Positions 1 through 64,000 of a stretch of DNA of 64,000 nucleotides are shown here, piece by piece. A program made the translations under genes and the position numbers. Position 1 is the first letter of the stretch. Each line of letters starts with the position of its first letter. The stretch spans positions 1 through 64,000 of the forward strand of contig NZ_AOIJ01000087.1 of the NCBI RefSeq assembly GCF_000337175.1, read 5' to 3'. The stretch comes from Natrinema gari JCM 14663. GTDB taxonomy: Archaea > Halobacteriota > Halobacteria > Halobacteriales > Natrialbaceae. A model generated the notes under the pieces. That model was not told the origin of the DNA. It made no database searches and saw only the letters and a list, made by a program, of their open reading frames with translations.

Positions 1-2
1 AG

Positions 3-21
3 AGATGTGTATAAGAGACAG
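3..21 (+). other. Tn5/Nextera transposase mosaic end (sequencing adapter remnant)
   Basis: The first bases read AGATGTGTATAAGAGACAG, which is the 19-bp Tn5 mosaic end used in Nextera tagmentation libraries. It sits exactly at the contig edge and its composition differs from the GC-rich archaeal sequence that starts at about 22. This is untrimmed adapter rather than a biological element, and it interrupts the histidine kinase gene that follows. Confidence 0.95.
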
Positions 22-23
22 GG

Positions 24-1064
24 CTCGAACAACGGGAACGAACGCTCAACCGGTACGAGCGACTCGTCGAGACGGCCGGTGACGGAATGTACGTGCTCGA
101 CGACGCGGGCCACCTCATGACCGTCAACGACGCGCTCGTCGAGATGACCGGCTTCAGTCGTGAGGGGCTGCTCGGCGAACACGTCTCGATTCTGTTCGCT
201 CCCGAGGATGTCGAGGCCGGCAAGACGATCATCCGTTCGCTCCTCGCAAACGGCGAGAACACCGACACGCTCGAGTTGAGCGTGGAGACGAAAACCGGCG
301 CAACGATCCCCTGTGAGGCCCAGATTGCCGTGCTGGTTCCCGACGGAGAGTTCCGCGGCTCGGTCGGCGTGCTTCGCGATGTCACCGAGCGGAAACGGCA
401 GGAACGGAAGCTCCGCGAACGCAACGAGCGACTCGATGCCTTTGCACGGATCGTCAGCCACGACCTCCGGAACCCGCTCGGCGTCGCGCAGGGCTATCTG
501 GACCTGTTCGAGGAGACCGGCGACTCCAGATACGCCGCGAAGACTCGCAACGGACTCGACCGGATGGAGTCGATCATCGATGACGTCCTGGCCATCGCCC
601 GCGAAGGGGAGTGGGCCGCCGACACCGAACCCGTCGACCTCGAGTCGGTCGCTCGCGAGGCGTGGGCTCACGTCTCGACCGCGGAGGCGACGCTGGCGGT
701 CACGGAGACGGTGACGCTTTCGGCCGACCGGTCGCGACTCCTGCGACTCCTCGAGAATTGTTTCCGGAACAGTATCGAACACGGCGGGACGACCGAAACC
801 GTTCGCATCGGTCCCCTCGGGACCGACGGGCGGCCGGCCGCGACGCGCGGATTCTTTATCGAGGACGACGGCGAGGGGCTGCCCGCGAAACTCCGGGACG
901 AACTCTTCGATCCGTCGGCGTCCACGTCGACGGAAGGGTTAGGAATCGGCCTCTGGATCGTCAGAGAAGTCGCTACCGGGCACGGATGGGCAGTCGCCGC
1001 GACGGAGAGCGAGAGCGGAGGGGCACGGTTCGAGTTCGAACTCGACGCTCAGTTCCCGGACTGA
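24..1064 (+). CDS. PAS-domain sensor histidine kinase, 5'-truncated by contig edge
   Basis: This is the C-terminal part of a soluble sensor kinase. The reading frame stays open upstream of the ATG at 87 back to the adapter and encodes LEQRERTLNRYERLVETAGDG, typical coiled-coil-to-PAS sequence, so 87 is an internal Met and the true start is lost. A PAS domain comes first (GMYVLDDAGH to VTERKRQERKL). A HisKA helix follows with the H-box SHDLRNPLG, where the phosphoacceptor His is encoded at 459-461. The HATPase_c domain has an N-box (LENCFRNSIEHGG), a G1 box (EDDGEGLP) and a G2 box (GLGIGLWIV). No membrane segment is visible in this part. Its 3' end overlaps the convergent HalX regulator by 16 bp. 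Whether the two genes form a signalling pair is unproven, because they are convergent rather than co-transcribed. The family is certain but the signal is unknown. Confidence 0.93.
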   Translation, partial: LEQRERTLNRYERLVETAGDGMYVLDDAGHLMTVNDALVEMTGFSREGLLGEHVSILFAPEDVEAGKTIIRSLLANGENTDTLELSVETKTGATIPCEAQIAVLVPDGEFRGSVGVLRDVTERKRQERKLRERNERLDAFARIVSHDLRNPLGVAQGYLDLFEETGDSRYAAKTRNGLDRMESIIDDVLAIAREGEWAADTEPVDLESVAREAWAHVSTAEATLAVTETVTLSADRSRLLRLLENCFRNSIEHGGTTETVRIGPLGTDGRPAATRGFFIEDDGEGLPAKLRDELFDPSASTSTEGLGIGLWIVREVATGHGWAVAATESESGGARFEFELDAQFPD

Positions 1065-1621
1065 AGGTCCTGAAACGCGCCGACGAAGTCGTCGTGGGTG
1101 GTCATATCCGAGACGGTCTCGTCGACGCGCTGCTCGAGCGCTTCGACCTGGTCACAGAGCTCTTGATACTCCGTGTTGTCCGCGAGTTCGCGGTCGGCTT
1201 TCTCGGACTCCAGTAACGCCTTCTTCGAGACGAGGGCGTAGTACTCCTGAATATCGGCTTCGTAGTCCGATCGATCGGCGACGTCCGCGACCATCTCGAC
1301 GAGTTCGTCCTTCGAGACCGGTTTGACGAGGTAATCGTCGAAACCCATCTCGATGATATCGAAGTCGGGGTCGACCGCCGTCACCATGACGACCCGTGAA
1401 TCGTATCCCTGCCCGCGGATTCGCTCGAGGACTTCGTCACCGGAGAGCCCCGGCATCCGCCGGTCTAGCAGGACGACCTCGACGGAATCGCCCATCTTCT
1501 CGAGTGCCTCCTCGCCGTCGTATGCCGTCTCGATGGCCCACTCGCCCTGCAGCCACGCGGCAAACAGGTCCGCAAGTCGGGCTTCGTCGTCGACGACGAG
1601 CACCTCGGGCCCGTCATTCAT
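1049..1621 (-). CDS. HalX-type response regulator
   Basis: A two-component response regulator of about 190 aa. The N-terminal receiver domain (about residues 5-120) has the acidic pair in LVVDDEARLADL, the phosphoacceptor Asp in VVLLDRRMPG, the conserved Thr region VVMVTAVDPD and the Lys in DYLVKPVSKDEL. The C-terminal portion (about 125-190) is helical and matches the haloarchaeal HalX domain, which lacks an obvious DNA-binding motif. The ATG at 1621 (MNDGPEVLVVDDE) starts just before the first beta strand. An in-frame start at 1669 would add 16 unconserved residues. An AT-rich stretch at about 1710-1735 could hold the promoter on this strand, but its distance from 1621 implies either a leader of several tens of nucleotides or the longer start. 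The gene converges on the upstream histidine kinase. Confidence 0.9.
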   Translation of the reverse strand: MNDGPEVLVVDDEARLADLFAAWLQGEWAIETAYDGEEALEKMGDSVEVVLLDRRMPGLSGDEVLERIRGQGYDSRVVMVTAVDPDFDIIEMGFDDYLVKPVSKDELVEMVADVADRSDYEADIQEYYALVSKKALLESEKADRELADNTEYQELCDQVEALEQRVDETVSDMTTHDDFVGAFQDLQSGN

Positions 1622-1905
1622 GGGGTTGCCCCTCCGTTCTCTGCATCGATTACAGCCACGCGTCACCAATGGTTCCTCTGGGTGATAAATCTCGCGACCA
1701 CCTCTCGGCCATGTTTAACAAATTATACATATACGCAACACGGAGTCGATATCGTTCGGCGAGCGGTATCGCGTTCACTGCGACGGCAGACATCTCGTCG
1801 GAGCGGCGGCCGGTTGCCGACAGCCGACGGGACCACCAACGCGATGACCGCGGTCGTAACGGCCTGGACCGACACCGCCGTTCAATCGCGATCAGTCGGC
1901 GTCGC

Positions 1906-3879
1906 TTATTTGCCTTCGAACTCCGGCTCCTCGTCCCCCATGAAGGCCGTAATCCCCTCCATCAGGTCGTCGGTTGCCATCAGGTGCCCGAAGGCGGACG
2001 CCTCGTACTCGAGGCCGGCCTCCGTGTCGTCGCGGCCGGCGAGCATCGCGCGCTTGGCGAACCGCTGGGCGATCGGCGGGCCGCCGGCGAGTTCGGTCGC
2101 CAACTCGAGCGCGCGGTCCTCGAGTTCGTCGTTGCCAACGCGTTCGTTGACGAAGCCGTAGTCGGCCATCGTTTCGGCGTCGTAGCGCTCCGCGGTGAGG
2201 ATGATCTCCTTGGCTCGCCCCTCGCCGACGATGTGCGTGAGCCGCTGGGTGCCGCCCCAGCCGGGAATGAGCCCGAGATCGAGTTCGGGCTGGCCGAACT
2301 CGGACCGGTCACTCGCCACGCGCAGGTCGGCACACGTTGCGAGTTCCATCCCGCCGCCGAGGCAGAAGCCGTCGATGCCGGCGACGACGGGCATGTCACA
2401 GGCCTCGAGTTCGCCGAACGTCGACTGCCCCAGCCGCGAGAGTTCCTGTCCCTCGAGCGGATCGGCACCGTCGCCGGCCATGCTCTGGACATCCGCTCCC
2501 GCGGAAAAGGCTTTCTCGCCCTCGCCGGTGACGAGGAGCGCTCGAACGTCGTCGTCGGCCTCGAGGTGCTCGATCGCCGTCGACAGCTCCTCGAGGAGGT
2601 CGTCGCTGATGGTGTTCATTCGGTGGGGTCGATCGAGGACGACGTGGCCGACCATGTCACCGGGGTACTCGACGCGGATCGTCTCGAAGTCCATCGCGTC
2701 CGCGTCCGCCTCGTCCTCGTAGAACCCGCCCGCCTCGGCCCGTTTTGCGAGGTACGCCGCGGGCGCGTACCGCTCGTGGCCGGTCTCCTCGTAGGCCTCG
2801 GTGAGCGTTTCGTGGAGCGCCTCGAGGCCGTAGTCGTCGACCATTTTGACGGGCCCGTCGGGGAAGCCCGCCCCGAGCTTGACGGCCTCGTCGATCGACT
2901 CCGGCGGGGCGACATCGCCGCCGATCAGCTTCGCGGCCTCGTTCGCCATCGTCGCGAGGAGTCGCTCCGTGACGAAGTCGGACTGTTGGTCGGTCGGGAT
3001 ATCGACGCCGTCGCCGTCCTCGTAATCGTAGAAGCCCTTGCCCGTCTTCTTACCGAACTCCTCGTTTTCGACCTTCTCCGCGAGCAGTGGGGCCGGCTCG
3101 TAGGCCTCGCCCAGCACCTCGTTCATGTACTCGAGGACGTGATAGCTGACGTCGTTGCCGACCTGATCGCCGAGTTCGAAGCTCCCCATCGGCAGGCCCA
3201 TGTCGTACTTCGTCGTCGAGTCGACCTCGGCGATGGTCGCCTCGTCCTCGCTGACGAGCCACGCAGCCTCGTTCATCAGGGGTACGAGAATGCGGTTGAC
3301 GATGAACCCGGGCGAGTCCTTGTGGACCCGCACCGGCGTCTTGCCGAGGTCCTCGGCGAGGGCCGCCGTCAGATCGAGCGTTTCTGCGGCGCTCTCGGCA
3401 CCCGAAATCACTTCCACGAGCGGCATCCGGACCGGCGGATTGAAGAAGTGCATCCCGCAGAACTGCTCGGGACGGTCGGTAAATTCCGCGAGATCGGTGA
3501 TCGAGAGGCTCGAGGTGTTCGTCGCGAAGACCGCGTGCTCCGGCGCGACCTCCTCGAGTTCGGTGTATACGTCCCGTTTGATCTCCATCTGCTCGGGGAC
3601 CGCTTCGATGACGAAATCGGTGTCGGCGACGGCCTCCTCCATGTCGACCAGCGGCGTCACCCGCTCTTTGGCGGCGTCGGCCTCCTCGTCGGTGAGCTGG
3701 TCGTTCTCGGCGAGTTTGTTCAGCGACCACTCGATCTGCTCGTAGCCGTTCTGAACGAACTCGTCTTTGATATCCCGCATGTTTACGTCGTACCCCGCCA
3801 TCGCGGCGACCTCGGCGATACCGTGACCCATGTTGCCCGCACCCAGAACTGTGATGGTGTTGATGTCGTCGATGTCCAT
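1906..3879 (-). CDS. 3-hydroxyacyl-CoA dehydrogenase / enoyl-CoA hydratase fusion
   Basis: A bifunctional beta-oxidation enzyme of about 657 aa, predicted to hydrate enoyl-CoA and oxidise 3-hydroxyacyl-CoA with NAD. The first half is an HAD: a Rossmann motif TVLGAGNMGHGIAEVA near the N terminus, the catalytic-site segment CGMHFFNPPVRMPLVEV, and the C-terminal domain with GFIVNRILVPLMNEA. The second half (about residue 400 onward) is a crotonase domain with the oxyanion segment AFSAGADVQSM. Two glutamates sit in GGGMELATCADLRVA and FGQPELDLGLIPGWGG, matching the two catalytic Glu of E. coli FadB. The HAD-first order is the reverse of FadB and is the usual archaeal arrangement. I chose the ATG at 3879 (MDIDDINTITVLG) over the longer 3909 start. 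The gene is divergent from the acyl-CoA dehydrogenase and shares its promoter region. Confidence 0.95.
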   Translation of the reverse strand: MDIDDINTITVLGAGNMGHGIAEVAAMAGYDVNMRDIKDEFVQNGYEQIEWSLNKLAENDQLTDEEADAAKERVTPLVDMEEAVADTDFVIEAVPEQMEIKRDVYTELEEVAPEHAVFATNTSSLSITDLAEFTDRPEQFCGMHFFNPPVRMPLVEVISGAESAAETLDLTAALAEDLGKTPVRVHKDSPGFIVNRILVPLMNEAAWLVSEDEATIAEVDSTTKYDMGLPMGSFELGDQVGNDVSYHVLEYMNEVLGEAYEPAPLLAEKVENEEFGKKTGKGFYDYEDGDGVDIPTDQQSDFVTERLLATMANEAAKLIGGDVAPPESIDEAVKLGAGFPDGPVKMVDDYGLEALHETLTEAYEETGHERYAPAAYLAKRAEAGGFYEDEADADAMDFETIRVEYPGDMVGHVVLDRPHRMNTISDDLLEELSTAIEHLEADDDVRALLVTGEGEKAFSAGADVQSMAGDGADPLEGQELSRLGQSTFGELEACDMPVVAGIDGFCLGGGMELATCADLRVASDRSEFGQPELDLGLIPGWGGTQRLTHIVGEGRAKEIILTAERYDAETMADYGFVNERVGNDELEDRALELATELAGGPPIAQRFAKRAMLAGRDDTEAGLEYEASAFGHLMATDDLMEGITAFMGDEEPEFEGK

Positions 3880-3914
3880 GGTCAGAAATCCTATTCGAAC
3901 CCGTTTCAACGTTT

Positions 3915-3994
3915 CCCTCTCACAGAGTAGAAACGATAATTCTGTTTACTACCGGTTACAAAGCTCTTTATCGTTCGCTTCGTAACGATTGTCC
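3915..3994. promoter_or_regulatory. Divergent beta-oxidation promoter with inverted repeats
   Basis: This short AT-richer interval separates the hydroxyacyl-CoA dehydrogenase fusion (leftward) and the acyl-CoA dehydrogenase (rightward). AACGATA at 3932-3938 is the exact reverse complement of TATCGTT at 3969-3975, and TAACGATT recurs at 3983-3990. A TATA-like CTTTATC at 3966-3972 lies about 26 nt upstream of the ATG at 3995. The repeats overlap promoter positions, as expected for a shared operator. Regulator identity is not visible. Confidence 0.45.
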
Positions 3995-5140
3995 ATGGAA
4001 TTCGGACTCAGTGAAGAACAGGAACAGATCCGCGACGAGGTCCGCCGGTTCGCCGAAAACGAGATCGTTCCGAACGCCGAGGAGTACGACACCGAAGAGA
4101 AGTTCCCCCACGAGATCGTCGACAAGGCCGCCGAGATGGGACTGGTCGGCTCATCGATCCCGATCGAGTACGGCGGTGCCGGCTACTCCACCCTCGAGTC
4201 GGCTATCATCGCCGAGGAACTGTTCTCTCACGACCCCGGGATCGCGCTCTCGATCATGGCCTGTTCGTTCGGGACCGAGGCCATCCGCGAGTTCGGCACC
4301 GAAGACCAGAAAGAGCGATTCCTCGAGCCGGTCGCGACGGGCGAGAAGATCTCCGGCGCTGCGATCTCGGAGCCCGATACCGGTTCGGACGTCTCGTCGG
4401 TCTCGACCCGCGCCGAGAAGGACGGCGACGAGTGGGTGATCAACGGCAATAAGATGTGGATCACCAACGGCACCGTCGGCGACTTCTTCGTCGTCTTCTG
4501 TAAGACCGACCCCGATGCGGACGGCCGCTACGACGGCTTCAGCCAGATCATCGTCGAGTCCGACCGCGACGGCGTCAGTTCGGACAAGATCACGGGGAAA
4601 CTCGGCATCCGCGCCTCCGACACCGCCGAACTCATCTTCGACAACGTCCGCGTGCCCGAAGAGAACCTCGTCGGCGACCGGGACGCCGCGTTCCTCCAGC
4701 AGATGCATTTCTTCGACGCCACCCGAACCGGCGTCGCCGCACAGGGCCTCGGGATCGCCAAGGGGGCCCTCGAGGCGGCCCTCGACTACGCCGAGGACCG
4801 CGAGCAGTTCGGGCAGTCCATCTCCGAGTTCCAGGCCATCCAGCACAAGCTCTCGGAGATGGCCACCGAGACGGAGGCCGCGCGGAACCTGACCTACAAG
4901 GCTGCCTGGAACGTCGACCAGGGCAACGACATCACCAAGCTGGCATCGATGGCCAAGGAGTACGCCTCGCGGGTCGCCGTCGAGGTGTCCAACGAGGCTG
5001 TCCAGATCCACGGCGGCTCCGGCTACGTCAACGACTTCCCCGTCGAGCGCTTCTACCGCGACTCGAAAATCACCCAGATCTACGAGGGCACCACCGAGAT
5101 TCAGAAGAACGTCATCGCGCGGGAACTCCTCAACGACTAA
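3995..5140 (+). CDS. Acyl-CoA dehydrogenase
   Basis: An FAD-dependent acyl-CoA dehydrogenase of 381 aa, the normal family length, catalysing the first step of beta-oxidation. The three-part fold is visible: an N-terminal helical domain (MEFGLSEEQEQIRDEVRRF), the middle beta-barrel with AISEPDTGSD and MWITNGTVGDFF, and a C-terminal helical domain with REQFGQSISEFQAIQHKLSEM. The segment QIYEGTTEIQKNVIARELL near the C terminus carries the usual catalytic Glu position. I chose the ATG at 3995. An upstream TTG at 3989 would add only two residues and would lie within the probable leader. The divergent neighbour supplies the next two beta-oxidation steps. Chain-length specificity cannot be read from the sequence. 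Confidence 0.95.
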   Translation: MEFGLSEEQEQIRDEVRRFAENEIVPNAEEYDTEEKFPHEIVDKAAEMGLVGSSIPIEYGGAGYSTLESAIIAEELFSHDPGIALSIMACSFGTEAIREFGTEDQKERFLEPVATGEKISGAAISEPDTGSDVSSVSTRAEKDGDEWVINGNKMWITNGTVGDFFVVFCKTDPDADGRYDGFSQIIVESDRDGVSSDKITGKLGIRASDTAELIFDNVRVPEENLVGDRDAAFLQQMHFFDATRTGVAAQGLGIAKGALEAALDYAEDREQFGQSISEFQAIQHKLSEMATETEAARNLTYKAAWNVDQGNDITKLASMAKEYASRVAVEVSNEAVQIHGGSGYVNDFPVERFYRDSKITQIYEGTTEIQKNVIARELLND

Positions 5141-5162
5141 CGAAATTTCACCCTGCTGGTCT

Positions 5163-5190
5163 ATCGCGATTGCGGGATCGCAACCGCGAT
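5163..5190. terminator. Near-perfect inverted repeat downstream of acyl-CoA dehydrogenase
   Basis: Arms ATCGCGATTGCG and CGCAACCGCGAT pair along 12 bp with one mismatch around a GGAT loop, beginning 22 bp after the acyl-CoA dehydrogenase stop. A hairpin in the mRNA 3' end is the simplest reading. No T-run follows, so calling it a terminator is inference. Confidence 0.4.
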
Positions 5191-5301
5191 GTCCCTCGGT
5201 AAAATCCGATTAAAAAGCCGCTCGCTCGGCCGTCGGCCTCGAGGCACCGACGACGGACGCGGGCGGGAACCCCTTTATCGCGTCGCCCCCTTTCCGTTGG
5301 C

Positions 5302-6051
5302 ATGCGAGAGTTGGTCTTCGCCCTCGAGTACGAACCCGGCTGTAACAGGGTGGCGGACGCGCTCGCCGACCACCCCGACGCCAGAATCCGGTCGCTATCG
5401 CTGCACGCCACCGACGAGCGCCTCTGGCGAGTCGACCACGTGACCGGCGCGTCGGCGGCCCTCGTGGACATCGAGGAGGCCTTCCGCAACAGCGATTACT
5501 ACGCGGACTGCCTCGCAACCGAGGACTGCGGCGCGACCCAGACCACGCAGGTCCTCGACCGCACCGACGACACGCTCGTCCTCTACTCCGACTGGGAGCG
5601 CACCCCGACCTGTGCGTCCGTTCCGCACATCGCACGCGACCACCTCGGCGACGGCGTCCTCTTCGAGACACGCCACGAGGGCCGACACTACACGTGGCGG
5701 ATCGTCCACTCCGGCGAAGGCGACGCGGCGGGGTTCTTCGACGCCCTCGAGGCGGCGATCGGCGACAGCGCCCGGATGGAGATGCTCCGAACGGCCGACG
5801 CCGCCGCGTCGCCGGACGAACCGAACGATGGGGCAACCGGCCTCGCTCCCGAACAGGAGGCCGCGCTTCGGGCTGCAGTCGAACACGGGTACTACGAGTC
5901 GCCTCGAGAAGTCACCGTCGGCGACCTCGCTGACCACCTCGACGTGCCCCGGTCGACGCTCACCTACCGACTCCGCCGGGCGGAGGAACGGTTGGCCAAA
6001 GGGTACGTCGCGGACGACGGATTTGCCGACGGGGCGACGACACCGCTGTAG
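5302..6051 (+). CDS. Bacterioopsin-activator-type HTH transcriptional regulator
   Basis: A haloarchaeal regulator of 249 aa. The C-terminal HTH_10 domain (about residues 190-240) reads VTVGDLADHLDVPRSTLTYRLRRAEERL, a clear helix-turn-helix. The N-terminal two thirds is a beta-rich sensor-like region with several cysteines (EPGCNRV, YADCLATEDCGATQ, PTCASV) and a histidine-containing segment (HEGRHYTWRIVHS). Such residues could bind a metal, but that is inference. A TATA-like CTTTATCG at 5271-5278 lies about 27 nt upstream of the ATG, so the mRNA is probably leaderless. The next gene, 65 bp downstream on the same strand, is a P1B-2 metal ATPase with a palindrome in its promoter, so this protein is the natural candidate for its regulator. 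Confidence 0.85.
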   Translation: MRELVFALEYEPGCNRVADALADHPDARIRSLSLHATDERLWRVDHVTGASAALVDIEEAFRNSDYYADCLATEDCGATQTTQVLDRTDDTLVLYSDWERTPTCASVPHIARDHLGDGVLFETRHEGRHYTWRIVHSGEGDAAGFFDALEAAIGDSARMEMLRTADAAASPDEPNDGATGLAPEQEAALRAAVEHGYYESPREVTVGDLADHLDVPRSTLTYRLRRAEERLAKGYVADDGFADGATTPL

Positions 6052-6065
6052 GGGTCCGCAGTGTC

Positions 6066-6079
6066 TTGGAATATTCCAA
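6066..6079. promoter_or_regulatory. Perfect 14-bp palindrome upstream of metal ATPase
   Basis: TTGGAATATTCCAA is a perfect 14-bp palindrome with an AT-rich centre. It ends 7 bp before a TATA-like GCTTATC (6087-6093), which in turn lies about 27 nt before the ATPase ATG at 6117. It occupies the BRE/upstream-activator position. A dimeric regulator, plausibly the HTH protein encoded immediately upstream, could bind here. Confidence 0.6.
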
Positions 6080-6116
6080 CCAAGGCTTATCGAACTGACG
6101 CCCTTACCTCGACGTA

Positions 6117-8576
6117 ATGAGTGATAAACCGGACGCGACGAAGAGACCGGACGGCGGCGGCGGCCACCGACGGGAGCTGACTGTCCGGCTCGCCGTCCCC
6201 GAGATGGACTGTCCGTCCTGTGCGGGGAAGGTTGACAAGAGCCTCGGGCGCGTCGACGGAGTCGTCGACGCCGACCTCAATCCAACCACCGGGACGGCCA
6301 CGGTCACGTACAACCCCGATCGAACCGCCGAGGCCGACGTGGTCGACGCGATCGAGGGTGCCGGCTACGAGGTCACCGGGGGAACGGACGGCGGTGACGG
6401 AACGACCGAGTCGGCGTCGAGCACCGGCGGCGTCGACGTCGCGCCGCCCTCGGAAGTCTGGACGAGTCCGCGCGCGAAGAAGACGTGGCTCGGCGCGGTC
6501 TTCGTCGCCCTCGGACTGAGCTTCGAGTTCGTCCTGACAGGCGAGAACGTCGCGGTGGCGAGCGTTCTCGAGTCCCCGCTTCACGTTGCGGATCTACTCT
6601 TTCTCGGGGCGGTCGCCGTCAGCGGCGTTCCCGTCGTTCGGAGCGGCTACTACTCCGCGACGAACCGAAGCCTCGACATCGACCTCCTGATGGGAACGGC
6701 GATCATCGCCGCGACCGGCATCGGCTACTTCGTCGAGGCCGCAACGCTGGCCGTCCTCTTCAGCGTCGCCGAACTGCTCGAGGACTACGCGATGGACCGG
6801 GCGCGGGACTCCCTGCGCGAATTGATGGAGCTCTCGCCGGACGAGGCCACGGTCGTCCGCGACGGCGAGGAGGTGACCGTCGATGCGGACGACGTGGCGG
6901 TCGGTGAGACCGTCGTCGTCCGGCCCGGCGACAAGATCCCGCTCGACGGCACGGTCCGCGAGGGCGGGAGCGCGGTCGACGAGTCGCCGATCACCGGCGA
7001 GAGCGTCCCCGTGGACAAGGCCGAGGGCGACGAGGTGTACGCCGGTTCAATCAGCGCGGACGGCTATCTCGAGGTCGAGGTCACCTCGACGGCGGGCGAC
7101 TCGACGCTCTCACGGATCATCGAGATGGTCCAGGGCGCACAGGCGAAGCAGACCGAGACCGAGCAGTTCGTCGACCGGTTCGCGGGCTACTACACGCCCG
7201 TCGTGGTCGTGCTGGCGATCCTGACCGCCGCCGTGCCGCCGCTTCTCATCGGCGACACCATCACCGCGGGTGTCGCCGGCTACGAGCTCGCGTTCGCGGG
7301 CGACTGGGGAACGTGGTTCGTTCGCGGGCTCACGTTGCTGGTGATCGCCTGTCCCTGTGCGTTCGTCATCTCGACGCCCGTGTCGGTGGTCTCGGGAGTC
7401 ACGAGCGCCGCGAAGAACGGCGTCCTGATCAAAGGCGGCAACTACCTCGAGGCGATGGGCGAGGTCGATGTCGTCGCCGTCGACAAGACCGGGACGCTCA
7501 CGAAAGGCGAATTGGCTGTCACCGACGTCGTTCCGGTCGGCGATACCGACGAGGCGACGCTGCTGCGCCACGCAGCCGGGCTGGAGCGACGCAGCGAGCA
7601 CCCCATCGCCGACGCGATCATCGCCCGCGCCGACGCGGCGGGCGTCAGCGATCTCCCCGAGCCGACGGGATTCGAGAGTCTGACCGGCAGGGGCATCCGC
7701 GGGGAGATCGACGTCTCCGGCGAAGCCGGAGGGTCGTCGGACGCATCCGACGGTCGCGAGACCTACTACGCGGGCAAACCCGCGCTGTTCGAAGCGCTCG
7801 GCTTCGATCTCTCGCGGGCTCGCGGGGCCGCCGACGACTCGTCGGACCCGCGGACTGACGGTGGCGTCGCTCCCGAGGGTGCGGTCGAGGCCGGCGCGGC
7901 GACGTTCGACGAGGGGACCCTCGCCGCGCTCGAGCGGGAGGGCAAGACGGTCGTCCTCGTCGGGACGGAGACGGAGCTGCTGGGCGCGATCGCGATCGCT
8001 GACGAGGTCCGACCCACCTCACGATGGGCGGTCGAGCGACTTCACGACCTCGGCGTCGAGCGCGTCGTGATGCTGACCGGGGACAACGAGGGGACGGCGC
8101 GGGCGATCGCCGAACAGGTCGGCGTCGACGAGTACCGCGCCGAACTCCTCCCGGACGAGAAGGTCGCGGCCGTCGAGGAACTCCAGGCAGCGTCCGGCGA
8201 GGTGGCGATGGTCGGCGACGGCATCAACGACGCACCCGCGCTCGCGACCGCCGAGGTCGGCATCGCGATGGGCGCGGCCGGCACCGACACCGCCCTCGAG
8301 ACGGCGGACATCGCGCTGATGGGTGACGATATCGGGAAGCTACCGTATCTGTACGAACTGTCTCACACGGCCAACGGCGTCATCCGGCAGAACGTCTGGG
8401 CGAGTCTGGCCGTGAAGGCCCTGCTCGCCGTCGGCGTGCCGCTGGGACTGGTGAGCGTCGCGCTGGCTGTCGTGGTCGGCGACATGGGGATGAGCCTCGG
8501 CGTCACCGGCAACGCGATGCGCCTCGCAAGCGTCGCCCCCGATCAGCCCGCGGACGCCACGAAGGACGCTCGGTAA
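6117..8576 (+). CDS. Zn/Cd/Pb-type heavy-metal P1B-2 ATPase (ZntA-like)
   Basis: An 819-aa metal-exporting P-type ATPase. An N-terminal heavy-metal-associated domain (about residues 20-85) has the MDCPSCAGK metal site. Paired transmembrane helices follow, then the actuator loop TGES (SPITGESVPVDK), the intramembrane CPC at residues 412-414 (VIACPCAFVIS), the phosphorylation site DKTGTLTKG with Asp456, the nucleotide-binding HP motif (SEHPIADAI), TGDNEGTARA and the hinge GDGINDAPAL. The last helices carry N-x7-K (NVWASLAVK) and an Asp-x-Gly (VGDMGMSLGVTGNAMRL), which are signatures of P1B-2 Zn/Cd/Pb pumps rather than Cu pumps. The nucleotide-binding domain contains a low-complexity, GDS-rich insert around residues 540-610. 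A palindrome and TATA lie just upstream. The exact metal is inferred. Confidence 0.93.
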   Translation: MSDKPDATKRPDGGGGHRRELTVRLAVPEMDCPSCAGKVDKSLGRVDGVVDADLNPTTGTATVTYNPDRTAEADVVDAIEGAGYEVTGGTDGGDGTTESASSTGGVDVAPPSEVWTSPRAKKTWLGAVFVALGLSFEFVLTGENVAVASVLESPLHVADLLFLGAVAVSGVPVVRSGYYSATNRSLDIDLLMGTAIIAATGIGYFVEAATLAVLFSVAELLEDYAMDRARDSLRELMELSPDEATVVRDGEEVTVDADDVAVGETVVVRPGDKIPLDGTVREGGSAVDESPITGESVPVDKAEGDEVYAGSISADGYLEVEVTSTAGDSTLSRIIEMVQGAQAKQTETEQFVDRFAGYYTPVVVVLAILTAAVPPLLIGDTITAGVAGYELAFAGDWGTWFVRGLTLLVIACPCAFVISTPVSVVSGVTSAAKNGVLIKGGNYLEAMGEVDVVAVDKTGTLTKGELAVTDVVPVGDTDEATLLRHAAGLERRSEHPIADAIIARADAAGVSDLPEPTGFESLTGRGIRGEIDVSGEAGGSSDASDGRETYYAGKPALFEALGFDLSRARGAADDSSDPRTDGGVAPEGAVEAGAATFDEGTLAALEREGKTVVLVGTETELLGAIAIADEVRPTSRWAVERLHDLGVERVVMLTGDNEGTARAIAEQVGVDEYRAELLPDEKVAAVEELQAASGEVAMVGDGINDAPALATAEVGIAMGAAGTDTALETADIALMGDDIGKLPYLYELSHTANGVIRQNVWASLAVKALLAVGVPLGLVSVALAVVVGDMGMSLGVTGNAMRLASVAPDQPADATKDAR

Positions 8577-8856
8577 CGCCGCAGCGTCCGTCCGGACCGG
8601 AGTGAGCGGCGGCGGGACCTCGAGACGCCCGGCGACACGACTGCCGTAGCTCGCGTCTCCGTGGACTGGTGAGCCGATCGGGCGCGTCGAGTGCCGCTGC
8701 CGATTCGTCGCACTCGAGAGACCGGTACGCGAGTCGGTTTTATCCGGGGCTTTTGCTGCAGACCGGAACCCGAATATCGGCCCGTGATACAGTGAGACGT
8801 GTGTTCTGCATCGTTCGGGACGTGGCCTAAATCCGGCCGGCGGTTACAACGACTCG

Positions 8857-10737
8857 ATGACAAACGCACCATCGAACGGTGACGACACGACGGGCGACGA
8901 GCGCCGAACGACGGCCCACGGGCCGTCGACTGCAGGTATCGAGAACCGCATCGAGACCGAGGGCGATCCCGGGTCCGGCCCCGACCTCGAGTACGAGGTC
9001 GTGACGACACCGGTACTCGTCGTCGGGGCCGGAGCGGCGGGTGCCCGCGTCGCGATCGAACTCGCCGAGTCGGGGATCGACCCGCTCGTGATCGGCAAAC
9101 GCGATTACGGCGACGCACACACGACGTGGGCGGCCGGCGGCATCAACGCCGCGCTGGGCTCGCTCGATCCCGAGGACGACTGGACGATCCACGCGGCGGA
9201 CACGTTCACCGAAGGCCATCACCTGAACGACCCCGACGCGGTCGAGTTGACGACCCGAGAGATGCCCGACCGCATCCGCGAACTCGAGGCGTGGGGGATG
9301 CCGTTCGACCGGACCGAGGACGGCGACGTCAACCAGCGGTACTTCGGCGCGCAGTCCTACCGACGGACCTGCTTCGTCGGCGACCGGACCGGCGAGGCTA
9401 TGCTCGAGACGCTCATCGACCGCGCGCAGGCCCTCGACGTATCCTACCGCGAGAACGTGATGATCACGCGCTTGCTCTCGGACGGGGAGCGCGTCGACGG
9501 TGCCGTCGGCTTCGATATGGAGACCGGCGAGGGACTGCTCTTCCGAACGAATCACGTCGTCCTCGCGGCGGGTGGGTTCTCGGCGCTCTATCACCGCCAC
9601 TCCTCGCGGGACGACGAGAACAACGGCGACGGGCAGGCGCTGGCGCTCGAGGCGGGGGCGCGGCTGGTCGACCTCGAGTTCGTCCAGTTCCACCCGACCG
9701 GGATGGTCGGCGACCGCTACGGCGCGGAGTGGGACGGCCGGCTGGTCACGGAGGCGGTCCGCGGCGAGGGCGGACGACTGTACAACGCGGAGGGCGAGCG
9801 GTTCATGGAGCGCTACTCGCCAGATCAGATGGAACTCGACGCCCGCGATGTCGTCGCACGCGCCATCGCACAGGAAGTCCGCGAGGGACGTGGTACCGAG
9901 GACGGCGGCGTCTCCCTCGATATCTCCCACCGGGACGCCGCGTACATCCGCGAGCGGCTGCCGTCGATGGTCGAGCGCTTCGAGTCGCTTGGCGTCGACA
10001 TCACCGCGGAACCGATGACGGTCGCCCCGACGGCCCACTACACGATGGGCGGCGTCGACATCGACTTCCGGACCGGTGAAACCGGCGTCGAAGGGCTCTA
10101 CGCCGTCGGCGAGACGGTCGCGGGCGTCCACGGCGCGAACCGCCTCGGCGGCAACTCGCTGGCCGAAACCGTCGCGATCGGGGCACTCGTCGGCGACCAC
10201 GTCGCGAGCGCGATCACCGACGGCGACGCCGATCCAACCGTGACCGACGGCCAGCGAGCGCTCGCCGAACGTGAATTCGGCGCGCTCGAAGCGCTCGCCG
10301 ATTCGGACGGGAGCGTCGCGCCGACGGCCCTCCTTGCGGAACTCGGCGACCTGCTGTGGGACCACGCCGGCATCCTCCGCGACGAGGCAGGGCTCCGCGA
10401 CGGACTCGCGACGCTCGAGGACCTGCGGACGCGAACGGCCGACCTCCGCGTCGACGGCGACCGCACCTCGAAGGCCTTCGAGTACGCCGTCGACCTCTCG
10501 GCGAGTCTCACCGTCGCCGAAGCGATGCTCCGGGCGGCGCTCGAGCGATCCGAATCTCGCGGCGCACATTATCGGACGGACGCCCCCGAGACGGACGCCG
10601 ACTGGCGGGTCAACCTCGTCATCGCCGCCGGCACGGACGCCCTCTCGATCAGTCGACGCGGCGTCGGCGAGCCCAGTCCGGCCGTCCGCGAGGCGCTCGC
10701 GCAGGGGGACGCACTCGACTATCATCACCTCGAGTGA
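8857..10737 (+). CDS. SdhA/FrdA/NadB-family FAD flavoprotein
   Basis: A 626-aa member of the succinate dehydrogenase / fumarate reductase / L-aspartate oxidase flavoprotein family. After an acidic N-terminal extension of about 45 residues comes the dinucleotide-binding motif VLVVGAGAAGARVAIELAE. Substrate-site segments follow: FVQFHPTGMV, EAVRGEGGRLYN and HYTMGGVDID, then the FAD-binding GLYAVGETVAGVHGANRLGGNSL. The C-terminal helical domain has ESRGAHYRTDAPE. The position that carries the covalent FAD His in SdhA/FrdA is occupied by His here (DAHTTWAAGGIN), where NadB has Ser-Thr-Phe. No nadA or nadC, and no iron-sulfur or membrane subunit, is adjacent, and a full sdhCDBA operon lies 10 kb away. 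It may be an L-aspartate oxidase, a soluble fumarate reductase or another family oxidoreductase. Confidence 0.85.
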   Translation: MTNAPSNGDDTTGDERRTTAHGPSTAGIENRIETEGDPGSGPDLEYEVVTTPVLVVGAGAAGARVAIELAESGIDPLVIGKRDYGDAHTTWAAGGINAALGSLDPEDDWTIHAADTFTEGHHLNDPDAVELTTREMPDRIRELEAWGMPFDRTEDGDVNQRYFGAQSYRRTCFVGDRTGEAMLETLIDRAQALDVSYRENVMITRLLSDGERVDGAVGFDMETGEGLLFRTNHVVLAAGGFSALYHRHSSRDDENNGDGQALALEAGARLVDLEFVQFHPTGMVGDRYGAEWDGRLVTEAVRGEGGRLYNAEGERFMERYSPDQMELDARDVVARAIAQEVREGRGTEDGGVSLDISHRDAAYIRERLPSMVERFESLGVDITAEPMTVAPTAHYTMGGVDIDFRTGETGVEGLYAVGETVAGVHGANRLGGNSLAETVAIGALVGDHVASAITDGDADPTVTDGQRALAEREFGALEALADSDGSVAPTALLAELGDLLWDHAGILRDEAGLRDGLATLEDLRTRTADLRVDGDRTSKAFEYAVDLSASLTVAEAMLRAALERSESRGAHYRTDAPETDADWRVNLVIAAGTDALSISRRGVGEPSPAVREALAQGDALDYHHLE

Positions 10738-10803
10738 GGGCCTCGAGAGAGCCACCGAGACGCCTATTGGGCTCCGGTCCTCTACGCCCGTATCGACCTA
10801 CGC

Positions 10804-11394
10804 ATGAACGACGAGGCACACGCCGTCCTCCGGGAGGACCCCGTGATGGCCGGGCTGCTCGACCGACACGACCCCTACGTCGAACCGGACTGGACCGAGT
10901 ACGAACGACTCTGTATCTCGATCATCAACCAGCAGCTCTCGACCGCGAGCGCCGCGGCCGTCCGAGAGCGGGTCTTCGAGGTTCTGGAGGGGGCGGTGAC
11001 GCCGGAATCGGTGCTGGCCGCCGACGAGGCGGCGCTTCGCGACGCCGGCCTCTCCCGGCGCAAGGTCGAGTACATGCGAAACGCCGCCCGCGCCTTCCAA
11101 GAGAACGATTACAGCCAGGCTGGCCTCGCCTCCCGTTCCAACGCGGAGGTCGTCGACCTGCTGACCGAGATCAAGGGGATCGGCACGTGGACCGCGCGGA
11201 TGTACCTCCTGTTCGTCCTCGAGCGACCCGACGTGCTTCCCCTCGGCGATCTCGCGGTTCGGCGCGGGATTGAGGCGTTGTACGCCGACGGCGACGAGTT
11301 GACCCGGGCGGAGATGCGCGAGATCGCCGAGCCGTGGCGACCGTATCGGAGCGCCGCGACGCGGTACATCTGGGCCGAATACGAGTCCGATTGA
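10804..11394 (+). CDS. DNA-3-methyladenine glycosylase, HhH-GPD superfamily (AlkA-like)
   Basis: A base-excision repair glycosylase of 196 aa, compact compared with E. coli AlkA because the N-terminal domain is missing. It has the helical HhH-GPD core: ICISIINQQLS-type first helices (CISIINQQLSTASAAAVRERV), the helix-hairpin-helix LLTEIKGIGTWTARMYLLF (about residues 117-137), and the catalytic Asp region VLPLGDLAVRRGIEALY. No iron-sulfur cysteine cluster is present, which argues against the Nth/MutY branch. It starts 66 bp after the flavoprotein gene. No clear TATA box is seen upstream, so the two may be co-transcribed. Substrate range (3-methyladenine and related alkylated bases) is inferred from family. 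Confidence 0.9.
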   Translation: MNDEAHAVLREDPVMAGLLDRHDPYVEPDWTEYERLCISIINQQLSTASAAAVRERVFEVLEGAVTPESVLAADEAALRDAGLSRRKVEYMRNAARAFQENDYSQAGLASRSNAEVVDLLTEIKGIGTWTARMYLLFVLERPDVLPLGDLAVRRGIEALYADGDELTRAEMREIAEPWRPYRSAATRYIWAEYESD

Positions 11395-11624
11395 AGCGGG
11401 CGGGAACGCGCCTCGGTCACTGCGCGAGATACAGCCCGACCCTCGCGAGCGGTAAGCACGTGCTACGCGCGAGTCGAGTGATGGAACAGTTACCGGCGGA
11501 GACGGCAATAGCGCATTACGACCCGGCTCGTGCCGGCCGCCAGAGGGGGGTCGAGAAACGAGACACTGACGCGACGGGACGGCCCTGGTGACTCAAGTGC
11601 AGGTTGGTCACATGGCCTAGCGAG

Positions 11625-12899
11625 ATGGCAGACGATACACCCCCGTCCGAGACACCGACGCAGCGGCGACTGACGACCGATCCCGAGCGCATCAGGAAGT
11701 GGGCCGAGGCTCGCGACGCCGTCCCGGTCAGGATTCGGGACAGCGAAGGGCACGGCTACTCCTTCGCTCGCCGCGACGAGCTGGGCGAGCGCCACGAGGA
11801 GGTCACCTGGGACGAGTTCACGGAGCGGTTCGAAGACGACGACCTCGTATTCGTCTACCACGAGGCGGAGCCGACCGGGGAGGAGATGGGCTTCTTCGAA
11901 ATCGTCGAGCGCGATCGGGCGTTCGAACGCGCCGACCTCGGCCGGGACGAACTCGAGGATTCGCTGCGACGCGGCGAGACGGTGACGGCGGAGATCGTCG
12001 AGACGCAGGTCGTCGAGACCGAGGTCGTCGAGCGGGACACGATCGAGAGCGAGGTGATCGATACGGAGCTGGTCGAACGCGAGGTCGTCGACTCCGAACG
12101 GCTGTCCCGCGATATCGTCGACACCGAGTTCGTCGGCGACGACACGATCGAGGTGGTCGTCGACGAGACGCGCCTCGACACGATCGAGGAGATCGAACGC
12201 TACATCGTCGAGAGCCGCGTCGTCGATATCGATATCGAACAGGATCAGGAGATGGAACGCGACGTCGTCGAAACGGACATCGAACTCGAGAGCGTCCAGC
12301 GGTCGATCCTCGAGAGCGACGTCCTCCGGTCGAGCGTGACAGCCGACGACGTCCTCGAGCGGGAGGTCATCCAGAGCCAGCGGACGGAGGGCGACACCGT
12401 CCGAAGCGAACTCATCGAGCGGCGGACCGTCGAGGAGGAACTCGACGAGCGGCGGCGGCTGAGCTACGTGTTCGAGGAGTTGGAACTGCTCGAGGCCGAG
12501 ATCGTCGGCAGCGAGGTGATCGACGGGGAGATTATCGATATCGAGGAGTACGACAGGATGGAGACCGGCGAGATGGAAGCCGGAGCCGTGGGCGACGAGT
12601 CGACGGCGAGTCTCGAGTCCGAGACCGGCGTGGGGTCGACGAAGGAACCGGCGGACGCGTCGCCGATCGAACTGTCACACCACGATCAGGGGAAAGACGT
12701 CGTCGACGAGTCGGGCCAGCAGATCGGCATGGTCGCCGAGGTCGAGGGCCAGACCGCGTACATCGATCCGGAGCCCGGACTGACGGATCGGCTCAAAGCA
12801 CGTCTGGATTGGGGCGGCCACGGCGACGAGGACTATCCGGTCGACTCCGCACAGATACTGGAGATCACGGACGACGAAGTCGTCATCCAGAGCGAGTAA
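11625..12899 (+). CDS. Pentad-repeat protein with C-terminal PRC-barrel-like domain
   Basis: A 424-aa acidic protein of unknown function. Residues 1-115 form a moderately conserved N-terminal region (TDPERIRKWAEARDAVPVRI). From residue 124 to about 273 the sequence runs in an uninterrupted five-residue register, with units such as IVETQ, VVETE, VVERD, TIESE, VIDTE and LVERE. Hydrophobic residues fall at positions 1 and 2 early in the run and at positions 1 and 5 later. About 30 units occur without insertion or deletion. The C-terminal 75 residues (GKDVVDESGQQIGMVAEVEG) look like the PRC-barrel fold common in haloarchaea. A TTG at 11604 is in frame upstream, but the ATG at 11625 (MADDTPPSE) is preferred. 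No signal peptide or membrane segment is seen. It converges on katG with a hairpin between them. Confidence 0.85.
   Translation: MADDTPPSETPTQRRLTTDPERIRKWAEARDAVPVRIRDSEGHGYSFARRDELGERHEEVTWDEFTERFEDDDLVFVYHEAEPTGEEMGFFEIVERDRAFERADLGRDELEDSLRRGETVTAEIVETQVVETEVVERDTIESEVIDTELVEREVVDSERLSRDIVDTEFVGDDTIEVVVDETRLDTIEEIERYIVESRVVDIDIEQDQEMERDVVETDIELESVQRSILESDVLRSSVTADDVLEREVIQSQRTEGDTVRSELIERRTVEEELDERRRLSYVFEELELLEAEIVGSEVIDGEIIDIEEYDRMETGEMEAGAVGDESTASLESETGVGSTKEPADASPIELSHHDQGKDVVDESGQQIGMVAEVEGQTAYIDPEPGLTDRLKARLDWGGHGDEDYPVDSAQILEITDDEVVIQSE
11994..12443 (+). repeat. Fifteen-nucleotide (five-residue) tandem coding repeat
   Basis: Within the pentad-repeat protein, about 30 consecutive 15-nt units encode [V/I/L/T]-x-[E/D]-x-x pentads. 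The first ten units (11994-12143) are the most similar at DNA level, with GTCGTCGAGAC-like cores, while later units have drifted at DNA level but kept the amino-acid register. The repeat is protein-level structure rather than a CRISPR or intergenic array. Confidence 0.85.
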
Positions 12900-12907
12900 G
12901 GCGAGAC

Positions 12908-12930
12908 GCCGGTCGAGCCCCTCGACCGGC
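12908..12930. terminator. Hairpin between convergent genes
   Basis: GCCGGTCGAG and CTCGACCGGC form a perfect 10-bp stem around a CCC loop. The hairpin starts 9 bp after the stop of the pentad-repeat gene and lies 65 bp before the katG stop on the other strand, so it could serve as a two-way 3'-end structure. No T-run is present, so the terminator role is inferred. Confidence 0.5.
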
Positions 12931-12995
12931 CGAGACGTCGTCCCAGCGAAAGCGGTCGCAGCAGGCCGTCGAGCGATCGTGTCGCGTCGACTCGA

Positions 12996-15185
<2,190 letters not shown>

Positions 15186-15424
15186 TCACAACTTCAACTT
15201 CAGGTTTCGGACACTATATTTTTGATAGCGGAAAGGGAACTGGCGTGTCGCGAGAGGGACGGCGACGGCAGGGGGTCGATAGCACGTGAGAGCGAACAGC
15301 TGCGAACGCGAGCGATATGCTCCGATCAGTACAGCCGCCTCGGTCGAGGCGGTTCTCGGCCCCAGGCCGGGACGTACCGGTCGGTGGCGTCCCGAGACGT
15401 CGAGGGACAGACCGTAACAGCCGA

Positions 15425-15682
15425 TTACGTGCCGGTGTTTCGGCCCGTCAAATCGACGATCAGGTAGTCGTCGATGTCGTTCATACGGCTGGCCGGGACG
15501 ACGAGTTTGCCGTCGTCGTTCGTGTCGAACCCGCGAACGTCGTCGGTCGCCGGTGTAACGAGCAGCCGTTGCAGTTCGCCGGTTTCGACGTTCATCGTGA
15601 TGTTGTGAACCGTCCCGATTTTCGTCCCGTCGGAGCCCATCACCGGCGTATCGGAGAGCGTGGAAGCAAGGACCGTTGTCAT
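15425..15682 (-). CDS. Small PRC-barrel domain protein (CdpB-like)
   Basis: An 85-aa single-domain PRC-barrel protein: LASTLSDTPVMGSDGTKIG, VHNITMNVETGELQRLLV, then DDGKLVVPASRMNDIDDYLIVDL. The length and the GSDGT...ITMN...GEL pattern match small haloarchaeal PRC-barrel proteins, including the cell-division proteins CdpB1/CdpB2 described in Haloferax. Assigning it to that function is inference. Two ATGs are possible. The one at 15682 (MTTVLAST) is preferred because the TATA-like TTATTTTA at 15711-15718 lies about 32 nt upstream, giving a near-leaderless transcript, whereas the 15694 ATG would sit too close. It is a free-standing gene between katG and the RimK fusion. Confidence 0.85.
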   Translation of the reverse strand: MTTVLASTLSDTPVMGSDGTKIGTVHNITMNVETGELQRLLVTPATDDVRGFDTNDDGKLVVPASRMNDIDDYLIVDLTGRNTGT

Positions 15683-15784
15683 GCGAGTCGCCATTCACAG
15701 AACAGATCAATAAAATAACCGGAAGTGGCGGCGCTGGACGACGGCTCGCGGGGAGCCAGTCCGTCCCCGCGGCTCCCTGGCGGC

Positions 15785-17131
15785 TTACTCTTCTTCCTCT
15801 TCCGGCGTCTCGGGGGCGTCGCTATCGATCCGACGGCTGACATCGACCTGATAGTTCTCGAGGATGTCACGACCGAGCAAGACGGGGTAATCCATGTGGC
15901 TGCGGTCCTCGACGCTGGCCGTGACGGTGTGTTGGTTGCCGCCGACGCCGACGACGACGTCGACGACGGGTCGGCTCTTGGACTGTTTGCTGCTGCCGGA
16001 GCGAATCCGGGTGATGGACTTGATCGGCCCGGCACCGATGTCGGCGGCGAGGCTGGTATCGATGCTCGTCCGCGTCGCGCCCGTGTCGGACTTCGCAAGC
16101 ACCGACTTCGACCCGCTCGTTCCGGAGAGCACGACCTCTTCGGTATACCCGATGACGGCGGGTTCCGTATTCTGGGTCACCGATTCCGGAGGCTGGGCGG
16201 TCGGTCGTGAATCGTCGAGGACGTTCGCGATGTCGCGCACGCGGTCGTCGTCTACTTCCCCGCCGGCGCGTTCGATCGCCAGCTTTGCGATGTAGGGTGC
16301 CGGGCTCACCTGCGTCGCCTCGTACAGCCCTTTGAACCCCGCAGTCGGGTTGACCTCGAGGACGAACCATCCCTCGTCGCCCTCGACGAGGTCGACGCCG
16401 GCGTAGTCGAGGTCGACGACGGCCGCCGCTCGCTTGGCCATCTCGCTTGCTTCCGCGGGGAGGTCCTCGGTCGCGTCCTCGACGGAGCCGCCGAGAGCGA
16501 CGTTGGTTCGCCAATCGTTGTCCGGCGCGTAGCGGTACATCGCGGCGACGATCTCGCCGCCAACGACGTAGACCCGCAGGTCGCGGTGGCGAACGTCCTC
16601 CTGATCGACGAGTTCCTGCAGGAAGGCATAGCGGTTGCCGACCTTCGCGTTGACCGGATCGTCGGGCCCCACCTTCCAGGTCCCGCCGCCGTGAGTGCCG
16701 ATCGCCGTCTTGTACACCGCTTCCTCGCCGTATCGTTCGCGCGCGGCGTTGAGGTTCTCGCCGCTGAGCGCGAGGGTCACGTCCGGCGTTCGAACGTCGT
16801 TCGATGCCAGCGCGGTCGCCGTCGAGAGCTTGTGCATCGCCGTCATCACCGCGCTCGGTTCGTTGAGCGTCGGCACCAACTGCGAGAAGGCGTTGACCAG
16901 CCCGAGTTCCTCGGCGGGCTGTTCGGTGTTCGACAGCAGCATTCGGTTTGCGATCACGTCGACTTCGGGCTCGAGGAGCGGACTCCCGTCCGCGACGCTG
17001 ATCGACGTGTTTTCGTTCCGGAGCCACTCGCTGTCGTGCCCGAGTTCCTCGACGGCGTTGAGAATCGCCTTCGTTTCCTTGCTCGTATGCAGACTCAGTA
17101 CCCCGACGGTCACGGGATCGGCAACAGCCAT
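15785..17131 (-). CDS. RimK-family ATP-grasp glutamate ligase fused to retropepsin-like protease domain
   Basis: A 448-aa two-domain protein. Residues about 8-300 form a RimK/LysX-type ATP-grasp ligase: VGVLSLHTSKETKAI pre-ATP fold, HKLSTATALASNDVRTPDV, the glycine-rich loop TAIGTHGGGTWKV, and the metal-binding GWFVLEVNPTAGFKG. Residues about 335-430 form a pepsin-like domain of the putative ATP-dependent zinc protease (RimB/DUF785-type) family, with the active-site motif AKSDTGATRTSIDTS and the second strand DYPVLLGRDIL. In bacteria these are usually separate genes: RimK adds glutamates to ribosomal protein S6, and RimB is its protease partner. The C terminus is acidic (PETPEEEEE). A TATA-like box at 17154-17163 is about 27 nt before the ATG, so the transcript is probably leaderless. 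The target is unknown. Confidence 0.9.
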   Translation of the reverse strand: MAVADPVTVGVLSLHTSKETKAILNAVEELGHDSEWLRNENTSISVADGSPLLEPEVDVIANRMLLSNTEQPAEELGLVNAFSQLVPTLNEPSAVMTAMHKLSTATALASNDVRTPDVTLALSGENLNAARERYGEEAVYKTAIGTHGGGTWKVGPDDPVNAKVGNRYAFLQELVDQEDVRHRDLRVYVVGGEIVAAMYRYAPDNDWRTNVALGGSVEDATEDLPAEASEMAKRAAAVVDLDYAGVDLVEGDEGWFVLEVNPTAGFKGLYEATQVSPAPYIAKLAIERAGGEVDDDRVRDIANVLDDSRPTAQPPESVTQNTEPAVIGYTEEVVLSGTSGSKSVLAKSDTGATRTSIDTSLAADIGAGPIKSITRIRSGSSKQSKSRPVVDVVVGVGGNQHTVTASVEDRSHMDYPVLLGRDILENYQVDVSRRIDSDAPETPEEEEE

Positions 17132-17153
17132 ACGAACTAGACGCCGACTCCTC

Positions 17154-17163
17154 GGATAAGTAT
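17154..17163 (-). promoter_or_regulatory. TATA box of the RimK-retropepsin gene
   Basis: Read on the minus strand the element is ATACTTATCC, centred about 27 nt upstream of the ATG at 17131. This is the spacing of a leaderless haloarchaeal transcript and supports the chosen start. Confidence 0.5.
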
Positions 17164-17216
17164 TGGCAGTTCGGTCAGTTTCGGTTGCGTAACTGATAGG
17201 CCGACGGCTGGACCGC

Positions 17217-18686
17217 TCAGCCGATGACGGACCGCACCTGCCCCGGATCGACGAGTCCGCTCAGTACCGCCAGCGCACCCCACGTGATCGCGCCCACGGC
17301 GATCGCGCCGCCCAGCATGAGCAGACTCGAGACCAGCGGCGTCACGAGCAACACCGTGACCGCCATCACGCCCGTAATCGCACAGATCAGCGCCGTCGTC
17401 CGGGCGATCCGAACCACGTTCAGGCCGAGTTCGGTGTGGACGATATAGAGGTTCACCGCGACGTACACCGAATGCGTCGCGACCGTCGCGATCGCAGCGC
17501 CGACGACGCCGATCGTCGGAATCAGCAGGACGTTCAGCCCGAGGTTGGCCAGCGCCGTCCCGCCCTTCGCGACGGCGCGGGCTCGAGCGCGTCCGAGGTA
17601 ATCGAGGCTGTCGCTGGTCAAGTTCGTGATCGCCTGGAGGACGACGAAGCCGGCGAGGACCTGCAACACGGGGACGGCCCCGGCGTAGTCCGCCCCGATG
17701 ACCAGCGTCAGGAACGGCTCCGCGACGATCGCGAGGCCGACCGCCGCCGGAACATAGAGCGCTAGGACGTTGGTCAGCGCCGTCTGATAGATCCGTCTGG
17801 CCTTCTCGAGGTCGCCAGTCGCTTTCTGTTCGCCGAAGTTCGGCGAAATGGTAAATCCGAGCGACTCCGCGGGCGCGAGCACGAAGTCGGTAATCTGCTT
17901 TGCGAGGGTGTAGAAGGCGACCGCGGCGGGATTGAGGAATACCCCAACCAACACGATGTCGATCTGCTTGTCGATGACGTTCGCGCTTCGCGTCGCCGTC
18001 AGCGGAATGCTGTACTCGAGCAGCCGACGCGAGAGTCCGTCTTCGTACTCCGCGGCGGTCTCGTATCGCCTGTAGAACCCGTAATAGAGGATTCCCATGC
18101 CGACGGCGGCGGCGATCGCGTAGCCGACGATATAGCCGAAAAACGCGCCGAGGGCACCGAGACCCGCCAGGACGAAGGCGACGGCAAAGAGGAGCCGACC
18201 GGCCCCGCTGATCGCCTGGACGATCGCGCTGTAGCCGAGGTGGTTGAACCCCTGGAACGCCACCTGTGCGAAGGTGCTGCCGGAGAAGACGACCAGATAG
18301 AGGACACCCGCGGCGAGAAACGGGGCCGCGGCGGGATCACCGAGCACGGCCGCGAGCTGCTCGTGAAAGAGCAACAGGGTGTAGCCGACGACCGTCAACA
18401 GGACGATCTTGGCCGTGATCACCGATCGGAGGAGATGTGGAACCTGCCCCGGATCGGATTCCCGGTACTCCGAGATATACCGTGCGACGGACCTACTGAG
18501 CCCGAGATCCGCGAACAACTGGACGATAGCCAGGATACCGATCGCCCAGTACAGCGCACCGTACCCGTCCGGATCGAGCAAGTACCGCGCCAGCACGAAC
18601 ATTAACAGCGCGCTCGAGAGCATGTAGATGGCGCGCGCAACGAGCGTTGCTTTGAAACCGTGGATGATGTGGTCTTCCCTGTTCAT
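17217..18686 (-). CDS. Polysaccharide/oligosaccharide flippase family membrane protein
   Basis: A 489-aa integral membrane protein with about 12-14 hydrophobic helices spread across its length, in the MOP superfamily of Wzx/AglR-type flippases. Typical segments are the N-terminal MLSSALLMFVLARYLLDPDGYGALY, LADLGLSRSVARYISEYRESDP and FGEQKATGDLEKARRIYQ. Such proteins move lipid-linked glycans across the membrane, for example in N-glycosylation or exopolysaccharide export. No glycosyltransferase genes are adjacent here, so the substrate cannot be inferred from context. The gene starts at the ATG at 18686 and is followed by the RimK fusion on the same strand, 85 bp away. That gene has its own TATA box, so co-transcription is uncertain. 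Confidence 0.88.
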   Translation of the reverse strand: MNREDHIIHGFKATLVARAIYMLSSALLMFVLARYLLDPDGYGALYWAIGILAIVQLFADLGLSRSVARYISEYRESDPGQVPHLLRSVITAKIVLLTVVGYTLLLFHEQLAAVLGDPAAAPFLAAGVLYLVVFSGSTFAQVAFQGFNHLGYSAIVQAISGAGRLLFAVAFVLAGLGALGAFFGYIVGYAIAAAVGMGILYYGFYRRYETAAEYEDGLSRRLLEYSIPLTATRSANVIDKQIDIVLVGVFLNPAAVAFYTLAKQITDFVLAPAESLGFTISPNFGEQKATGDLEKARRIYQTALTNVLALYVPAAVGLAIVAEPFLTLVIGADYAGAVPVLQVLAGFVVLQAITNLTSDSLDYLGRARARAVAKGGTALANLGLNVLLIPTIGVVGAAIATVATHSVYVAVNLYIVHTELGLNVVRIARTTALICAITGVMAVTVLLVTPLVSSLLMLGGAIAVGAITWGALAVLSGLVDPGQVRSVIG

Positions 18687-19049
18687 GGTAGACGCGGACG
18701 GTACGACACTCGTGACTGACCGACATCGAGAGCGACCAACGTGGGCGGAACCTCGCGGCAGCGGTCAATTGTAATGGGGAGACAACAGCCCGAAAGCGGC
18801 CACAACAGACTCGGCGGCGGAGTGCCGGAGTTCGTTCCAGGACGGAACTCCGTCGACGCCGATGGTCCGACTGCATCCGGAGATGGACGCCCTGTAATGC
18901 CACTCAACTGGCCGAAACACGTCCGTACAGGTAACTGAGACAATGACTCCGCCGTAGCGGACAGAGACGCGGGTTGAAGGGAACGGCGAGGAGAGTGAGG
19001 TCGCGATCGCGTCCGTGTCCCGTCCGTGACGGACGACGGGAACGCTGAC
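18687..19049. other. Intergenic region with two inverted repeats, no gene seen
   Basis: No convincing reading frame is present. Two dyads are visible. CGGAGTTC at 18826-18833 pairs with GAACTCCG at 18845-18852 around an 11-nt loop. CGTCCGT-G-ACGGACG at 19021-19035 is a perfect 7-bp stem just beyond the 3' end of the acetyltransferase gene and could act as its transcript end. No clear TATA box is seen for the flippase. Confidence 0.5.
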
Positions 19050-19802
19050 CTACAGGTACGAGGCGTCCCACCGCGTCGCTTTCCGCCGATTGCCACACTC
19101 GTTGCACTCGATCCGTCCCATCGCGTCCATCGCGTTGTCGATCGAATCACAGTTCCCGCAGAACCACGCGTACAGTTCGTGTCGGTCCGGGCTCTCGTAG
19201 GCCGCGTAAAACGGGGCGCGCGTCCCGCGGGTAGCCTCGCCGTAGCTCACGTAGAGCGTCCGGCCGTCGACCGTGACTTCGTCGATCGCACCCCACTCGC
19301 CGTCGTCCTCGAGATCGGACTCGATGTACACGTTTTCGGTGAACGTTTCGTCGCCGATCTCGACCTCGCGCTGGCCGGCCTGTTCGAAGCCGTGGCTCCG
19401 GTAGAACTCGTTGCCGCCCTCGTTGTCCTCGAGGACGAAACAGCGAATCTGATCCGCGCCCGTCTCGAGGAGTGCCTCGCGAGTGCGGACGAGCAGTCGC
19501 ACGCCCGTAGCGTCGCCGCGGTGGTCGGGATGGATGTGCAACCAGAGGAGACGTCCCGTCTTCGACTGCTGGCCGACCAGTTCGCTCTGGGAGAACCCGA
19601 CGACGTCGCCGTCGCGTTCGACGACCAGGAACAGCGAGCGGTCGTCTGCGAGTTCACCGGGAAACGAGTCGCCGTACCATTGCTCGATCGCGTCGTCGAT
19701 GGTTGCTTCCTCGAGGAAGGCCGTGTACGTGGAACTGAGCGAATCACGGGCGATCGAGCGAATCGCATCGGCGTCCGAACGGGTCGCTTCACGGATATCC
19801 AT
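19050..19802 (-). CDS. GNAT family N-acetyltransferase with C-terminal zinc-ribbon-like domain
   Basis: A 250-aa protein. The N-terminal 150 residues form a GNAT acetyl-CoA transferase: MDIREATRSDADAIRSIARD, the beta4 strand LLWLHIHPDHRGDATGVRLL with the pyrophosphate-binding loop, and FYRSHGFEQAGQ. The remaining 100 residues carry a second small domain with two CxxC pairs (CGNCDSIDNAMDAMGRIECNECG), suggesting one zinc site. This is a combination seen in haloarchaeal proteins annotated with DUF5816. The ATG at 19802 is chosen because it begins immediately before the first GNAT strand. The longer 19850 start adds a segment without GNAT similarity. It is transcribed alone. The acetyl acceptor is unknown. 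Confidence 0.85.
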   Translation of the reverse strand: MDIREATRSDADAIRSIARDSLSSTYTAFLEEATIDDAIEQWYGDSFPGELADDRSLFLVVERDGDVVGFSQSELVGQQSKTGRLLWLHIHPDHRGDATGVRLLVRTREALLETGADQIRCFVLEDNEGGNEFYRSHGFEQAGQREVEIGDETFTENVYIESDLEDDGEWGAIDEVTVDGRTLYVSYGEATRGTRAPFYAAYESPDRHELYAWFCGNCDSIDNAMDAMGRIECNECGNRRKATRWDASYL

Positions 19803-19984
19803 GCGTGTCCATATCACACCGAGATACAAAACGTATGCCCACGGCCGCAAATTTTGATCGCCGGTGTTCGGGAGAACGCCGCGCTTCCCGCGAAAAGTCC
19901 CACCGACGACTCGAGGGAGAGCCGGACGCTCATCGGCGACGGTGAAGGGAGAAGATTCACGGTGGTGCCCCCGGAGAACGTCAT

Positions 19985-21079
19985 ATGAGCGACGACGCGG
20001 CGACCGAACCGCCCGACGGGGCAGCGGACTCCGAACCGATGGCCGAAGCGTTTACCTACAACGGCGGCCGGGTCGACCCCGGCGAGTCGGCGAACATCCG
20101 CTACGGCATCAGCGAAACGTATCTCGGGGACCCGGTTAGGATTCCAGTCACGGTCATCAACGGCGAGCATCCGGGTCCGACGGTCTTTCTCTCCGCGGCG
20201 GCACACGGTGACGAACTCAACGGGATCGAAGTCGTCCGTGAGGTGGCCCACGACTGGGACCACTCCGTACTCCACGGGACGTTAGTCTGTCTCCCGGTAA
20301 TGAACGTGCCGGGCTTTCTCGCACAGGAGCGGTATCTGCCGATCTACGACCGCGATCTGAACCGGTCGTTTCCCGGTCGGGAGGGGTCGACCAGCGCCAG
20401 ACGAATGGCCCACCGGATCTACACGAACTTCATCGAACCCTGTGACCTCGGGATCGACTTCCACACGTCGACGCGCGGCCGAACGAACATGCTCCACGTC
20501 CGCGCGAACATGGAGCAGTCGGGCGTCGACAGGCTCGCGAAGGCGTTCAGTTCCAACGTCATCATCGCGGGCGAAGGGCCGTCCGGGACGCTCCGCCGAG
20601 AGGCGACCGAAGACGGCATCCCGACGATCACCGTCGAAATGGGCGAGGCCCACCGGTTTCAGCGCCGCTTGATCGACCGCGCGCTCACCGGCGTCGCGAG
20701 CGTCCTTGCCGAATTCGGACTCCACCGCGAATCGTCGGTCCACTGGCCCGGCTGGCGGACCGTCATCGACGACGACAACGAGAAAACCTGGCTCCGCGCG
20801 GACGCCGGCGGCATCGTCGACATGAAACGCGGCCGCGGCGAGCTCGTCGAGGCTGGCGAAGCGATCTGTACTATCACCAACCCGTTCAAGGAAGAGGAAG
20901 ACATCGTCACCGTCGAGGCACCGTTTACCGGCCTCATCGTCGGCGTCCTCGAGAACCCCGTCGTCTATCCGGGGAATCCCCTCTGTCACCTCGTCGGGCT
21001 CTCGCCGGACACGCTCACCGCCCTCGAGCGCGAGCGGACAACGGAGAGTTCGCGATCCGAACTCCGGCGGAACGACTGA
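19985..21079 (+). CDS. Succinylglutamate desuccinylase / aspartoacylase family hydrolase
   Basis: A 364-aa M14-type zinc amidohydrolase. The zinc ligands are visible in AAAHGDELNGIEV (His and Glu) and in LGIDFHTSTRGR (His). The substrate-binding DRDLNRSFPG and the catalytic-Glu region ITVEMGEAHRFQ follow. The C-terminal third (DAGGIVDMKRGRGELVEAGEAICTI) is a beta-rich, biotinyl-like domain common in this branch. In bacteria, genes of this family often neighbour RimK and its RimB protease. Here the RimK-retropepsin fusion lies about 3 kb away on the other strand. The reaction is hydrolysis of an N-acylated amino acid or a gamma-glutamyl-like amide; the exact substrate is unknown. The ATG at 19985 fits the beginning of the acidic N terminus. 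Confidence 0.88.
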   Translation: MSDDAATEPPDGAADSEPMAEAFTYNGGRVDPGESANIRYGISETYLGDPVRIPVTVINGEHPGPTVFLSAAAHGDELNGIEVVREVAHDWDHSVLHGTLVCLPVMNVPGFLAQERYLPIYDRDLNRSFPGREGSTSARRMAHRIYTNFIEPCDLGIDFHTSTRGRTNMLHVRANMEQSGVDRLAKAFSSNVIIAGEGPSGTLRREATEDGIPTITVEMGEAHRFQRRLIDRALTGVASVLAEFGLHRESSVHWPGWRTVIDDDNEKTWLRADAGGIVDMKRGRGELVEAGEAICTITNPFKEEEDIVTVEAPFTGLIVGVLENPVVYPGNPLCHLVGLSPDTLTALERERTTESSRSELRRND

Positions 21080-21241
21080 CGATCCCCGGCGGTGGATCGG
21101 GCGGTAACTGCCGCCCGAACGGATTCGGGACCCCGCCACGACGGAGGTCTCGATTCGTCTCCAGTGGACCGGCCCGAGGCTGCGAACGGAGCGATAAAAG
21201 TAACTTCTATACCCCCACGGTCAAAGGGTCCACATGAGCGC

Positions 21242-21673
21242 ATGAGTCAGTCTTACAATCGCGGTCTCGTCGAGGACTTCGGTCGCTGGAAGGAGTTCTC
21301 GGCCGGCATGTGGGCGTGGATCTTCCACAAGTTCACCGGGTGGGTGTTAATCGGCTACTTGTTCACCCACATCGCCGTGCTGAGCACTTCTATCGATGGC
21401 GCACAGGGCAAAACGACGATGGTCGGCGGCGAGGAACTCAACGTGTACACTGCGACGCTGCAGGGACTCGAGGGGCTGTTCCTCATCCGACTGCTCGAGG
21501 TCGGCCTGCTCGCGGTCGCCGTTTTCCACATCCTGAACGGCCTGCGCCTGCTGATGGTCGATCTCGGCGTCGGGCTCGAGGCCCAGGACAAGAGTTTCTA
21601 CGCCTCGCTGATCCTGACGGGCGCGATCACCGTCGCGAGCGTCCCGACCTTCCTGACGGGGGTGACCATCTAA
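21242..21673 (+). CDS. sdhC: Succinate dehydrogenase cytochrome b556 subunit
   Basis: A 143-aa membrane subunit of succinate:quinone oxidoreductase (complex II). Three transmembrane helices are visible: [51 protein letters not shown] and [20 protein letters not shown]. His residues in HKFTGW and FHILNGLR are at the usual heme/quinone positions. The ATG at 21242 is used because the upstream in-frame ATG (21092) would precede any promoter: a TATA-like CGATAAAAG at 21191-21199 lies in the 5' region. The stop overlaps the sdhD start (TAATG). It opens the sdhCDBA operon. Confidence 0.93.
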
Positions 21674-22038
21674 TGGCGGAACGATACTCCTCGTTTACCC
21701 CCGGCGGCACCGGCTGGTTCCTCCAGCGGATCACGGCGGCGTTTCTCGTCGTCGTTCTTGCCTTCCATTTCTTCCTCCTGCACTTCGTCAACCACGCGTA
21801 CGAGGTAACCTTCATGGGGACCCAGACCCGAATGCAGAACGTCGGATACTTCCTGACGATGGTCCTGTTCCTGATCACCGCCGCGTTCCACGGCGTCAAC
21901 GGCGTCTACAACGCCCTCGTCAATCAGGGACTCGAGGGGGGACGGAAGAAGGCCGTGCTGGCAGTACTGACCCTCGCCAGCGTCGCACTCGTCGCACAGG
22001 GTATCTACGTCGCGCTCGCGATGCGAGGAATGATCTAA
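21673..22038 (+). CDS. sdhD: Succinate dehydrogenase hydrophobic membrane anchor subunit
   Basis: A 121-aa protein, [20 protein letters not shown] onward, with three hydrophobic helices (AAFLVVVLAFHFFLLHFVNHA, VGYFLTMVLFLITAAFHGVNGVYNAL and AVLAVLTLASVALVAQGIYVAL). Together with SdhC it anchors complex II and forms the quinone site. Histidines in FHFFLLHFVNH and AAFHGVNG are candidate heme ligands. The start codon shares one base with the sdhC stop (TAATG at 21671-21675), a translationally coupled arrangement. The sdhB gene follows after one base. Confidence 0.92.
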   Translation: MAERYSSFTPGGTGWFLQRITAAFLVVVLAFHFFLLHFVNHAYEVTFMGTQTRMQNVGYFLTMVLFLITAAFHGVNGVYNALVNQGLEGGRKKAVLAVLTLASVALVAQGIYVALAMRGMI

Positions 22039-22039
22039 T

Positions 22040-22912
22040 ATGAGTACACAACAAGCCGAACCCGAAAGCCAGGAGGCACCGGACGACCCGGCGATGAACG
22101 GGGCAGAGTCGCCGGCGGCCGACGAACAGACCGGCGGCGGTATGGTCGACGACCACGCCGAAAAACGAGCGGAACTCGAGGGGGAGACGGTCCACATCAA
22201 GGTGTTCCGGTATGATCCCGAGGTCGAAGGCAAGCAGGAACCCCGCTTCGACGACTTCCACGTCCCCTTTGAGAAGGGGATGACCGTTCTCGACGCGGTC
22301 ATGTACGCCCGCGACGAGTACGATTCGTCGCTTACCTTCCGACACTCCTGTCGGCAGGCCGTCTGTGGCTCCGACGCCTTCTTCGTCAACGGCAAGCAGC
22401 GACTCGGGTGTAAGACCCAGATCTCCGACCTGGAGCAGCCGGTTCGCATCGAGCCGCTACCCCACCAGGAGGTCGTCAAGGACCTGGTCGTCGACATGGA
22501 TCACTTCTACGACCAGATGCACACCGTCGAGCCGTACTTCCAGGACGAGGACACGCCCGCGACCGAGGACCTCGAGGAGCAGCGCCAGACCCCCGAGAAC
22601 CGCGAGAAGATCAAGATGTCCTCGCGGTGTATCTGGTGTGGCGCGTGTATGTCTAGTTGTAACATCGCGGCCGGCGACAACGAGTATCTGGGCCCTGCGG
22701 CGATCAACAAGGCCTACAAGTTCGCGATGGACGACCGCGAGGACGAGCAGATCAAGGAGCATCGACTCCGCATTCTCGAGCAGGAACACGGCGTCTGGCG
22801 GTGTCAGACGCAGTTCTCCTGTACCGAGGTGTGTCCGAAGGACATTCCGCTCACCGAGCACATTCAGGAGCTCAAGCGGGAAGCAGTCAAGAAGAACCTG
22901 AAATTCTGGTAA
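22040..22912 (+). CDS. sdhB: Succinate dehydrogenase iron-sulfur subunit
   Basis: A 290-aa electron-transfer subunit linking the flavoprotein to the membrane anchors. After an acidic, low-complexity N-terminal extension of about 40 residues comes the plant-type [2Fe-2S] domain with CRQAVCGSDAFFVNGKQRLG followed by Cys. The third ligand position is Asp, as in E. coli SdhB. The C-terminal ferredoxin-like domain has CIWCGACMSSCNIAAGD for the [4Fe-4S] cluster and CQTQFSCTEVCPKDIP for the [3Fe-4S] region. It starts one base after the sdhD stop, and sdhA starts two bases after its own stop, so it is in the middle of a tight operon. Confidence 0.96.
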   Translation: MSTQQAEPESQEAPDDPAMNGAESPAADEQTGGGMVDDHAEKRAELEGETVHIKVFRYDPEVEGKQEPRFDDFHVPFEKGMTVLDAVMYARDEYDSSLTFRHSCRQAVCGSDAFFVNGKQRLGCKTQISDLEQPVRIEPLPHQEVVKDLVVDMDHFYDQMHTVEPYFQDEDTPATEDLEEQRQTPENREKIKMSSRCIWCGACMSSCNIAAGDNEYLGPAAINKAYKFAMDDREDEQIKEHRLRILEQEHGVWRCQTQFSCTEVCPKDIPLTEHIQELKREAVKKNLKFW

Positions 22913-22914
22913 TC

Positions 22915-24753
22915 ATGTACGAACACGACGTTATCGTGGTCGGCGCCGGCGGCGCCGGCCTCCGGGCCGCGATCGCAGCGCACGAAGCAGGAGCGGACGT
23001 GGCGATGGTCTCGAAGCTCCATCCCGTCCGCAGCCACACCGGCGCGGCGGAGGGTGGCATCAACGCCGCCCTCCAGGAGGGGGACGACTGGGAACTCCAC
23101 GCCTACGACACGATGAAGGGGTCGGACTACCTCGGCGACGCGCCGGCGGTCGAGACCCTCGCCAAGAACTCCCCCAAGGAGACGATCAACCTGGAGCACT
23201 GGGGCATGCCGTTCTCCCGCGAGGAAGACGGTACCGTCTCCCAGCGACCGTTCGGCGGGCTCTCCTATCCCCGGACCACGTACGCCGGAGCCGAGACGGG
23301 GCATCATCTGCTCCATACGATGTACGAGCAGGTCGTCAAACGGGGCATCCAGGTCTACGACGAGTGGTACGTGATGAACCTCGCGACGACCGACGAGGCC
23401 GACCCCAACGACCGCGAGTGCCACGGCGTCGTCGCCTACGACGTTCAGTCCGGCAACATCGAGGGCTTCAAAGCGAACCAGGGCGTCGTCCTTGCGACCG
23501 GCGGCCCCGGCCAGGCCTTCGATCACACCACCAACGCCGTCTCCTGTACGGGCGACGGACACGCGATGGCCTATCGCGCCGGCGCACCGCTCGAGGACAT
23601 GGAGTTCATTCAGTTCCACCCCACGTCGCTGCCGTCGACGGGCGTCCTCATCAGTGAGGGTGTCCGCGGCGAGGGCGGTATCCTCTACAACAGCGAGGGC
23701 GAGCGGTTCATGTTCGAACACGGCTACGCGAACAACTCCGGCGAACTCGCGAGCCGCGACGTCGTCGCCCGCGCCGAACTCACCGAAGTCGGCGAGGGCC
23801 GCGGCGTCGAAGACGAGTACGTCCATCTGGACATGCGCCACCTCGGCGAGGAACGCATCATGGACCGCCTCGAGAACATCCTCCACCTCGCGGAGGACTT
23901 CGAGGGCGTCGACGGGCTCGTCGAGCCCATGCCGGTCAAGCCCGGCCAGCACTACGCGATGGGCGGCATCGAGGTCGACGAGAACGGCCAGACCTGCGTC
24001 AACGGCCTCTACGCGGCCGGCGAGTGTGCCTGCGTCTCCGTCCACGGCGGCAACCGGCTCGGCGGGAACGCCCTGCCGGAGCTGATCGTCTTCGGCAAGC
24101 GCGCCGGTCGCCACGCCGCCGGCGAGGATCTGGGCGACCCCGAGATCCGGACCGGCTACGGCGACGACGTCGAGGACGAGACCGAGACCGACCTGCCCGT
24201 CACACCGGGCGACGCGGGAGTCGATACGTCCGGCGGGGTCGCCGCGGATGGCGGCGTCACGGCCGATGCCGAAGGGGTCCTCGAGCGTACCGTCGAGACC
24301 GCTCGCCAGCGCGTCGACCGCCTCATGGACAAGGAAGACGGCGTCCAGCACGCCGAAATCCGCGCGAAGCTCCAGAAGGCGATGACCGACTACGTCAACG
24401 TCTTCCGGACCGAGGAGGGCGTCAAGAAGGCGCTGCGGCTCATCCGCGAGTGCCGCCAGGAGTATCAGGACGTCTACGTCGACGACCCGTCGCGGACGTT
24501 CAACACTGACCTCCAGCAGACCATCGAGACGCGCAACCTGATCGACGTCGCCGAAACGATCGCGCTCGGCGCGCTCGTCCGCGACGAGTTCCGCGGCGCA
24601 CACTGGCGCAAGGAACACCAAGAGCGCAAGGACGAGGAATGGCTCAAACACACGCTCATCTCGTGGGACGACGGCGAGCCCTCGATCTTCTACCGACCGG
24701 TCATTCTCGAGGGCGAGAACAAGACCTACGAGCCGAAAGAGCGCAGCTACTGA
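22915..24753 (+). CDS. sdhA: Succinate dehydrogenase flavoprotein subunit
   Basis: A 612-aa catalytic subunit oxidising succinate to fumarate. It contains the FAD Rossmann motif VIVVGAGGAGLRAAIAAHEA, and the covalent-FAD His in VRSHTGAAEGGIN. Active-site segments are FIQFHPTSLPSTGVLI and SEGVRGEGGILYN, with the capping-domain His/Arg region HYAMGGIEVDENG and SVHGGNRLGGNALPELI. The C-terminal helical domain ends with RDEFRGAHWRKEHQERKDEEW. Around residues 415-465 there is an acidic Gly-rich insert (DVEDETETDLPV). I chose the ATG at 22915 (MYEHDVIVVGAG), two bases after the sdhB stop. The in-frame codon at 22801 lies inside sdhB. A hairpin follows the stop. Confidence 0.97.
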   Translation: MYEHDVIVVGAGGAGLRAAIAAHEAGADVAMVSKLHPVRSHTGAAEGGINAALQEGDDWELHAYDTMKGSDYLGDAPAVETLAKNSPKETINLEHWGMPFSREEDGTVSQRPFGGLSYPRTTYAGAETGHHLLHTMYEQVVKRGIQVYDEWYVMNLATTDEADPNDRECHGVVAYDVQSGNIEGFKANQGVVLATGGPGQAFDHTTNAVSCTGDGHAMAYRAGAPLEDMEFIQFHPTSLPSTGVLISEGVRGEGGILYNSEGERFMFEHGYANNSGELASRDVVARAELTEVGEGRGVEDEYVHLDMRHLGEERIMDRLENILHLAEDFEGVDGLVEPMPVKPGQHYAMGGIEVDENGQTCVNGLYAAGECACVSVHGGNRLGGNALPELIVFGKRAGRHAAGEDLGDPEIRTGYGDDVEDETETDLPVTPGDAGVDTSGGVAADGGVTADAEGVLERTVETARQRVDRLMDKEDGVQHAEIRAKLQKAMTDYVNVFRTEEGVKKALRLIRECRQEYQDVYVDDPSRTFNTDLQQTIETRNLIDVAETIALGALVRDEFRGAHWRKEHQERKDEEWLKHTLISWDDGEPSIFYRPVILEGENKTYEPKERSY

Positions 24754-24762
24754 CGCCGCAGG

Positions 24763-24778
24763 CCGGCCGTTCGGCCGG
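24763..24778 (+). terminator. Hairpin after sdhCDBA
   Basis: CCGGCC and GGCCGG form a perfect 6-bp stem around a GTTC loop, extendable by two G-T pairs, starting 9 bp after the sdhA stop. It is the likely 3'-end structure of the operon mRNA; no T-run follows. Confidence 0.4.
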
Positions 24779-24834
24779 TTCCGCCCTGCTACACCAGCAA
24801 AGCTAAACGTCACGCCACGCTATCGTGGCCCGAG

Positions 24835-26139
24835 ATGTTATTGTCGGGAACGGTCGTTGCTGACGCCGAAACCGTGATTCACGACGGTGCCGTCGTCGTC
24901 GAAGACGACCTGATCGTCGCCGTCGGAGACCGGTCGACGTGTCTCGAAGAGTACCCCGATCACGACCGTGACTCGTACGACGTGCTCGCACCGGGCACCG
25001 TCGGCGCACACGTCCACTCCGTCCAGAGCCTCGGGCGCGGCATCGCTGACGACACCGAGTTGCTCGAGTGGCTTTACGACTACGTACTGCCGATGGAGGC
25101 GTCGCTGTCACCGGCTGCGATGCGAACTGCCGCCGAACTCGGCTACCTCGAGATGATCAAGAGCGGGACCACGACCTGTATCGATCATCTCTCCGTCGAT
25201 CACGCAGCACAGGCGTTCGAGGCGGCTCAGGAACTCGGCATTCGCGGCCGCCTCGGAAAGGTCATGATGGACAAGGAAGCGCCGCCGGGGCTGCTCGAGG
25301 ACACCGACGAGGCGCTCGCGGAGAGCGAGCGGCTCATTCGCCGGTACCACGGCCTCGATGACGGCCGCATCCGGTACGCCGTGACGCCGCGGTTCGCCGT
25401 GAGTTGCACCGAGGCCTGTCTGCGCGGGGCTCGGCACCTCGCCGACGACTACGACGACGTGATGATCCACACGCACGCGAGCGAGAACCGTGGGGAAATC
25501 GAGACCGTCGAGGACGAAACCGGCCGCCGGAACATTCAGTGGCTCGACGAGGTCGGGTTGACCGGCGAGGACGTCGTGCTCGCACACTGTGTCTGGACCG
25601 ACGAGTCCGAACGCGAACTGCTCGCGGACACCGGAACGAACGTTACCTATTGTCCCTCTTCGAATATGAAACTCGCCAGTGGCGTCGCACCGGTACTCGA
25701 CTATCTAGATCGGGGGATCAACGTCGCGCTGGGCAACGACGGGCCGCCGTGTAACAACACGCTCGATCCGTTCACGGAGATGCGACAGGCGAGCCTCCTC
25801 CAGAAGGTCGATCGACTCGAGCCCCAAGCGCTGCCGGCGCGAACAGTGTTCGAGATGGCGACGATCAACGGCGCACGGGCAGCGGGATTCGACCGCGTCG
25901 GGAAACTGCGCGAGGGCTGGAGCGCCGACATCATCGGCCTCGAGACGGCGGTCACCCGTGCGACGCCGATACACGACGTCCTCTCACATCTGACGTTTGC
26001 CGCACACGGCGACGACGTACAGTTCACGATGGTCGACGGAACCGCGTTGATGCGCGATGGCGAGGTATTCGTCGCGGACGCCGCGGCAATCAGATCACGA
26101 GCCCGCGAATTCGCTGCCGAACTGGATGCCACCTGCTGA
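24835..26139 (+). CDS. Amidohydrolase, SAH/5'-deoxyadenosine deaminase-like (ATZ/TRZ family)
   Basis: A 434-aa metal-dependent deaminase of the amidohydrolase superfamily. Ligand motifs are HVH in GTVGAHVHSVQSLGRG, the His in MIHTHASENRGEIE, the His in VLAHCVWTDESE, and the Asp in LGNDGPPCNNTLD. The SSNMKLASGVAP segment is typical of S-adenosylhomocysteine, 5'-methylthioadenosine and 5'-deoxyadenosine deaminases, which convert 6-amino purines to inosine derivatives in nucleoside salvage. It resembles N-ethylammeline chlorohydrolase only by family. The ATG at 24835 begins the N-terminal beta-sandwich (MLLSGTVVADAETVIHDGAV). No obvious operon partner is seen. The substrate is inferred from the family and not from context. 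Confidence 0.88.
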   Translation: MLLSGTVVADAETVIHDGAVVVEDDLIVAVGDRSTCLEEYPDHDRDSYDVLAPGTVGAHVHSVQSLGRGIADDTELLEWLYDYVLPMEASLSPAAMRTAAELGYLEMIKSGTTTCIDHLSVDHAAQAFEAAQELGIRGRLGKVMMDKEAPPGLLEDTDEALAESERLIRRYHGLDDGRIRYAVTPRFAVSCTEACLRGARHLADDYDDVMIHTHASENRGEIETVEDETGRRNIQWLDEVGLTGEDVVLAHCVWTDESERELLADTGTNVTYCPSSNMKLASGVAPVLDYLDRGINVALGNDGPPCNNTLDPFTEMRQASLLQKVDRLEPQALPARTVFEMATINGARAAGFDRVGKLREGWSADIIGLETAVTRATPIHDVLSHLTFAAHGDDVQFTMVDGTALMRDGEVFVADAAAIRSRAREFAAELDATC

Positions 26140-26492
26140 CGAGACCCGATTCGACGATCGACGTGTGGTGACGGATAGTTCTCGTCGCCGGTGCGCACGC
26201 CGGTCGCCGCCCGTCCGATTTCGGCTCCCGGATCGATACCGACGATCCTCAAACCCCCGATAGCGCCGACAATACCGGAATTCGACTGTTGGAGAGGGTG
26301 GAACGACGACGCTGGTTGTTCCGATCAGTTCTCGAGTGGCACCCAGTTGGTGCAGGCCTCCCACGCGGCGCAGCCCCTGTCGTCGCGGTCCACTCGAGTC
26401 GCGTTTCCGCCGGACGGAACCGGTGTCGGGCACCCGATTTCGACAGATGACGATGCACAATTTTAATATCGTCGAACCATCGAACCAGTAAT
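26140..26492. other. Intergenic region ending in the promoter of a small wHTH gene
   Basis: No gene is recognised in this stretch. The right end contains an AT-rich TTTTTAATATC at 26460-26470. The rest has haloarchaeal base composition, with short frames only that lack family similarity or convincing starts. Confidence 0.5.
26460..26487 (+). promoter_or_regulatory. TATA box and TCGAACCA direct repeat upstream of wHTH gene
   Basis: A TATA-like TTTTAATAT is centred about 26 nt upstream of the ATG at 26493, implying a leaderless mRNA. Directly after it TCGAACCA occurs twice in tandem (TCGAACCATCGAACCA at 26472-26487), covering the predicted transcription start. A protein bound there would block initiation, so autoregulation by the small wHTH protein is plausible. 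Confidence 0.5.
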
Positions 26493-26717
26493 ATGACTCA
26501 GAGCGGAAAGTCACGATCGACGGTATCGATTCCCGACGACATCGAGTCCGCACAGGCGAAACTCGTCTACCTCTACGTCTCCGTGTGGCCGACTGCGACG
26601 CCAGGGGATATCTGTACGGCGCTCGCACTCAACAAGGGAACCGTCCTCTCGATCGCCGGAACGCTTCGGGATCGCGGCTACCTCGAGCGGCGGGACGGCG
26701 GGTACGAACTCGCCTGA
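26493..26717 (+). CDS. Small winged-helix DNA-binding protein
   Basis: A 74-aa protein made up almost entirely of one winged-helix domain: SIPDDIESAQAKLVYLYVSV, the recognition-helix region TPGDICTALALNKGTVLSIAGTLRDRGYL and the wing ERRDGGYELA. The pattern is like MarR/TrmB-type haloarchaeal regulators with no ligand domain. The start is supported by a TATA box 26 nt upstream. A tandem direct repeat sits between TATA and ATG. The target is unknown, and self-regulation is inferred from the repeat. Confidence 0.85.
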   Translation: MTQSGKSRSTVSIPDDIESAQAKLVYLYVSVWPTATPGDICTALALNKGTVLSIAGTLRDRGYLERRDGGYELA

Positions 26718-26804
26718 GGGTGCATCCGGGTCGTCGTCCGCCGAGGGATGTCCCACTGCGTACCTGCGTTCCAGCGTCCTGACGGCGGGCAAAGGCGAGG
26801 GCAC

Positions 26805-27620
26805 CTAGAGTTCGATTCGCTCGACTAACTGCTCGCGGTTTTCGTTCGTGTTGAGCGCGACGATCCGAATCTGGTCTTCGAGTCCGGAGTCCTTGAGTTT
26901 GGCCTTGAGCAGGTTGTCGACCTGGTAGACGCCCGCGGCGTTGGTCATCTCGATCTCGACCATGACAGGGGTGGTGCTGCCCCCCTGGAGCGAGACGCGA
27001 CTGATGGCCTGGCTCGAGAGGGTGTTGATCCCCCGGCCACCGGACTCGTAGGGGATTCGGGAGCGGCCCCGTTCCATGTCGAGCGCGTCGGCGACGCGGA
27101 TAACGCCGGCTTCAGTCGTCAAGGGCGTCTCGGCGGTGTGATGACAGAGGATCGCATGGAGGGTCTCGCCTTTCATCCGGACGGTGTCAGCGGCGTCGTA
27201 GAACTCGGGGAGTATCCGCTCGAGAATGTCCGCCGCCAGCGGAATCGAGTAGTAGGCGTGGCTGTCGCGGTGGACGACGTGGCCGACGTCGTGGAGTGTC
27301 GCCGCGAGCGCGATGATGACCGATTCGTCCGCCTCGTCGAGCCCCTGCTGGCGTGCCCCGTTGAAGTCGACATCACCGGCCTTGAGGAGGTCGTACAGAC
27401 ACAGCGCACGGTTGCGAACGATCTCGATGTGTTTCGTTCCGTGATCGTTGTACCGCATCCGGTCGACCGCGTTGACGTTCTGTGCCTCGAGATAGGCCGT
27501 GATCTCCGCGTCGTCTTCGATGTACTCGAGGACGGCGTTTAGTTTCTCGTCGGGGAAGTTGTGGTCGTCGTCGGGAACGTAGACGCGGCTGGAGTCCTCG
27601 TCGGCGGCAGAATCGCTCAT
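26805..27620 (-). CDS. HD-domain phosphohydrolase
   Basis: A 271-aa HD superfamily metal-dependent phosphohydrolase. The metal site is visible as HDVGH (AATLHDVGHVVHRDSHAYYS, about residue 110), preceded by NDHGTKHIEIVRNRAL with an additional His and followed by ILCHHTAETPLTTEAGVIRVADALDMERGR, which supplies the second His pair and Asp. The C-terminal about 75 residues (VSLQGGSTTPVMVEIEMTNAAG) form a small alpha/beta domain that may be regulatory. It could act on a nucleotide or cyclic dinucleotide; no substrate can be read from the sequence. A TATA-like CTTTTTTAGT at 27641-27650 is 25 nt upstream, so it is probably leaderless. The peroxiredoxin gene is 65 bp upstream on the same strand. Confidence 0.9.
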   Translation of the reverse strand: MSDSAADEDSSRVYVPDDDHNFPDEKLNAVLEYIEDDAEITAYLEAQNVNAVDRMRYNDHGTKHIEIVRNRALCLYDLLKAGDVDFNGARQQGLDEADESVIIALAATLHDVGHVVHRDSHAYYSIPLAADILERILPEFYDAADTVRMKGETLHAILCHHTAETPLTTEAGVIRVADALDMERGRSRIPYESGGRGINTLSSQAISRVSLQGGSTTPVMVEIEMTNAAGVYQVDNLLKAKLKDSGLEDQIRIVALNTNENREQLVERIEL

Positions 27621-27640
27621 ACCGGAACCGTGGGTTGCGG

Positions 27641-27650
27641 ACTAAAAAAG
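27641..27650 (-). promoter_or_regulatory. TATA box of the HD-domain gene
   Basis: On the minus strand CTTTTTTAGT is centred 25 nt upstream of the ATG at 27620. It shows that the HD-domain gene can be transcribed separately from the peroxiredoxin gene. Confidence 0.45.
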
Positions 27651-27685
27651 CCCTGCGACGGTCGTCTCGGCGGTTTCGAGGCGAG

Positions 27686-28165
27686 TTAGGAGAGGTCCTC
27701 GACTGCGGCCTCGACCTCGTCGTAGTCGGGTTCGACGCCGGGATCGTCGCTGACCCAGGAATAGGCGACATCGCCGTCGCCGTCGATGACGAACACCGAA
27801 CGCTTGGCGACGCCGTGGACGCCCAGGTCGGTGAAGTCCATCGAGAGCCCGTAGTCGTCGACGATGTCCTTGTTGTAGTCGCTGATGAGGCCGAACTCGA
27901 GGTCGTTCTGTTCGCGGAACTCGTTTAGCGTAAACGGCGAGTCGCGGCTGACCCCGTAGACGGCGGCGTCGAGGTCGTTGAACGCGGCGAGTCGGTCCTG
28001 GAACGTACACATTTCGGTCGTACAGACACCGGTAAAGGCGCCGGGGAAGAACGCGAGGACGACCGGTGCCTCGTCCGCGAGGCGCTCGGACAGCGTAAAC
28101 TCCTCGATGTCGCCGTTTGCGAGCGGTGCGGTGAAGTCTGGTGCGGCATCTCCGGTTGCTACCAT
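27686..28165 (-). CDS. Peroxiredoxin (AhpC/TSA family, Bcp-like)
   Basis: A 159-aa thiol peroxidase reducing hydrogen peroxide and organic hydroperoxides. The thioredoxin fold begins AAPDFTAPLANGDIEEF. The active site is PGAFTGVCTTEMCTFQDR, with the peroxidatic Cys in the GVCT position and a second Cys five residues later that could be the resolving residue. The catalytic Arg is probably in GVAKRSVFVIDGDGDVAYSW. It complements KatG in this window for oxidative defence, but the two genes are not linked. The ATG at 28165 starts directly before the fold. Confidence 0.93.
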   Translation of the reverse strand: MVATGDAAPDFTAPLANGDIEEFTLSERLADEAPVVLAFFPGAFTGVCTTEMCTFQDRLAAFNDLDAAVYGVSRDSPFTLNEFREQNDLEFGLISDYNKDIVDDYGLSMDFTDLGVHGVAKRSVFVIDGDGDVAYSWVSDDPGVEPDYDEVEAAVEDLS

Positions 28166-28412
28166 CGTCTCGGTATTGCGTGTAACGCCGAAAGACAGTT
28201 TCGTTATTGGAAGCGACGGAGCCGAACGCGCATCGGTGATGGCTCCCTCGAGACGGCCGTCGGCGACGACCGCGCGGGCGCGAGATACGCCAGTCGGCGG
28301 GGTAAAATCAGGGGTTGCCGCCGGATAGCAAACAGTTCGCCGTCCATCTTGACGAATTTCCTCCGCAAACGGACTGTCGCGGCCGCTTGCTTACCTTAGT
28401 GGTCCAAAAAGG

Positions 28413-28419
28413 TTATAAT
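28413..28419 (+). promoter_or_regulatory. TATA box of tatA
   Basis: TTATAAT lies about 30 nt upstream of the ATG at 28446. It stands out in an otherwise GC-rich stretch and supports the use of this internal ATG rather than the in-frame codon at 28419, which lies inside the TATA box. Confidence 0.55.
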
Positions 28420-28445
28420 TGCCAGCGGATAAGCCACGTATAGAG

Positions 28446-28772
28446 ATGGTAGCCGAAACCGCACCGCTGTTCATCCCCGGCGGAATGGGGCCTCCCGAGC
28501 TCGCGATCATTCTCATCATCGCGATTTTGCTCTTCGGGGCCAACAAGATCCCAAAACTGGCACGCTCGACCGGCGAGGCCATGGGTGAGTTCCAGAAGGG
28601 GCGCGAGAAAGTCGAATCGGAACTCGAGGAAATGCGCGACGGAAGCGGCAACGTCAGCGAGAGTAACCGCGAGAACGACGAGGAGTTCGTCGACACGGAA
28701 CCCGTCACCACCGAAGAGGAGACGAGCACCGAGACCGGAACCGAAACCGGAACTGAAACGGAAACCAACTAA
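28446..28772 (+). CDS. tatA: Sec-independent protein translocase TatA/E family protein
   Basis: A 108-aa component of the twin-arginine translocase, which exports folded proteins. Most haloarchaeal secretion uses this route. The N-terminal hydrophobic segment PPELAIILIIAILLFGANKI is followed by the conserved FG-x-x-K-hinge (LFGANKIPKLARSTGEAMGEF), an amphipathic helix and an acidic, Thr/Glu-rich C-terminal tail (EEETSTETGTETGTETETN) that is short-repeat in character. The start is fixed by the TATA box. The gene is monocistronic or linked with the tRNA that begins 15 bp after the stop. No tatC is in the window. Confidence 0.93.
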   Translation: MVAETAPLFIPGGMGPPELAIILIIAILLFGANKIPKLARSTGEAMGEFQKGREKVESELEEMRDGSGNVSESNRENDEEFVDTEPVTTEEETSTETGTETGTETETN

Positions 28773-28773
28773 G

Positions 28774-28781
28774 TTCTTTTT
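28774..28781 (+). terminator. T-rich stretch after tatA
   Basis: TTCTTTTT directly follows the tatA stop and precedes the tRNA by 6 bp. Oligo-T tracts act as archaeal transcription terminators, so this may limit read-through into the tRNA. Confidence 0.4.
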
Positions 28782-28787
28782 GCGGCG

Positions 28788-28860
28788 GGGCGTGTGGCCT
28801 AGCGGACAGGGCAGGAGGTTCCTAACCTTCTGATCGTGGGTTCGAATCCCGCCACGCCCG
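28788..28860 (+). tRNA. tRNA-Arg(CCT)
   Basis: A complete cloverleaf is seen. The acceptor stem is GGGCGTG/CACGCCC with discriminator G at 28860. The D-arm is GCCT/GGGC, and the anticodon stem GGAGG/CCTTC with loop TTCCTAA gives anticodon CCT (codon AGG). The T-arm is GTGGG/CCCGC with loop TTCGAAT. CCA is not encoded. It has 73 nt and no intron. Its last 20 bp recur twice downstream. AGG is a minor arginine codon in GC-rich haloarchaea. Confidence 0.95.
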
Positions 28861-29077
28861 TTCTGCGAGGAGCGGACGCGACGAGCGAACGGGTCCGAAG
28901 TTCGAACCCTGCAAGTCGCAGCGCCAAGCGAAGCGAGGCGACCGTCTTGCTCCAGTTCGAATCCCGCCACGCCCGTTCTGGTTCGAACGAACGTGAGGAG
29001 CGAGCGGGCCCGGAGCTCGAATGAGAGAACGGCGAGCGACGCGAGGCGTTCGCGTGGTTCGAATCCCGCCACGCCCG
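28841..29077 (+). repeat. Triplicated tRNA-Arg 3' end in tandem
   Basis: TTCGAATCCCGCCACGCCCG occurs three times perfectly: 28841-28860 (the tRNA T-loop to discriminator), 28956-28975 and 29058-29077. The units are 115 and 102 bp long. The spacers are partly alike (GAGGAGCG, a CGAACGGGTCCGAAGTTCGAA-like block, AGCGA-GCGAGGCG), so whole units appear to have been duplicated and then diverged. The extra copies have no acceptor 5' half and are not tRNA genes. They resemble attachment-site scars left at a tRNA 3' end. Confidence 0.85.
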
Positions 29078-29285
29078 TGCAACGAGCCACGCCAACCGTC
29101 AACGTCCGCGAGGTGAGCCCCGTTCGGGACCGGCCGTCCGTCGTAACTCCACGGCTGTTTCGGGAACCGGTGAGGCGGACCCAGACCGGAACGATTCGGA
29201 CCGTGACCGACATCGCTGCCCCGAGCCGATCGTGCCACTCGAGAGTAATCGGCAAGCGACGAAAAGCGGCGCAGCGAACGGCCCG
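28861..29285. other. Gene-free region downstream of tRNA-Arg
   Basis: The first half (to 29077) is the tandem array of tRNA-end copies and spacers. The second half (29078-29285) has no recognisable gene, tRNA or integrase. Reading frames across it, such as the 280-codon frame on the minus strand, consist of translated tRNA-end repeats (GVAGFE, GRGGIRT) and are not real proteins. Confidence 0.6.
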
Positions 29286-30527
29286 TCAGTGGTCCGCGCT
29301 TCGTTCCCGGTTCGGATCGCCAAAGCGGGTCAGCGGCTCGAGTTCCTCCTCGGGGACGTCCTCGAAGGCGGCGCGGGCGATGACGCGGCGGTGGACCTCG
29401 TCGGCACCGTCGACGATGCGGAACTGGCGGACGGATTCGTAGAAGTCCGACAGGGGGAGGTCCTTCCCGATGCCGTTAGCACCGCAACACTGTATCGCGA
29501 GGTCGATGGCGTCCTGGGTGATGTTGGCGGTGAAGACCTTACACATCGAGACGGGGACGCGCGCCTCGTCGCCGGCGGCGATCCGGTCGGCGGCGTCGCG
29601 GATGCCGGTTCGGGCCATGTGGAGTTGCGTCTCGGCGTCGGCGATCCGGTGGCGTAGCGACTGCTTGTCCGACAGCGTCGAGTCGAAGCCGCGTCGGTCG
29701 CTGATGTAGGCCTTCGCGATGTCCAGCGACCGTTGGGCCATTCCGGAGTAGCGCATACAGTGGGTGAGCCGGGCGGGGCCGAGCCGTTCCTGTGCGTGGG
29801 TGAAGCCATCGTTCAGTTCGCCCAGCAGGTGTTCCTCGGGAACGCGGACGTTCTTATAGCGGATCTCGGCGTGGGACACGCCGAGATTACCACCGCCCAT
29901 GTGTGGGATGTCGCGGATGACTTCGACGCCGTCGGCGTCGGCGGGCACGAGAAAGAGCGAACAGGCCTCGTAGGGGTGGGCCTCGGGATCGGTTCGGGCG
30001 AGGACGATCAGGACATCGGCCTCGACGCCCTGTGTCGTCCACCACTTGTGGCCGTCAATGACCCATTCATCGCCATCTTTCTCGGCGGTCGTCCGGATCA
30101 TTTTCGGGTCCGAGCCCGCGCCCTGCATCGGCTCGGTCATCGAGAAGCCGGACTTGATCTCACCGGCAACCAGCGGCTCGAGATAGGTCTCTTTCTGCAA
30201 CTCGTCACCCGCTAACTCGAGCAGGTGCATGTTCCCCTCGTCGGGGGCGTCGACGCGCATGGCGACCTGTCCGAGGAGACTGCGGCCGGCTTCCTCGAAC
30301 GCGGGGAGCGAATCGCGGAAGCTCAATCCCATGCCCCCGTACTCGTCCGGGATCTGTGGGGCGTAGACGCCGTATTCGCGGGCCGCCTCGCGAAGGTCCG
30401 TGATGGTCCCGCTCGAGACGGCCATCCCCCCGGCTCGCTCGCGCTCGATCGGCAGGACGACCTCTTCCATCAAGTCGGCGGCACGGTCGGCGACCTCGCG
30501 GGCCTGGTCACTGTCATTGTAGCGCAT
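29286..30527 (-). CDS. Acyl-CoA dehydrogenase family protein (ACAD10/11-like)
   Basis: A 413-aa FAD-dependent acyl-CoA dehydrogenase, clearly different from the one at 3995-5140. Segments include YGVYAPQIPDEYGGMGLSFRD, the FAD/substrate region FSMTEPMQGAGSDPKMIRTTAEK, KWWTTQGVEADVLIVLARTD, and the C-terminal CCGANGIGKDLPLSDFYES. The segment VDGADEVHRRVIAR replaces the usual YEGTTEIQ motif and is typical of the ACAD10/ACAD11-like branch, where the catalytic base differs in position from medium-chain enzymes. An SDR oxidoreductase gene lies about 165 bp upstream on the same strand. The two may serve the same fatty-acid or branched-chain pathway, but this is inference. Confidence 0.93.
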   Translation of the reverse strand: MRYNDSDQAREVADRAADLMEEVVLPIERERAGGMAVSSGTITDLREAAREYGVYAPQIPDEYGGMGLSFRDSLPAFEEAGRSLLGQVAMRVDAPDEGNMHLLELAGDELQKETYLEPLVAGEIKSGFSMTEPMQGAGSDPKMIRTTAEKDGDEWVIDGHKWWTTQGVEADVLIVLARTDPEAHPYEACSLFLVPADADGVEVIRDIPHMGGGNLGVSHAEIRYKNVRVPEEHLLGELNDGFTHAQERLGPARLTHCMRYSGMAQRSLDIAKAYISDRRGFDSTLSDKQSLRHRIADAETQLHMARTGIRDAADRIAAGDEARVPVSMCKVFTANITQDAIDLAIQCCGANGIGKDLPLSDFYESVRQFRIVDGADEVHRRVIARAAFEDVPEEELEPLTRFGDPNRERSADH

Positions 30528-30691
30528 AGTGGGGCTACTCCCGAGCGACGGCTAAGCGTTCGGAGAACGCCCATGCAGTCGCAACTATCCCCGTAATTTT
30601 TGATGGTGAACAAACACGACCGAACCTGATCGGTGCAGGACGGCGTCTCGATCGGTGGAGAGCGGAGGGTCAATAGCGGTCGGAATTGGAC

Positions 30692-31459
30692 CTATCGTGC
30701 CGTCCATCCTCCGTCGGCCGCGAGGACGGAGCCGGTCACGTAGCTCGCGGCGTCGCTCGCGAGGAAAACGACGGGGCCGGCGATCTCCTCGGGGTCGGCG
30801 AACCGCTCGAGCGGGGTCCGGTCGATGATGGACCGACACAGCCGCTCGTCGTCCTCGAGGTCCGCGGTGAGTGCCGTCGAGACGTAGCCCGGCGCGACGG
30901 CGTTGACTCTGACCGCAGGTGCCCAGTCCAGCGACATGCTCTTCGTGAGGCCGACGAGTCCGTGCTTCGAGGCGACGTAGGGGTGTTGCCGCGGCAGGCC
31001 AACCAACCCGCCCACGCTCGCGACGTTGATGACCGACCCGCCGTCGCTCTCGAGGAGGTGGTCGGCGGCAGCGTGGGTGACTTCGTACGCGCCGTTTAAA
31101 TTGACGTCGAGCACCTGGTCGAGACTTTCGGTTTCGACCGTCTCCGGTCGGCCGAGCGCGTCGTCAGGGTTGAAACCAGCGTTGTTGACGACGATATCGA
31201 TGCCGCCGAACTCGTCGGTGGCGCTGTCGATGACGTCACTGACCGCGTCGCCGTCGGTCACGTCCGCGGGGACGGCGATCGCATCACCGCCGTCGTCTTC
31301 GATATCGGCGGCGACGGATTCGATTTCGGCCCTCGAGCGGGCGCTCGGAACGACTGCAGCCCCCGCGTTTGCCAGTTCCATCGCGATCGCGCGACCGATC
31401 CCGCGACCCCCGCCCGTTACCACTGCGACCCGCCCGTCGAGATCGAAGAGTTCACTCAT
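30692..31459 (-). CDS. Short-chain dehydrogenase/reductase (FabG-like)
   Basis: A 255-aa classical SDR. The NAD(P)-binding motif is TGGGRGIGRAIAMELANAGA near the N terminus. The NNAG motif is in IDIVVNNAGFNPDD, the catalytic Ser in VINVASVGGLVG, and the Tyr-x3-Lys in HPYVASKHGLVGLT. The C-terminal GPVVFLASDAASYVTGSVLAADGGW is the standard SDR end. It could be a 3-oxoacyl-thioester reductase or a dehydrogenase of another alcohol. The neighbouring acyl-CoA dehydrogenase suggests a fatty-acyl substrate, without proof. The start at 31459 fits the family length. Confidence 0.93.
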   Translation of the reverse strand: MSELFDLDGRVAVVTGGGRGIGRAIAMELANAGAAVVPSARSRAEIESVAADIEDDGGDAIAVPADVTDGDAVSDVIDSATDEFGGIDIVVNNAGFNPDDALGRPETVETESLDQVLDVNLNGAYEVTHAAADHLLESDGGSVINVASVGGLVGLPRQHPYVASKHGLVGLTKSMSLDWAPAVRVNAVAPGYVSTALTADLEDDERLCRSIIDRTPLERFADPEEIAGPVVFLASDAASYVTGSVLAADGGWTAR

Positions 31460-31525
31460 CGCTCCCCCGTTTCGTCGGTACGGATGTCAAGCTTTGCGCG
31501 CACTTCTCCTGCAATTTCGTGTCAA

Positions 31526-31645
31526 CTTTAAATTAATAACTCCCTTACGGGTAGACAAATCGATCGAAAACGAGCGGGCGCTGAGTTATCAGAAATGGTA
31601 ATCGGCGGATGAATTTTTTGAGGGGTGAACGTCAGGGTGGATGCA
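31526..31645 (+). promoter_or_regulatory. Leader and promoter of the pilus operon
   Basis: An AT-rich TTTAAATTAATAAC at 31526-31539 is the only strong TATA-like site before pilB and lies about 110 nt upstream of its ATG, so the operon probably has an untranslated leader of about 80 nt, unlike most genes here. GGGTGG at 31635-31640, 6 nt before the ATG, may serve as a ribosome-binding site. The run TTTTTTGAGG at 31615-31624 is also in the leader. Confidence 0.4.
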
Positions 31646-34600
31646 ATGGCTATTGACGAGGCCGACCAATCGGATGCTGGGGACTTTTCTGAGGGGGAGG
31701 CATCCGACCCTGCGTCGGAAGGCGAGCGGTCTCACGAAGCTGACCTGACGTCGAATTCGGCGGTCAGAGTTGGTACGTACACCTGGGAAGAGTTCATGAA
31801 CGAGTACGGGTACGGCGACGAAGTGGCCGACCTGTACCCCGACGACGGGACCGAGACGGACCAGCTCGGACTCGATACTGGCGACGATGTCGGCTCGAGC
31901 CCGAGCGGGGACGACTGGGACCGAGTGACGTTCGATCCGGAATCGTACCTCGGGTATCATCCCGACGACCTCGAAGAGCAGGTCCTGCCGACCGCCGGCG
32001 ACAGCGCTGCCACGCTCCGGTCGATCGTCGACGAGTACCTCGATCCGGAGACGACGCCGGTCGTCAAGGACATCTGGACCTGGGAACACTACAAGCGGGA
32101 GTACGGTCACGACGACGCATCGCCGCTGGACAAATCCGACGCGCTCGGCTTCGATCCCGAGACGTTAGAGGGGCGTCTCGCTGCCGCTAACGACGTTTCC
32201 CTGGAACTCGACGACGTCGTGGAAGAACGCACCGTCAACGTTCAGGAAGACCTCGACGAGGACGAGTTCTTCTCGACGGCTGGGGGGAACACGACCGTTT
32301 CCAACCGCTACGATCTCGAGAAGGCGGTCCCCTTCGAAAAGAAGTCCCACTTCCGGGAGGTCGAGCGCTACTGGGTGAACAAGCCCTACGCCTACGTCGT
32401 CATCTTCCACTCGGAGAAGGAAAACGAGAAGAAGTACTACATGATCGAGCCCTACCAGAACGAGATCGAGGCGGAACTCAAGGAGTTCCTCTCTGGGAAG
32501 CTCAGGAAGGCGATCAAGTACTCCGAGGACGGCATCAAGGAGAAGGCGACGGAGGGCGGTCGCCGAACGGTAATCGAAGACGAAACCAGACGGTTGCTGA
32601 AACGGTACGACCTCTTCGAAGCGACGTCCGGCAGCACGTCGGAAGGCGTCGTCGAGACGATTCGGGGCCTGCTCGACGATGACGAAGCGACCGTAGTCGA
32701 GGCCGAGGACACCGGGCCGAGCCAACTCGGCGGGATCGAGGCCCGACCCGAACCGGCCATCCTCGCGGACGATCCGGACACGCTGAGCGAGTATCAGGTC
32801 GAAAAGCTCCTGTACCTGCTGACGCGGGACTTCATCGGCTACGAGCGCATCGACGGGATCAAACACGACATCAACGTCGAAGACATCTCCGTCGACGGTT
32901 ACAACTCGCCGGTCTTCGTCTATCACTCCGAGTACGAACAGATCATCTCGAACATCTACCACGGCGAGGACGAACTGGACGACTTCGTCGTCAAACTCGC
33001 CCAGCGGTCGGGCAAAGGGATCAGCAAACGGCTCCCGCAGGTCGACGCGACGTTGCCCGACGGCTCGCGTGCCCAGCTCACCCTCGGTAAAGAGGTCTCC
33101 GATCACGGGACTAACTACACCATCCGTCAGTTCAAGGACGTCCCGTTCACCCCGATCGACCTCATCAACTGGAACACGTTCTCGCTCGACGAGATGGCGT
33201 TCCTCTGGCTCGCCATCGAGAACCACAAGAGCCTGATCTTCGCTGGCGGTACCGCATCCGGGAAGACGACATCACTGAACGCCGTCTCGCTGTTTATCCC
33301 CTCGAGCGCGAAGATCGTCTCCATCGAGGACACCCGCGAGGTCGAACTGCCACAGCGAAACTGGATCGCCAGCGTCACCCGTCCCTCGTTCTCCGACGAC
33401 GAACAGGGTGACGTCGACGAGTTCGACCTGCTCGAGGCCGCACTGCGCCAGCGCCCCGACTACATCGTGATGGGTGAGATCCGTGGTGAGGAGGGGCGAA
33501 CGCTCTTCCAGGTCATGTCGACGGGTCACACCACGTACACGACCTTCCACGCCGACTCCGTCGACGAGGTGCTCAAGCGGTTCACGACGGACCCGATCAA
33601 CGTCTCGAAGACGATGTTCACCGCGCTGGACCTGGTGTCGATCCAGACCCAGACCCGCGTCCAGGGGCGGAAGGTCCGCCGGAACAAGTCCCTGACCGAG
33701 ATCAACCACTACGAGGCCGAACACGACGAGATCAACGTTCAGGACGTTTACCAGTGGCAGGCCGAGACCGACGAGTTCCTCAAAATGGGGGACTCGAACA
33801 CCTTAGAGACGATTCAGTTCGACCGCGGGTGGAGTCGGGAGAAACTCGAGGACGAACTGTTCAAGCGGGAGGTCATCCTCGCGTACCTCATCAAAAACGG
33901 ACTGAACACGTACGCGCAAGTCGCCGCGACCGTACAGGCGTTTATCAACGATCCGGAAACGATCCTCACACTCATCGCGAACGGCCAACTCGAGGACAGT
34001 CTCGAGGACCTCCGGGAGATGGAGAGCGTCCTGATCGACGTCGATCCGGAGAAAGAGGAACTCGTTCCGCGACCCGACGCGACCAGCGAGACGTACAACC
34101 TTTCGACGGACATCTTGGAACGGGCCGAGGAGTCGCTGTTCGAGGAGTTCCGCGGTGAAGTTCCCAGCGGGCTCGCGAGTTCGCTCGGGGATGTCGAAGC
34201 CGAGAGCACGATCGAGGTCGACCGCGCCGACAGCGACGAGTTCGAGTTCGGCGGCGAGATCGACGAGACAGTCGACGAGGACGAGTGGGAACTCGGCGAC
34301 AGTTCGACCGCGTTCGCCATCGACGGCGACGACGGCGTCGGTGACGAGCCGGCGTGGCTGAGCGACGAGGCCGGGGCCGGCGTCGCTGCCGACGCCGATG
34401 CCGAAACGGCACTGGGGGAAGCCGACGAAAGCGCATCTGCCGGTGAACCGCCCGCAGCAAGTAGTACACCGGCGGAGACGACGGCCCAAGCCTCCTCGTC
34501 GAACGCGGCGGACGAGGCACCCGGCTCGAGCGACGGGACGGGATCGGCGGCGAGTGACTCGACGGTACTGCCGTCCGACGATGCCGATGACAGCGATCTG

Positions 34601-35548
34601 GGTGGCCTGTTCGACGATATGGGAGAGACGATCGACGGACTCGACGATTCGCAATCGGGACAGACGGCTGGCGGCCCCGAATCGACGGCGAGCGATCCCA
34701 CGGAGGCCGCAGGCATCGATTCGATGTTCCCGGACGGCGATCTCGATTCCATCTTCGATCCCGACTCCGAGGACCGCACGTCGACAGCTGCTTCCGGAGA
34801 TCAATCCGAAGCCGAGACGGATACGGCCTCGGATGACGACCCGGAGCCACCCACGATCGACCTCGGAACCGGGTCGACCGACTCGGATGCGGCGAGTTCC
34901 GATTCGCCTGCGGCGGATACGGCCTCGGATAACGAGCCGGAACCACCGACGATCGATCTCGGTACTGAGGCGACGGATTCGGAGACGGCGGGTTCCGACA
35001 CGCCTGCGGCGGATCCGGCCGCTGACGACGAGCCGGAACCACCGACGATCGCCCTCGATGACGGGGCGACGGATTCGGATGGCACTGAATCGAATTCGCC
35101 TGCGGCGGATGCAACGGAGCCGGATGGTTCACCTGCCGGTCGTCGGGACGACGGAACCGGCGATACGGACACAGGAAGCGACGCCCAGTCGGCGACATCC
35201 GAAGCCGAGAGCACTGACCCACCGACGATCGATATCGACGACGGAGGGGGCGACCCGTCGGCCGAGGACGCCGCCGATGACGAGCCGGTCGCCGGACGCG
35301 AACCGACGGCAGGCGAGCCGAAACCGGACTCGGGCGACGAAGCCGGCGATGATTCGATATTCGACGACGATTCGGAGTCGGTCTTCACCGACGATGAGAC
35401 CGAGACGGTCGACGATGACGGGTCACTGTTCGACGCCGACGGAAGCGACGACGAGTCGATTTTCAAAGGCGACGATGACGGGGACGCGGCGGACGGAAAC
35501 GACGGCATCTTCGACGCCGACGGAAGCGACGAGGAGACCGACTCATGA
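31646..35548 (+). CDS. Type IV pilus assembly ATPase (PilB/T2SS E family) with long acidic tail
   Basis: A 1300-aa secretion ATPase that powers assembly of pilus-like filaments. It has an acidic N-terminal region with two related modules (YTWEEFMNEYGYGDEVADLY and WTWEHYKREYGHDDASPL), then the N1 domain. The RecA-like core follows: Walker A GGTASGKTTSLNAV at about residues 528-541, the Asp box RPDYIVMGEIRGEEG, and the His box STGHTTYTTFHADSVDE. From about residue 830 to the end, roughly 470 residues are Asp/Glu/Ser/Thr/Ala-rich, with three exact-period 32-residue repeats and short FDADGSDDES motifs. The core family is usually 500-800 aa, so the tail is exceptional. The ATG at 31646 is preferred over GTG at 31625. 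Its stop overlaps the pilC start (ATGA). Confidence 0.93.
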   Translation: MAIDEADQSDAGDFSEGEASDPASEGERSHEADLTSNSAVRVGTYTWEEFMNEYGYGDEVADLYPDDGTETDQLGLDTGDDVGSSPSGDDWDRVTFDPESYLGYHPDDLEEQVLPTAGDSAATLRSIVDEYLDPETTPVVKDIWTWEHYKREYGHDDASPLDKSDALGFDPETLEGRLAAANDVSLELDDVVEERTVNVQEDLDEDEFFSTAGGNTTVSNRYDLEKAVPFEKKSHFREVERYWVNKPYAYVVIFHSEKENEKKYYMIEPYQNEIEAELKEFLSGKLRKAIKYSEDGIKEKATEGGRRTVIEDETRRLLKRYDLFEATSGSTSEGVVETIRGLLDDDEATVVEAEDTGPSQLGGIEARPEPAILADDPDTLSEYQVEKLLYLLTRDFIGYERIDGIKHDINVEDISVDGYNSPVFVYHSEYEQIISNIYHGEDELDDFVVKLAQRSGKGISKRLPQVDATLPDGSRAQLTLGKEVSDHGTNYTIRQFKDVPFTPIDLINWNTFSLDEMAFLWLAIENHKSLIFAGGTASGKTTSLNAVSLFIPSSAKIVSIEDTREVELPQRNWIASVTRPSFSDDEQGDVDEFDLLEAALRQRPDYIVMGEIRGEEGRTLFQVMSTGHTTYTTFHADSVDEVLKRFTTDPINVSKTMFTALDLVSIQTQTRVQGRKVRRNKSLTEINHYEAEHDEINVQDVYQWQAETDEFLKMGDSNTLETIQFDRGWSREKLEDELFKREVILAYLIKNGLNTYAQVAATVQAFINDPETILTLIANGQLEDSLEDLREMESVLIDVDPEKEELVPRPDATSETYNLSTDILERAEESLFEEFRGEVPSGLASSLGDVEAESTIEVDRADSDEFEFGGEIDETVDEDEWELGDSSTAFAIDGDDGVGDEPAWLSDEAGAGVAADADAETALGEADESASAGEPPAASSTPAETTAQASSSNAADEAPGSSDGTGSAASDSTVLPSDDADDSDLGGLFDDMGETIDGLDDSQSGQTAGGPESTASDPTEAAGIDSMFPDGDLDSIFDPDSEDRTSTAASGDQSEAETDTASDDDPEPPTIDLGTGSTDSDAASSDSPAADTASDNEPEPPTIDLGTEATDSETAGSDTPAADPAADDEPEPPTIALDDGATDSDGTESNSPAADATEPDGSPAGRRDDGTGDTDTGSDAQSATSEAESTDPPTIDIDDGGGDPSAEDAADDEPVAGREPTAGEPKPDSGDEAGDDSIFDDDSESVFTDDETETVDDDGSLFDADGSDDESIFKGDDDGDAADGNDGIFDADGSDEETDS
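34841..35128 (+). repeat. Three 96-bp tandem repeats in the PilB tail
   Basis: Units begin CCGGAGCCACCCACGATCGA at 34841 and CCGGAACCACCGACGATCGA-like at 34937 and 35033, giving an exact 96-bp (32-residue) period encoding PEPPTIDLGT followed by a Ser/Asp/Ala linker. A degraded fourth unit (DPPTIDIDDG) starts near 35217. The repeat keeps frame. Confidence 0.9.
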
Positions 35549-37611
35549 GCCTCCAAACGAAGGACAGCGGCGGGTCGGGCATGTCGGGAAGCTCCGACGT
35601 ACTCGGTGATCGGTTCTACCCGCTCTACGATCGGCTGTTCGGGGACGACAGCGAGTTCGTCGCCGACGTCGAGACGAAACTCGCGCAGGCCCGAATGACG
35701 GATACGGTTGAGCTCTACCTCTCGCGAGCGCTCGGGATCGGATTCATCAGCGGTCTCACCCTCTGGCTGATCGGGTTGATGCTCGGCTACGGCATCTTCG
35801 CCATCGGGCTCCTCTCGAACGAGACGCTCATTGGCATTCCGGTCGGTAACGGGCTCCTCCTCGAGATCATCGAGATGCTTCGCGTGCCGGCCGTCATCTT
35901 CTTTACCGGGCTGATACTCGGCACGATCGGCTTCGGGATCGGCTTCGGCTCGATGGTCGCGATCCCCTACTCGCGTGCGTCCTCACGCAAGCGCGAGATC
36001 AACATGCTCCTGACCGACTCGGTTTCGTTTATGTATGCCCTGTCGGTCGGTGGGCTGAACCAACTCGAGATCATCGAGGCGATGGCCCAAGCCGACGACA
36101 CCTACGGCGAGGTCGCAAAGGAGTTCCAGAGCATCGTCAAAGAGACCGAATACTTCGACATCGACTACCGAACGGCCATCCGGAAACAGGCACTGGAGAC
36201 ACCGAGTGACGATCTCGCGCAGTTCCTGACCGACATGCTCTCGATCGTCAACAGCGGCGGTGACATGCAGAGCTTCCTCGAGGACAAGAAAGAAAAGCAC
36301 ATGCGCACCGCAAAGCAGGAACAGGAACTCACCCTCGAGACGCTCGAGTTGTTCGGGGAGATGTACATGACGCTGTCGCTGTTTCCGCTGCTCCTGATCA
36401 TCATCATGGTCATCATGCAGATGATTCCGGGCGCGGGCGTCTCGAATCAGATGCTCTACATGACCGTGTACGGTTTGATTCCGATGATCGGCGTCGCCTT
36501 CATCGTTCTCGTTTCGACGGTCAAACACGACGAGCCCGGCGACGGCTTCCTCACGATGGAGAACACGGACCAACGGACCGAAACCGGCCAGGACGACGGA
36601 CTGTTGGGCCTCGGACTCGTCGAACAGTTCACCGGCGATCACAGCGTTTTCGATCGAATCAAGAACCGCGAGGGAACCTACGAGACGATAGAGGTCCTGC
36701 GGAAACCACATCACTTCTTCAGAGACAATCCGCTGATCACCCTTGCGTTGACCGTCCCGATGGCACTCGTCGTCGTCGTGACGGCCGTGGTAAACGGAGC
36801 GACACCGATGTCGTGGGAGGAACTCCTCGAGAAACCGATCTGGGGGACGGTCATCTACCTCTACATCCCGCTGTACATCATCGCCCTGCCGCTGGCGATT
36901 TTCCGCGAGTGGAACTTCCGCCACCGGACCGCCGTCGTCAACAAACTCTCCGAGGACCTCCGGAAACTCTCGAGTTCGAACGATACCGGGCTCACGCTGC
37001 TCGAGTCGTTCAAGGCCGTCTCCGACACGACGAGTGGCAAGTTGGCCCGCGAGTTCGAGATCGTTCACACGAAGGTCAACTACGGGACGAGCATGAAGGA
37101 AGCGCTCATCGAGTTCAACAACAAGTACCACATTCCGCGTCTCGCCCGAACGATGCGCCTGATCACCGAAGCGCAGGAGGCGTCAAACGAGATTTCGGAC
37201 GTTCTCCGTACAGCCGCAACGGCAAGCGAAAATCACGACGATATCCAGCGCGAACGCAAATCCCGGACCCGGATGCAGATCGTGATCATCATCATGACGT
37301 TTATGACGGTGCTCGCGGTGATCGCCATTCTCAAGACCCAGTTCATCGACACGATGGCGGGTCTCGAAAGCAGCGGTGGTGGCAGTAGCGGAGCCCCCGG
37401 CGGTGCCGGCGGTGCAATGCAGGGTGCGAACCTCAGCGAGAACATCAACGTCGACATGCTGTCGGTGTTGTTCTTCCACGCAGTGACCCTGCAGGCAATC
37501 ATCTCCGGATTTATCTGTGGCTATATGCGGGATGCCAGTATCTTGAGCGGACTGAAATACGCGGTCGGACTGTCCGCGATCGCACTCATCGGCTGGACAT
37601 TGGTGGCCTGA
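35545..37611 (+). CDS. Type II secretion system F-family protein (PilC, pilus assembly membrane platform)
   Basis: A 688-aa polytopic membrane protein that forms the inner-membrane platform for the PilB motor. Two T2SSF repeats can be seen: the first with LLTDSVSFMYALSVGGLNQLEIIEAMAQ and the second with KLSEDLRKLSSSNDTGLTLLESFKAV. Hydrophobic helices occur at about residues 55-85 and 105-135, then 265-330, 385-460 and at the C terminus. A Gly/Ser/Ala-rich stretch (SSGGGSSGAPGGAGGAMQ) lies between the last helices. Start and pilB stop overlap (ATGA), and the first pilin-like gene follows after one base, so the three are translationally coupled. Confidence 0.94.
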   Translation: MSLQTKDSGGSGMSGSSDVLGDRFYPLYDRLFGDDSEFVADVETKLAQARMTDTVELYLSRALGIGFISGLTLWLIGLMLGYGIFAIGLLSNETLIGIPVGNGLLLEIIEMLRVPAVIFFTGLILGTIGFGIGFGSMVAIPYSRASSRKREINMLLTDSVSFMYALSVGGLNQLEIIEAMAQADDTYGEVAKEFQSIVKETEYFDIDYRTAIRKQALETPSDDLAQFLTDMLSIVNSGGDMQSFLEDKKEKHMRTAKQEQELTLETLELFGEMYMTLSLFPLLLIIIMVIMQMIPGAGVSNQMLYMTVYGLIPMIGVAFIVLVSTVKHDEPGDGFLTMENTDQRTETGQDDGLLGLGLVEQFTGDHSVFDRIKNREGTYETIEVLRKPHHFFRDNPLITLALTVPMALVVVVTAVVNGATPMSWEELLEKPIWGTVIYLYIPLYIIALPLAIFREWNFRHRTAVVNKLSEDLRKLSSSNDTGLTLLESFKAVSDTTSGKLAREFEIVHTKVNYGTSMKEALIEFNNKYHIPRLARTMRLITEAQEASNEISDVLRTAATASENHDDIQRERKSRTRMQIVIIIMTFMTVLAVIAILKTQFIDTMAGLESSGGGSSGAPGGAGGAMQGANLSENINVDMLSVLFFHAVTLQAIISGFICGYMRDASILSGLKYAVGLSAIALIGWTLVA

Positions 37612-37612
37612 T

Positions 37613-38140
37613 ATGAGCGAACAACGTCCATGTGAACGAACACGGGACCGACAACGACGACCCCGTACGATCTCGATCTCCCTCGCGGATCGGGGCCAGA
37701 CCACGCAGGATTTCGCCGTCGGGATCGGCGTGTTCCTGCTTGCGATCGCCTTCGTCTTCTCGTTTCTCCCGTCGCTTATCACCCCGTACGAGTCGTCGAA
37801 CGGTGCGAAGACGGCACAGGCAGACCGGATCGCGGACCGGATCGTCGACGATCTCGGAACGGGATCGGGTAACGAGATCGACTTTACGGAGTATGCCGGA
37901 GAGGAGAATCTGACCCAGCAGCTCGGACTCCGTGCGAGCAACGATCAGGATCACGTTTACGACAGTCTGAACGTCACGTTACAATATGTGAACAATAGCA
38001 CGACGCTCAAACACCCCGAGACAACCGCTGGGGAACCGTATAGCAACCAGTCGGCAGCCAGTTCGGCACGGATCGTAACGCTCGAGGGCGACGTCGACGA
38101 GTGTGATCCCGCCTGTCGACTCGTCGTGAGGGTCTGGTGA
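37613..38140 (+). CDS. Type IV pilin-like protein (DUF7287-like)
   Basis: A 175-aa protein with a basic N-terminal leader of about 27 residues, then DRGQTTQDFAVGIGVFLLAI. The R-G/Q-T site followed by a hydrophobic helix matches the archaeal prepilin peptidase (PibD) class III signal. The mature domain contains several Asn-rich glycosylation-type sites (NLTQ, NVTL, NNST, NQSA) and a C-terminal DECDPACR Cys pair. I believe it corresponds to the haloarchaeal DUF7287 family. It sits directly after pilC in the operon. It may be a minor pilin; the major subunit cannot be singled out. Confidence 0.85.
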   Translation: MSEQRPCERTRDRQRRPRTISISLADRGQTTQDFAVGIGVFLLAIAFVFSFLPSLITPYESSNGAKTAQADRIADRIVDDLGTGSGNEIDFTEYAGEENLTQQLGLRASNDQDHVYDSLNVTLQYVNNSTTLKHPETTAGEPYSNQSAASSARIVTLEGDVDECDPACRLVVRVW

Positions 38141-38144
38141 TAGC

Positions 38145-38765
38145 ATGGCCGGCCCCGATATTCCATCCGGCGGCGATCGCGGACAAGCCTACACGCTCGA
38201 GGGGTTCATCGGCGCGATGGTCGTGCTGATGGCGACCCTGTTCGCACTGCAGTCGGTCGTGATCATGCCGTCGACCGGCGGCATCGACCGCGCCGACCAG
38301 GCACAGAGACAACAGGAAGCACTGGACGCACTGGTCGTCGCGGCAGAAGACGGAAACCTCTCGGAGACGATCCGTCGCTGGGACGGTGAGGGAGGATTCG
38401 AAGGTGCCGACGGACAGTTGGCACAGAGCGGGGACTACCGACGGTACCATCCCGATACCTTCGCCAACAAATCGACGCTCGGGAGCATATTGGACGATCG
38501 ATTCAACGAGCGTGGCGGTGGATACAACGTCGAAATCCATCCGAAAGGGAGCGAGAACAAAACGCTGGTCTACCAGTCCGGGCCCCCGCCGTCGAGCATC
38601 ACGGCCAGTTATACCGTAACGCTGTACGACGATCAGTACGTGACTCCGGACCGGGACCGAACGCTGAGCGATCTCAACGAGAGCGAGTCGGCGATCTCGG
38701 AGTTGGACAACAGACCGGATAACCCGGTCTACAACGTCGTCGAAGTCCGGGTGGTCGCATGGTAA
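38145..38765 (+). CDS. Type IV pilin-like protein (DUF7288-like)
   Basis: A 206-aa membrane-anchored protein with a short leader ending in GDRGQAYTLEGFIGAMVVLM. The R-G/Q-A prepilin peptidase site and helix are as in its neighbours. The mature part is mixed alpha/beta with WDGEGGFEG, LGSILDDRFNERGGGYNVEI and an Asn-rich NKTLVYQ site, ending YNVVEVRVVAW. The starting position is 4 bp after the previous stop, and its own stop lies within the next start (ATGGTAA). It probably corresponds to the haloarchaeal DUF7288 family. Likely a pseudopilin of the same filament. Confidence 0.85.
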   Translation: MAGPDIPSGGDRGQAYTLEGFIGAMVVLMATLFALQSVVIMPSTGGIDRADQAQRQQEALDALVVAAEDGNLSETIRRWDGEGGFEGADGQLAQSGDYRRYHPDTFANKSTLGSILDDRFNERGGGYNVEIHPKGSENKTLVYQSGPPPSSITASYTVTLYDDQYVTPDRDRTLSDLNESESAISELDNRPDNPVYNVVEVRVVAW

Positions 38766-40135
38766 CCGTCTCCGACCGACATCGCGATCGCGGGCAGTTG
38801 CTCCTCGTCGGCGCGATTACCCTCGCGTTCATCATTCTGGGAGCCGTCGTCGTCTACAACGGTGTGCTCGCCACCGAAACCGTCTCCTCCGGCCCGACCG
38901 GACGGACCGGCCCCGATGCCAAAGTGACGAACGAGGAACTCGAGAACGGACTCAGGGGTGTCGCCCATCGAGGGAACATTCGTTGGGGCAGTGACTATGA
39001 TGATACTCTCGAGAGGGTCATTACTACGGAGTACGCGGAGTCGTATCTGAACACGACGGCGAGTAGCCGCCCGACAGCCACGCGGATCGAGTCTGTCGAT
39101 GTCGTCATGGTGGCAAAGGTTGCAACGAACTCCATCGAAAGCAGATCTATCGACTTGATGAACAACGAGTCCGCGACCAACACGACGCGACGCGTCGGTC
39201 ACTTCGCCCTCGAGTTCGATCCGGACAAGAGTGAGGGTGACATAACTGTCCGGTCCGTTAACAGCAACGGCAACCTGAATGAGGTTACGATCGAAGAGAC
39301 CGGCAGTGGCTATATGATGCAATCCGGGAAGTGTTACAAAAATAAACCCATGCCACAACCCTCTCGGATAGACTTCGTTCGCGGAACGATCAGGGGACAG
39401 GAGTGCGGACTCGAATTGATCGACCCGGACGAGTCATACGACGAAGTCGAACTGTCCCTGGGAGATGAAGATGGAGCCAACGGCTCGTACGAACTCGTCG
39501 TCAAAGGAGACCAGGAAATAGACGGGAACGGGATCGATACTATTGACGGCGCGTGGGACATCGCGGCGGACGTCACGTATACCTCGACCGAGGTTTCGTA
39601 CACGCGGTTACAGCGAATTCCTCTCTACGGTGAAGGGAGTCAAAATCCCTTCGGGCGAGTTCCGGACGGGTTCTGTGATAATCTCAATCTTACTGGCGGT
39701 TCGACGACAATTGATGATGGTAAGATAACTGAGTGTGATATCAAAAAGGCCGATGGAAGCGGCTTTACCGTCGATATTGCTGATGAAAGTATTCTCGTTG
39801 GGGAAGTGAAAATCGATGGAGATCTAGATATAACCGATGAAAGCGCACTCTATGGTCGTGTAACTCAGGCACAAAATATCGATATTGACGAGGGACAACT
39901 CATCGGAGATATCAACAATACAGAAGAGCTAACTATGGACAATGGTGCGAAAATAAGTGGAGATATATCTACTGATAAGAGTATTTCTATGGGAACAAAC
40001 AGTGTCGTTCGCGGAGACATATACGCGAAAGATGATGTATATATTGATGGTGGCAGCGTCGTCTACGGTGACGTGACTGCTGACGGAACTGTCACTGTCA
40101 GCGATGGAACCGTCCACGGAGAGATCAACGATTGA
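38759..40135 (+). CDS. Type IV pilin-like protein with bactofilin-like beta-helix C terminus
   Basis: A 458-aa chimera. The N terminus has a class III signal (HRDRGQLLLVGAITLAFIIL), and residues up to about 290 look like the DUF7261-type pseudopilin domain. From about residue 310 to the end, the sequence turns into glycine-spaced beta-strand repeats such as ILVGEVKIDGDLDITDESA, AKISGDISTDKSISMG, SVVRGDIYAKDDVYIDGG and SVVYGDVTADGTVTVSDG. This pattern matches polymer-forming bactofilins with a right-handed beta-helix. The DNA for this part is AT-rich (23 of 60 G/C at 39781-39840), unlike the upstream gene. The start overlaps the preceding stop. A surface-exposed beta-helix tip or stalk is plausible but inferred. 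Confidence 0.85.
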   Translation: MVTVSDRHRDRGQLLLVGAITLAFIILGAVVVYNGVLATETVSSGPTGRTGPDAKVTNEELENGLRGVAHRGNIRWGSDYDDTLERVITTEYAESYLNTTASSRPTATRIESVDVVMVAKVATNSIESRSIDLMNNESATNTTRRVGHFALEFDPDKSEGDITVRSVNSNGNLNEVTIEETGSGYMMQSGKCYKNKPMPQPSRIDFVRGTIRGQECGLELIDPDESYDEVELSLGDEDGANGSYELVVKGDQEIDGNGIDTIDGAWDIAADVTYTSTEVSYTRLQRIPLYGEGSQNPFGRVPDGFCDNLNLTGGSTTIDDGKITECDIKKADGSGFTVDIADESILVGEVKIDGDLDITDESALYGRVTQAQNIDIDEGQLIGDINNTEELTMDNGAKISGDISTDKSISMGTNSVVRGDIYAKDDVYIDGGSVVYGDVTADGTVTVSDGTVHGEIND

Positions 40136-40320
40136 GCATCAGAAACACCAATCACATGAAACGACCACTTGAAATAACCTGTCCATATGTTCGAGACACT
40201 ATAGTCGAATCCGAACTGATCCATCCCTCTGAAAAGAACCCGATCGAAGTCACACATCAAATTACATCAGGATATAATCAATTCGAGTGTATCACTCTCC
40301 GCCGATCGGAGGTGTCGGTC
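39660..40320. other. AT-rich segment inside the pilus operon
   Basis: From about 39660 to 40320 the sequence is much less GC-rich than its surroundings. Direct counts give 23 G/C of 60 at 39781-39840 and 23 of 60 at 39961-40020, versus 34 of 60 at 38701-38760. It covers the beta-helix half of the pilin chimera and the gap before the next pilin gene. The change suggests acquisition from elsewhere, or a locally diverging surface domain. Confidence 0.7.
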
Positions 40321-40329
40321 GATGCGTGA
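40156..40329 (+). CDS. Possible 57-aa small protein in the pilus operon
   Basis: An ATG at 40156 opens a 57-codon frame (MKRPLEITCPYVRDTIVESE onward) whose stop overlaps the next pilin-like start (ATG at 40322, stop ending 40329), as other genes in the operon do. It has no recognisable domain, membrane segment or family. The frame lies in the AT-rich segment, where chance frames are less likely than in GC-rich DNA. It could also be a remnant of the gene that the inserted segment displaced. Low confidence. Confidence 0.35.
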   Translation: MKRPLEITCPYVRDTIVESELIHPSEKNPIEVTHQITSGYNQFECITLRRSEVSVDA

Positions 40330-40837
40330 CCGGTTCCATCAGGCCGATCGCGGCGTTTCGATCACGGTCACGCACGCGCTGACCATCGCTATCACGACGG
40401 TACTCATCACGATGCTCCTGATGGCCGGCGGCACGCTCCTCGAGAACCAAAAGGAAACCAGCGCGCGGCTGTCACTCGAGACGGTCGGCGAGCGCCTGAG
40501 CGACGAACTGTCGAACGTCGACCGGGCGGCGATCGGGACGAACGACACGGTGACCGCCACTGCCGATCATCCGCGAACAGTTGCAGGCTCGTCGTACACG
40601 GTCGAATTGCTCCCCGCGAGCGAGTGTGGGGACGGACGGTTTCTCGACGGGTCGACCGAGTGTCTGAAGTTGACGGCGACAGACGCCGACACCGTCGTCT
40701 ACGTTCCGGTCAAGATCGACGCGGAAATCGACGACGACTCGAAGACAGTGGCAGGCGGCACGATCGAAATCCGCCATCGCTCGGATACTGGCGATCCGAC
40801 TACCAGTGAGATATCGATCCACGGAGGGACACGATGA
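40322..40837 (+). CDS. Type IV pilin-like protein (DUF7266-like)
   Basis: A 171-aa protein with a short leader ending in ADRGVSITVTHALTIAITTV; the R-G/V-S site and the 20-plus-residue helix fit a PibD substrate. The mature region has QKETSARLSLETVGERLSDELSNVDRAAI, then a beta-rich domain with a SECGDGRFLDGSTECL Cys pair. I believe it is the haloarchaeal DUF7266 family. Its stop overlaps the next start (ATGA). Likely minor pilin. Confidence 0.83.
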   Translation: MRDRFHQADRGVSITVTHALTIAITTVLITMLLMAGGTLLENQKETSARLSLETVGERLSDELSNVDRAAIGTNDTVTATADHPRTVAGSSYTVELLPASECGDGRFLDGSTECLKLTATDADTVVYVPVKIDAEIDDDSKTVAGGTIEIRHRSDTGDPTTSEISIHGGTR

Positions 40838-41613
40838 GACGCAACCGAATCGGCGAGACGAGCGCTGGACATCCTGGCCCCGATCGTGCAGTCTCCGATG
40901 TCCTCGCGTTCGCCCTCGTATTCGCGATCATCATCGGCTCCGTCATGTTGCTGTCGATGACCGGCTTCCAAGCGATGACCGATTACAGCGACGGCGAGCA
41001 GCTACGGAACTCCGAACGAGCGATGGAAGCGCTCACGGAGAACTTCAACGACGTGCTGCGATACGACGGGATCGACAAGCGACGCGGCGAATTATCCCTT
41101 CGAGAAGGGACGTTCTCGAGCGACTCCGACGGGACAGAACTCGACATCAGTGTTGGTACCGATTCCGCCGATGCCAGTCCCGTGACGCTCGGCGAGTTCG
41201 CGTATACGACCGGGTCCGATAGGATCGTGTACGAGGGTGGCGGCGTCGTTCGGTCCGCCGAAAACGGCGGTAGCGTCGTTCTCAAGCGGCCACAGCTGGC
41301 GTGTGACGAGGGGAACGAATCGGTTCTTATTACGCTTCCCTCGGTCCAGGCCAACAACGGGTCGATACAGAGTAGCGGCACGCTCGAGGTCACGATGAAC
41401 GAAACGGACCGCAAGACACAGATCGAAAGCGGTGTCGATGAAGTAACGGTAACGGCGGATACGGACTACGACACCGCCTGGAACGCGACGTTCGAACGGT
41501 CCGGCTGGGAACGCGATACAGCCAGTCCGACCCCCAAAGCGACCTGTGGTGAAAGCACGGGCAGTGACCTCCGCGTCGTCATAACGGTCGTCGACGCCAA
41601 CGTCAAGTACTGA
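40834..41613 (+). CDS. Type IV pilin-like protein (DUF7289-like)
   Basis: A 259-aa protein, last of the pilus operon. A leader of about 25 residues ends in PDRAVSDVLAFALVFAIIIG; the DRAVS motif is the common haloarchaeal pilin processing site (cleavage before V or after A), followed by the helix. The mature domain is larger than in typical pilins, with LRNSERAMEALTENFNDVLRY and RRGELSLREGTFSSDSDGTE, several NxT/S sites (NGSIQ, NETD, NATF) and two late cysteines. Probably DUF7289. Such proteins are often encoded with PilB/PilC pairs in haloarchaea. Confidence 0.85.
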   Translation: MRRNRIGETSAGHPGPDRAVSDVLAFALVFAIIIGSVMLLSMTGFQAMTDYSDGEQLRNSERAMEALTENFNDVLRYDGIDKRRGELSLREGTFSSDSDGTELDISVGTDSADASPVTLGEFAYTTGSDRIVYEGGGVVRSAENGGSVVLKRPQLACDEGNESVLITLPSVQANNGSIQSSGTLEVTMNETDRKTQIESGVDEVTVTADTDYDTAWNATFERSGWERDTASPTPKATCGESTGSDLRVVITVVDANVKY

Positions 41614-41714
41614 CCTCGCCGTTATTTCTCCGAGATGTCGTCGGCGCTCTCGTCGCCACTGACCGTCACTACACACCCGACCCGGACGGCTGGCCGATCG
41701 GTGTCGGAATCGTT

Positions 41715-43004
41715 TCAGGCGGTCCGATCGTCCCAGTCCCCCGTGAGCATCGCCCGCAATCCCGCTCGAGCGGCGAGCGCCTCGACGCGTGCGGCGCGTT
41801 CGTCCGGCTCACCCCCGGTCGCGAGATAGAGACCGTTCGAGAGCTGTGTCGGGGCGGTCATCGGCGAGCCGTCGGCGTGAATGGGAGCGGCGTTCAGAAC
41901 CGTGCCGTCGGCGTCGTCGGGGCTCCACGGGACGTCGATACCGGAGAGGCCGCGCTCGAACAGGTACTCGGCGGCCTCCACGAGTGCTCCCTCCGCCGTC
42001 GAGTGGCCGATCGCGCCGATCGAACCGCGATCGTTGAAGAATCGGACGACGTATTCGCCGCCGTCGGTACCGGTGTCGCCGGCAGCGGTCGAGCCGTCCG
42101 ATCCGCCGTTGGAAGTCGACTTCGACCGGTCGTCCGATTCGGTCTCCACTGCGTCGTTCACACCGGTTTCGCGGGCAGTGTCGGCGTTCGAGCCCGTAGT
42201 GCTCCCGCGTTCGGTTCGAGTCGCGTCCGTTCCCGGGTCGGTGGCGTCGCTGCCAGAGTCGGCGGTCGATCCGGATCGAGAGTCGGCTCCGCAGGTGTCC
42301 TTCGTCTCCTCGTCTCCAGCAACCGCCGATTCGCTGAATCGAATCGAGACGTCGGTCCGGGTCTCTCTCGATCCTGTCCTGTCGTCGGCGAACGCGACGA
42401 CGAGCTGGTCGAGGAATCGGTCGACCGCGGCATCGAATTCGTCGGCGTAGGCATCGCCCTGCACGGCGGCCGTCGTCAGTTGCTCGACGATCGAGTCGAC
42501 GACACGGGGCCGCTCGAGTGCGAGTCGCCGGGCGACGTGGTTCCGCGAGTGGTGCGTGAGTCTGCGAGCGAGGGCTGCCCTCGAGTAGTCATCCACTGTC
42601 GACTCCGCGTCGGCGAGTTCGGAGAGAGTAAGAGCATGGTACTCGATATCAGACGCGCCCGCAAGCAGGAGGTACTCGCGGCCGTTCGTATAAATCGCGC
42701 GGTCAATACCCGTCCAGCTCATCGCCCCCCGCAGCGCGGTGGCACGTGACTCCTCGAGGGACGTATCGTAGGCCTCGACGGCAACGAGCAGCGCGGGCAC
42801 CGAATCGACCATCGGCACGTATTCGACTCGCGTCCCGTCGACAGTCCGGTCGGTCACACACGAGTCGCCACGACAGTCCCAGCCAAGGGCCTCGAGGAAA
42901 GGCTCGACGAGCCACGTGCGGGTTTCACCGCGAGATGCCGGCGGAGAAGAGTCGATCAGCGCCGCAGTGCGGACGACGAACGGTCGAAGGTCGAGCGAAG
43001 GCAT
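41715..43004 (-). CDS. Uncharacterised protein with HsdR_N-like N-terminal domain
   Basis: A 429-aa protein of unknown function. Residues about 1-170 (TRTWLVEPFLEALGWDCRGD, ALLVAVEAYDTSLEESRATAL, WTGIDRAIYTNGREYLLLAG) resemble the N-terminal nuclease-like domain of type I restriction R subunits (HSDR_N), but the full Asp-x(n)-Glu-x-Lys core is not evident; a Val-Glu-Ala occurs where a Glu-x-Lys would be expected. Residues about 225-315 are Ser/Thr/Asp/Gly-rich and disordered-looking. The last 110 residues (EYVVRFFNDRGSIGAIGHS) form a conserved-looking domain with ATGGEPDERAARVEALA. No methyltransferase or specificity subunit is nearby. It lies between pilus and chemotaxis operons. Confidence 0.7.
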   Translation of the reverse strand: MPSLDLRPFVVRTAALIDSSPPASRGETRTWLVEPFLEALGWDCRGDSCVTDRTVDGTRVEYVPMVDSVPALLVAVEAYDTSLEESRATALRGAMSWTGIDRAIYTNGREYLLLAGASDIEYHALTLSELADAESTVDDYSRAALARRLTHHSRNHVARRLALERPRVVDSIVEQLTTAAVQGDAYADEFDAAVDRFLDQLVVAFADDRTGSRETRTDVSIRFSESAVAGDEETKDTCGADSRSGSTADSGSDATDPGTDATRTERGSTTGSNADTARETGVNDAVETESDDRSKSTSNGGSDGSTAAGDTGTDGGEYVVRFFNDRGSIGAIGHSTAEGALVEAAEYLFERGLSGIDVPWSPDDADGTVLNAAPIHADGSPMTAPTQLSNGLYLATGGEPDERAARVEALAARAGLRAMLTGDWDDRTA

Positions 43005-43123
43005 TCGTCGGGAGTATTCGGCGAACCGTCATGTAACGAGTGGTTGTTCTCCGACCTGTGAACCACAGCACGGGTTCTCGCAGGTAGCCCGACATCGCCA
43101 ATGCGTTCCACGTCCCGTCTCCG

Positions 43124-44032
43124 CTACGACGTGGAGTTCGAGTTCGGACGGCGGTCGGCCGCCCCGCCGCCCGTGCCGCGTCCTTCCCGCTGGTAGATTC
43201 GCAGGCGAGCCTCGCGGACGGCGAACGCCGACTGGAGCGATGGCGGGATCGTCTCGGCCTTGCCGATGACGAGGTAGCCGTCCGTTCGAAGTGACCGGGC
43301 GATCGTTTCGAGCATCGGTCGCTTGTACGCGTTGTCGATGTATATGAAGAGATTCCGGCACGTGACGAGATCGAACCCCGACTTCGGGTCGTCGTTGATC
43401 AAGTCGTGGCGCTGAAAGCGAACGTTTCGCTTGATCTCGTCACTGATACGGTAGGTCCGACCGTCGACATCGACGTACCGCCGGTAGTCGTCGAGAAAGG
43501 AGAGTTGCTCGTCGAAATCAACCGTCCGTGATTCCTCGTAGACGCCGTTCCGAGCCGTTTCGAGCGCCGGTGTACTGATGTCGGTCCCGAGAACGTAGAC
43601 GCTGGACTCGTCGATCTTGGGATCGTCACGCGCGAGCATCGCAAGCGAGTACGGTTCTCGGCCGTCGGCACACGCGGCACTCCAGACTCGGACGGTCGTC
43701 TCTTTCGCGGACAGCTTCCGGAGGACGGTCCGAATCCCCGACCAGACATCCGGATTCCGAAAAAAGCCGGTGACGTTGATACTCATCGCCTCGAGCAACG
43801 CCTCCTGTTCGTCGGCATCGGCTCGCAGGTGCTCGAAGTACTCCTGATACGTCTCGTTTCTGGTCCGTCGCATCCGCGAGGAGATACGCCGGTCGAGGTA
43901 GCTGTCGTTGTAGTGACTGGTCGCGAACGACAGCTCGTCTTCGACGAACGCGAGGAGATCGGCGAACACCTCGTCGTCACGGTCACCGTCGTCGGGGTCT
44001 GTGCCGGCGTCGCCAGCGCCGTCACCGATCAC
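43124..44032 (-). CDS. cheR: Chemotaxis protein methyltransferase
   Basis: A 302-aa SAM-dependent methyltransferase that methylates glutamates on chemoreceptors. After an acidic start (DDGDRDDEVFADLLAFVEDEL) comes the helical N-terminal domain YLDRRISSRMRRTRNETYQEYFEHL, then SINVTGFFRNPDVWSGI. The SAM-binding domain has VRVWSAACADGREPYSLAML, VLGTDISTPALETARNGVY, KRNVRFQRHDLINDDPKSGFDLVTCRNLFIYI and GYLVIGKAETIP. The start overlaps the cheD stop (ATGA). It is the last gene of the chemotaxis operon. Confidence 0.95.
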   Translation of the reverse strand: MIGDGAGDAGTDPDDGDRDDEVFADLLAFVEDELSFATSHYNDSYLDRRISSRMRRTRNETYQEYFEHLRADADEQEALLEAMSINVTGFFRNPDVWSGIRTVLRKLSAKETTVRVWSAACADGREPYSLAMLARDDPKIDESSVYVLGTDISTPALETARNGVYEESRTVDFDEQLSFLDDYRRYVDVDGRTYRISDEIKRNVRFQRHDLINDDPKSGFDLVTCRNLFIYIDNAYKRPMLETIARSLRTDGYLVIGKAETIPPSLQSAFAVREARLRIYQREGRGTGGGAADRRPNSNSTS

Positions 44033-44544
44033 AGCTCCGTCACTCCGTTATCGCCGTCGGACGTTTTCACCACGAGCGTGCCCGTTCCGGGCGTGAATTC
44101 GACGGTTCGACCGTATTCGCCGCCGACGTCTTCCGCCTCGAGCGGGACGCCGAGTTTCTCGAGTTCCGTCTTCGCGGCGGCGATGTTTCGCTGTCCGACG
44201 CCGTCGCCGAAACTCTCGAATTCGAACATGTCGCTGCCGCCGGCGATTTTCGCTTCGACGGCGGTGTAGTTTGCACCTTGCTCGACCATGCGCCGGAGGA
44301 GCGCACGGATCGCCGTATCGGCGTACTTGCCGGGTTTGCGGTCGCTGTTGTCCGCAGTGTCGCCGTCGGGCAACATGACGTGTGCCAAGCCGCCGATATT
44401 GGTGTTCGGATCGTACAAGGCGATGGCCAGACATGACCCGAGGCCGTAGGACTTGAGCGTGTCGTCGCCGTCGCTGACGACGAGTTCGGAGATGCCGACC
44501 TGGACCGGCGTCGGTGCGCCTGGTTCGGTGCCGTATGTTTTCAT
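44029..44544 (-). CDS. cheD: Chemoreceptor glutamine deamidase
   Basis: A 171-aa CheD. Catalytic Cys is in YGLGSCLAIALYDP and the His in IGGLAHVMLPDGD. The conserved Ser/Thr region is KIAGGSDMFEFES. It deamidates receptor glutamines and pairs with CheC proteins. Its start overlaps the upstream cheC stop and its stop the cheR start, both by 4 bp, so expression is coupled. CheC-CheD interactions are known from Thermotoga and Bacillus. Confidence 0.95.
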   Translation of the reverse strand: MKTYGTEPGAPTPVQVGISELVVSDGDDTLKSYGLGSCLAIALYDPNTNIGGLAHVMLPDGDTADNSDRKPGKYADTAIRALLRRMVEQGANYTAVEAKIAGGSDMFEFESFGDGVGQRNIAAAKTELEKLGVPLEAEDVGGEYGRTVEFTPGTGTLVVKTSDGDNGVTEL

Positions 44545-45809
44545 GTGTTATCGACTTCCTGGAACTCCGCCGTCGTCGGCGTCTCCTCGATCCGATCGAC
44601 GTCTAAATTGTTCAGCGCCCGCTCGAGATCGGACTCGTCGGGGATGGCGTACACTTCACAGTCGAACTCCCGACCGTCGGCCATGACGACCGTGTCGAAG
44701 ACGAACGCGAAGTCCTGATTCTCGCCGAGTTGAATGATGACCGGATCGACGGCCGCGGCACCGATGTCGTGGATGAACTCCGGCGTGGAGTGGTCGATCG
44801 TCGTATCCAAGACGTTCGCCCACCCGTCGAGGAACCCGCTTGCCATGATGTTCCCGAGTTCCTTGATCGCGCTGGTGCCCATCTCGCCGAACCCGTCCTC
44901 ATCGACCTCCATGGGAACCATCGCGTCGACGATCTCGTGGGCCGACTCCTCGTCGAACAGGAAGAGGAGATAGCCGCTTGGCATGCCGTCGAATTCGAAG
45001 GCGACCCCGACGAGCTTCTCGTTTGCCACCTGCTCGGGGATCGCCTCGAGCGAGACGAAGTTCAGCCGGCGGATGTCGACGCTGGTATCGATACCGGTCA
45101 GCGTGGTCGCCGTCTTGGCGACCTCCTCGGCACCGCGTTCGGCCATCCGATCGAAGCCGTCGAGCTTGTCGTACTCGATGCCCTCGCTGGTGCGCAGTTG
45201 CTCTAGGAGCTTCGACATCGACTCGCGTTTCGGGAAGAGGTAGTGACTGAAGCCGACCTCGGTCCCGACGGTCTCGATCTGGCTCTGGAAGAGCAAGGCG
45301 AGGTCGTCGTCGGCCGGTGCCTCGTCGATGTCGCCGAAGAAGGGCTCGGCGGTCTGTCCCTCGACGAACTCCGGTGTCGAGACATCGATGACAGTCTCCA
45401 AGACGTCGGCCCAGCCGTCGATGAAGCCGCTGTTCATGATGTGACCGACTTCGGTGGCCGCGCTCTCGGTCATCTCGTCGAAGCCGTCGAGCTCGTCGAC
45501 ATTGGCGTCGACATCCGCGTCGGGACCGGCTTCCGCGAGCAGGGTTTCGACGATTCGGAGCGCGTTCTCGCGCTCGAAGACGACGACCGAGTAGCCCTCG
45601 ATCCCGCCGGTCAGCTTGACGCGGACGCCGACCTTCTCCGTCGCGTCCTCGAAGTCGCGCCGGATCTCCTGGCCGCGCATGAAGTTGAGCTTCGTTACGC
45701 CGACTTTTGTCTCGACGCCCAGCATATGGGTGAGTCGGCCCGCCGCCAGTCCAGCCCCCTCTCGAGCCATCCGGTAGAACGTACCGAGTGCGTTGACGTC
45801 GAGTTTCAT
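44541..45809 (-). CDS. cheC: CheC-type CheY-P phosphatase with two CheC domains
   Basis: A 422-aa protein with two CheC-like halves. Domain 1 (about residues 1-205) has SAATEVGHIMNSGFIDGWAD; the position of the catalytic Asn in the CheC E-x2-N pair is His here. Domain 2 (about 210-422) has SAIKELGNIMASGFLDGWAN, with E-x2-N intact. Both keep the distal Pro (STPEF). This suggests one active and one degenerate phosphatase domain, possibly for CheD or CheY contacts. The gene overlaps the single-domain cheC upstream and cheD downstream by 4 bp each. Double-domain CheC proteins are known from haloarchaeal che operons. Confidence 0.9.
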   Translation of the reverse strand: MKLDVNALGTFYRMAREGAGLAAGRLTHMLGVETKVGVTKLNFMRGQEIRRDFEDATEKVGVRVKLTGGIEGYSVVVFERENALRIVETLLAEAGPDADVDANVDELDGFDEMTESAATEVGHIMNSGFIDGWADVLETVIDVSTPEFVEGQTAEPFFGDIDEAPADDDLALLFQSQIETVGTEVGFSHYLFPKRESMSKLLEQLRTSEGIEYDKLDGFDRMAERGAEEVAKTATTLTGIDTSVDIRRLNFVSLEAIPEQVANEKLVGVAFEFDGMPSGYLLFLFDEESAHEIVDAMVPMEVDEDGFGEMGTSAIKELGNIMASGFLDGWANVLDTTIDHSTPEFIHDIGAAAVDPVIIQLGENQDFAFVFDTVVMADGREFDCEVYAIPDESDLERALNNLDVDRIEETPTTAEFQEVDNT

Positions 45810-46411
45810 GCGGATTGGACTTCGATGCCGTTGACCATTTCCACGAACTCTCCCAAGTCGGGGAAGGCGTAGATCTCGGCTTCGATCTGGTAACTGGGAA
45901 CCGACAGATCGGAGTCGAAGAACAGTGCCAGATCGTCGCCTCCGAGACTGGCCGTCCGGGTGACGATGTCACCCGTCTGTGCGTAGACGAGCTGTGGCGC
46001 GGCGATATCGATCGCACGGCCGAGCACGTCCGCCCAGCCGTCGATGAAGCCACTTGCCATCATGTTGCCCATCTCTTCGACGGCACTGCGGGCCATTTTC
46101 CCGGAGACATCGCCCATGTCGTCGACGACGTCGCGAAGCATGATCGCCGTGATCTTCTTCGCGCTCGCCTCGGGAAAGAGGATGAGGATGTGCCCGTGTG
46201 GGGGGTCGAGCAGCCGGACGCGGACGCCGACTCGTTTCCCGGCATCGAGCTGTGACTCGATGTCGTCGACGTCGATGAAGTTGGTCTTGGTCACCTCCAT
46301 CTGGGCGTCCTCGCCGGTCAGTTTGCTCATGTTGTCGGCAACGCCGTTCGTCCCGACTTTCGCCATCTCGTTTATGAAGCTCAGCTTTCGTATATCAACC
46401 ATCATCGTCAT
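45806..46411 (-). CDS. cheC: CheC-type chemotaxis phosphatase, single domain
   Basis: A 201-aa CheC homologue. The phosphatase motif SAVEEMGNMMASGFIDGWADV retains Glu and Asn, followed by DIAAPQL with the distal Pro. It probably dephosphorylates CheY-P and may bind CheD. It sits 34 bp after the cheA stop and overlaps the two-domain cheC by 4 bp. Haloarchaeal operons typically carry more than one CheC; this is the simpler one. Confidence 0.92.
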   Translation of the reverse strand: MTMMVDIRKLSFINEMAKVGTNGVADNMSKLTGEDAQMEVTKTNFIDVDDIESQLDAGKRVGVRVRLLDPPHGHILILFPEASAKKITAIMLRDVVDDMGDVSGKMARSAVEEMGNMMASGFIDGWADVLGRAIDIAAPQLVYAQTGDIVTRTASLGGDDLALFFDSDLSVPSYQIEAEIYAFPDLGEFVEMVNGIEVQSA

Positions 46412-46445
46412 GAATTCCTCCGTAGGTGTGGGTGTTCGCGTTCGT

Positions 46446-49400
46446 TCATAGTGTCGTCACGTCTAGGATGTTGACTACTTCCCCTCTCCCCCGCACCGTT
46501 GCACCGCTGAGCCCCGGAATGCCACTCATAACGCCTTCGTAGGGCTTGACGACGACCTCCTGTTGGCCCTGTACGTGATCGCAGTGCAGCGCCACCTCGC
46601 GGACCTCGTCGCGAATGCGGACGACCATCCCGTCGCCGTTCGCACCGGGAGCCGGCGTCTCGAGGACATCGGCCAGTTCGATGACGGGAGACTCGCTGTC
46701 GTCGCCGTGGAGCGTGGGTTCGCCGGCGGCCGTTTCGATCGCGGTCGCGGACTCGATGTCCTGTACGGCCTTCGTCGGGATCCCGAACTCCTCGCCACCG
46801 CTCTCGATGAACAGGATTTCGTCGATCGCAACCGTCACCGGAAGCGTCATGGTGACGGTTGTCCCCTCTCCCTCGTCGCTGTCGATCGAGACCGTTCCGT
46901 CCAGGTCTTCGATCGTCCGTTTGACGACGTCCATACCGACACCACGGCCGCTGACGTCAGTCACCTCGTCGGCCGTCGAAAGCCCGGGATGGAAGATGAG
47001 ATCGTACGTCTCCCCGTCGGAGAGGGCGGCGGCCTCGTCCGCGTCGAGAACCCCCGCGTTGACGGCTTCATCACGGAGCCGATCCGGATCGAGTCCGCTC
47101 CCGTCGTCCGCGACCGTGATCGTCACACGGTCGCTCGAGCGATCGGCGTGGACCTCGACGGTCCCTTCGCGTGGTTTGCCGATCTCCTCGCGCCGCTCCG
47201 GTGCTTCGATCCCGTGGTCGACGGCGTTGCGAACCAGGTGGATCAGCGGATCGCCGATCCGATCGAGGATACTCCGATCCAGTTCGACGGTTTCGCCGCT
47301 CATCTCGAAGGCGACCTGCTTGCCCTGTTCGCGGGCGATATCGCGAACGACCCGCGGCAGACGACTCGTCACCGTCTGGAGCGGCACCAGTCGGATATCC
47401 ATCACCGTCTCCTGCAGATCGCCCGTCAGATCCGACAGCGCGTCGAGTTCCTTGTCGAGAGCCGTGCCGTCGTCGTCCGCATCGGCCGCGTGGCGGAGGC
47501 GGACGCGACTGGTCACCAGTCCCTCCACGAGCGTGAGCAGGGAGTCGACTTGTTCGATGTCGACGCGAACCGACTGGATCTCGTCGTCCTCGTCGGCGGC
47601 GTCCGAACGATCGCTCGTCTCCGGCAACGAGATGTCCGGAATCTCCATCTCGGGTTCGTCGATGGTCCGGACGACATCGCCGGAATCGTCGGTCTCGGAC
47701 CCGCTCCCGTCGTCGCCGAACGATGCGGCGGTCGACAGGCTCGAGTCCGAATCGGTCTCGACATCCGACGCGGGTTCTTCGAAGTCGGTGTCGAACTCGG
47801 TGGCTCCGGGGAACGCCTCGTCGTCGGACTGGCCCTCGAATTGCTCGTCGAACCCGCTGTCGAAGCCGTCGTCAGACTCCGACTCGGAGTCGGTCACATC
47901 GGCCGAGAAGTCCGCGAACGAGTCATCGACATCGGCCGCGAAGCTGTCACCGAAGGGGTCCGACTCGTCGTCGGCCGTCTCGAACTCGTCGTCAACGGCC
48001 GGCGTCGGCTCGACATCGTCATCGGCCCCGCCGAACGAATCGGCCGTCGCCGCGTCGTCGGTCCCGGACGCCGTGCCGTCGTCGGGTCCGTCGGTGACAG
48101 CCCCGTCTCCCGTGTCGGCCATCGCGTCGTCGGGCTCGAGATCGGTCTGCGGGGACGAGTCGTCGGCCGCTGTGGGTTCATCGGCTGCAGGGGCAGTTGC
48201 GTCTTCGGCCGACCCGTCGTCGCCCGAATCGGGACGCTCGTCGACGGCGACCGACTCGTCCGAACCGGCCGCAGCGGTGGCCGTCTCGCCGGTGGCGTCA
48301 TCGTCGGACTCGGTCGCAGCGACATCGTCGGCAGCGCCACTCGCTACAGCACCGTCGTCGGTGACCGGCTCGTCGGGACCCGTTTCCTGGGGTTCCGTCT
48401 CACCGCGCTCCGCTTCGGCCACCGCCGAATCGTCGACACCGTCTTCCGCGACCGTCTCCGCATCCGACTCGGGCGCGGCGGTCGCTTCATCGCTCGATCC
48501 CGCATCGTCGGCCATCGACGCCGCGGTCTCGTCGGCATCGAACGTCACCTCGTCGACGGCATCGTCGAGCGCGTCGTCGGCTCCGATCTCGTCGTCCGCC
48601 TCGTCCGTGTCCGGCTCACCGTCCGGCTCCGAGCCGACCAGGATATCGTCGACCGCGTCCGCCGACGGCTCCTCGTCGTCGAGGAACGAGTCGTCGTCGG
48701 CATCCTCGCCGAGGAGTTCGTCCATATCGACCTCCTCTTCTTCGTCGAACTCGTCGAACTCGAGTTCCTCGAGTTCGTCCTGGAGTTCGTCGAATCCGAC
48801 CATCTCGACCTCGTCTTTGAGTTCATCGAAGACCGCGCCGGCGTCGTCGACTTCGTCGTCGGCGTCGGCTGGAGACGACGCGTCGCCTCCGGCCGCGTCG
48901 TCGGCCGTCGACGCCACGGTCCCGTCGCTCGAGCCGGCATCCTCGCGGGCCCCACTCGGCGGCTCGCCCGGATCGGCGTCGAGTTCCTCGATGTCTTCTT
49001 CGTCCAGCAGATCGTCGAACGACCCGGCTTCACCCATGTCCTCGAACGCGTCGAGGTCCTCGTCCTCGACGTCGTCGACCATCTCGTCTAAGTTATCGAA
49101 CTCGTTGAACTCGTCGAGGAGGTCGTCGACTTCGAGGTCCTGGGCCTCGTCGGGCGTGATGCCGTCACCCGGTCCGGAAGCGGCCGCCGACTCCGCCTCG
49201 GGCGCGCCTGCGACCGCGTTTTCACCCTCGAACCGATCGGAGACGTCGACGATTTCGAACTCGTCGACCTCCTCGACCGGGTCGAGTCCCGAGGCGATCG
49301 CAGCCTCGCCGACCGCGGTCCCGAAGACCGCATCGAAACTCCCGCCGTAGTCCCCGGTCTCGATCGTTTCGCGGGGCGGCTCGGTTCCGATCAGATCGAA

Positions 49401-49949
49401 GGCGTCGATCAGCGCATCGACGACCAGTTCCCCGTTGTTGATGCCCGCTTCCTGTGCGATCGCGAGGCGGGCGAGATAAACGTCGTGACCGTCGTCGGCC
49501 GGCGGCTCGAACCCGGAACAGACGTCATCGATTTCATCTGCCGTCGGCGTTTTGAATCCTGCGGTCGTCCCATCACCATCGGGGAGGTGTTCACGAAGCG
49601 CGTCGATCGTCGCCGACGGATCGGTCCGGATCTCGCCGGTCTCGGCGACCTCTCCGACCATCGTCTCGAGTTCGTCGACGGCGTCGAAGACGACGTCCAT
49701 CAACGACGCAGTCACATCGAGTTCGTCGCGGCGGACGGCATCGAGCAGATCCTCGATCGCGTGGGCGAGGTCGCTGGCCGACTCCAGTCCCATCGCCCCG
49801 CAGTTCCCCTTGAGGGTGTGTGCGATCCGGAAGATGTTCTCCATCGCCTCCTCGTTGTCGGGCTCGCGCTCGAGGGTGAGCAAGGCGTTGTTCAGTTCCG
49901 TAATTCGTTCTTCGCTCTCCTGAACGAAGTCTGTCAGATAATCACTCAT
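46446..49949 (-). CDS. cheA: Chemotaxis histidine kinase CheA with exceptionally long acidic linker
   Basis: A 1167-aa CheA, far longer than the usual 650-700 aa. The HPt (P1) domain comes first, with phosphoacceptor His44 in RIAHTLKGNCGAMG. A second conserved domain (about 170-270, VYLARLAIAQEAGINNGELV) may bind CheY. About 500 Asp/Glu/Ser/Thr/Ala-rich residues separate it from the dimerisation P3 domain (about 790, DIEQVDSLLTLVEGLV). The kinase domain follows (LVRNAVDHGIEAPERR, VADDGSGLDPDRLRDEAV, GRGVGMDVVKRTIEDLDG), then a CheW-like P5 domain to the end. The ATG at 49949 (MSDYLTDFVQESEERI) is used; codons further upstream lie inside cheB. It overlaps the cheB stop by 8 bp. A 911-codon antisense frame is not a gene. 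Confidence 0.96.
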   Translation of the reverse strand: MSDYLTDFVQESEERITELNNALLTLEREPDNEEAMENIFRIAHTLKGNCGAMGLESASDLAHAIEDLLDAVRRDELDVTASLMDVVFDAVDELETMVGEVAETGEIRTDPSATIDALREHLPDGDGTTAGFKTPTADEIDDVCSGFEPPADDGHDVYLARLAIAQEAGINNGELVVDALIDAFDLIGTEPPRETIETGDYGGSFDAVFGTAVGEAAIASGLDPVEEVDEFEIVDVSDRFEGENAVAGAPEAESAAASGPGDGITPDEAQDLEVDDLLDEFNEFDNLDEMVDDVEDEDLDAFEDMGEAGSFDDLLDEEDIEELDADPGEPPSGAREDAGSSDGTVASTADDAAGGDASSPADADDEVDDAGAVFDELKDEVEMVGFDELQDELEELEFDEFDEEEEVDMDELLGEDADDDSFLDDEEPSADAVDDILVGSEPDGEPDTDEADDEIGADDALDDAVDEVTFDADETAASMADDAGSSDEATAAPESDAETVAEDGVDDSAVAEAERGETEPQETGPDEPVTDDGAVASGAADDVAATESDDDATGETATAAAGSDESVAVDERPDSGDDGSAEDATAPAADEPTAADDSSPQTDLEPDDAMADTGDGAVTDGPDDGTASGTDDAATADSFGGADDDVEPTPAVDDEFETADDESDPFGDSFAADVDDSFADFSADVTDSESESDDGFDSGFDEQFEGQSDDEAFPGATEFDTDFEEPASDVETDSDSSLSTAASFGDDGSGSETDDSGDVVRTIDEPEMEIPDISLPETSDRSDAADEDDEIQSVRVDIEQVDSLLTLVEGLVTSRVRLRHAADADDDGTALDKELDALSDLTGDLQETVMDIRLVPLQTVTSRLPRVVRDIAREQGKQVAFEMSGETVELDRSILDRIGDPLIHLVRNAVDHGIEAPERREEIGKPREGTVEVHADRSSDRVTITVADDGSGLDPDRLRDEAVNAGVLDADEAAALSDGETYDLIFHPGLSTADEVTDVSGRGVGMDVVKRTIEDLDGTVSIDSDEGEGTTVTMTLPVTVAIDEILFIESGGEEFGIPTKAVQDIESATAIETAAGEPTLHGDDSESPVIELADVLETPAPGANGDGMVVRIRDEVREVALHCDHVQGQQEVVVKPYEGVMSGIPGLSGATVRGRGEVVNILDVTTL

Positions 49950-51159
49950 CGTTCTCACCGTCCGTCGTGAACGCGTCGACGATCGCCTCGGCGATGCCGT
50001 TTGCGGGCGCGATCGTATCGACACAGCCCGTTTCGATTGCCTGACAGGGGATGCCAAAGACCGGACTCGTCGCCTCGTCCTGTGCGATGGTCCGACCGCC
50101 GGCGGCCTTGATCGCCTCGATCCCGGCCGCCCCGTCACGGCCCATTCCGGTCAGGACGATGCCACAGAGCGCATCGGAGACCCGGTCGGCGGCGCTCTTC
50201 ATCGTCACGTCGATCGACGGTCGCACGCCGTGGACGCGCGTGCCGTCGTCGAGTCGCAGGCGAAGGGCACCGTTGACGTTGCGTGCTACCTCGAGATGGT
50301 GGTTGCCCGGCGCAACCGCAACCTCGCCGGCGCGGACCCAGTCTCGATCCGCCGCCTCGCTGACATCGTACGCGCTGTTCGCGTCGAGTCGGTCGGCGAA
50401 CCGCTCGGTGAATCCGGGTGGCATGTGCTGGACGACCAGCACTTTCGCCTCGAGATCGGCCGGGAGTCGTTCGAACAGCCGTTCGACGATCTTCGGCCCG
50501 CCGGTCGACGCGCCGAGGACGATCGTCGGTGCATCGGCGCGGTCGCCGTCGACGGCGACCGGAGCCGCGTCCTCGTCCGGATCGATAGGTGCGCCGATCT
50601 CCGGTCCCGCCTCGGGATCGATCGTCCCGGAGTCGGGGTTCGGTCGAGTCTCCGCCCCGCCGCCGGCGACCGCGTTGCCGGTCGTCGTTCCCCGCCCTGC
50701 ACTGTCGGCGCGTTCCGAGCGAGTCGCGTAGGCTGCCGCCGAGGCTCGCGCGAGTGCTACCGACGAGACGTCGGCCTCGGCGAGTTCGCCGACCGCGTCG
50801 ACGACATCGTCGCTGAGGTGGGCGATGTTCCGCGAGTCGGAGCCGTCGGGCTTGTGAAGGAAGTCCACGGCACCCCGCTCCAAGGCATCGAGCGTCGCCT
50901 CAGCGCCGCGTTCGGTGTGCACGCTGAGCATGAGGATCGGGGTCGGGTTCGTCGCCATGATTCGCTCGACGGCGTCGATACCGCCCATCTCGGGCATCTC
51001 GACGTCCATCGTCACGACGTCCGGCTCGAACGTGGCGACGGTCTCGACGGCCTCGGAGCCGTTCGACGCCGTTTCGATATCGTAACCGGCCGCCTCGAGC
51101 GCGTTGCCGATGACTGTCCGCATAAACCTCGAGTCGTCGACAACGAGTACTCTCGTCAT
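49942..51159 (-). CDS. cheB: Chemotaxis response regulator methylesterase
   Basis: A 405-aa protein that removes methyl groups from, or deamidates, chemoreceptors when phosphorylated. The receiver domain (1-125) begins VLVVDDSRFMRTVIGNAL and has the phospho-Asp in DVVTMDVEMPEMGG. A linker rich in Gly/Ala/Pro/Asp follows (about 140-210). The catalytic domain has the triad in GASTGGPKIVERL (Ser), VVQHMPPGFTERFA (His) and LTGMGRDGAAG (Asp). It overlaps the cheA start by 8 bp and the cheY stop by 4 bp. Confidence 0.96.
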   Translation of the reverse strand: MTRVLVVDDSRFMRTVIGNALEAAGYDIETASNGSEAVETVATFEPDVVTMDVEMPEMGGIDAVERIMATNPTPILMLSVHTERGAEATLDALERGAVDFLHKPDGSDSRNIAHLSDDVVDAVGELAEADVSSVALARASAAAYATRSERADSAGRGTTTGNAVAGGGAETRPNPDSGTIDPEAGPEIGAPIDPDEDAAPVAVDGDRADAPTIVLGASTGGPKIVERLFERLPADLEAKVLVVQHMPPGFTERFADRLDANSAYDVSEAADRDWVRAGEVAVAPGNHHLEVARNVNGALRLRLDDGTRVHGVRPSIDVTMKSAADRVSDALCGIVLTGMGRDGAAGIEAIKAAGGRTIAQDEATSPVFGIPCQAIETGCVDTIAPANGIAEAIVDAFTTDGENDE

Positions 51160-51518
51160 GCAGCGACGACGTCTGAAAGGGCCTTTCTGACGCTGGGTTC
51201 CTCGAACGGTTTCGTGACGTAGCCGTCCGCGCCAGCTTTCACGGCGAGTTTCATTTTCTCACGCTGTCCGACGCTCGTACACATGATGACGCGGGCGTCC
51301 GGGTCGATCTTCTTGATCGCCGCGGTCGCCTTGATGCCGTTGCATTTGGGCATCACGATGTCCATCATGACGATGTCGGGGTCGTGTTCTTTGTACAGTT
51401 TGACGGCCTCAGCGCCGTTGGACGCCTCTCCGAGAATGCGGTAATCTTGTTCCAAGATCTGGCGCAATAGATTCCGCATAAAATGAGAGTCGTCCACGAT
51501 GAGCACCCCTGTCGACAT
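51156..51518 (-). CDS. cheY: Chemotaxis response regulator
   Basis: A 120-aa stand-alone receiver: VLIVDDSHFMRNLLRQILE, phospho-Asp in DIVMMDIVMPKCNG, Thr in IMCTSVGQREKM and Lys in YVTKPFEEPSV. CheY-P signals to the archaellum motor through CheF in archaea, which is not in this window. It is the first gene of the tight cheYBAC...R series. A TATA-like stretch (TTGTATCTC on this strand, about 51545-51553) lies roughly 30 nt upstream. Confidence 0.96.
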   Translation of the reverse strand: MSTGVLIVDDSHFMRNLLRQILEQDYRILGEASNGAEAVKLYKEHDPDIVMMDIVMPKCNGIKATAAIKKIDPDARVIMCTSVGQREKMKLAVKAGADGYVTKPFEEPSVRKALSDVVAA

Positions 51519-51653
51519 TCAGTAGTACACCAAACTCCCGTAGAGATACAACTACCATAAATGCTGTCTCTCGATTATCAGACGTGATAAGCGTTGAATA
51601 CGCCCCGGAGAGGACAGTCACCGTGGGGGATCCCGAGCCGTGTGTTGTGGCAA

Positions 51654-52442
51654 TTATTCCGACTGCCCGGACGCCAACAACAGTTTATTGACATCGATCA
51701 ATGCAGTCGCCTCGAGGACGACTTCCCGTGTCGAATCGTCATCCTCCGCTTCGGCCGGTTCGGCGGCCGCCTCGTCGGTCGGTTCGACCTCGAAGGCCTC
51801 CCCCATCGATTCCTCGATTCCACCGCTCGTCCCGCGTGTCGACGACAGCGCCATCGATCCGCCCGTCCCCGCAGGGCCGCCGAGGTCGGGTCCGGCCGTC
51901 GCGTCGGCAGCGTCGTCCGTCACGACACCGTCGGCGTCGTCGTGTAGCTCCCGTTCCTGTGTGACGAGCGCGGCGATCAGGGGATGCTCGAGGACATCGC
52001 CGGAGAGGTCACTGTTCTCGACGGTGTCCTCGTCGAAGATGTTGCTTTCGGGGACCGACTCGACGCCCATGACCTCGTCGACCCGGATGGCAACCGATTG
52101 CTGGTCGCTCGCCCGGTCGAGCACGAGGAGTCGCTCACGCCCCGATCGGGATTCGGTGACGGGAAAGTGAACGCAGGGGTCGATAACTGCGGTGATCTCC
52201 CCACGGAGGTCCATCAGTCCCTCGATAGCCGGGGGCGACCGCGGAACTCGAGTGAGTTCCGTCGGCGGTTCGGTAATGGTCCTGACCGCGCCGACCGGCA
52301 GCGCGAGTCGGTGTTCGCCGAGGCCGACGAAGAGAAACTGGAGATGGAGTTCCTCCTCGCCGTCGCCGGTGGCTGCATCGCCGTTCCGATCGGCGTCGTC
52401 GATATCGAGTCCGAGAAGTTTTTCCGAGAGGTCCGGGGCCAT
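51654..52442 (-). CDS. cheW: Chemotaxis coupling protein CheW with large internal acidic insertion
   Basis: A 262-aa CheW that links receptors to CheA. The two subdomains are visible in LQFLFVGLGEHRLALPVGAVRTITEP, PAIEGLMDLRGEITAVIDP and RLLVLDRASDQQSVAIRVDEVMGVESV. About 80 residues of Asp/Glu/Gly/Ser/Ala-rich sequence (about 170-245) interrupt the end of the fold. The sequence then returns to the expected terminal strand/helix EATALIDVNKLLLA. CheW proteins are usually about 150-180 aa. A TATA-like GTTTTATTG near 52470-52480 precedes the gene. It is on the same strand as and upstream of cheY. Confidence 0.93.
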   Translation of the reverse strand: MAPDLSEKLLGLDIDDADRNGDAATGDGEEELHLQFLFVGLGEHRLALPVGAVRTITEPPTELTRVPRSPPAIEGLMDLRGEITAVIDPCVHFPVTESRSGRERLLVLDRASDQQSVAIRVDEVMGVESVPESNIFDEDTVENSDLSGDVLEHPLIAALVTQERELHDDADGVVTDDAADATAGPDLGGPAGTGGSMALSSTRGTSGGIEESMGEAFEVEPTDEAAAEPAEAEDDDSTREVVLEATALIDVNKLLLASGQSE

Positions 52443-52640
52443 GGTCCTGTTCGTGTATCAGGGTCCACCAATAAAACGTTGACTCCACCGTGATTGTGCC
52501 AGTCACTGACAGCTCCGATCGCGAAACGAACTCGATCGCATGGATTCGTCGTCTGACCGGGATCGCCCTCGTCGGGTGGTGGGATCGTTCACCCGGGGCA
52601 CCCGAGTGCGGTCCAGCGCTAACAGAGCGCCTATCAGAAG

Positions 52641-52649
52641 GCTTATTTT
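52641..52649 (+). promoter_or_regulatory. TATA box of the second cheW-like gene
   Basis: GCTTATTTT is centred about 29 nt upstream of the ATG at 52674, the spacing of a leaderless haloarchaeal transcript. The gene therefore is transcribed independently, divergently from the main che cluster. Confidence 0.5.
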
Positions 52650-52673
52650 CCGGCCATCCATCCGTTAGACGAA

Positions 52674-53129
52674 ATGGAATCGGTTTCGACCGAGCGGACC
52701 GAACGCGACGAGCGTGTCACAGTCCTCACGTTCACCCTCGAGGAGAAACGATACTGCGTCGCGGCTGCATCGATCACTTCCGTGCTCGGCGTCACGGACG
52801 ACGACCCGCTCGTCGACGCCGACGATCCGTGGCACGCGGGGACGATCCACGTCGCCGGCGAACGGATCAGAGTCGTCGACCTGCCGCGGGTGTTCGGGTC
52901 GTCGTTCGAGACGGTGGCTCGCGTCGACCATCCGAAACTGCTCGTCTTTTCCGCCACCGACGGCAACGACCACAATTACGGCTGGCTCATCGACGGCGTC
53001 GGCGTGACCAGAGACGTTCCAACCGCCTCACTCGAGCCGCCACGGATACAGACGCGCCACGTCAAGGGACAGCTCGAGATCGACGAACGCGACGTCATCT
53101 GGCTCGACGAACAGGCAATTCACGGATAG
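52674..53129 (+). CDS. CheW-like coupling protein
   Basis: A 151-aa CheW-domain protein without the acidic insertion: VLTFTLEEKRYCVAAASITSVLGV, WHAGTIHVAGERIRVVDLPRVFG, HPKLLVFSATDGNDHNYGWLIDGVGVTRDV, ending IDERDVIWLDEQAIHG. It is divergent from the cheW-cheY operon and has its own promoter. Haloarchaea commonly have two CheW proteins; the second may serve a different receptor array. It converges on the lipoprotein gene downstream. Confidence 0.9.
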   Translation: MESVSTERTERDERVTVLTFTLEEKRYCVAAASITSVLGVTDDDPLVDADDPWHAGTIHVAGERIRVVDLPRVFGSSFETVARVDHPKLLVFSATDGNDHNYGWLIDGVGVTRDVPTASLEPPRIQTRHVKGQLEIDERDVIWLDEQAIHG

Positions 53130-53275
53130 CGTCCGGGCTCCGAGGTCGAGGCTCGGAACCGACGAGCGATCGCCCGAATTCGCCGGGCAGAACAAGCGGG
53201 GGACAGCGGGATCGGGCGGCAATCGACGCGTTCCGTAGGCTCCCGCAGCGTCTCGAACCGCTCGTCCCAGAGGCT

Positions 53276-54046
53276 TCACAGGAGTCCGGGCGGGCCGCCG
53301 TCCGAATCGTCGTCGGTGTCGATATCCAGGCCGAACTCCTCGCGCTCCCTTTCGAGTTGCTTGACCTGCCAGTAGTAGTAGCCGATGCCGACACCGCCGA
53401 GCAGGACGACGACGCCGATGAGGCCGAGGAACAGCGGCACGTCCCGCGCGAGGTAGTACCGGAGCGAAATCGTGCTGTCGAGATCATCCCAGGAGAGGCG
53501 CTCCCGGCCGTCGACGATCTCTCGTTCGTAGCCGTTCGGCGCGACATCGCCGAACAGGAAGTTCGACGTTCGATGCCCCTCCGGAACCGTCACTTCGTAC
53601 GACCCCTCGACGTAGGCCGGCAACCGGAACGTCTTCCGGCCGGCGTCGCCGGCGAACGCCAGCGTCCCGTTCTCGTCAGGCACCTGTACGGTCGTCTCCG
53701 ATCGACCCTGTTCGACCTCGAGTTCCGAGCCCGTGAGCTCGGTCCCGTTGGGATACCAGTAGCGGACGCTGTTGATCTCTAAGGGTTCCTCGCGGAAGAG
53801 CGTCGACCGGTACAGCGACAGTTCTTCGGACCCGTTGAGATCGTAGACCGCCTGGAATTCGCCGTCGCTGATCAGATTGCCGTCCTCAAGTTCGATGGCG
53901 ACGTCCGCGTCGCTGTCACGCAGCTCGCTGTAGTTCCCGTCTTGATCGAGCTGTTCGTCCGAAATGCCGCCGGAAAACGCCGAACAGCCGGCCAGCGTCG
54001 CGAGCAGTGCGACCGCAAGCGCCGCGAGAGCGAGCCGTCGATTCAT
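53276..54046 (-). CDS. Lipoprotein with C-terminal membrane helix (DUF5803-like)
   Basis: A 256-aa predicted cell-surface protein. The N-terminal signal peptide (LALAALAVALLATLAGCSAF) has a lipobox with Cys21. A beta-rich extracellular domain follows (EELSLYRSTLFREEPLEINS, VTVPEGHRTSNFLFGDVAPNG), then a transmembrane helix near residue 210-230 (PLFLGLIGVVVLLGGVGIGYYYW) and a short charged cytoplasmic tail. The ATG at 54046 is fixed by the signal peptide; the frame is open further upstream but lies over the DUF2110 gene. It starts one base after the stop of that gene and is the last of a three-gene series with tfe. Similar three-gene orders occur in haloarchaea. Function unknown. Confidence 0.85.
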   Translation of the reverse strand: MNRRLALAALAVALLATLAGCSAFSGGISDEQLDQDGNYSELRDSDADVAIELEDGNLISDGEFQAVYDLNGSEELSLYRSTLFREEPLEINSVRYWYPNGTELTGSELEVEQGRSETTVQVPDENGTLAFAGDAGRKTFRLPAYVEGSYEVTVPEGHRTSNFLFGDVAPNGYEREIVDGRERLSWDDLDSTISLRYYLARDVPLFLGLIGVVVLLGGVGIGYYYWQVKQLEREREEFGLDIDTDDDSDGGPPGLL

Positions 54047-54047
54047 A

Positions 54048-54728
54048 CTAGGGAACGACACAGCGGAGTTCGGCCGGGAGATACTCGCCCACGCTCGCGA
54101 GTAGGCCCGGCGGATCGGTGTTTTCGGTACAGATGACGCTTTGCTCGAGCAGTCCGAGTCGCTCGACGGTGACGTAGTCCTGTGCGTGGCCCGCACGGTT
54201 GAGTGTGGCGCGGACTTCCGCTCGGGTCGCGCTGTTGACGTTGAGTCGCCCGTCGCCGCGGGTCCACTCGTAGAGGCGGTCCTGTTCGGCCTCGGCGAGA
54301 CGGGACGGGTCGTCCGCGCCGCCGTAGACGAACTGCAGGGGCAGATGCTGGACCAGTCCGTACCGGTCGCGGATCTGGGTCGCCGACCCCGGGCCGAGTC
54401 CGAGTTCGTCGACCGGGATCCGGACGCCGTCACCCTGTCCGGCGTCGAGGACGAACCCGTCTTCGTCCCAGGACTCGAGGGTGCCGACATAGGTGTCGCC
54501 GGCCTGGAGATCGGGGACGATTTCGCCGAACTCCTCGCGGAGGACGTTCCGCGCGACCGTGGCGTCGTCGCCGTCGATCGTTACCGACGGGAAGTCGTCG
54601 TGCCGAATCCCGATCTCGAACTCCGCGTCGAGTTCGCCGATCTCGTTGGTCACCAGCGAGCGCAGCGAATCCAGCGACCGCTCGCGGGCTTCGCCGTCGA
54701 CGTAGAGTTTCGTTGCAAGTACGACCAT
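54048..54728 (-). CDS. DUF2110 family protein
   Basis: A 226-aa conserved archaeal protein of the DUF2110 family. Segments include VVLATKLYVDGEARERSLDSLRSLV, an S1-like beta-barrel region GDTYVGTLESWDEDGFVLDAGQGDGVRIPVDEL cut here as GDTYVGTLESWDEDGFVLDA, and RLNVNSATRAEVRATLNRAGH. The barrel suggests nucleic-acid binding. Its start codon shares a base with the tfe stop (TAATG), so it is coupled to the transcription factor gene, which points to a role in transcription or RNA handling. This is inference from context. Confidence 0.85.
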   Translation of the reverse strand: MVVLATKLYVDGEARERSLDSLRSLVTNEIGELDAEFEIGIRHDDFPSVTIDGDDATVARNVLREEFGEIVPDLQAGDTYVGTLESWDEDGFVLDAGQGDGVRIPVDELGLGPGSATQIRDRYGLVQHLPLQFVYGGADDPSRLAEAEQDRLYEWTRGDGRLNVNSATRAEVRATLNRAGHAQDYVTVERLGLLEQSVICTENTDPPGLLASVGEYLPAELRCVVP

Positions 54729-55252
54729 TAGGCGTCCGCGTCGATGTTGAGTTCGTCCTCGAGGGCGTCGAGGCGGTCGTCCATCGCGTCGACCAGTCGG
54801 TTGTTATCCATCGATTCCAGCGGCGAACCACACTCGGGACACTCGAAGTTGAAGTCCATCGCCTCGCCGAATTCGAACCGAATAGAGCAGATCTCACAGA
54901 GGTAGAACTCGTGGTTGCGCTCGTACTCCCGGCGCTCGTCGAGGGCCTCGTGGAGCCGATACATCTCCTCTTCCAAGTTCTCCGGGATGTTGTCGTACTC
55001 GAAGGTCCAGAGATACGTCAGCCACCCCGAGTCCTCGTCGCGCAGTCGCCGATACGTGGCGAGATCGTTCTCGTAGAGAATGAACAGCGCGCGCCGCACG
55101 TCGTTCAACTCGAGGTCGAGTTCCTCCGCGAGCTCCTCGTCGGTCACCTCGCCGTCAGGGGGGGCCGCCGCGACGGGCATCCCCTTCGGACCGACCAGCT
55201 CGTGCAAATATTTCTGGATCACCGGGTCCTCGAGCAGGTCCTCAAAAGCCAT
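54728..55252 (-). CDS. tfe: Transcription initiation factor E, alpha subunit
   Basis: A 174-aa archaeal TFE-alpha, which helps RNA polymerase open promoters. The N-terminal winged helix (AFEDLLEDPVIQKYLHELVG to LRDEDSGWLTYLWTFEYDNI) is followed by a coiled linker (LEEEMYRLHEALDERREYER) and a zinc ribbon with CEICSIRFEF and CPECGSPLE. The ATG at 55252 is chosen because the TATA box at 55278-55285 lies 26-33 nt upstream, giving a leaderless mRNA, and because homologues begin MAFEDLLEDPV. Two alternative in-frame ATGs (55261, 55279) are too close to the TATA. It heads a three-gene operon. Confidence 0.96.
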   Translation of the reverse strand: MAFEDLLEDPVIQKYLHELVGPKGMPVAAAPPDGEVTDEELAEELDLELNDVRRALFILYENDLATYRRLRDEDSGWLTYLWTFEYDNIPENLEEEMYRLHEALDERREYERNHEFYLCEICSIRFEFGEAMDFNFECPECGSPLESMDNNRLVDAMDDRLDALEDELNIDADA

Positions 55253-55277
55253 TACCCGCATGTAACGGCATGGAGCC

Positions 55278-55285
55278 ATTAAAGC
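55278..55285 (-). promoter_or_regulatory. TATA box of tfe
   Basis: Read on the minus strand the element is GCTTTAAT, placed 26-33 nt upstream of the ATG at 55252. It decides the tfe start among three possible ATGs. Confidence 0.6.
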
Positions 55286-55499
55286 TTGTCAAGTGGACCC
55301 GCCCCGGTGGCGCAGTACGCTATCGGCCGCCTGCGCGAGAAGCGACAGCGGCCACCGATGCCGAACGCCACACCCGTCGGTAGAAGGCGGCAAACGCAGT
55401 ACAGAAGCCCCCATCGCTCGTCGGGAACGCGCTGACCGACACGACCGCCGGCGGGGTCGAGCGCGATGCTTATGATGCTGGCTCAGCGTTTTCGAGACA

Positions 55500-56510
55500 A
55501 TGACGCCCGATGCCTCCTGCGGTGGCGCTCGGTCGGAGACCGCCTGCTCGCGGATCCATCGCCTCGAGTTCGACGTTCCCTGGCCGCCCAAACACGTCGC
55601 CGCCTACCTGCTCGAGGGGCCCGAGCCGATCCTGATCGACGCGGGCGCACCCGACGAGACCGGCAGCTCGGACCGCGTCGGTGAGACGGAACTGCGCGAG
55701 GGGCTCGCCGAGGTCGACGCCGTCCCGGCCGACATCGACCACGTGCTCGTGACCCACATCCACAGCGACCACATCGGCCAACTCCCCACGCTCCGGGCGG
55801 CTGGCGCGACGGTTCACGCACCGAAGGCAGGGCTCGCCCGACTCGAGGCCGAGCTGGACACCGTCCGGGCCGGCCTCCGGGAGACGGCGCGGTCGGCGGG
55901 CTACGACGACGACCTCGAGACGGTACTCGAGGAGGAACTCGACTCGCGTCGTCGGGACCGCCGATTGGTCGACGCCGAGAGCGCCCGGCCGATCGATCCG
56001 ACCGAACCGTTCGTCGTCGGTGGTCGCGAGTTCCGGGTCTTCGAAACGCCGGGCCACGAAGTCGATCACCTGTGTTTCGAGACGACCGTCGCGGGGACTG
56101 ACGTGCTGTTCGCCGGCGACGCGCTGATCGAGCCGTTTCGCGCGGGGGCCTTCCACGTCGGCTTCGACCGCGGTGCCTACGAGGCCGTCGACGCCTACTA
56201 CGAGGCCATGGACCGACTCCAGGGAACGGCTGCGACGCACGTCTTTCCCGGCCACGGCCCTGTCTTCGAGGACCCCCAGCGAGTCGTCGAGACCACGCGA
56301 GAACGGTTGGATACGTTACTCGCGGAGACGCGGGCGGCGCTCGAGGCGATCGAGCCGGCGACACCCCGTGCGATCGCCGAGGAACGCGTCGGGACCGTCC
56401 GCTATCACGCGCCGGTACTCGACACGCTCGGGGCGGTCGGCACGCTCGAACGGCGTGGAGCTGTCACGTTCGAGACGACGGACAGCGTCCGGTACTACCG
56501 GATGGCGTAG
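55500..56510 (+). CDS. MBL-fold metallo-hydrolase
   Basis: A 336-aa metallo-beta-lactamase-fold hydrolase. The metal-binding motif is THIHSDHIGQL (HxHxDH), followed by His in TPGHEVDHLCF, Asp in LFAGDALIEPF and His in THVFPGHGPVF. The C-terminal 60 residues (TPRAIAEERVGTVRYHAPVLDTLGAVGTLERRGAV) form an extra helical domain of glyoxalase-II/hydroxyacyl-hydrolase relatives. Substrate unknown. The next gene, an acyl-CoA ligase, converges on it; no operon partner. The start at 55500 has a TATA-like CTTATGA about 30 nt upstream, but an internal start cannot be excluded because the first 20 residues look unconserved. Confidence 0.87.
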   Translation: MTPDASCGGARSETACSRIHRLEFDVPWPPKHVAAYLLEGPEPILIDAGAPDETGSSDRVGETELREGLAEVDAVPADIDHVLVTHIHSDHIGQLPTLRAAGATVHAPKAGLARLEAELDTVRAGLRETARSAGYDDDLETVLEEELDSRRRDRRLVDAESARPIDPTEPFVVGGREFRVFETPGHEVDHLCFETTVAGTDVLFAGDALIEPFRAGAFHVGFDRGAYEAVDAYYEAMDRLQGTAATHVFPGHGPVFEDPQRVVETTRERLDTLLAETRAALEAIEPATPRAIAEERVGTVRYHAPVLDTLGAVGTLERRGAVTFETTDSVRYYRMA

Positions 56511-56531
56511 GACCGCGCGACAACCGGCGAC

Positions 56532-58109
56532 CTACTCCTCACGCTCCTCGAGTTTGTACTTCTGAATCTTGCCGCTCGTCGTCCGGGGCAGGTCCGTGAC
56601 GAACTCGACCTCGCGGGGATGTTTGTAGCTGGCCACCGCTGCCAGACAGAACTCCGTGATCTCCTCGGCGGTGACGTCGCTGCCGGGAGCAACGCCCTCG
56701 GACGGGATCACGAACGCCTTCGGCACCTCGTTGCGCCGCTCGTCCGGAACCCCGACGACGGCGACGTCCGCGACGGCCTCGTGTTCCAGGATGAGGTCCT
56801 CGAGTTCGCTGGGATAGACGTTGTACCCACCGGAGACAATGACGTGTTTCTTCCGGTCGACGATCTCGTAGTAGTTGTCCCGATCGCGGCGGGCGACGTC
56901 GCCGGTCCGAAAGTAGCCGTTCTCGGTGAAGGCAGCCGCGGTCGCCTCCGGCATGTCGTGATAACCCGCCATGACCTGCGGGCCGCGGACGAGGAGTTCA
57001 CCCTCCTCGCCGGGGCCGACTTCCACACCCGAGTCGTCGACGATCTTGCAGTCAGTCATCCGGAGCGGTTGGCCGATCGTCCCGTGTTGCAGCCCGAAGG
57101 TCGACCCCGACTGCGTGTGGGTCGCGCCATGGGTCTCGGTGAGACCGTATCCCTCGGCGATATCGACGCCCGCGGTCTCCTCGAACCGCTCCTGGACTGC
57201 CGTCGAAAGCTTCGCACCGCCCTCGGAGGCCGACTCGAGGCTGCTGAGATCGTACTCGCCGAAGTCGTCGAGCGCAACCATATCCGCGTACATCGTCGTG
57301 ACGCCGACGAAGTGCGTGATCCCCTCGTCCTCGATGAGTTGCAGACACTCCCGGGCGTCCCACTCGAGTGCGCTCCGGAAGTAGAGTCGGCCGCCGCCGA
57401 CCAGCGGCTGGAGGGCGGTGTGGGTGAAGCCGGTGATGTGGTAGAGAGGCAGCCAGGTCAGGCTGCGGACGGCCGCCGGCTCGACATCGACGTTCGAGGC
57501 GGTCAGCGGCCACAGCAGCTGTGCACGGGTGTTTTCGTGGGTGAGCTCGACCCCCTTCGGATCGCCGGTCGTCCCCGAGGTATAGGGCAACAGCGCCACG
57601 TCGTCGTCGGCCCGCTCGACCAGCGTCGGCTCGCCACGCAGGTCCTCGAAGGCGTGATCGTCCGGGTCCCGCTCCCAGTCCTCGCTCCGGATGGTGATCA
57701 CCGCGGGCTCCATGTCGGCGTCCGCGGTCGCCTGGGCCACGACATCCCGGAGCGCGGGGTGGGTGATGACGGCGCTCGCGTCCGTGTCCGCCAGCTGGTA
57801 GGCCACTTCGCGGCGCTTGTACTGGGGATTGACCGGCGAGATCTCGACGCCGGCCTTGAACGCGCCGATCGAGGCGATCAGGTACTGCGGACAGTTCGGC
57901 AAGAACAGCAGGGCTCGATCGCCGGGCTCGAGGCCAATCCCGTGGAAGCCGCCGGCGAGTTCGGCGGTCCAGTCGCGGACGTCCGCGTGGGTCCAGCGCC
58001 GGCCGTGATGTTCCATCGCCTGTGCGTCCCCGTGGTGAGCTGCCGTCCGATCGAACAGGGTCGCGACGTTGCCCGCTCGCGCAGCGTCGTCGATCGCCGT
58101 CAGGTCCAT
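56532..58109 (-). CDS. Long-chain fatty acid--CoA ligase / AMP-dependent synthetase
   Basis: A 525-aa acyl-CoA synthetase of the ANL superfamily. The P-loop-like motif is LLPYTSGTTGDPKGVELTHE, and A5 is GYGLTETHGATHTQ. A7 is YFRTGDVARRDRDNYYEIVD, with DRKKHVIVSGGYNVYPSELE, and A10 is PRTTSGKIQKYKLEER with the catalytic Lys. It activates a fatty acid to its CoA thioester. Chain length cannot be read. The start at 58109 (MDLTAIDDAARAGN) is supported by a TATA-like element at 58132-58139 about 26 nt upstream; the 58133 ATG lies in the TATA. It may feed the acyl-CoA dehydrogenases in the window. Confidence 0.94.
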   Translation of the reverse strand: MDLTAIDDAARAGNVATLFDRTAAHHGDAQAMEHHGRRWTHADVRDWTAELAGGFHGIGLEPGDRALLFLPNCPQYLIASIGAFKAGVEISPVNPQYKRREVAYQLADTDASAVITHPALRDVVAQATADADMEPAVITIRSEDWERDPDDHAFEDLRGEPTLVERADDDVALLPYTSGTTGDPKGVELTHENTRAQLLWPLTASNVDVEPAAVRSLTWLPLYHITGFTHTALQPLVGGGRLYFRSALEWDARECLQLIEDEGITHFVGVTTMYADMVALDDFGEYDLSSLESASEGGAKLSTAVQERFEETAGVDIAEGYGLTETHGATHTQSGSTFGLQHGTIGQPLRMTDCKIVDDSGVEVGPGEEGELLVRGPQVMAGYHDMPEATAAAFTENGYFRTGDVARRDRDNYYEIVDRKKHVIVSGGYNVYPSELEDLILEHEAVADVAVVGVPDERRNEVPKAFVIPSEGVAPGSDVTAEEITEFCLAAVASYKHPREVEFVTDLPRTTSGKIQKYKLEEREE

Positions 58110-58131
58110 GCATTGTGGTACCCCCGACCAC

Positions 58132-58139
58132 ATTTAAAA
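58132..58139 (-). promoter_or_regulatory. TATA box of the acyl-CoA ligase gene
   Basis: On the minus strand TTTTAAAT lies about 26 nt upstream of the ATG at 58109 and overlaps the alternative upstream ATG at 58133. It therefore supports the shorter start and a leaderless transcript. Confidence 0.55.
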
Positions 58140-58240
58140 CCTTATCTATCCAACACACGCGGACCGGAAGCAAGCTGGCGAGCCCGGCCGAGCCGTGACG
58201 AGCGATACATTTAGGAGCGTGAGTGTAGTATTGCCGACAG

Positions 58241-58897
58241 ATGGTTCTCGAGTCGGTATCTCAGCTGCGTGATCGCATCGACCGCGTCGATGCCGCCGTC
58301 GCCGCCGTCGGCATCGGTGCGGCCGTCGGTCTCGACGTGGCACCGAGCGTGATCGGGTCGCTCCTCGGGATCGCGATCGGGAGCGTGTTTTTCGAGGTCG
58401 CGCTCGAGGAGTTCGACGTCGATCCGGCGCTTTGCTGGCTCGCCTTCGGGGTAGTCGCCGTGGCGGCAGGTCTCGTCCAGCTACGGGAGGGGAGCCGCTG
58501 GTTCGGTCCTGCGCTACTGGCGGCTGGCTGCTGGATCTGTCTCGATGCCCTGTCCGCGCGGCGGCCCGACGACGGCACAGCGGAGACCGACGCGCCCGAC
58601 ATGACGGACGACGAGTACTACCTCGTCGCACTGCACAGCCGCTGGCTGCTTGTGGCACTGCGCGAGGCCGACCGGCCGCTCACGAAGGCGGAACTCTGTG
58701 ATCGGACCGGACTCATGGAGGCGGACATCGATCGGCTGCTCGCGGTCCACGGTGGCTCGAGCCCGATCGAACGGGTGGGAAACGGCTACGTACTCGACGA
58801 GGACGAAACCGGGGTCCTCGCGGCTGTCCGGACGGCCGTCGGGATGATCTGGGGCCGACTCGTCCGGCCGGTTCGACTGCTCGCCTCGCGCGGGTGA
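58241..58897 (+). CDS. Membrane protein with C-terminal winged-helix-like domain
   Basis: A 218-aa protein. The N-terminal half contains about four hydrophobic stretches (AAVAAVGIGAAVGLDVAPSV, VIGSLLGIAIGSVFFEVAL, LCWLAFGVVAVAAGLVQL, WFGPALLAAGCWICLDAL). After a short acidic linker the C-terminal domain reads DEYYLVALHSRWLLVALREA, PLTKAELCDRTGLMEADIDRLL, GGSSPIERVGNGYVLDED. This has the helix-turn-helix plus wing pattern of a winged helix. It may be a membrane-bound transcription regulator or a protein that merely uses the fold. No family name can be given. It starts 131 bp from the acyl-CoA ligase gene, which is divergent from it, and converges on aTrm56. Confidence 0.75.
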   Translation: MVLESVSQLRDRIDRVDAAVAAVGIGAAVGLDVAPSVIGSLLGIAIGSVFFEVALEEFDVDPALCWLAFGVVAVAAGLVQLREGSRWFGPALLAAGCWICLDALSARRPDDGTAETDAPDMTDDEYYLVALHSRWLLVALREADRPLTKAELCDRTGLMEADIDRLLAVHGGSSPIERVGNGYVLDEDETGVLAAVRTAVGMIWGRLVRPVRLLASRG

Positions 58898-58907
58898 CAC
58901 CCGCTCG

Positions 58908-59474
58908 TTACTCCGCGTCGGACGCGGACTCGTCCTCCGTCGCTTCGACGCGCTTGCCCGTCTCCATCGGAATCACGTGCCGGTCGGCGTCGACCCATTC
59001 CCGCTCGAGTTCCCGCCCCTCGAACAGGCGGTCGAGGAAGACCGCCAGTCCGGCTACTTCGGAGTGGGGCTGGTTCGTGACGCCGACGTTCCAGTCGGCT
59101 TCCTCGTAGACGTCGAACGGGACTTTCTCGGAGCCGACCACGAGCAAGAGCGACTCGCCCGCGTCGGCGTGAGCCGCCCGGATGTCGTCCGCGACGTCTT
59201 GGACGCGCTCGCCGTACATCGTCAGGTGGACGACTTTTCCCTCCCAGTTGCGGATGATCCCCTGTGGCCCCTCGATGAGTTCGGCCTCGAAGGGACCGCC
59301 GAAGCGGTCGGTAATATCTGCGACAGTCTCGAGCGACTGGCCGGCGTTGTCGGGAAAGAGCACGCGGTCGGCCCCCAGCGCCCGCGCGGTCAGTCCGACG
59401 TGGGTCGTCATCCGATCGTCCCGGCCGGGCCGGTGGCCGAGTCGAAGGACGGCGACCTCGGTGTCGTCGTGCAT
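58908..59474 (-). CDS. trm56: tRNA (cytidine(56)-2'-O)-methyltransferase
   Basis: A 188-aa archaeal SPOUT methyltransferase that 2'-O-methylates C56 in the T-loop of tRNAs. The family signature LRLGHRPGRDDRMTTHVGLTARALGADRV is at the N terminus, followed by NAGQSLETVADITDRFGGPF, VVHLTMYGERVQDV and the SAM-binding knot region LLLVVGSEKVPFDVYEEADWN, VGVTNQPHSEVAGLAVFLDRL. The start is the ATG at 59474 (MHDDTEVAVLRLG); a GTG at 59486 is in frame. It converges on the membrane wHTH gene and is divergent from the cupin gene. Confidence 0.93.
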   Translation of the reverse strand: MHDDTEVAVLRLGHRPGRDDRMTTHVGLTARALGADRVLFPDNAGQSLETVADITDRFGGPFEAELIEGPQGIIRNWEGKVVHLTMYGERVQDVADDIRAAHADAGESLLLVVGSEKVPFDVYEEADWNVGVTNQPHSEVAGLAVFLDRLFEGRELEREWVDADRHVIPMETGKRVEATEDESASDAE

Positions 59475-59611
59475 GCCCGTAGTCACTCTCGGGCGAGGTT
59501 AGGAGGTTTCGTTTTCCATTCAGGTCGCACCGAGTTCGGTCCGCCACGCTGGCACGCGGACCGATGCGCGTGGCACCCAATAGTAAGTGCTCGACGCGAG
59601 TGGGACCGAGT

Positions 59612-60088
59612 ATGGAGAAGACGAACGAATCGACCCTCGCGTGGCAGGAGTACGACCACGGTGAAACCGCGTTCCGCCGGAAAGAACTCGCGAACGCCGT
59701 CGACGCGTCCGACCTCGGCTGCAGCCTCTACGAACTGCCTGCGGGAATGCGGTCGTGGCCCTACCACTACCACACGGCCAACGAAGAGGCGATTTACGTT
59801 CTGGCGGGCGAGGGACGGCTCAAAACGCCGGACGGGCTCGAGCCGCTGACGGCCGGCGATTACGCGACGTTCCCGGCCGACGAGTCGGGCGGCCATCGGG
59901 TCGTCAACGACGGCGACGACCCACTGCGATATTTGGCGATATCGACGATGAACGAGCCCGACATCACCGTCTATCCCGAAACGGGGAAATTCGGCGTCTT
60001 CGTCGGCTCGCCGCCGGGCGGCCGCGACGAGCGGTCGCTCGAGGGGTACTATCGCATCGATGACCGGACGGAGTACTGGGAGGAGTGA
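59612..60088 (+). CDS. Cupin-domain protein
   Basis: A 158-aa single cupin. Cupin motif 1 is WPYHYHTANEEAIYVLAGEGRLKTP, cut here as YHYHTANEEAIYVLAGEG (His-x-His and Glu ligands), and motif 2 is ATFPADESGGHRVVNDGDDP with the fourth His. It ends with a conserved YRIDDRTEYWEE. Related proteins act as sugar-phosphate isomerases or metal-binding enzymes; the function here is unknown. The start at 59612 is preferred to 59564, because a CAATAGTAAG stretch at about 59579-59588 lies at TATA distance. Confidence 0.88.
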   Translation: MEKTNESTLAWQEYDHGETAFRRKELANAVDASDLGCSLYELPAGMRSWPYHYHTANEEAIYVLAGEGRLKTPDGLEPLTAGDYATFPADESGGHRVVNDGDDPLRYLAISTMNEPDITVYPETGKFGVFVGSPPGGRDERSLEGYYRIDDRTEYWEE

Positions 60089-60280
60089 CGGAACGCGACT
60101 CGACGACAGCGCCGTCCCGAACGCTGGCATCTGGCGGCTGCACGCTCGAGATAGCCGCTCCGACGGCTGCTGTCGGCGAATTTGGACGAACACTCGCCCG
60201 CGAACGTCGCCGATACGCTTTTTCGGGTGCGTGCGAAACACCCGCATAATGATGGGGTTCCGGAGGCGGGTGAGCGGCCG

Positions 60281-60502
60281 ATGACGAGGGTTCGCGAGTG
60301 GATCACGACTGCCCGTGAAGAACGGTGGGGAATGCTGACTGATCTCGCGTTCGCAGTCGTCTGGGTAACGGTCGTCGAACTCGTCACCTACCTGCTCTCG
60401 CCCCCGACCTGGGTGTATTACACGCTCATGCTCGCCGGGATCGTCGCGTATTTCGGCTTCGTCTGGAACTTCGAACTCGCGATCAGCCAGCAGCACCGAT
60501 AA
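60281..60502 (+). CDS. Small two-helix membrane protein
   Basis: A 73-aa protein with a basic N terminus (MTRVREWITTAREERWGML) and two hydrophobic helices, LTDLAFAVVWVTVVELVTYL and WVYYTLMLAGIVAYFGFVW, separated by SPPT. It ends FELAISQQHR. No family with known function is recognised; similar small proteins are common in haloarchaea. The ATG at 60281 is used because a CATAATGAT at 60244-60252 lies about 30 nt upstream; longer frame from 60182 lacks hydrophobic or conserved content. Confidence 0.7.
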   Translation: MTRVREWITTAREERWGMLTDLAFAVVWVTVVELVTYLLSPPTWVYYTLMLAGIVAYFGFVWNFELAISQQHR

Positions 60503-60629
60503 GTTCGACTGCGGACTCCTCGAGCGACCACGCCGACGGGAGACCGAGTGGTCTCCGATCCGCCGTACCGATGGCGCTCCCGTCGGCCGGAGAACACGTT
60601 ACAAAAAACGAGCCGCAGTCAGCGATCCG

Positions 60630-61097
60630 CTACTCGGTCTCTTGGCCTTCGATATCGACGACGAGGACCGGCACGTGCGTCGACCGGAGCGTCCGTTCGG
60701 TGACGCTGCCGAGTAGCGCTCGTCGGATACCCGACCGTCCGTGCGACCCCATCACGACGAGGTCGATGTCGTTGTCGTCGATGTAGTCCGAAATGAGCGA
60801 GTGGGGTTTGCCCGCCGAGACGTTCTCGACGGACTCGAGGCCGCGTTCCCGGGCGCGGTCGGCGACGTAACCGGTGGCGCGATCGGCGCGTTCTCGGACT
60901 TCGCCCATCTCGCTGAACTGGCCCTGTTCGATGCGATCGACCTGTTCGGCACCCAGACTCAGGCTCATCGAGTCGGTATCGACCACGTACAGGGCGTGGA
61001 CGTCGGCCCCGTACTGGTCGGCGAGGTCGAGCGCGTGCGCAACCGCAGCCTTGGACGTTTCGCTGCCGTCAGTCGGAACGAGTATTCGGTCGTACAT
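60630..61097 (-). CDS. Universal stress protein (UspA family)
   Basis: A 155-aa single UspA domain: MYDRILVPTDGSETSKAAVAHALD, VHALYVVDTDSMSLSLG, then the ATP-binding motif VVMGSHGRSGIRRALLGSVT (G-x2-G-x(n)-G-S). It likely binds ATP. The start is either 61097 (MYDRIL), 4 bp after the symporter stop, or 61109 (MTNPMYDR), overlapping that stop by 8 bp (ATGACTAA). Both are compatible with coupling to the acetate-symporter genes. Haloarchaeal UspA genes often follow transporters. No separate promoter is visible. Confidence 0.92.
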   Translation of the reverse strand: MYDRILVPTDGSETSKAAVAHALDLADQYGADVHALYVVDTDSMSLSLGAEQVDRIEQGQFSEMGEVRERADRATGYVADRARERGLESVENVSAGKPHSLISDYIDDNDIDLVVMGSHGRSGIRRALLGSVTERTLRSTHVPVLVVDIEGQETE

Positions 61098-61101
61098 TGG
61101 G

Positions 61102-62775
61102 TTAGTCATCCGCAGGTGGTTCGCCGCCATCAGTGCTCACGGCGTCCTGTGCGGTCTGTTGCTGCCCCATGGGTTCGGGACTATGACACTGCCGGACCAG
61201 TCGTTTGGTCTCCATCGATGGTTCGTCGGTCACCATCGAAACGGCGATGGTGATGATGAACACTGCCGGTGTCCCGACGAGCGCCGCCCCGATAGGCGGC
61301 ACGTACTGGGCATAGATGGGGACGATCGCTGCCCCTTCACCGCCGGCGAGCTCGGCGAGGAAGCCGACGTAGCTCGGGAGCACGCTGTTGATGATCGACG
61401 TGATCCAGATGAACAGACCGGCGGACATCCCGGCCAGCGCGCCCGGCTTGTTGGTGTTCTCCCACCACAGACCGAGGAAGAACATCGGGAACAGCACGAT
61501 CCCGGCCAGCGAGAACGCGTATGCGACCAGTTCGCCGATGAGTGCCGGCGGGTTGAACGCAGTGACGGTCACCAGCGCGCCGATGACGACGATGGTGACG
61601 CGGCCGATGAGGATCTGCTGGCGCTGGGTCGCGTCAGGGTTTATCAGTTCGGTGTAGATATCGTGTGCGACTGCCGAGGAGGCGGTGATGAACAGCCCGG
61701 CGGTCGTGGCAATGGCCGCGGCCATCGCCCCTGCGGCCACGAGTCCGACGAACCACGTCGGGAGAGTGGCGAACTGCGCGGCCAGCACGACGATGACGTC
61801 ACCCTCCGCGCCCGTCATGCCGCCCGTGCCCGCGTAGGCACTGGCTCCTTGGGTGACCTCGAAGAGATTGACGCCGAAGGCCGCCATCGCGGGTGCAGAC
61901 CAGTACAGCAGGCAGATGAAGAACAGTCCCCAGACCGTCGACCAGCGGGCGGTCCGCTCGTTCTGGACCGTATAGAACCGCACTAACACGTGTGGGAGGC
62001 CGCACGTACCGACGATGAGCGAGAACGCGGTGGCCACCCAGAGGTAGAACGTGTTGTCGCCGAGGAACGGTTCCGAGAACTGGCGGCTCAGTTCGCTGAA
62101 GAGCGCCCCGTACTGGATCTGGGGGAGCACCGTGGAGTATCCCTGCGTCCAACCGACGACGTACACGCCCGCGAGGAACGCGACGATGAGGATGACGTAC
62201 TGGACAGCCATGTTCTTCGTCGCCCCCAGCATCCCGGAGAGTGCCAAGTAGCCGACGGTAATCGTCATCATCACGATGATCATCGGGATGATGTCGAGTC
62301 CGAAGACGTACTGGCCCACCAGCCCCATGCCGCGGGCCTGTCCGACCGAATAGACGTACGCGATCAACAGCGTCGTGAAAGCCGCCAGCGCTCGTGCGAC
62401 CGGCGAGTTGAAGCGATCACCGACGAAGTCAGGTGCGGTGTACTTGCCGAACCGACGCATCTGTGCGGCCAGGAAGATGAGCAACACGAAGTAGCCCGTC
62501 GTCCAGCCGACGATAAACGCCAGTCCGTAGAAACCGGCGAGGGCGACGAGTCCCGCGAGCCCGAGATACGAGGCGGCGGACATCCAGTTGGCACCGATCG
62601 CCATCCCGTTCTCGATGTTCCCGATACCCCGACCGGCAACCCACATGCCCTCGGTATCGGCGACCTTGAACACGTATCCAATGACGAGGAACGAGGCCAT
62701 CATCAGGAAGATCATGATGGCCGGGAGCAGCTTGAACGAGATGTCAAGCGCTTCGGCCTGGAGCGGGACCATCAT
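61102..62775 (-). CDS. Sodium:solute symporter family protein (acetate permease-like)
   Basis: A 557-aa polytopic SSS-family transporter with about 13 hydrophobic helices. Typical segments are GMWVAGRGIGNIENGMAIGANWMSAASYLG, cut here as GNIENGMAIGANWMSAASYL, TAPDFVGDRFNSPVARALAAF, CGLPHVLVRFYTVQNERTARW and AAAIATTAGLFITASSAVAHD. It is similar to the ActP-type acetate/cation symporter. The start overlaps the DUF4212 stop (ATGA), UspA follows, and acetyl-CoA synthetase is immediately upstream. The context supports acetate or another small carboxylate as substrate. Confidence 0.93.
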   Translation of the reverse strand: MMVPLQAEALDISFKLLPAIMIFLMMASFLVIGYVFKVADTEGMWVAGRGIGNIENGMAIGANWMSAASYLGLAGLVALAGFYGLAFIVGWTTGYFVLLIFLAAQMRRFGKYTAPDFVGDRFNSPVARALAAFTTLLIAYVYSVGQARGMGLVGQYVFGLDIIPMIIVMMTITVGYLALSGMLGATKNMAVQYVILIVAFLAGVYVVGWTQGYSTVLPQIQYGALFSELSRQFSEPFLGDNTFYLWVATAFSLIVGTCGLPHVLVRFYTVQNERTARWSTVWGLFFICLLYWSAPAMAAFGVNLFEVTQGASAYAGTGGMTGAEGDVIVVLAAQFATLPTWFVGLVAAGAMAAAIATTAGLFITASSAVAHDIYTELINPDATQRQQILIGRVTIVVIGALVTVTAFNPPALIGELVAYAFSLAGIVLFPMFFLGLWWENTNKPGALAGMSAGLFIWITSIINSVLPSYVGFLAELAGGEGAAIVPIYAQYVPPIGAALVGTPAVFIITIAVSMVTDEPSMETKRLVRQCHSPEPMGQQQTAQDAVSTDGGEPPADD

Positions 62776-63215
62776 TGGTCACGACCTCCGTCGGTCGCCG
62801 CCACGTCCGTCGTTCCACTGTCGCTATCGACTGTGGCAGGCTCGATTCCGTATTTTTGGTCCAGTCGGTCTCGAGAGCGGGCGTAGACCGCCGACAGTAT
62901 CAATGCCCCGGTCGGGGCACCGATAGCAATGAGGAAGTAGTGAAGCGGGAAGCCGAGCCCTGGAACGCTTCTCGTCATGAGGTCCGGTGCCAACCACGTC
63001 AGCGTCACCGGCCCCCAAACGATGAGCACCCATGCGATGAACGTTCCCCAGACGAGTTTCAGGTGATCGCGCATGAACGGCGTGCTCGGCTTCAGGAGGT
63101 TGACCTCCGAACTGAGATAGTCGGTGTTTCGGTGTGCTTGACCGGGCTGTCCGGCCACGCCACCGTCCGTTGCGGCTCGTTCATCGGTTGAATCATGGCT
63201 GTTATTATCTGGCAT
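62772..63215 (-). CDS. DUF4212 small subunit of sodium:solute symporter
   Basis: A 147-aa membrane protein with DUF4212 signature: a charged N-terminal region to residue 35, LVWGTFIAWVLIVWGPVTLTWL and GLGFPLHYFLIAIGAPTGALILSAVYARSRDRLDQKYG (two or more helices), and an acidic tail. DUF4212 proteins are encoded next to ActP-like symporters in bacteria and archaea and probably form a complex with them. It overlaps the symporter start by 4 bp and begins 65 bp after acs. Confidence 0.92.
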   Translation of the reverse strand: MPDNNSHDSTDERAATDGGVAGQPGQAHRNTDYLSSEVNLLKPSTPFMRDHLKLVWGTFIAWVLIVWGPVTLTWLAPDLMTRSVPGLGFPLHYFLIAIGAPTGALILSAVYARSRDRLDQKYGIEPATVDSDSGTTDVAATDGGRDQ

Positions 63216-63280
63216 ATGTGTGTCTGTGTTCGAGTCGTGTATCAGTCGTTTGTTCGTTCGAAAGAATCGATGTTAGCGAG

Positions 63281-64000
63281 TCAGTCGGTCGACACCTGTT
63301 CCGCGATGTCGTCGACGACGTCCGGGTTCCGGAGCGTCGAGGTGTTGCCCAACTCGTTCCCGCTTGCGATGTCCTCTAACAGCCGGCGCATGATCTTGCC
63401 CGACCGCGTCTTGGGCAGTTCGTGCGTGAAAACTATCTCTTCGGGCTTGGCGATCGGCCCGATGGAGTCGAGGACGGCCGCCATGGCCTCCTCCTCGAGG
63501 TCGGCTTCACGGTCCTCGTAGCCGTCCTCGGGGATAGCGTAGACATAGACCGCCTCGCCTTTGACCTCGTGGTCGCCGCCGACGACGGCGGCTTCGGCGA
63601 TCCCCTCGACGCCGACGACGGCCGACTCGATCTCCATCGTGCCCAGTCGGTGGCCGGAGACGTTGATCACGTCGTCGACCCGCCCGAGGATGGTGATGTA
63701 GCCGTCGTCGTCGATCTTCGCGCCGTCCTCGGGGAAGTAGACCCACTCGTCGGTCGCCTCGTCCGAGTACTCGTCCCAGTACTCCTGAACGAACCGCTCG
63801 TCGTTGTCGTACAGCGTGCGGAGCATGCCGGGCCACGGGTTGTTGACCGTGACGTAGCCGGCCTGCCCGGCGTCGACTTCCGCACCCTGTGCGTCGACGA
63901 CGCGGGCGTCGATCCCCGGAAGGGGTGGCCCCGCTGAACCGGGTTTCATCGTGTTGATCCCCGGCAACGTCGTGATCATCATACCTCCGGTCTCGGTCTG
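63281..64000 (-). CDS. acs: Acetyl-CoA synthetase, C-terminal part (5' end outside window)
   Basis: About 239 residues of an AMP-forming acetyl-CoA synthetase. The frame continues to the window edge, with QTETGG just before MMITTLPGINTMKPGSAGPP, so the Met at 63982 is internal. Visible motifs are WVYFPEDGAKIDDDGYI, ILGRVDDVINVSGHRLGTME, and the C-terminal PKTRSGKIMRRLLEDIA with the catalytic (acetylatable) Lys. Acetate is activated to acetyl-CoA here. With the DUF4212 subunit, SSS symporter and UspA genes downstream it forms an acetate uptake-and-activation cluster. Regulatory sites would lie outside the window. Confidence 0.95.
   Translation of the reverse strand, partial: QTETGGMMITTLPGINTMKPGSAGPPLPGIDARVVDAQGAEVDAGQAGYVTVNNPWPGMLRTLYDNDERFVQEYWDEYSDEATDEWVYFPEDGAKIDDDGYITILGRVDDVINVSGHRLGTMEIESAVVGVEGIAEAAVVGGDHEVKGEAVYVYAIPEDGYEDREADLEEEAMAAVLDSIGPIAKPEEIVFTHELPKTRSGKIMRRLLEDIASGNELGNTSTLRNPDVVDDIAEQVSTD

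Follow-up and report, generated by a model that had tools for sequence, protein, structure and literature searches.

What kind of protein is encoded at 11625-12899 (+) of the Natrinema gari JCM 14663 DNA analysed here (64,000 nucleotides, hereafter the window), where a long run of five-residue units precedes a putative PRC-barrel domain, and how would such a run fold? To our knowledge, five-residue solenoid units are represented essentially by the pentapeptide repeats alone. The first-pass annotation of this DNA counted about 30 units at 11994-12443, coordinates that do correspond to residues 124-273 counted from the ATG at 11625, and, knowing of no named family that combines them with a PRC barrel, suggested that they may be undescribed.

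The gene and its product

The protein of 424 amino acids is encoded by 11625-12896 (+). From the ATG at 11625 the protein begins with MADD/MAND, which is conserved among homologues; an alternative in-frame TTG start is possible at 11604. The product has a pI of about 4.1, a net charge of -87 and no cysteine. Inspection by eye revealed no signal peptide or membrane segment in the 424 residues, and the protein is probably cytosolic. Its best protein match, from Natrinema pallidum, is 92% identical, and the dN/dS of the whole gene (0.28-0.39) indicates purifying selection. Opposite the repeat, an antisense ORF at 11855-12181 (-) would encode 108 amino acids rich in Ser and Thr; it looks mechanical, a product of the GC-rich codon pattern.

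A genuine five-residue period

The proposed five-residue period is genuine. Over residues 119-308, the only peaks in the BLOSUM lag scores are those at 5, 10, 15, 20 and 25 residues (z 5-8), and the hydrophobic power is strong at period 5.0, where none of 1000 shuffles matched it, and absent at 3.5-3.75. Starting from V120, 12 aliphatic residues follow one another at exact spacings of five, compared with a mean of 4.4 and a maximum of 10 in shuffled sequences (n = 5000). When 655 ORFs of at least 200 amino acids, drawn from the window and 20 homologous loci, were ranked by five-residue periodicity, members of the family filled the top 19 places, the window protein being second; the most regular of all is a distant homologue (L210) that reads VVETE VVETD VLESE VVDSE LIASD VLESE VVDRE VVDTT. 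Hydrophobic moments of the pentad segments are 0.34-0.51 at 72 degrees and 0.01-0.11 at 100 degrees. Because the period is exactly five residues, with no component at 3.5 or 3.6, an ordinary coiled coil is excluded for residues 119-308, as the annotation had concluded for the heptad form; neither a heptad nor a hendecad hydrophobic period is present. Recent expansion of the repeat at the DNA level was also rejected, the tandem signal in the DNA being weak (68% matches).

The run is longer than first described and its register is not strict. The roughly 30 units noticed initially are real, but the whole pentad region spans residues of about 119-308 (11979-12548, +) and comprises about 37 units arranged in two arrays. 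The first, phase A, covers residues 119-223 (11979-12293, +) with a unit of about [VI][VI][ED][TSR][ED]; it is strongest and gapless at 119-173 and distorted at about 174-193, and the periodic amplitude falls at about 170-194. A four-residue unit, VQRS, at residues 224-227 (12294-12305, +) then slips the phase by one residue, and phase B follows at residues 228-308 (12306-12548, +). The hydrophobic phase is accordingly 4.5 (mod 5) as far as about residue 224, and between about 228 and 304 it is 3.5. V/L224, Q/H225 and R226 of the slip unit are conserved in the family. This single slip accounts for the shift of hydrophobic residues from unit positions 1 and 2 to positions 1 and 5 that the first-pass annotation described. 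Profile alignment of the two arrays with hhalign gives E-values of 1e-8 to 1e-9, a similarity that could reflect a shared repeat pattern.

Comparison of homologues further contradicts a register free of insertions and deletions. Inserts of up to about 80 amino acids are tolerated at the 173/174 boundary, and at 205-217 there are small insertions or deletions whose lengths are not divisible by five. By contrast with the earlier suggestion that copy number might vary in multiples of five residues, the number of repeats is essentially fixed across the family, and the length of residues 117-162 is identical in 86 of 89 homologues.

Within the genus, the pentads have a dN/dS of 0.23-0.34, compared with 0.7-0.8 in the linker that follows them. 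Scored over 54 diverse representatives sharing less than 80% identity, the near-invariant residues are E126, E131, E136, E141, S142, E143, R162, E181, T186, E191, E196 and S197, the first four of which occupy unit position 3. Family-wide, Val, Ile and Thr make up about 42% of residues 119-173, a strongly beta-branched composition in which Ala, Pro and Gly are scarce.

Flanking domains and linker

The first-pass annotation overlooked a conserved N-terminal domain at residues 17-96 (11673-11912, +; TTDPERIRKWAEARDAVPV...WDEFTERFEDDDLVFVYHE), which is homologous to bacterial hypothetical proteins of about 90 amino acids. In tblastn searches, proteins encoded on Rhizobium and Sinorhizobium plasmids (TTDHKKIRKWAEERDGRPA...WDEFF...LAFLYQ) matched with 38-42% identity (E 3e-7 to 4e-6), and the homology covers the whole domain, residues about 17-107. 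A consensus sequence of the bacterial type hit this region of the genome with an E-value of 1.8e-14. No Pfam model matched the N-terminal domain over threshold. Unlike the haloarchaeal protein, the bacterial proteins stand alone, without repeats or a PRC domain. One of them, a 91-amino-acid ORF of a Rhizobium sp. NXC14 plasmid (L113, 1471-1746, +), displays the pattern IRxWAExRxGxPA ... WDEFF ... LAFLYQ; this bacterial domain has no Pfam entry over threshold either, and in haloarchaea it is joined to the pentad module.

Downstream of the pentads, a variable acidic linker (residues 309-347; 12549-12665, +) differs freely in length among homologues and leads to the C-terminal domain (residues 348-424; 12666-12896, +). 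The fusion to a PRC barrel proposed for this end holds in so far as the domain is PRC-like, but its Pfam matches are all below threshold: PRC (PF05239) was among the weak matches of 10 of 24 members, with a best E-value of 0.0014, and the best score, 18.7 bits, lies below the gathering cut-off of 21.2. With hhalign, 63 colinear columns were aligned with haloarchaeal PRC proteins (E 4e-4, probability 33%), the PRC profile consisting of two sequences. The domain was also found alone in a Halobaculum plasmid protein annotated as 'PRC-barrel domain containing protein'. CdpB-type haloarchaeal PRC-barrel proteins, such as the one encoded in the window at 15425-15694 (-), align colinearly with it, but they are single-domain proteins, whereas the C-terminal domain described here has its own conserved motif, YVDPxPGLTDRLKARLxWG, and falls below the Pfam PRC threshold.

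The modules are separable, since a homologue on a Halomarina sp. PSR21 plasmid (L111, 1403-2545, +) has no N-terminal domain and a shorter first array. A relative of the C-terminal third with an in-frame TAG (L076, G054:C1:2882498-2882998) could be a copy in decay, its genome having no full-length match.

Distribution and genomic context

The pentad protein represents a conserved haloarchaeal family that is genuine and uncatalogued. Homologues were found in 101 of the 391 sampled genomes of the class Halobacteria, and a sample of the phylum gave matches in 13 of 295 genomes, all within the same order. In the host family, Natrialbaceae, 65 of 125 genomes match at an E-value of 2e-58 or better. 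Of 29 genomes from the genus, 23 encode the full protein, which is thus common but dispensable. Several copies are carried by plasmids, and no relatives were found on viral contigs. Two genomes, G356 and G366, each carry two diverged full copies (L194, L195; L187, L189).

No neighbouring gene recurs across 25 diverse loci, and the gene stands alone, without operon partners. The order oxidase, glycosylase (AlkA), pentad gene, KatG, followed further on by a CdpB-like PRC gene, is common to Natrinema loci. In the window, the KatG-type catalase-peroxidase gene (12996-15134, -), which has two peroxidase stretches, is convergent with the pentad gene; the two genes are neighbours in Natrinema and at a few further loci of Natrialbaceae, but at no others. 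The CdpB-like gene at 15425-15694 (-) lies two genes downstream, matches Pfam PRC with an E-value of 2.8e-9, and occupies this position in most of the Natrinema loci examined.

Candidate folds of the pentad module

The absence of a named family for the repeat was borne out by searches of Pfam, NCBIfam and PHROGs, which returned no match worth naming, and of PDB sequences, which returned none; in the literature we found nothing on this haloarchaeal pentad family. The evidence speaks for a folded module that consists mainly of beta-structure: its periodic positions are beta-branched, Ala, Gly and Pro are few, the pattern gives no amphipathic helix, the length is fixed and Glu residues form columns. 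The fixed array length and purifying selection, set against a linker that varies freely, likewise argue for a folded domain rather than for slippage-prone low complexity. A short-coil beta-solenoid would be the simplest means of repeating every five residues, and residues 119-308 may well adopt such a fold. The reading that we consider the most likely, if still a tentative one, is a long, acidic rod of beta-structure that connects two docking domains.

Several observations count against a solenoid rod. Gly, Asn and Pro are usual at solenoid turns, but they are nearly absent from the pentad region. As there are two adjacent hydrophobic positions per unit, a simple strand would turn one of them outward. 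No coil length is preferred by either lag comparison or covariation: autocorrelation of the residual profile gave nothing significant for coils of 10, 15 or 20 residues, and mean-field covariation over a shallow alignment (124 sequences, Neff about 80) gave scattered top pairs with no lag preference. Finally, no solenoid was seen in two low-confidence AlphaFold2 models, of the whole protein and of residues 113-311, for which only six close homologues were supplied (mean pLDDT 40.6 and 50.1); the only element of moderate confidence was a helix in the second array, at residues of about 240-294, where the block pLDDT of the second model reached 87, and residues 121-180 were coil. We regard these models as uninformative on the solenoid, not as refuting it.

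An alternative that we judge unlikely is a beta structure other than a solenoid, made either of hairpins with antiparallel strands or of a fibrous oligomer with swapped strands. Two adjacent aliphatic residues per unit cannot share one core in a simple strand, and a dimer or higher oligomer would be needed to bury both; in the first block, similarity at lag 10 is slightly above that at lag 5, and AlphaFold2 gave no fold for the monomer. The fixed length and the near-invariant positions, however, point to a specific fold and fit a monomer as well as an oligomer.

Less likely still is a divergent relative of the pentapeptide repeats, that is, a right-handed quadrilateral beta-helix with four units per coil and an acidic, DNA-like surface, in which V/I would replace the central L/F in the register [S/T][E/D][V/I/L][V/I][E/D]. 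Pentapeptide repeat proteins (PF00805; Rfr fold) also have a unit of exactly five residues, long uninterrupted runs and, like the present module, a probable beta architecture. Read from unit position 4, the haloarchaeal pentads resemble the broad pentapeptide consensus (PMC8145042) in that position i-2 is small, i-1 acidic and i hydrophobic, and it is in this register that a central L/F is commonest (8 of 37 units). All five published sets are satisfied by at most 2 of the 37 units, however, and no run of at least eight contiguous units fits the consensus with a central L/F. Arg is common at i-2, which would be buried, and R162 is near-invariant. The PF00805 unit, (A/S/T/V)(D/N)(L/F)(S/T/R)(G/x), differs from the haloarchaeal [VI][VI][ED][TSR][ED], which has few L/F, almost no Gly or Asn and a fixed number of units. 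PF00805 and its relatives were absent among the matches of 24 members at E-values up to 10, the most periodic homologue gave no match to the family either, and no PDB chain was found, in agreement with the initial view that these are not canonical pentapeptide repeats.

It is improbable that the sequence is largely helical or an intrinsically disordered acidic chain whose pentad pattern arises secondarily from its biased composition. The AlphaFold2 helix and coil segments and an Asp plus Glu content of 34% are consistent with such a chain, but shuffles of the same composition lack the periodicity, the hydrophobic residues are not spaced as an amphipathic helix would require, and near-invariant residues and a fixed length persist over deep divergence.

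Remote membership of DUF2382 (PF09557), the Val/Glu/Arg-rich C-terminal domain of YsnF/AvaK, which the annotation had suggested checking, keeps similar company in that it shares a protein with a PRC barrel, but it is very improbable and at the sequence level largely refuted: none of the 24 members matched at E-values up to 10, profile comparison gave scores at the shuffled level, the DUF2382 sequences used (two, which Pfam assigns to this family at 91-94 bits) lack a 5.0-residue period, and none of the 391 Halobacteria genomes had a DUF2382 match over the cut-off. Two tblastn searches of plasmids found no DUF2382, possibly owing to the low-complexity filter.

Proposed role and significance

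In the acidic beta rod that we prefer, the fixed-length pentads of residues 119-308 would fold into a beta-structure that is elongated and has short turns, probably a beta-solenoid with short coils. Aliphatic residues would be stacked inside, and Glu/Asp in the third and fifth positions of the unit would create an acidic, cation-binding surface stable in molar KCl. The rod would act as a rigid spacer or scaffold running from an N-terminal docking domain and connected through the flexible acidic linker to a C-terminal, PRC-barrel-like docking domain. A more detailed proposal, which we find doubtful as a whole, is that of an undescribed class of beta-solenoid, with [VI][VI][ED][TSR][ED] pentads in two arrays offset by one residue, conserved acidic ladders that bind K+/Na+, and folding only in molar salt, serving haloarchaea as a rigid spacer between docking domains.

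By analogy with the PRC-containing YsnF/AvaK stress proteins, the expected role of the protein would be in a partner complex assembled or protected under stress; this role is suggested by the comparison and is not a result of the analysis. YsnF/AvaK (PF05239 and PF09557) are soluble and also tether a Val/Glu-rich, quasi-repetitive domain to a PRC barrel, but in the reverse order, and the haloarchaeal protein differs from them in having no DUF2382 homology, an additional N-terminal domain and a pentad period. In its way of working the pentad module may resemble pentapeptide repeats or DUF2382, but by sequence it belongs to neither.

If the proposed fold is correct, these pentads, highly acidic, fixed in length, conserved in haloarchaea and distinct in sequence from the pentapeptide repeats, would constitute a second family of five-residue units, missing from Pfam and NCBIfam. 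The fusion would also supply the first context for an unnamed domain of small bacterial proteins, and the module would be a good model for how repeat proteins with a mostly negative surface fold in molar KCl.
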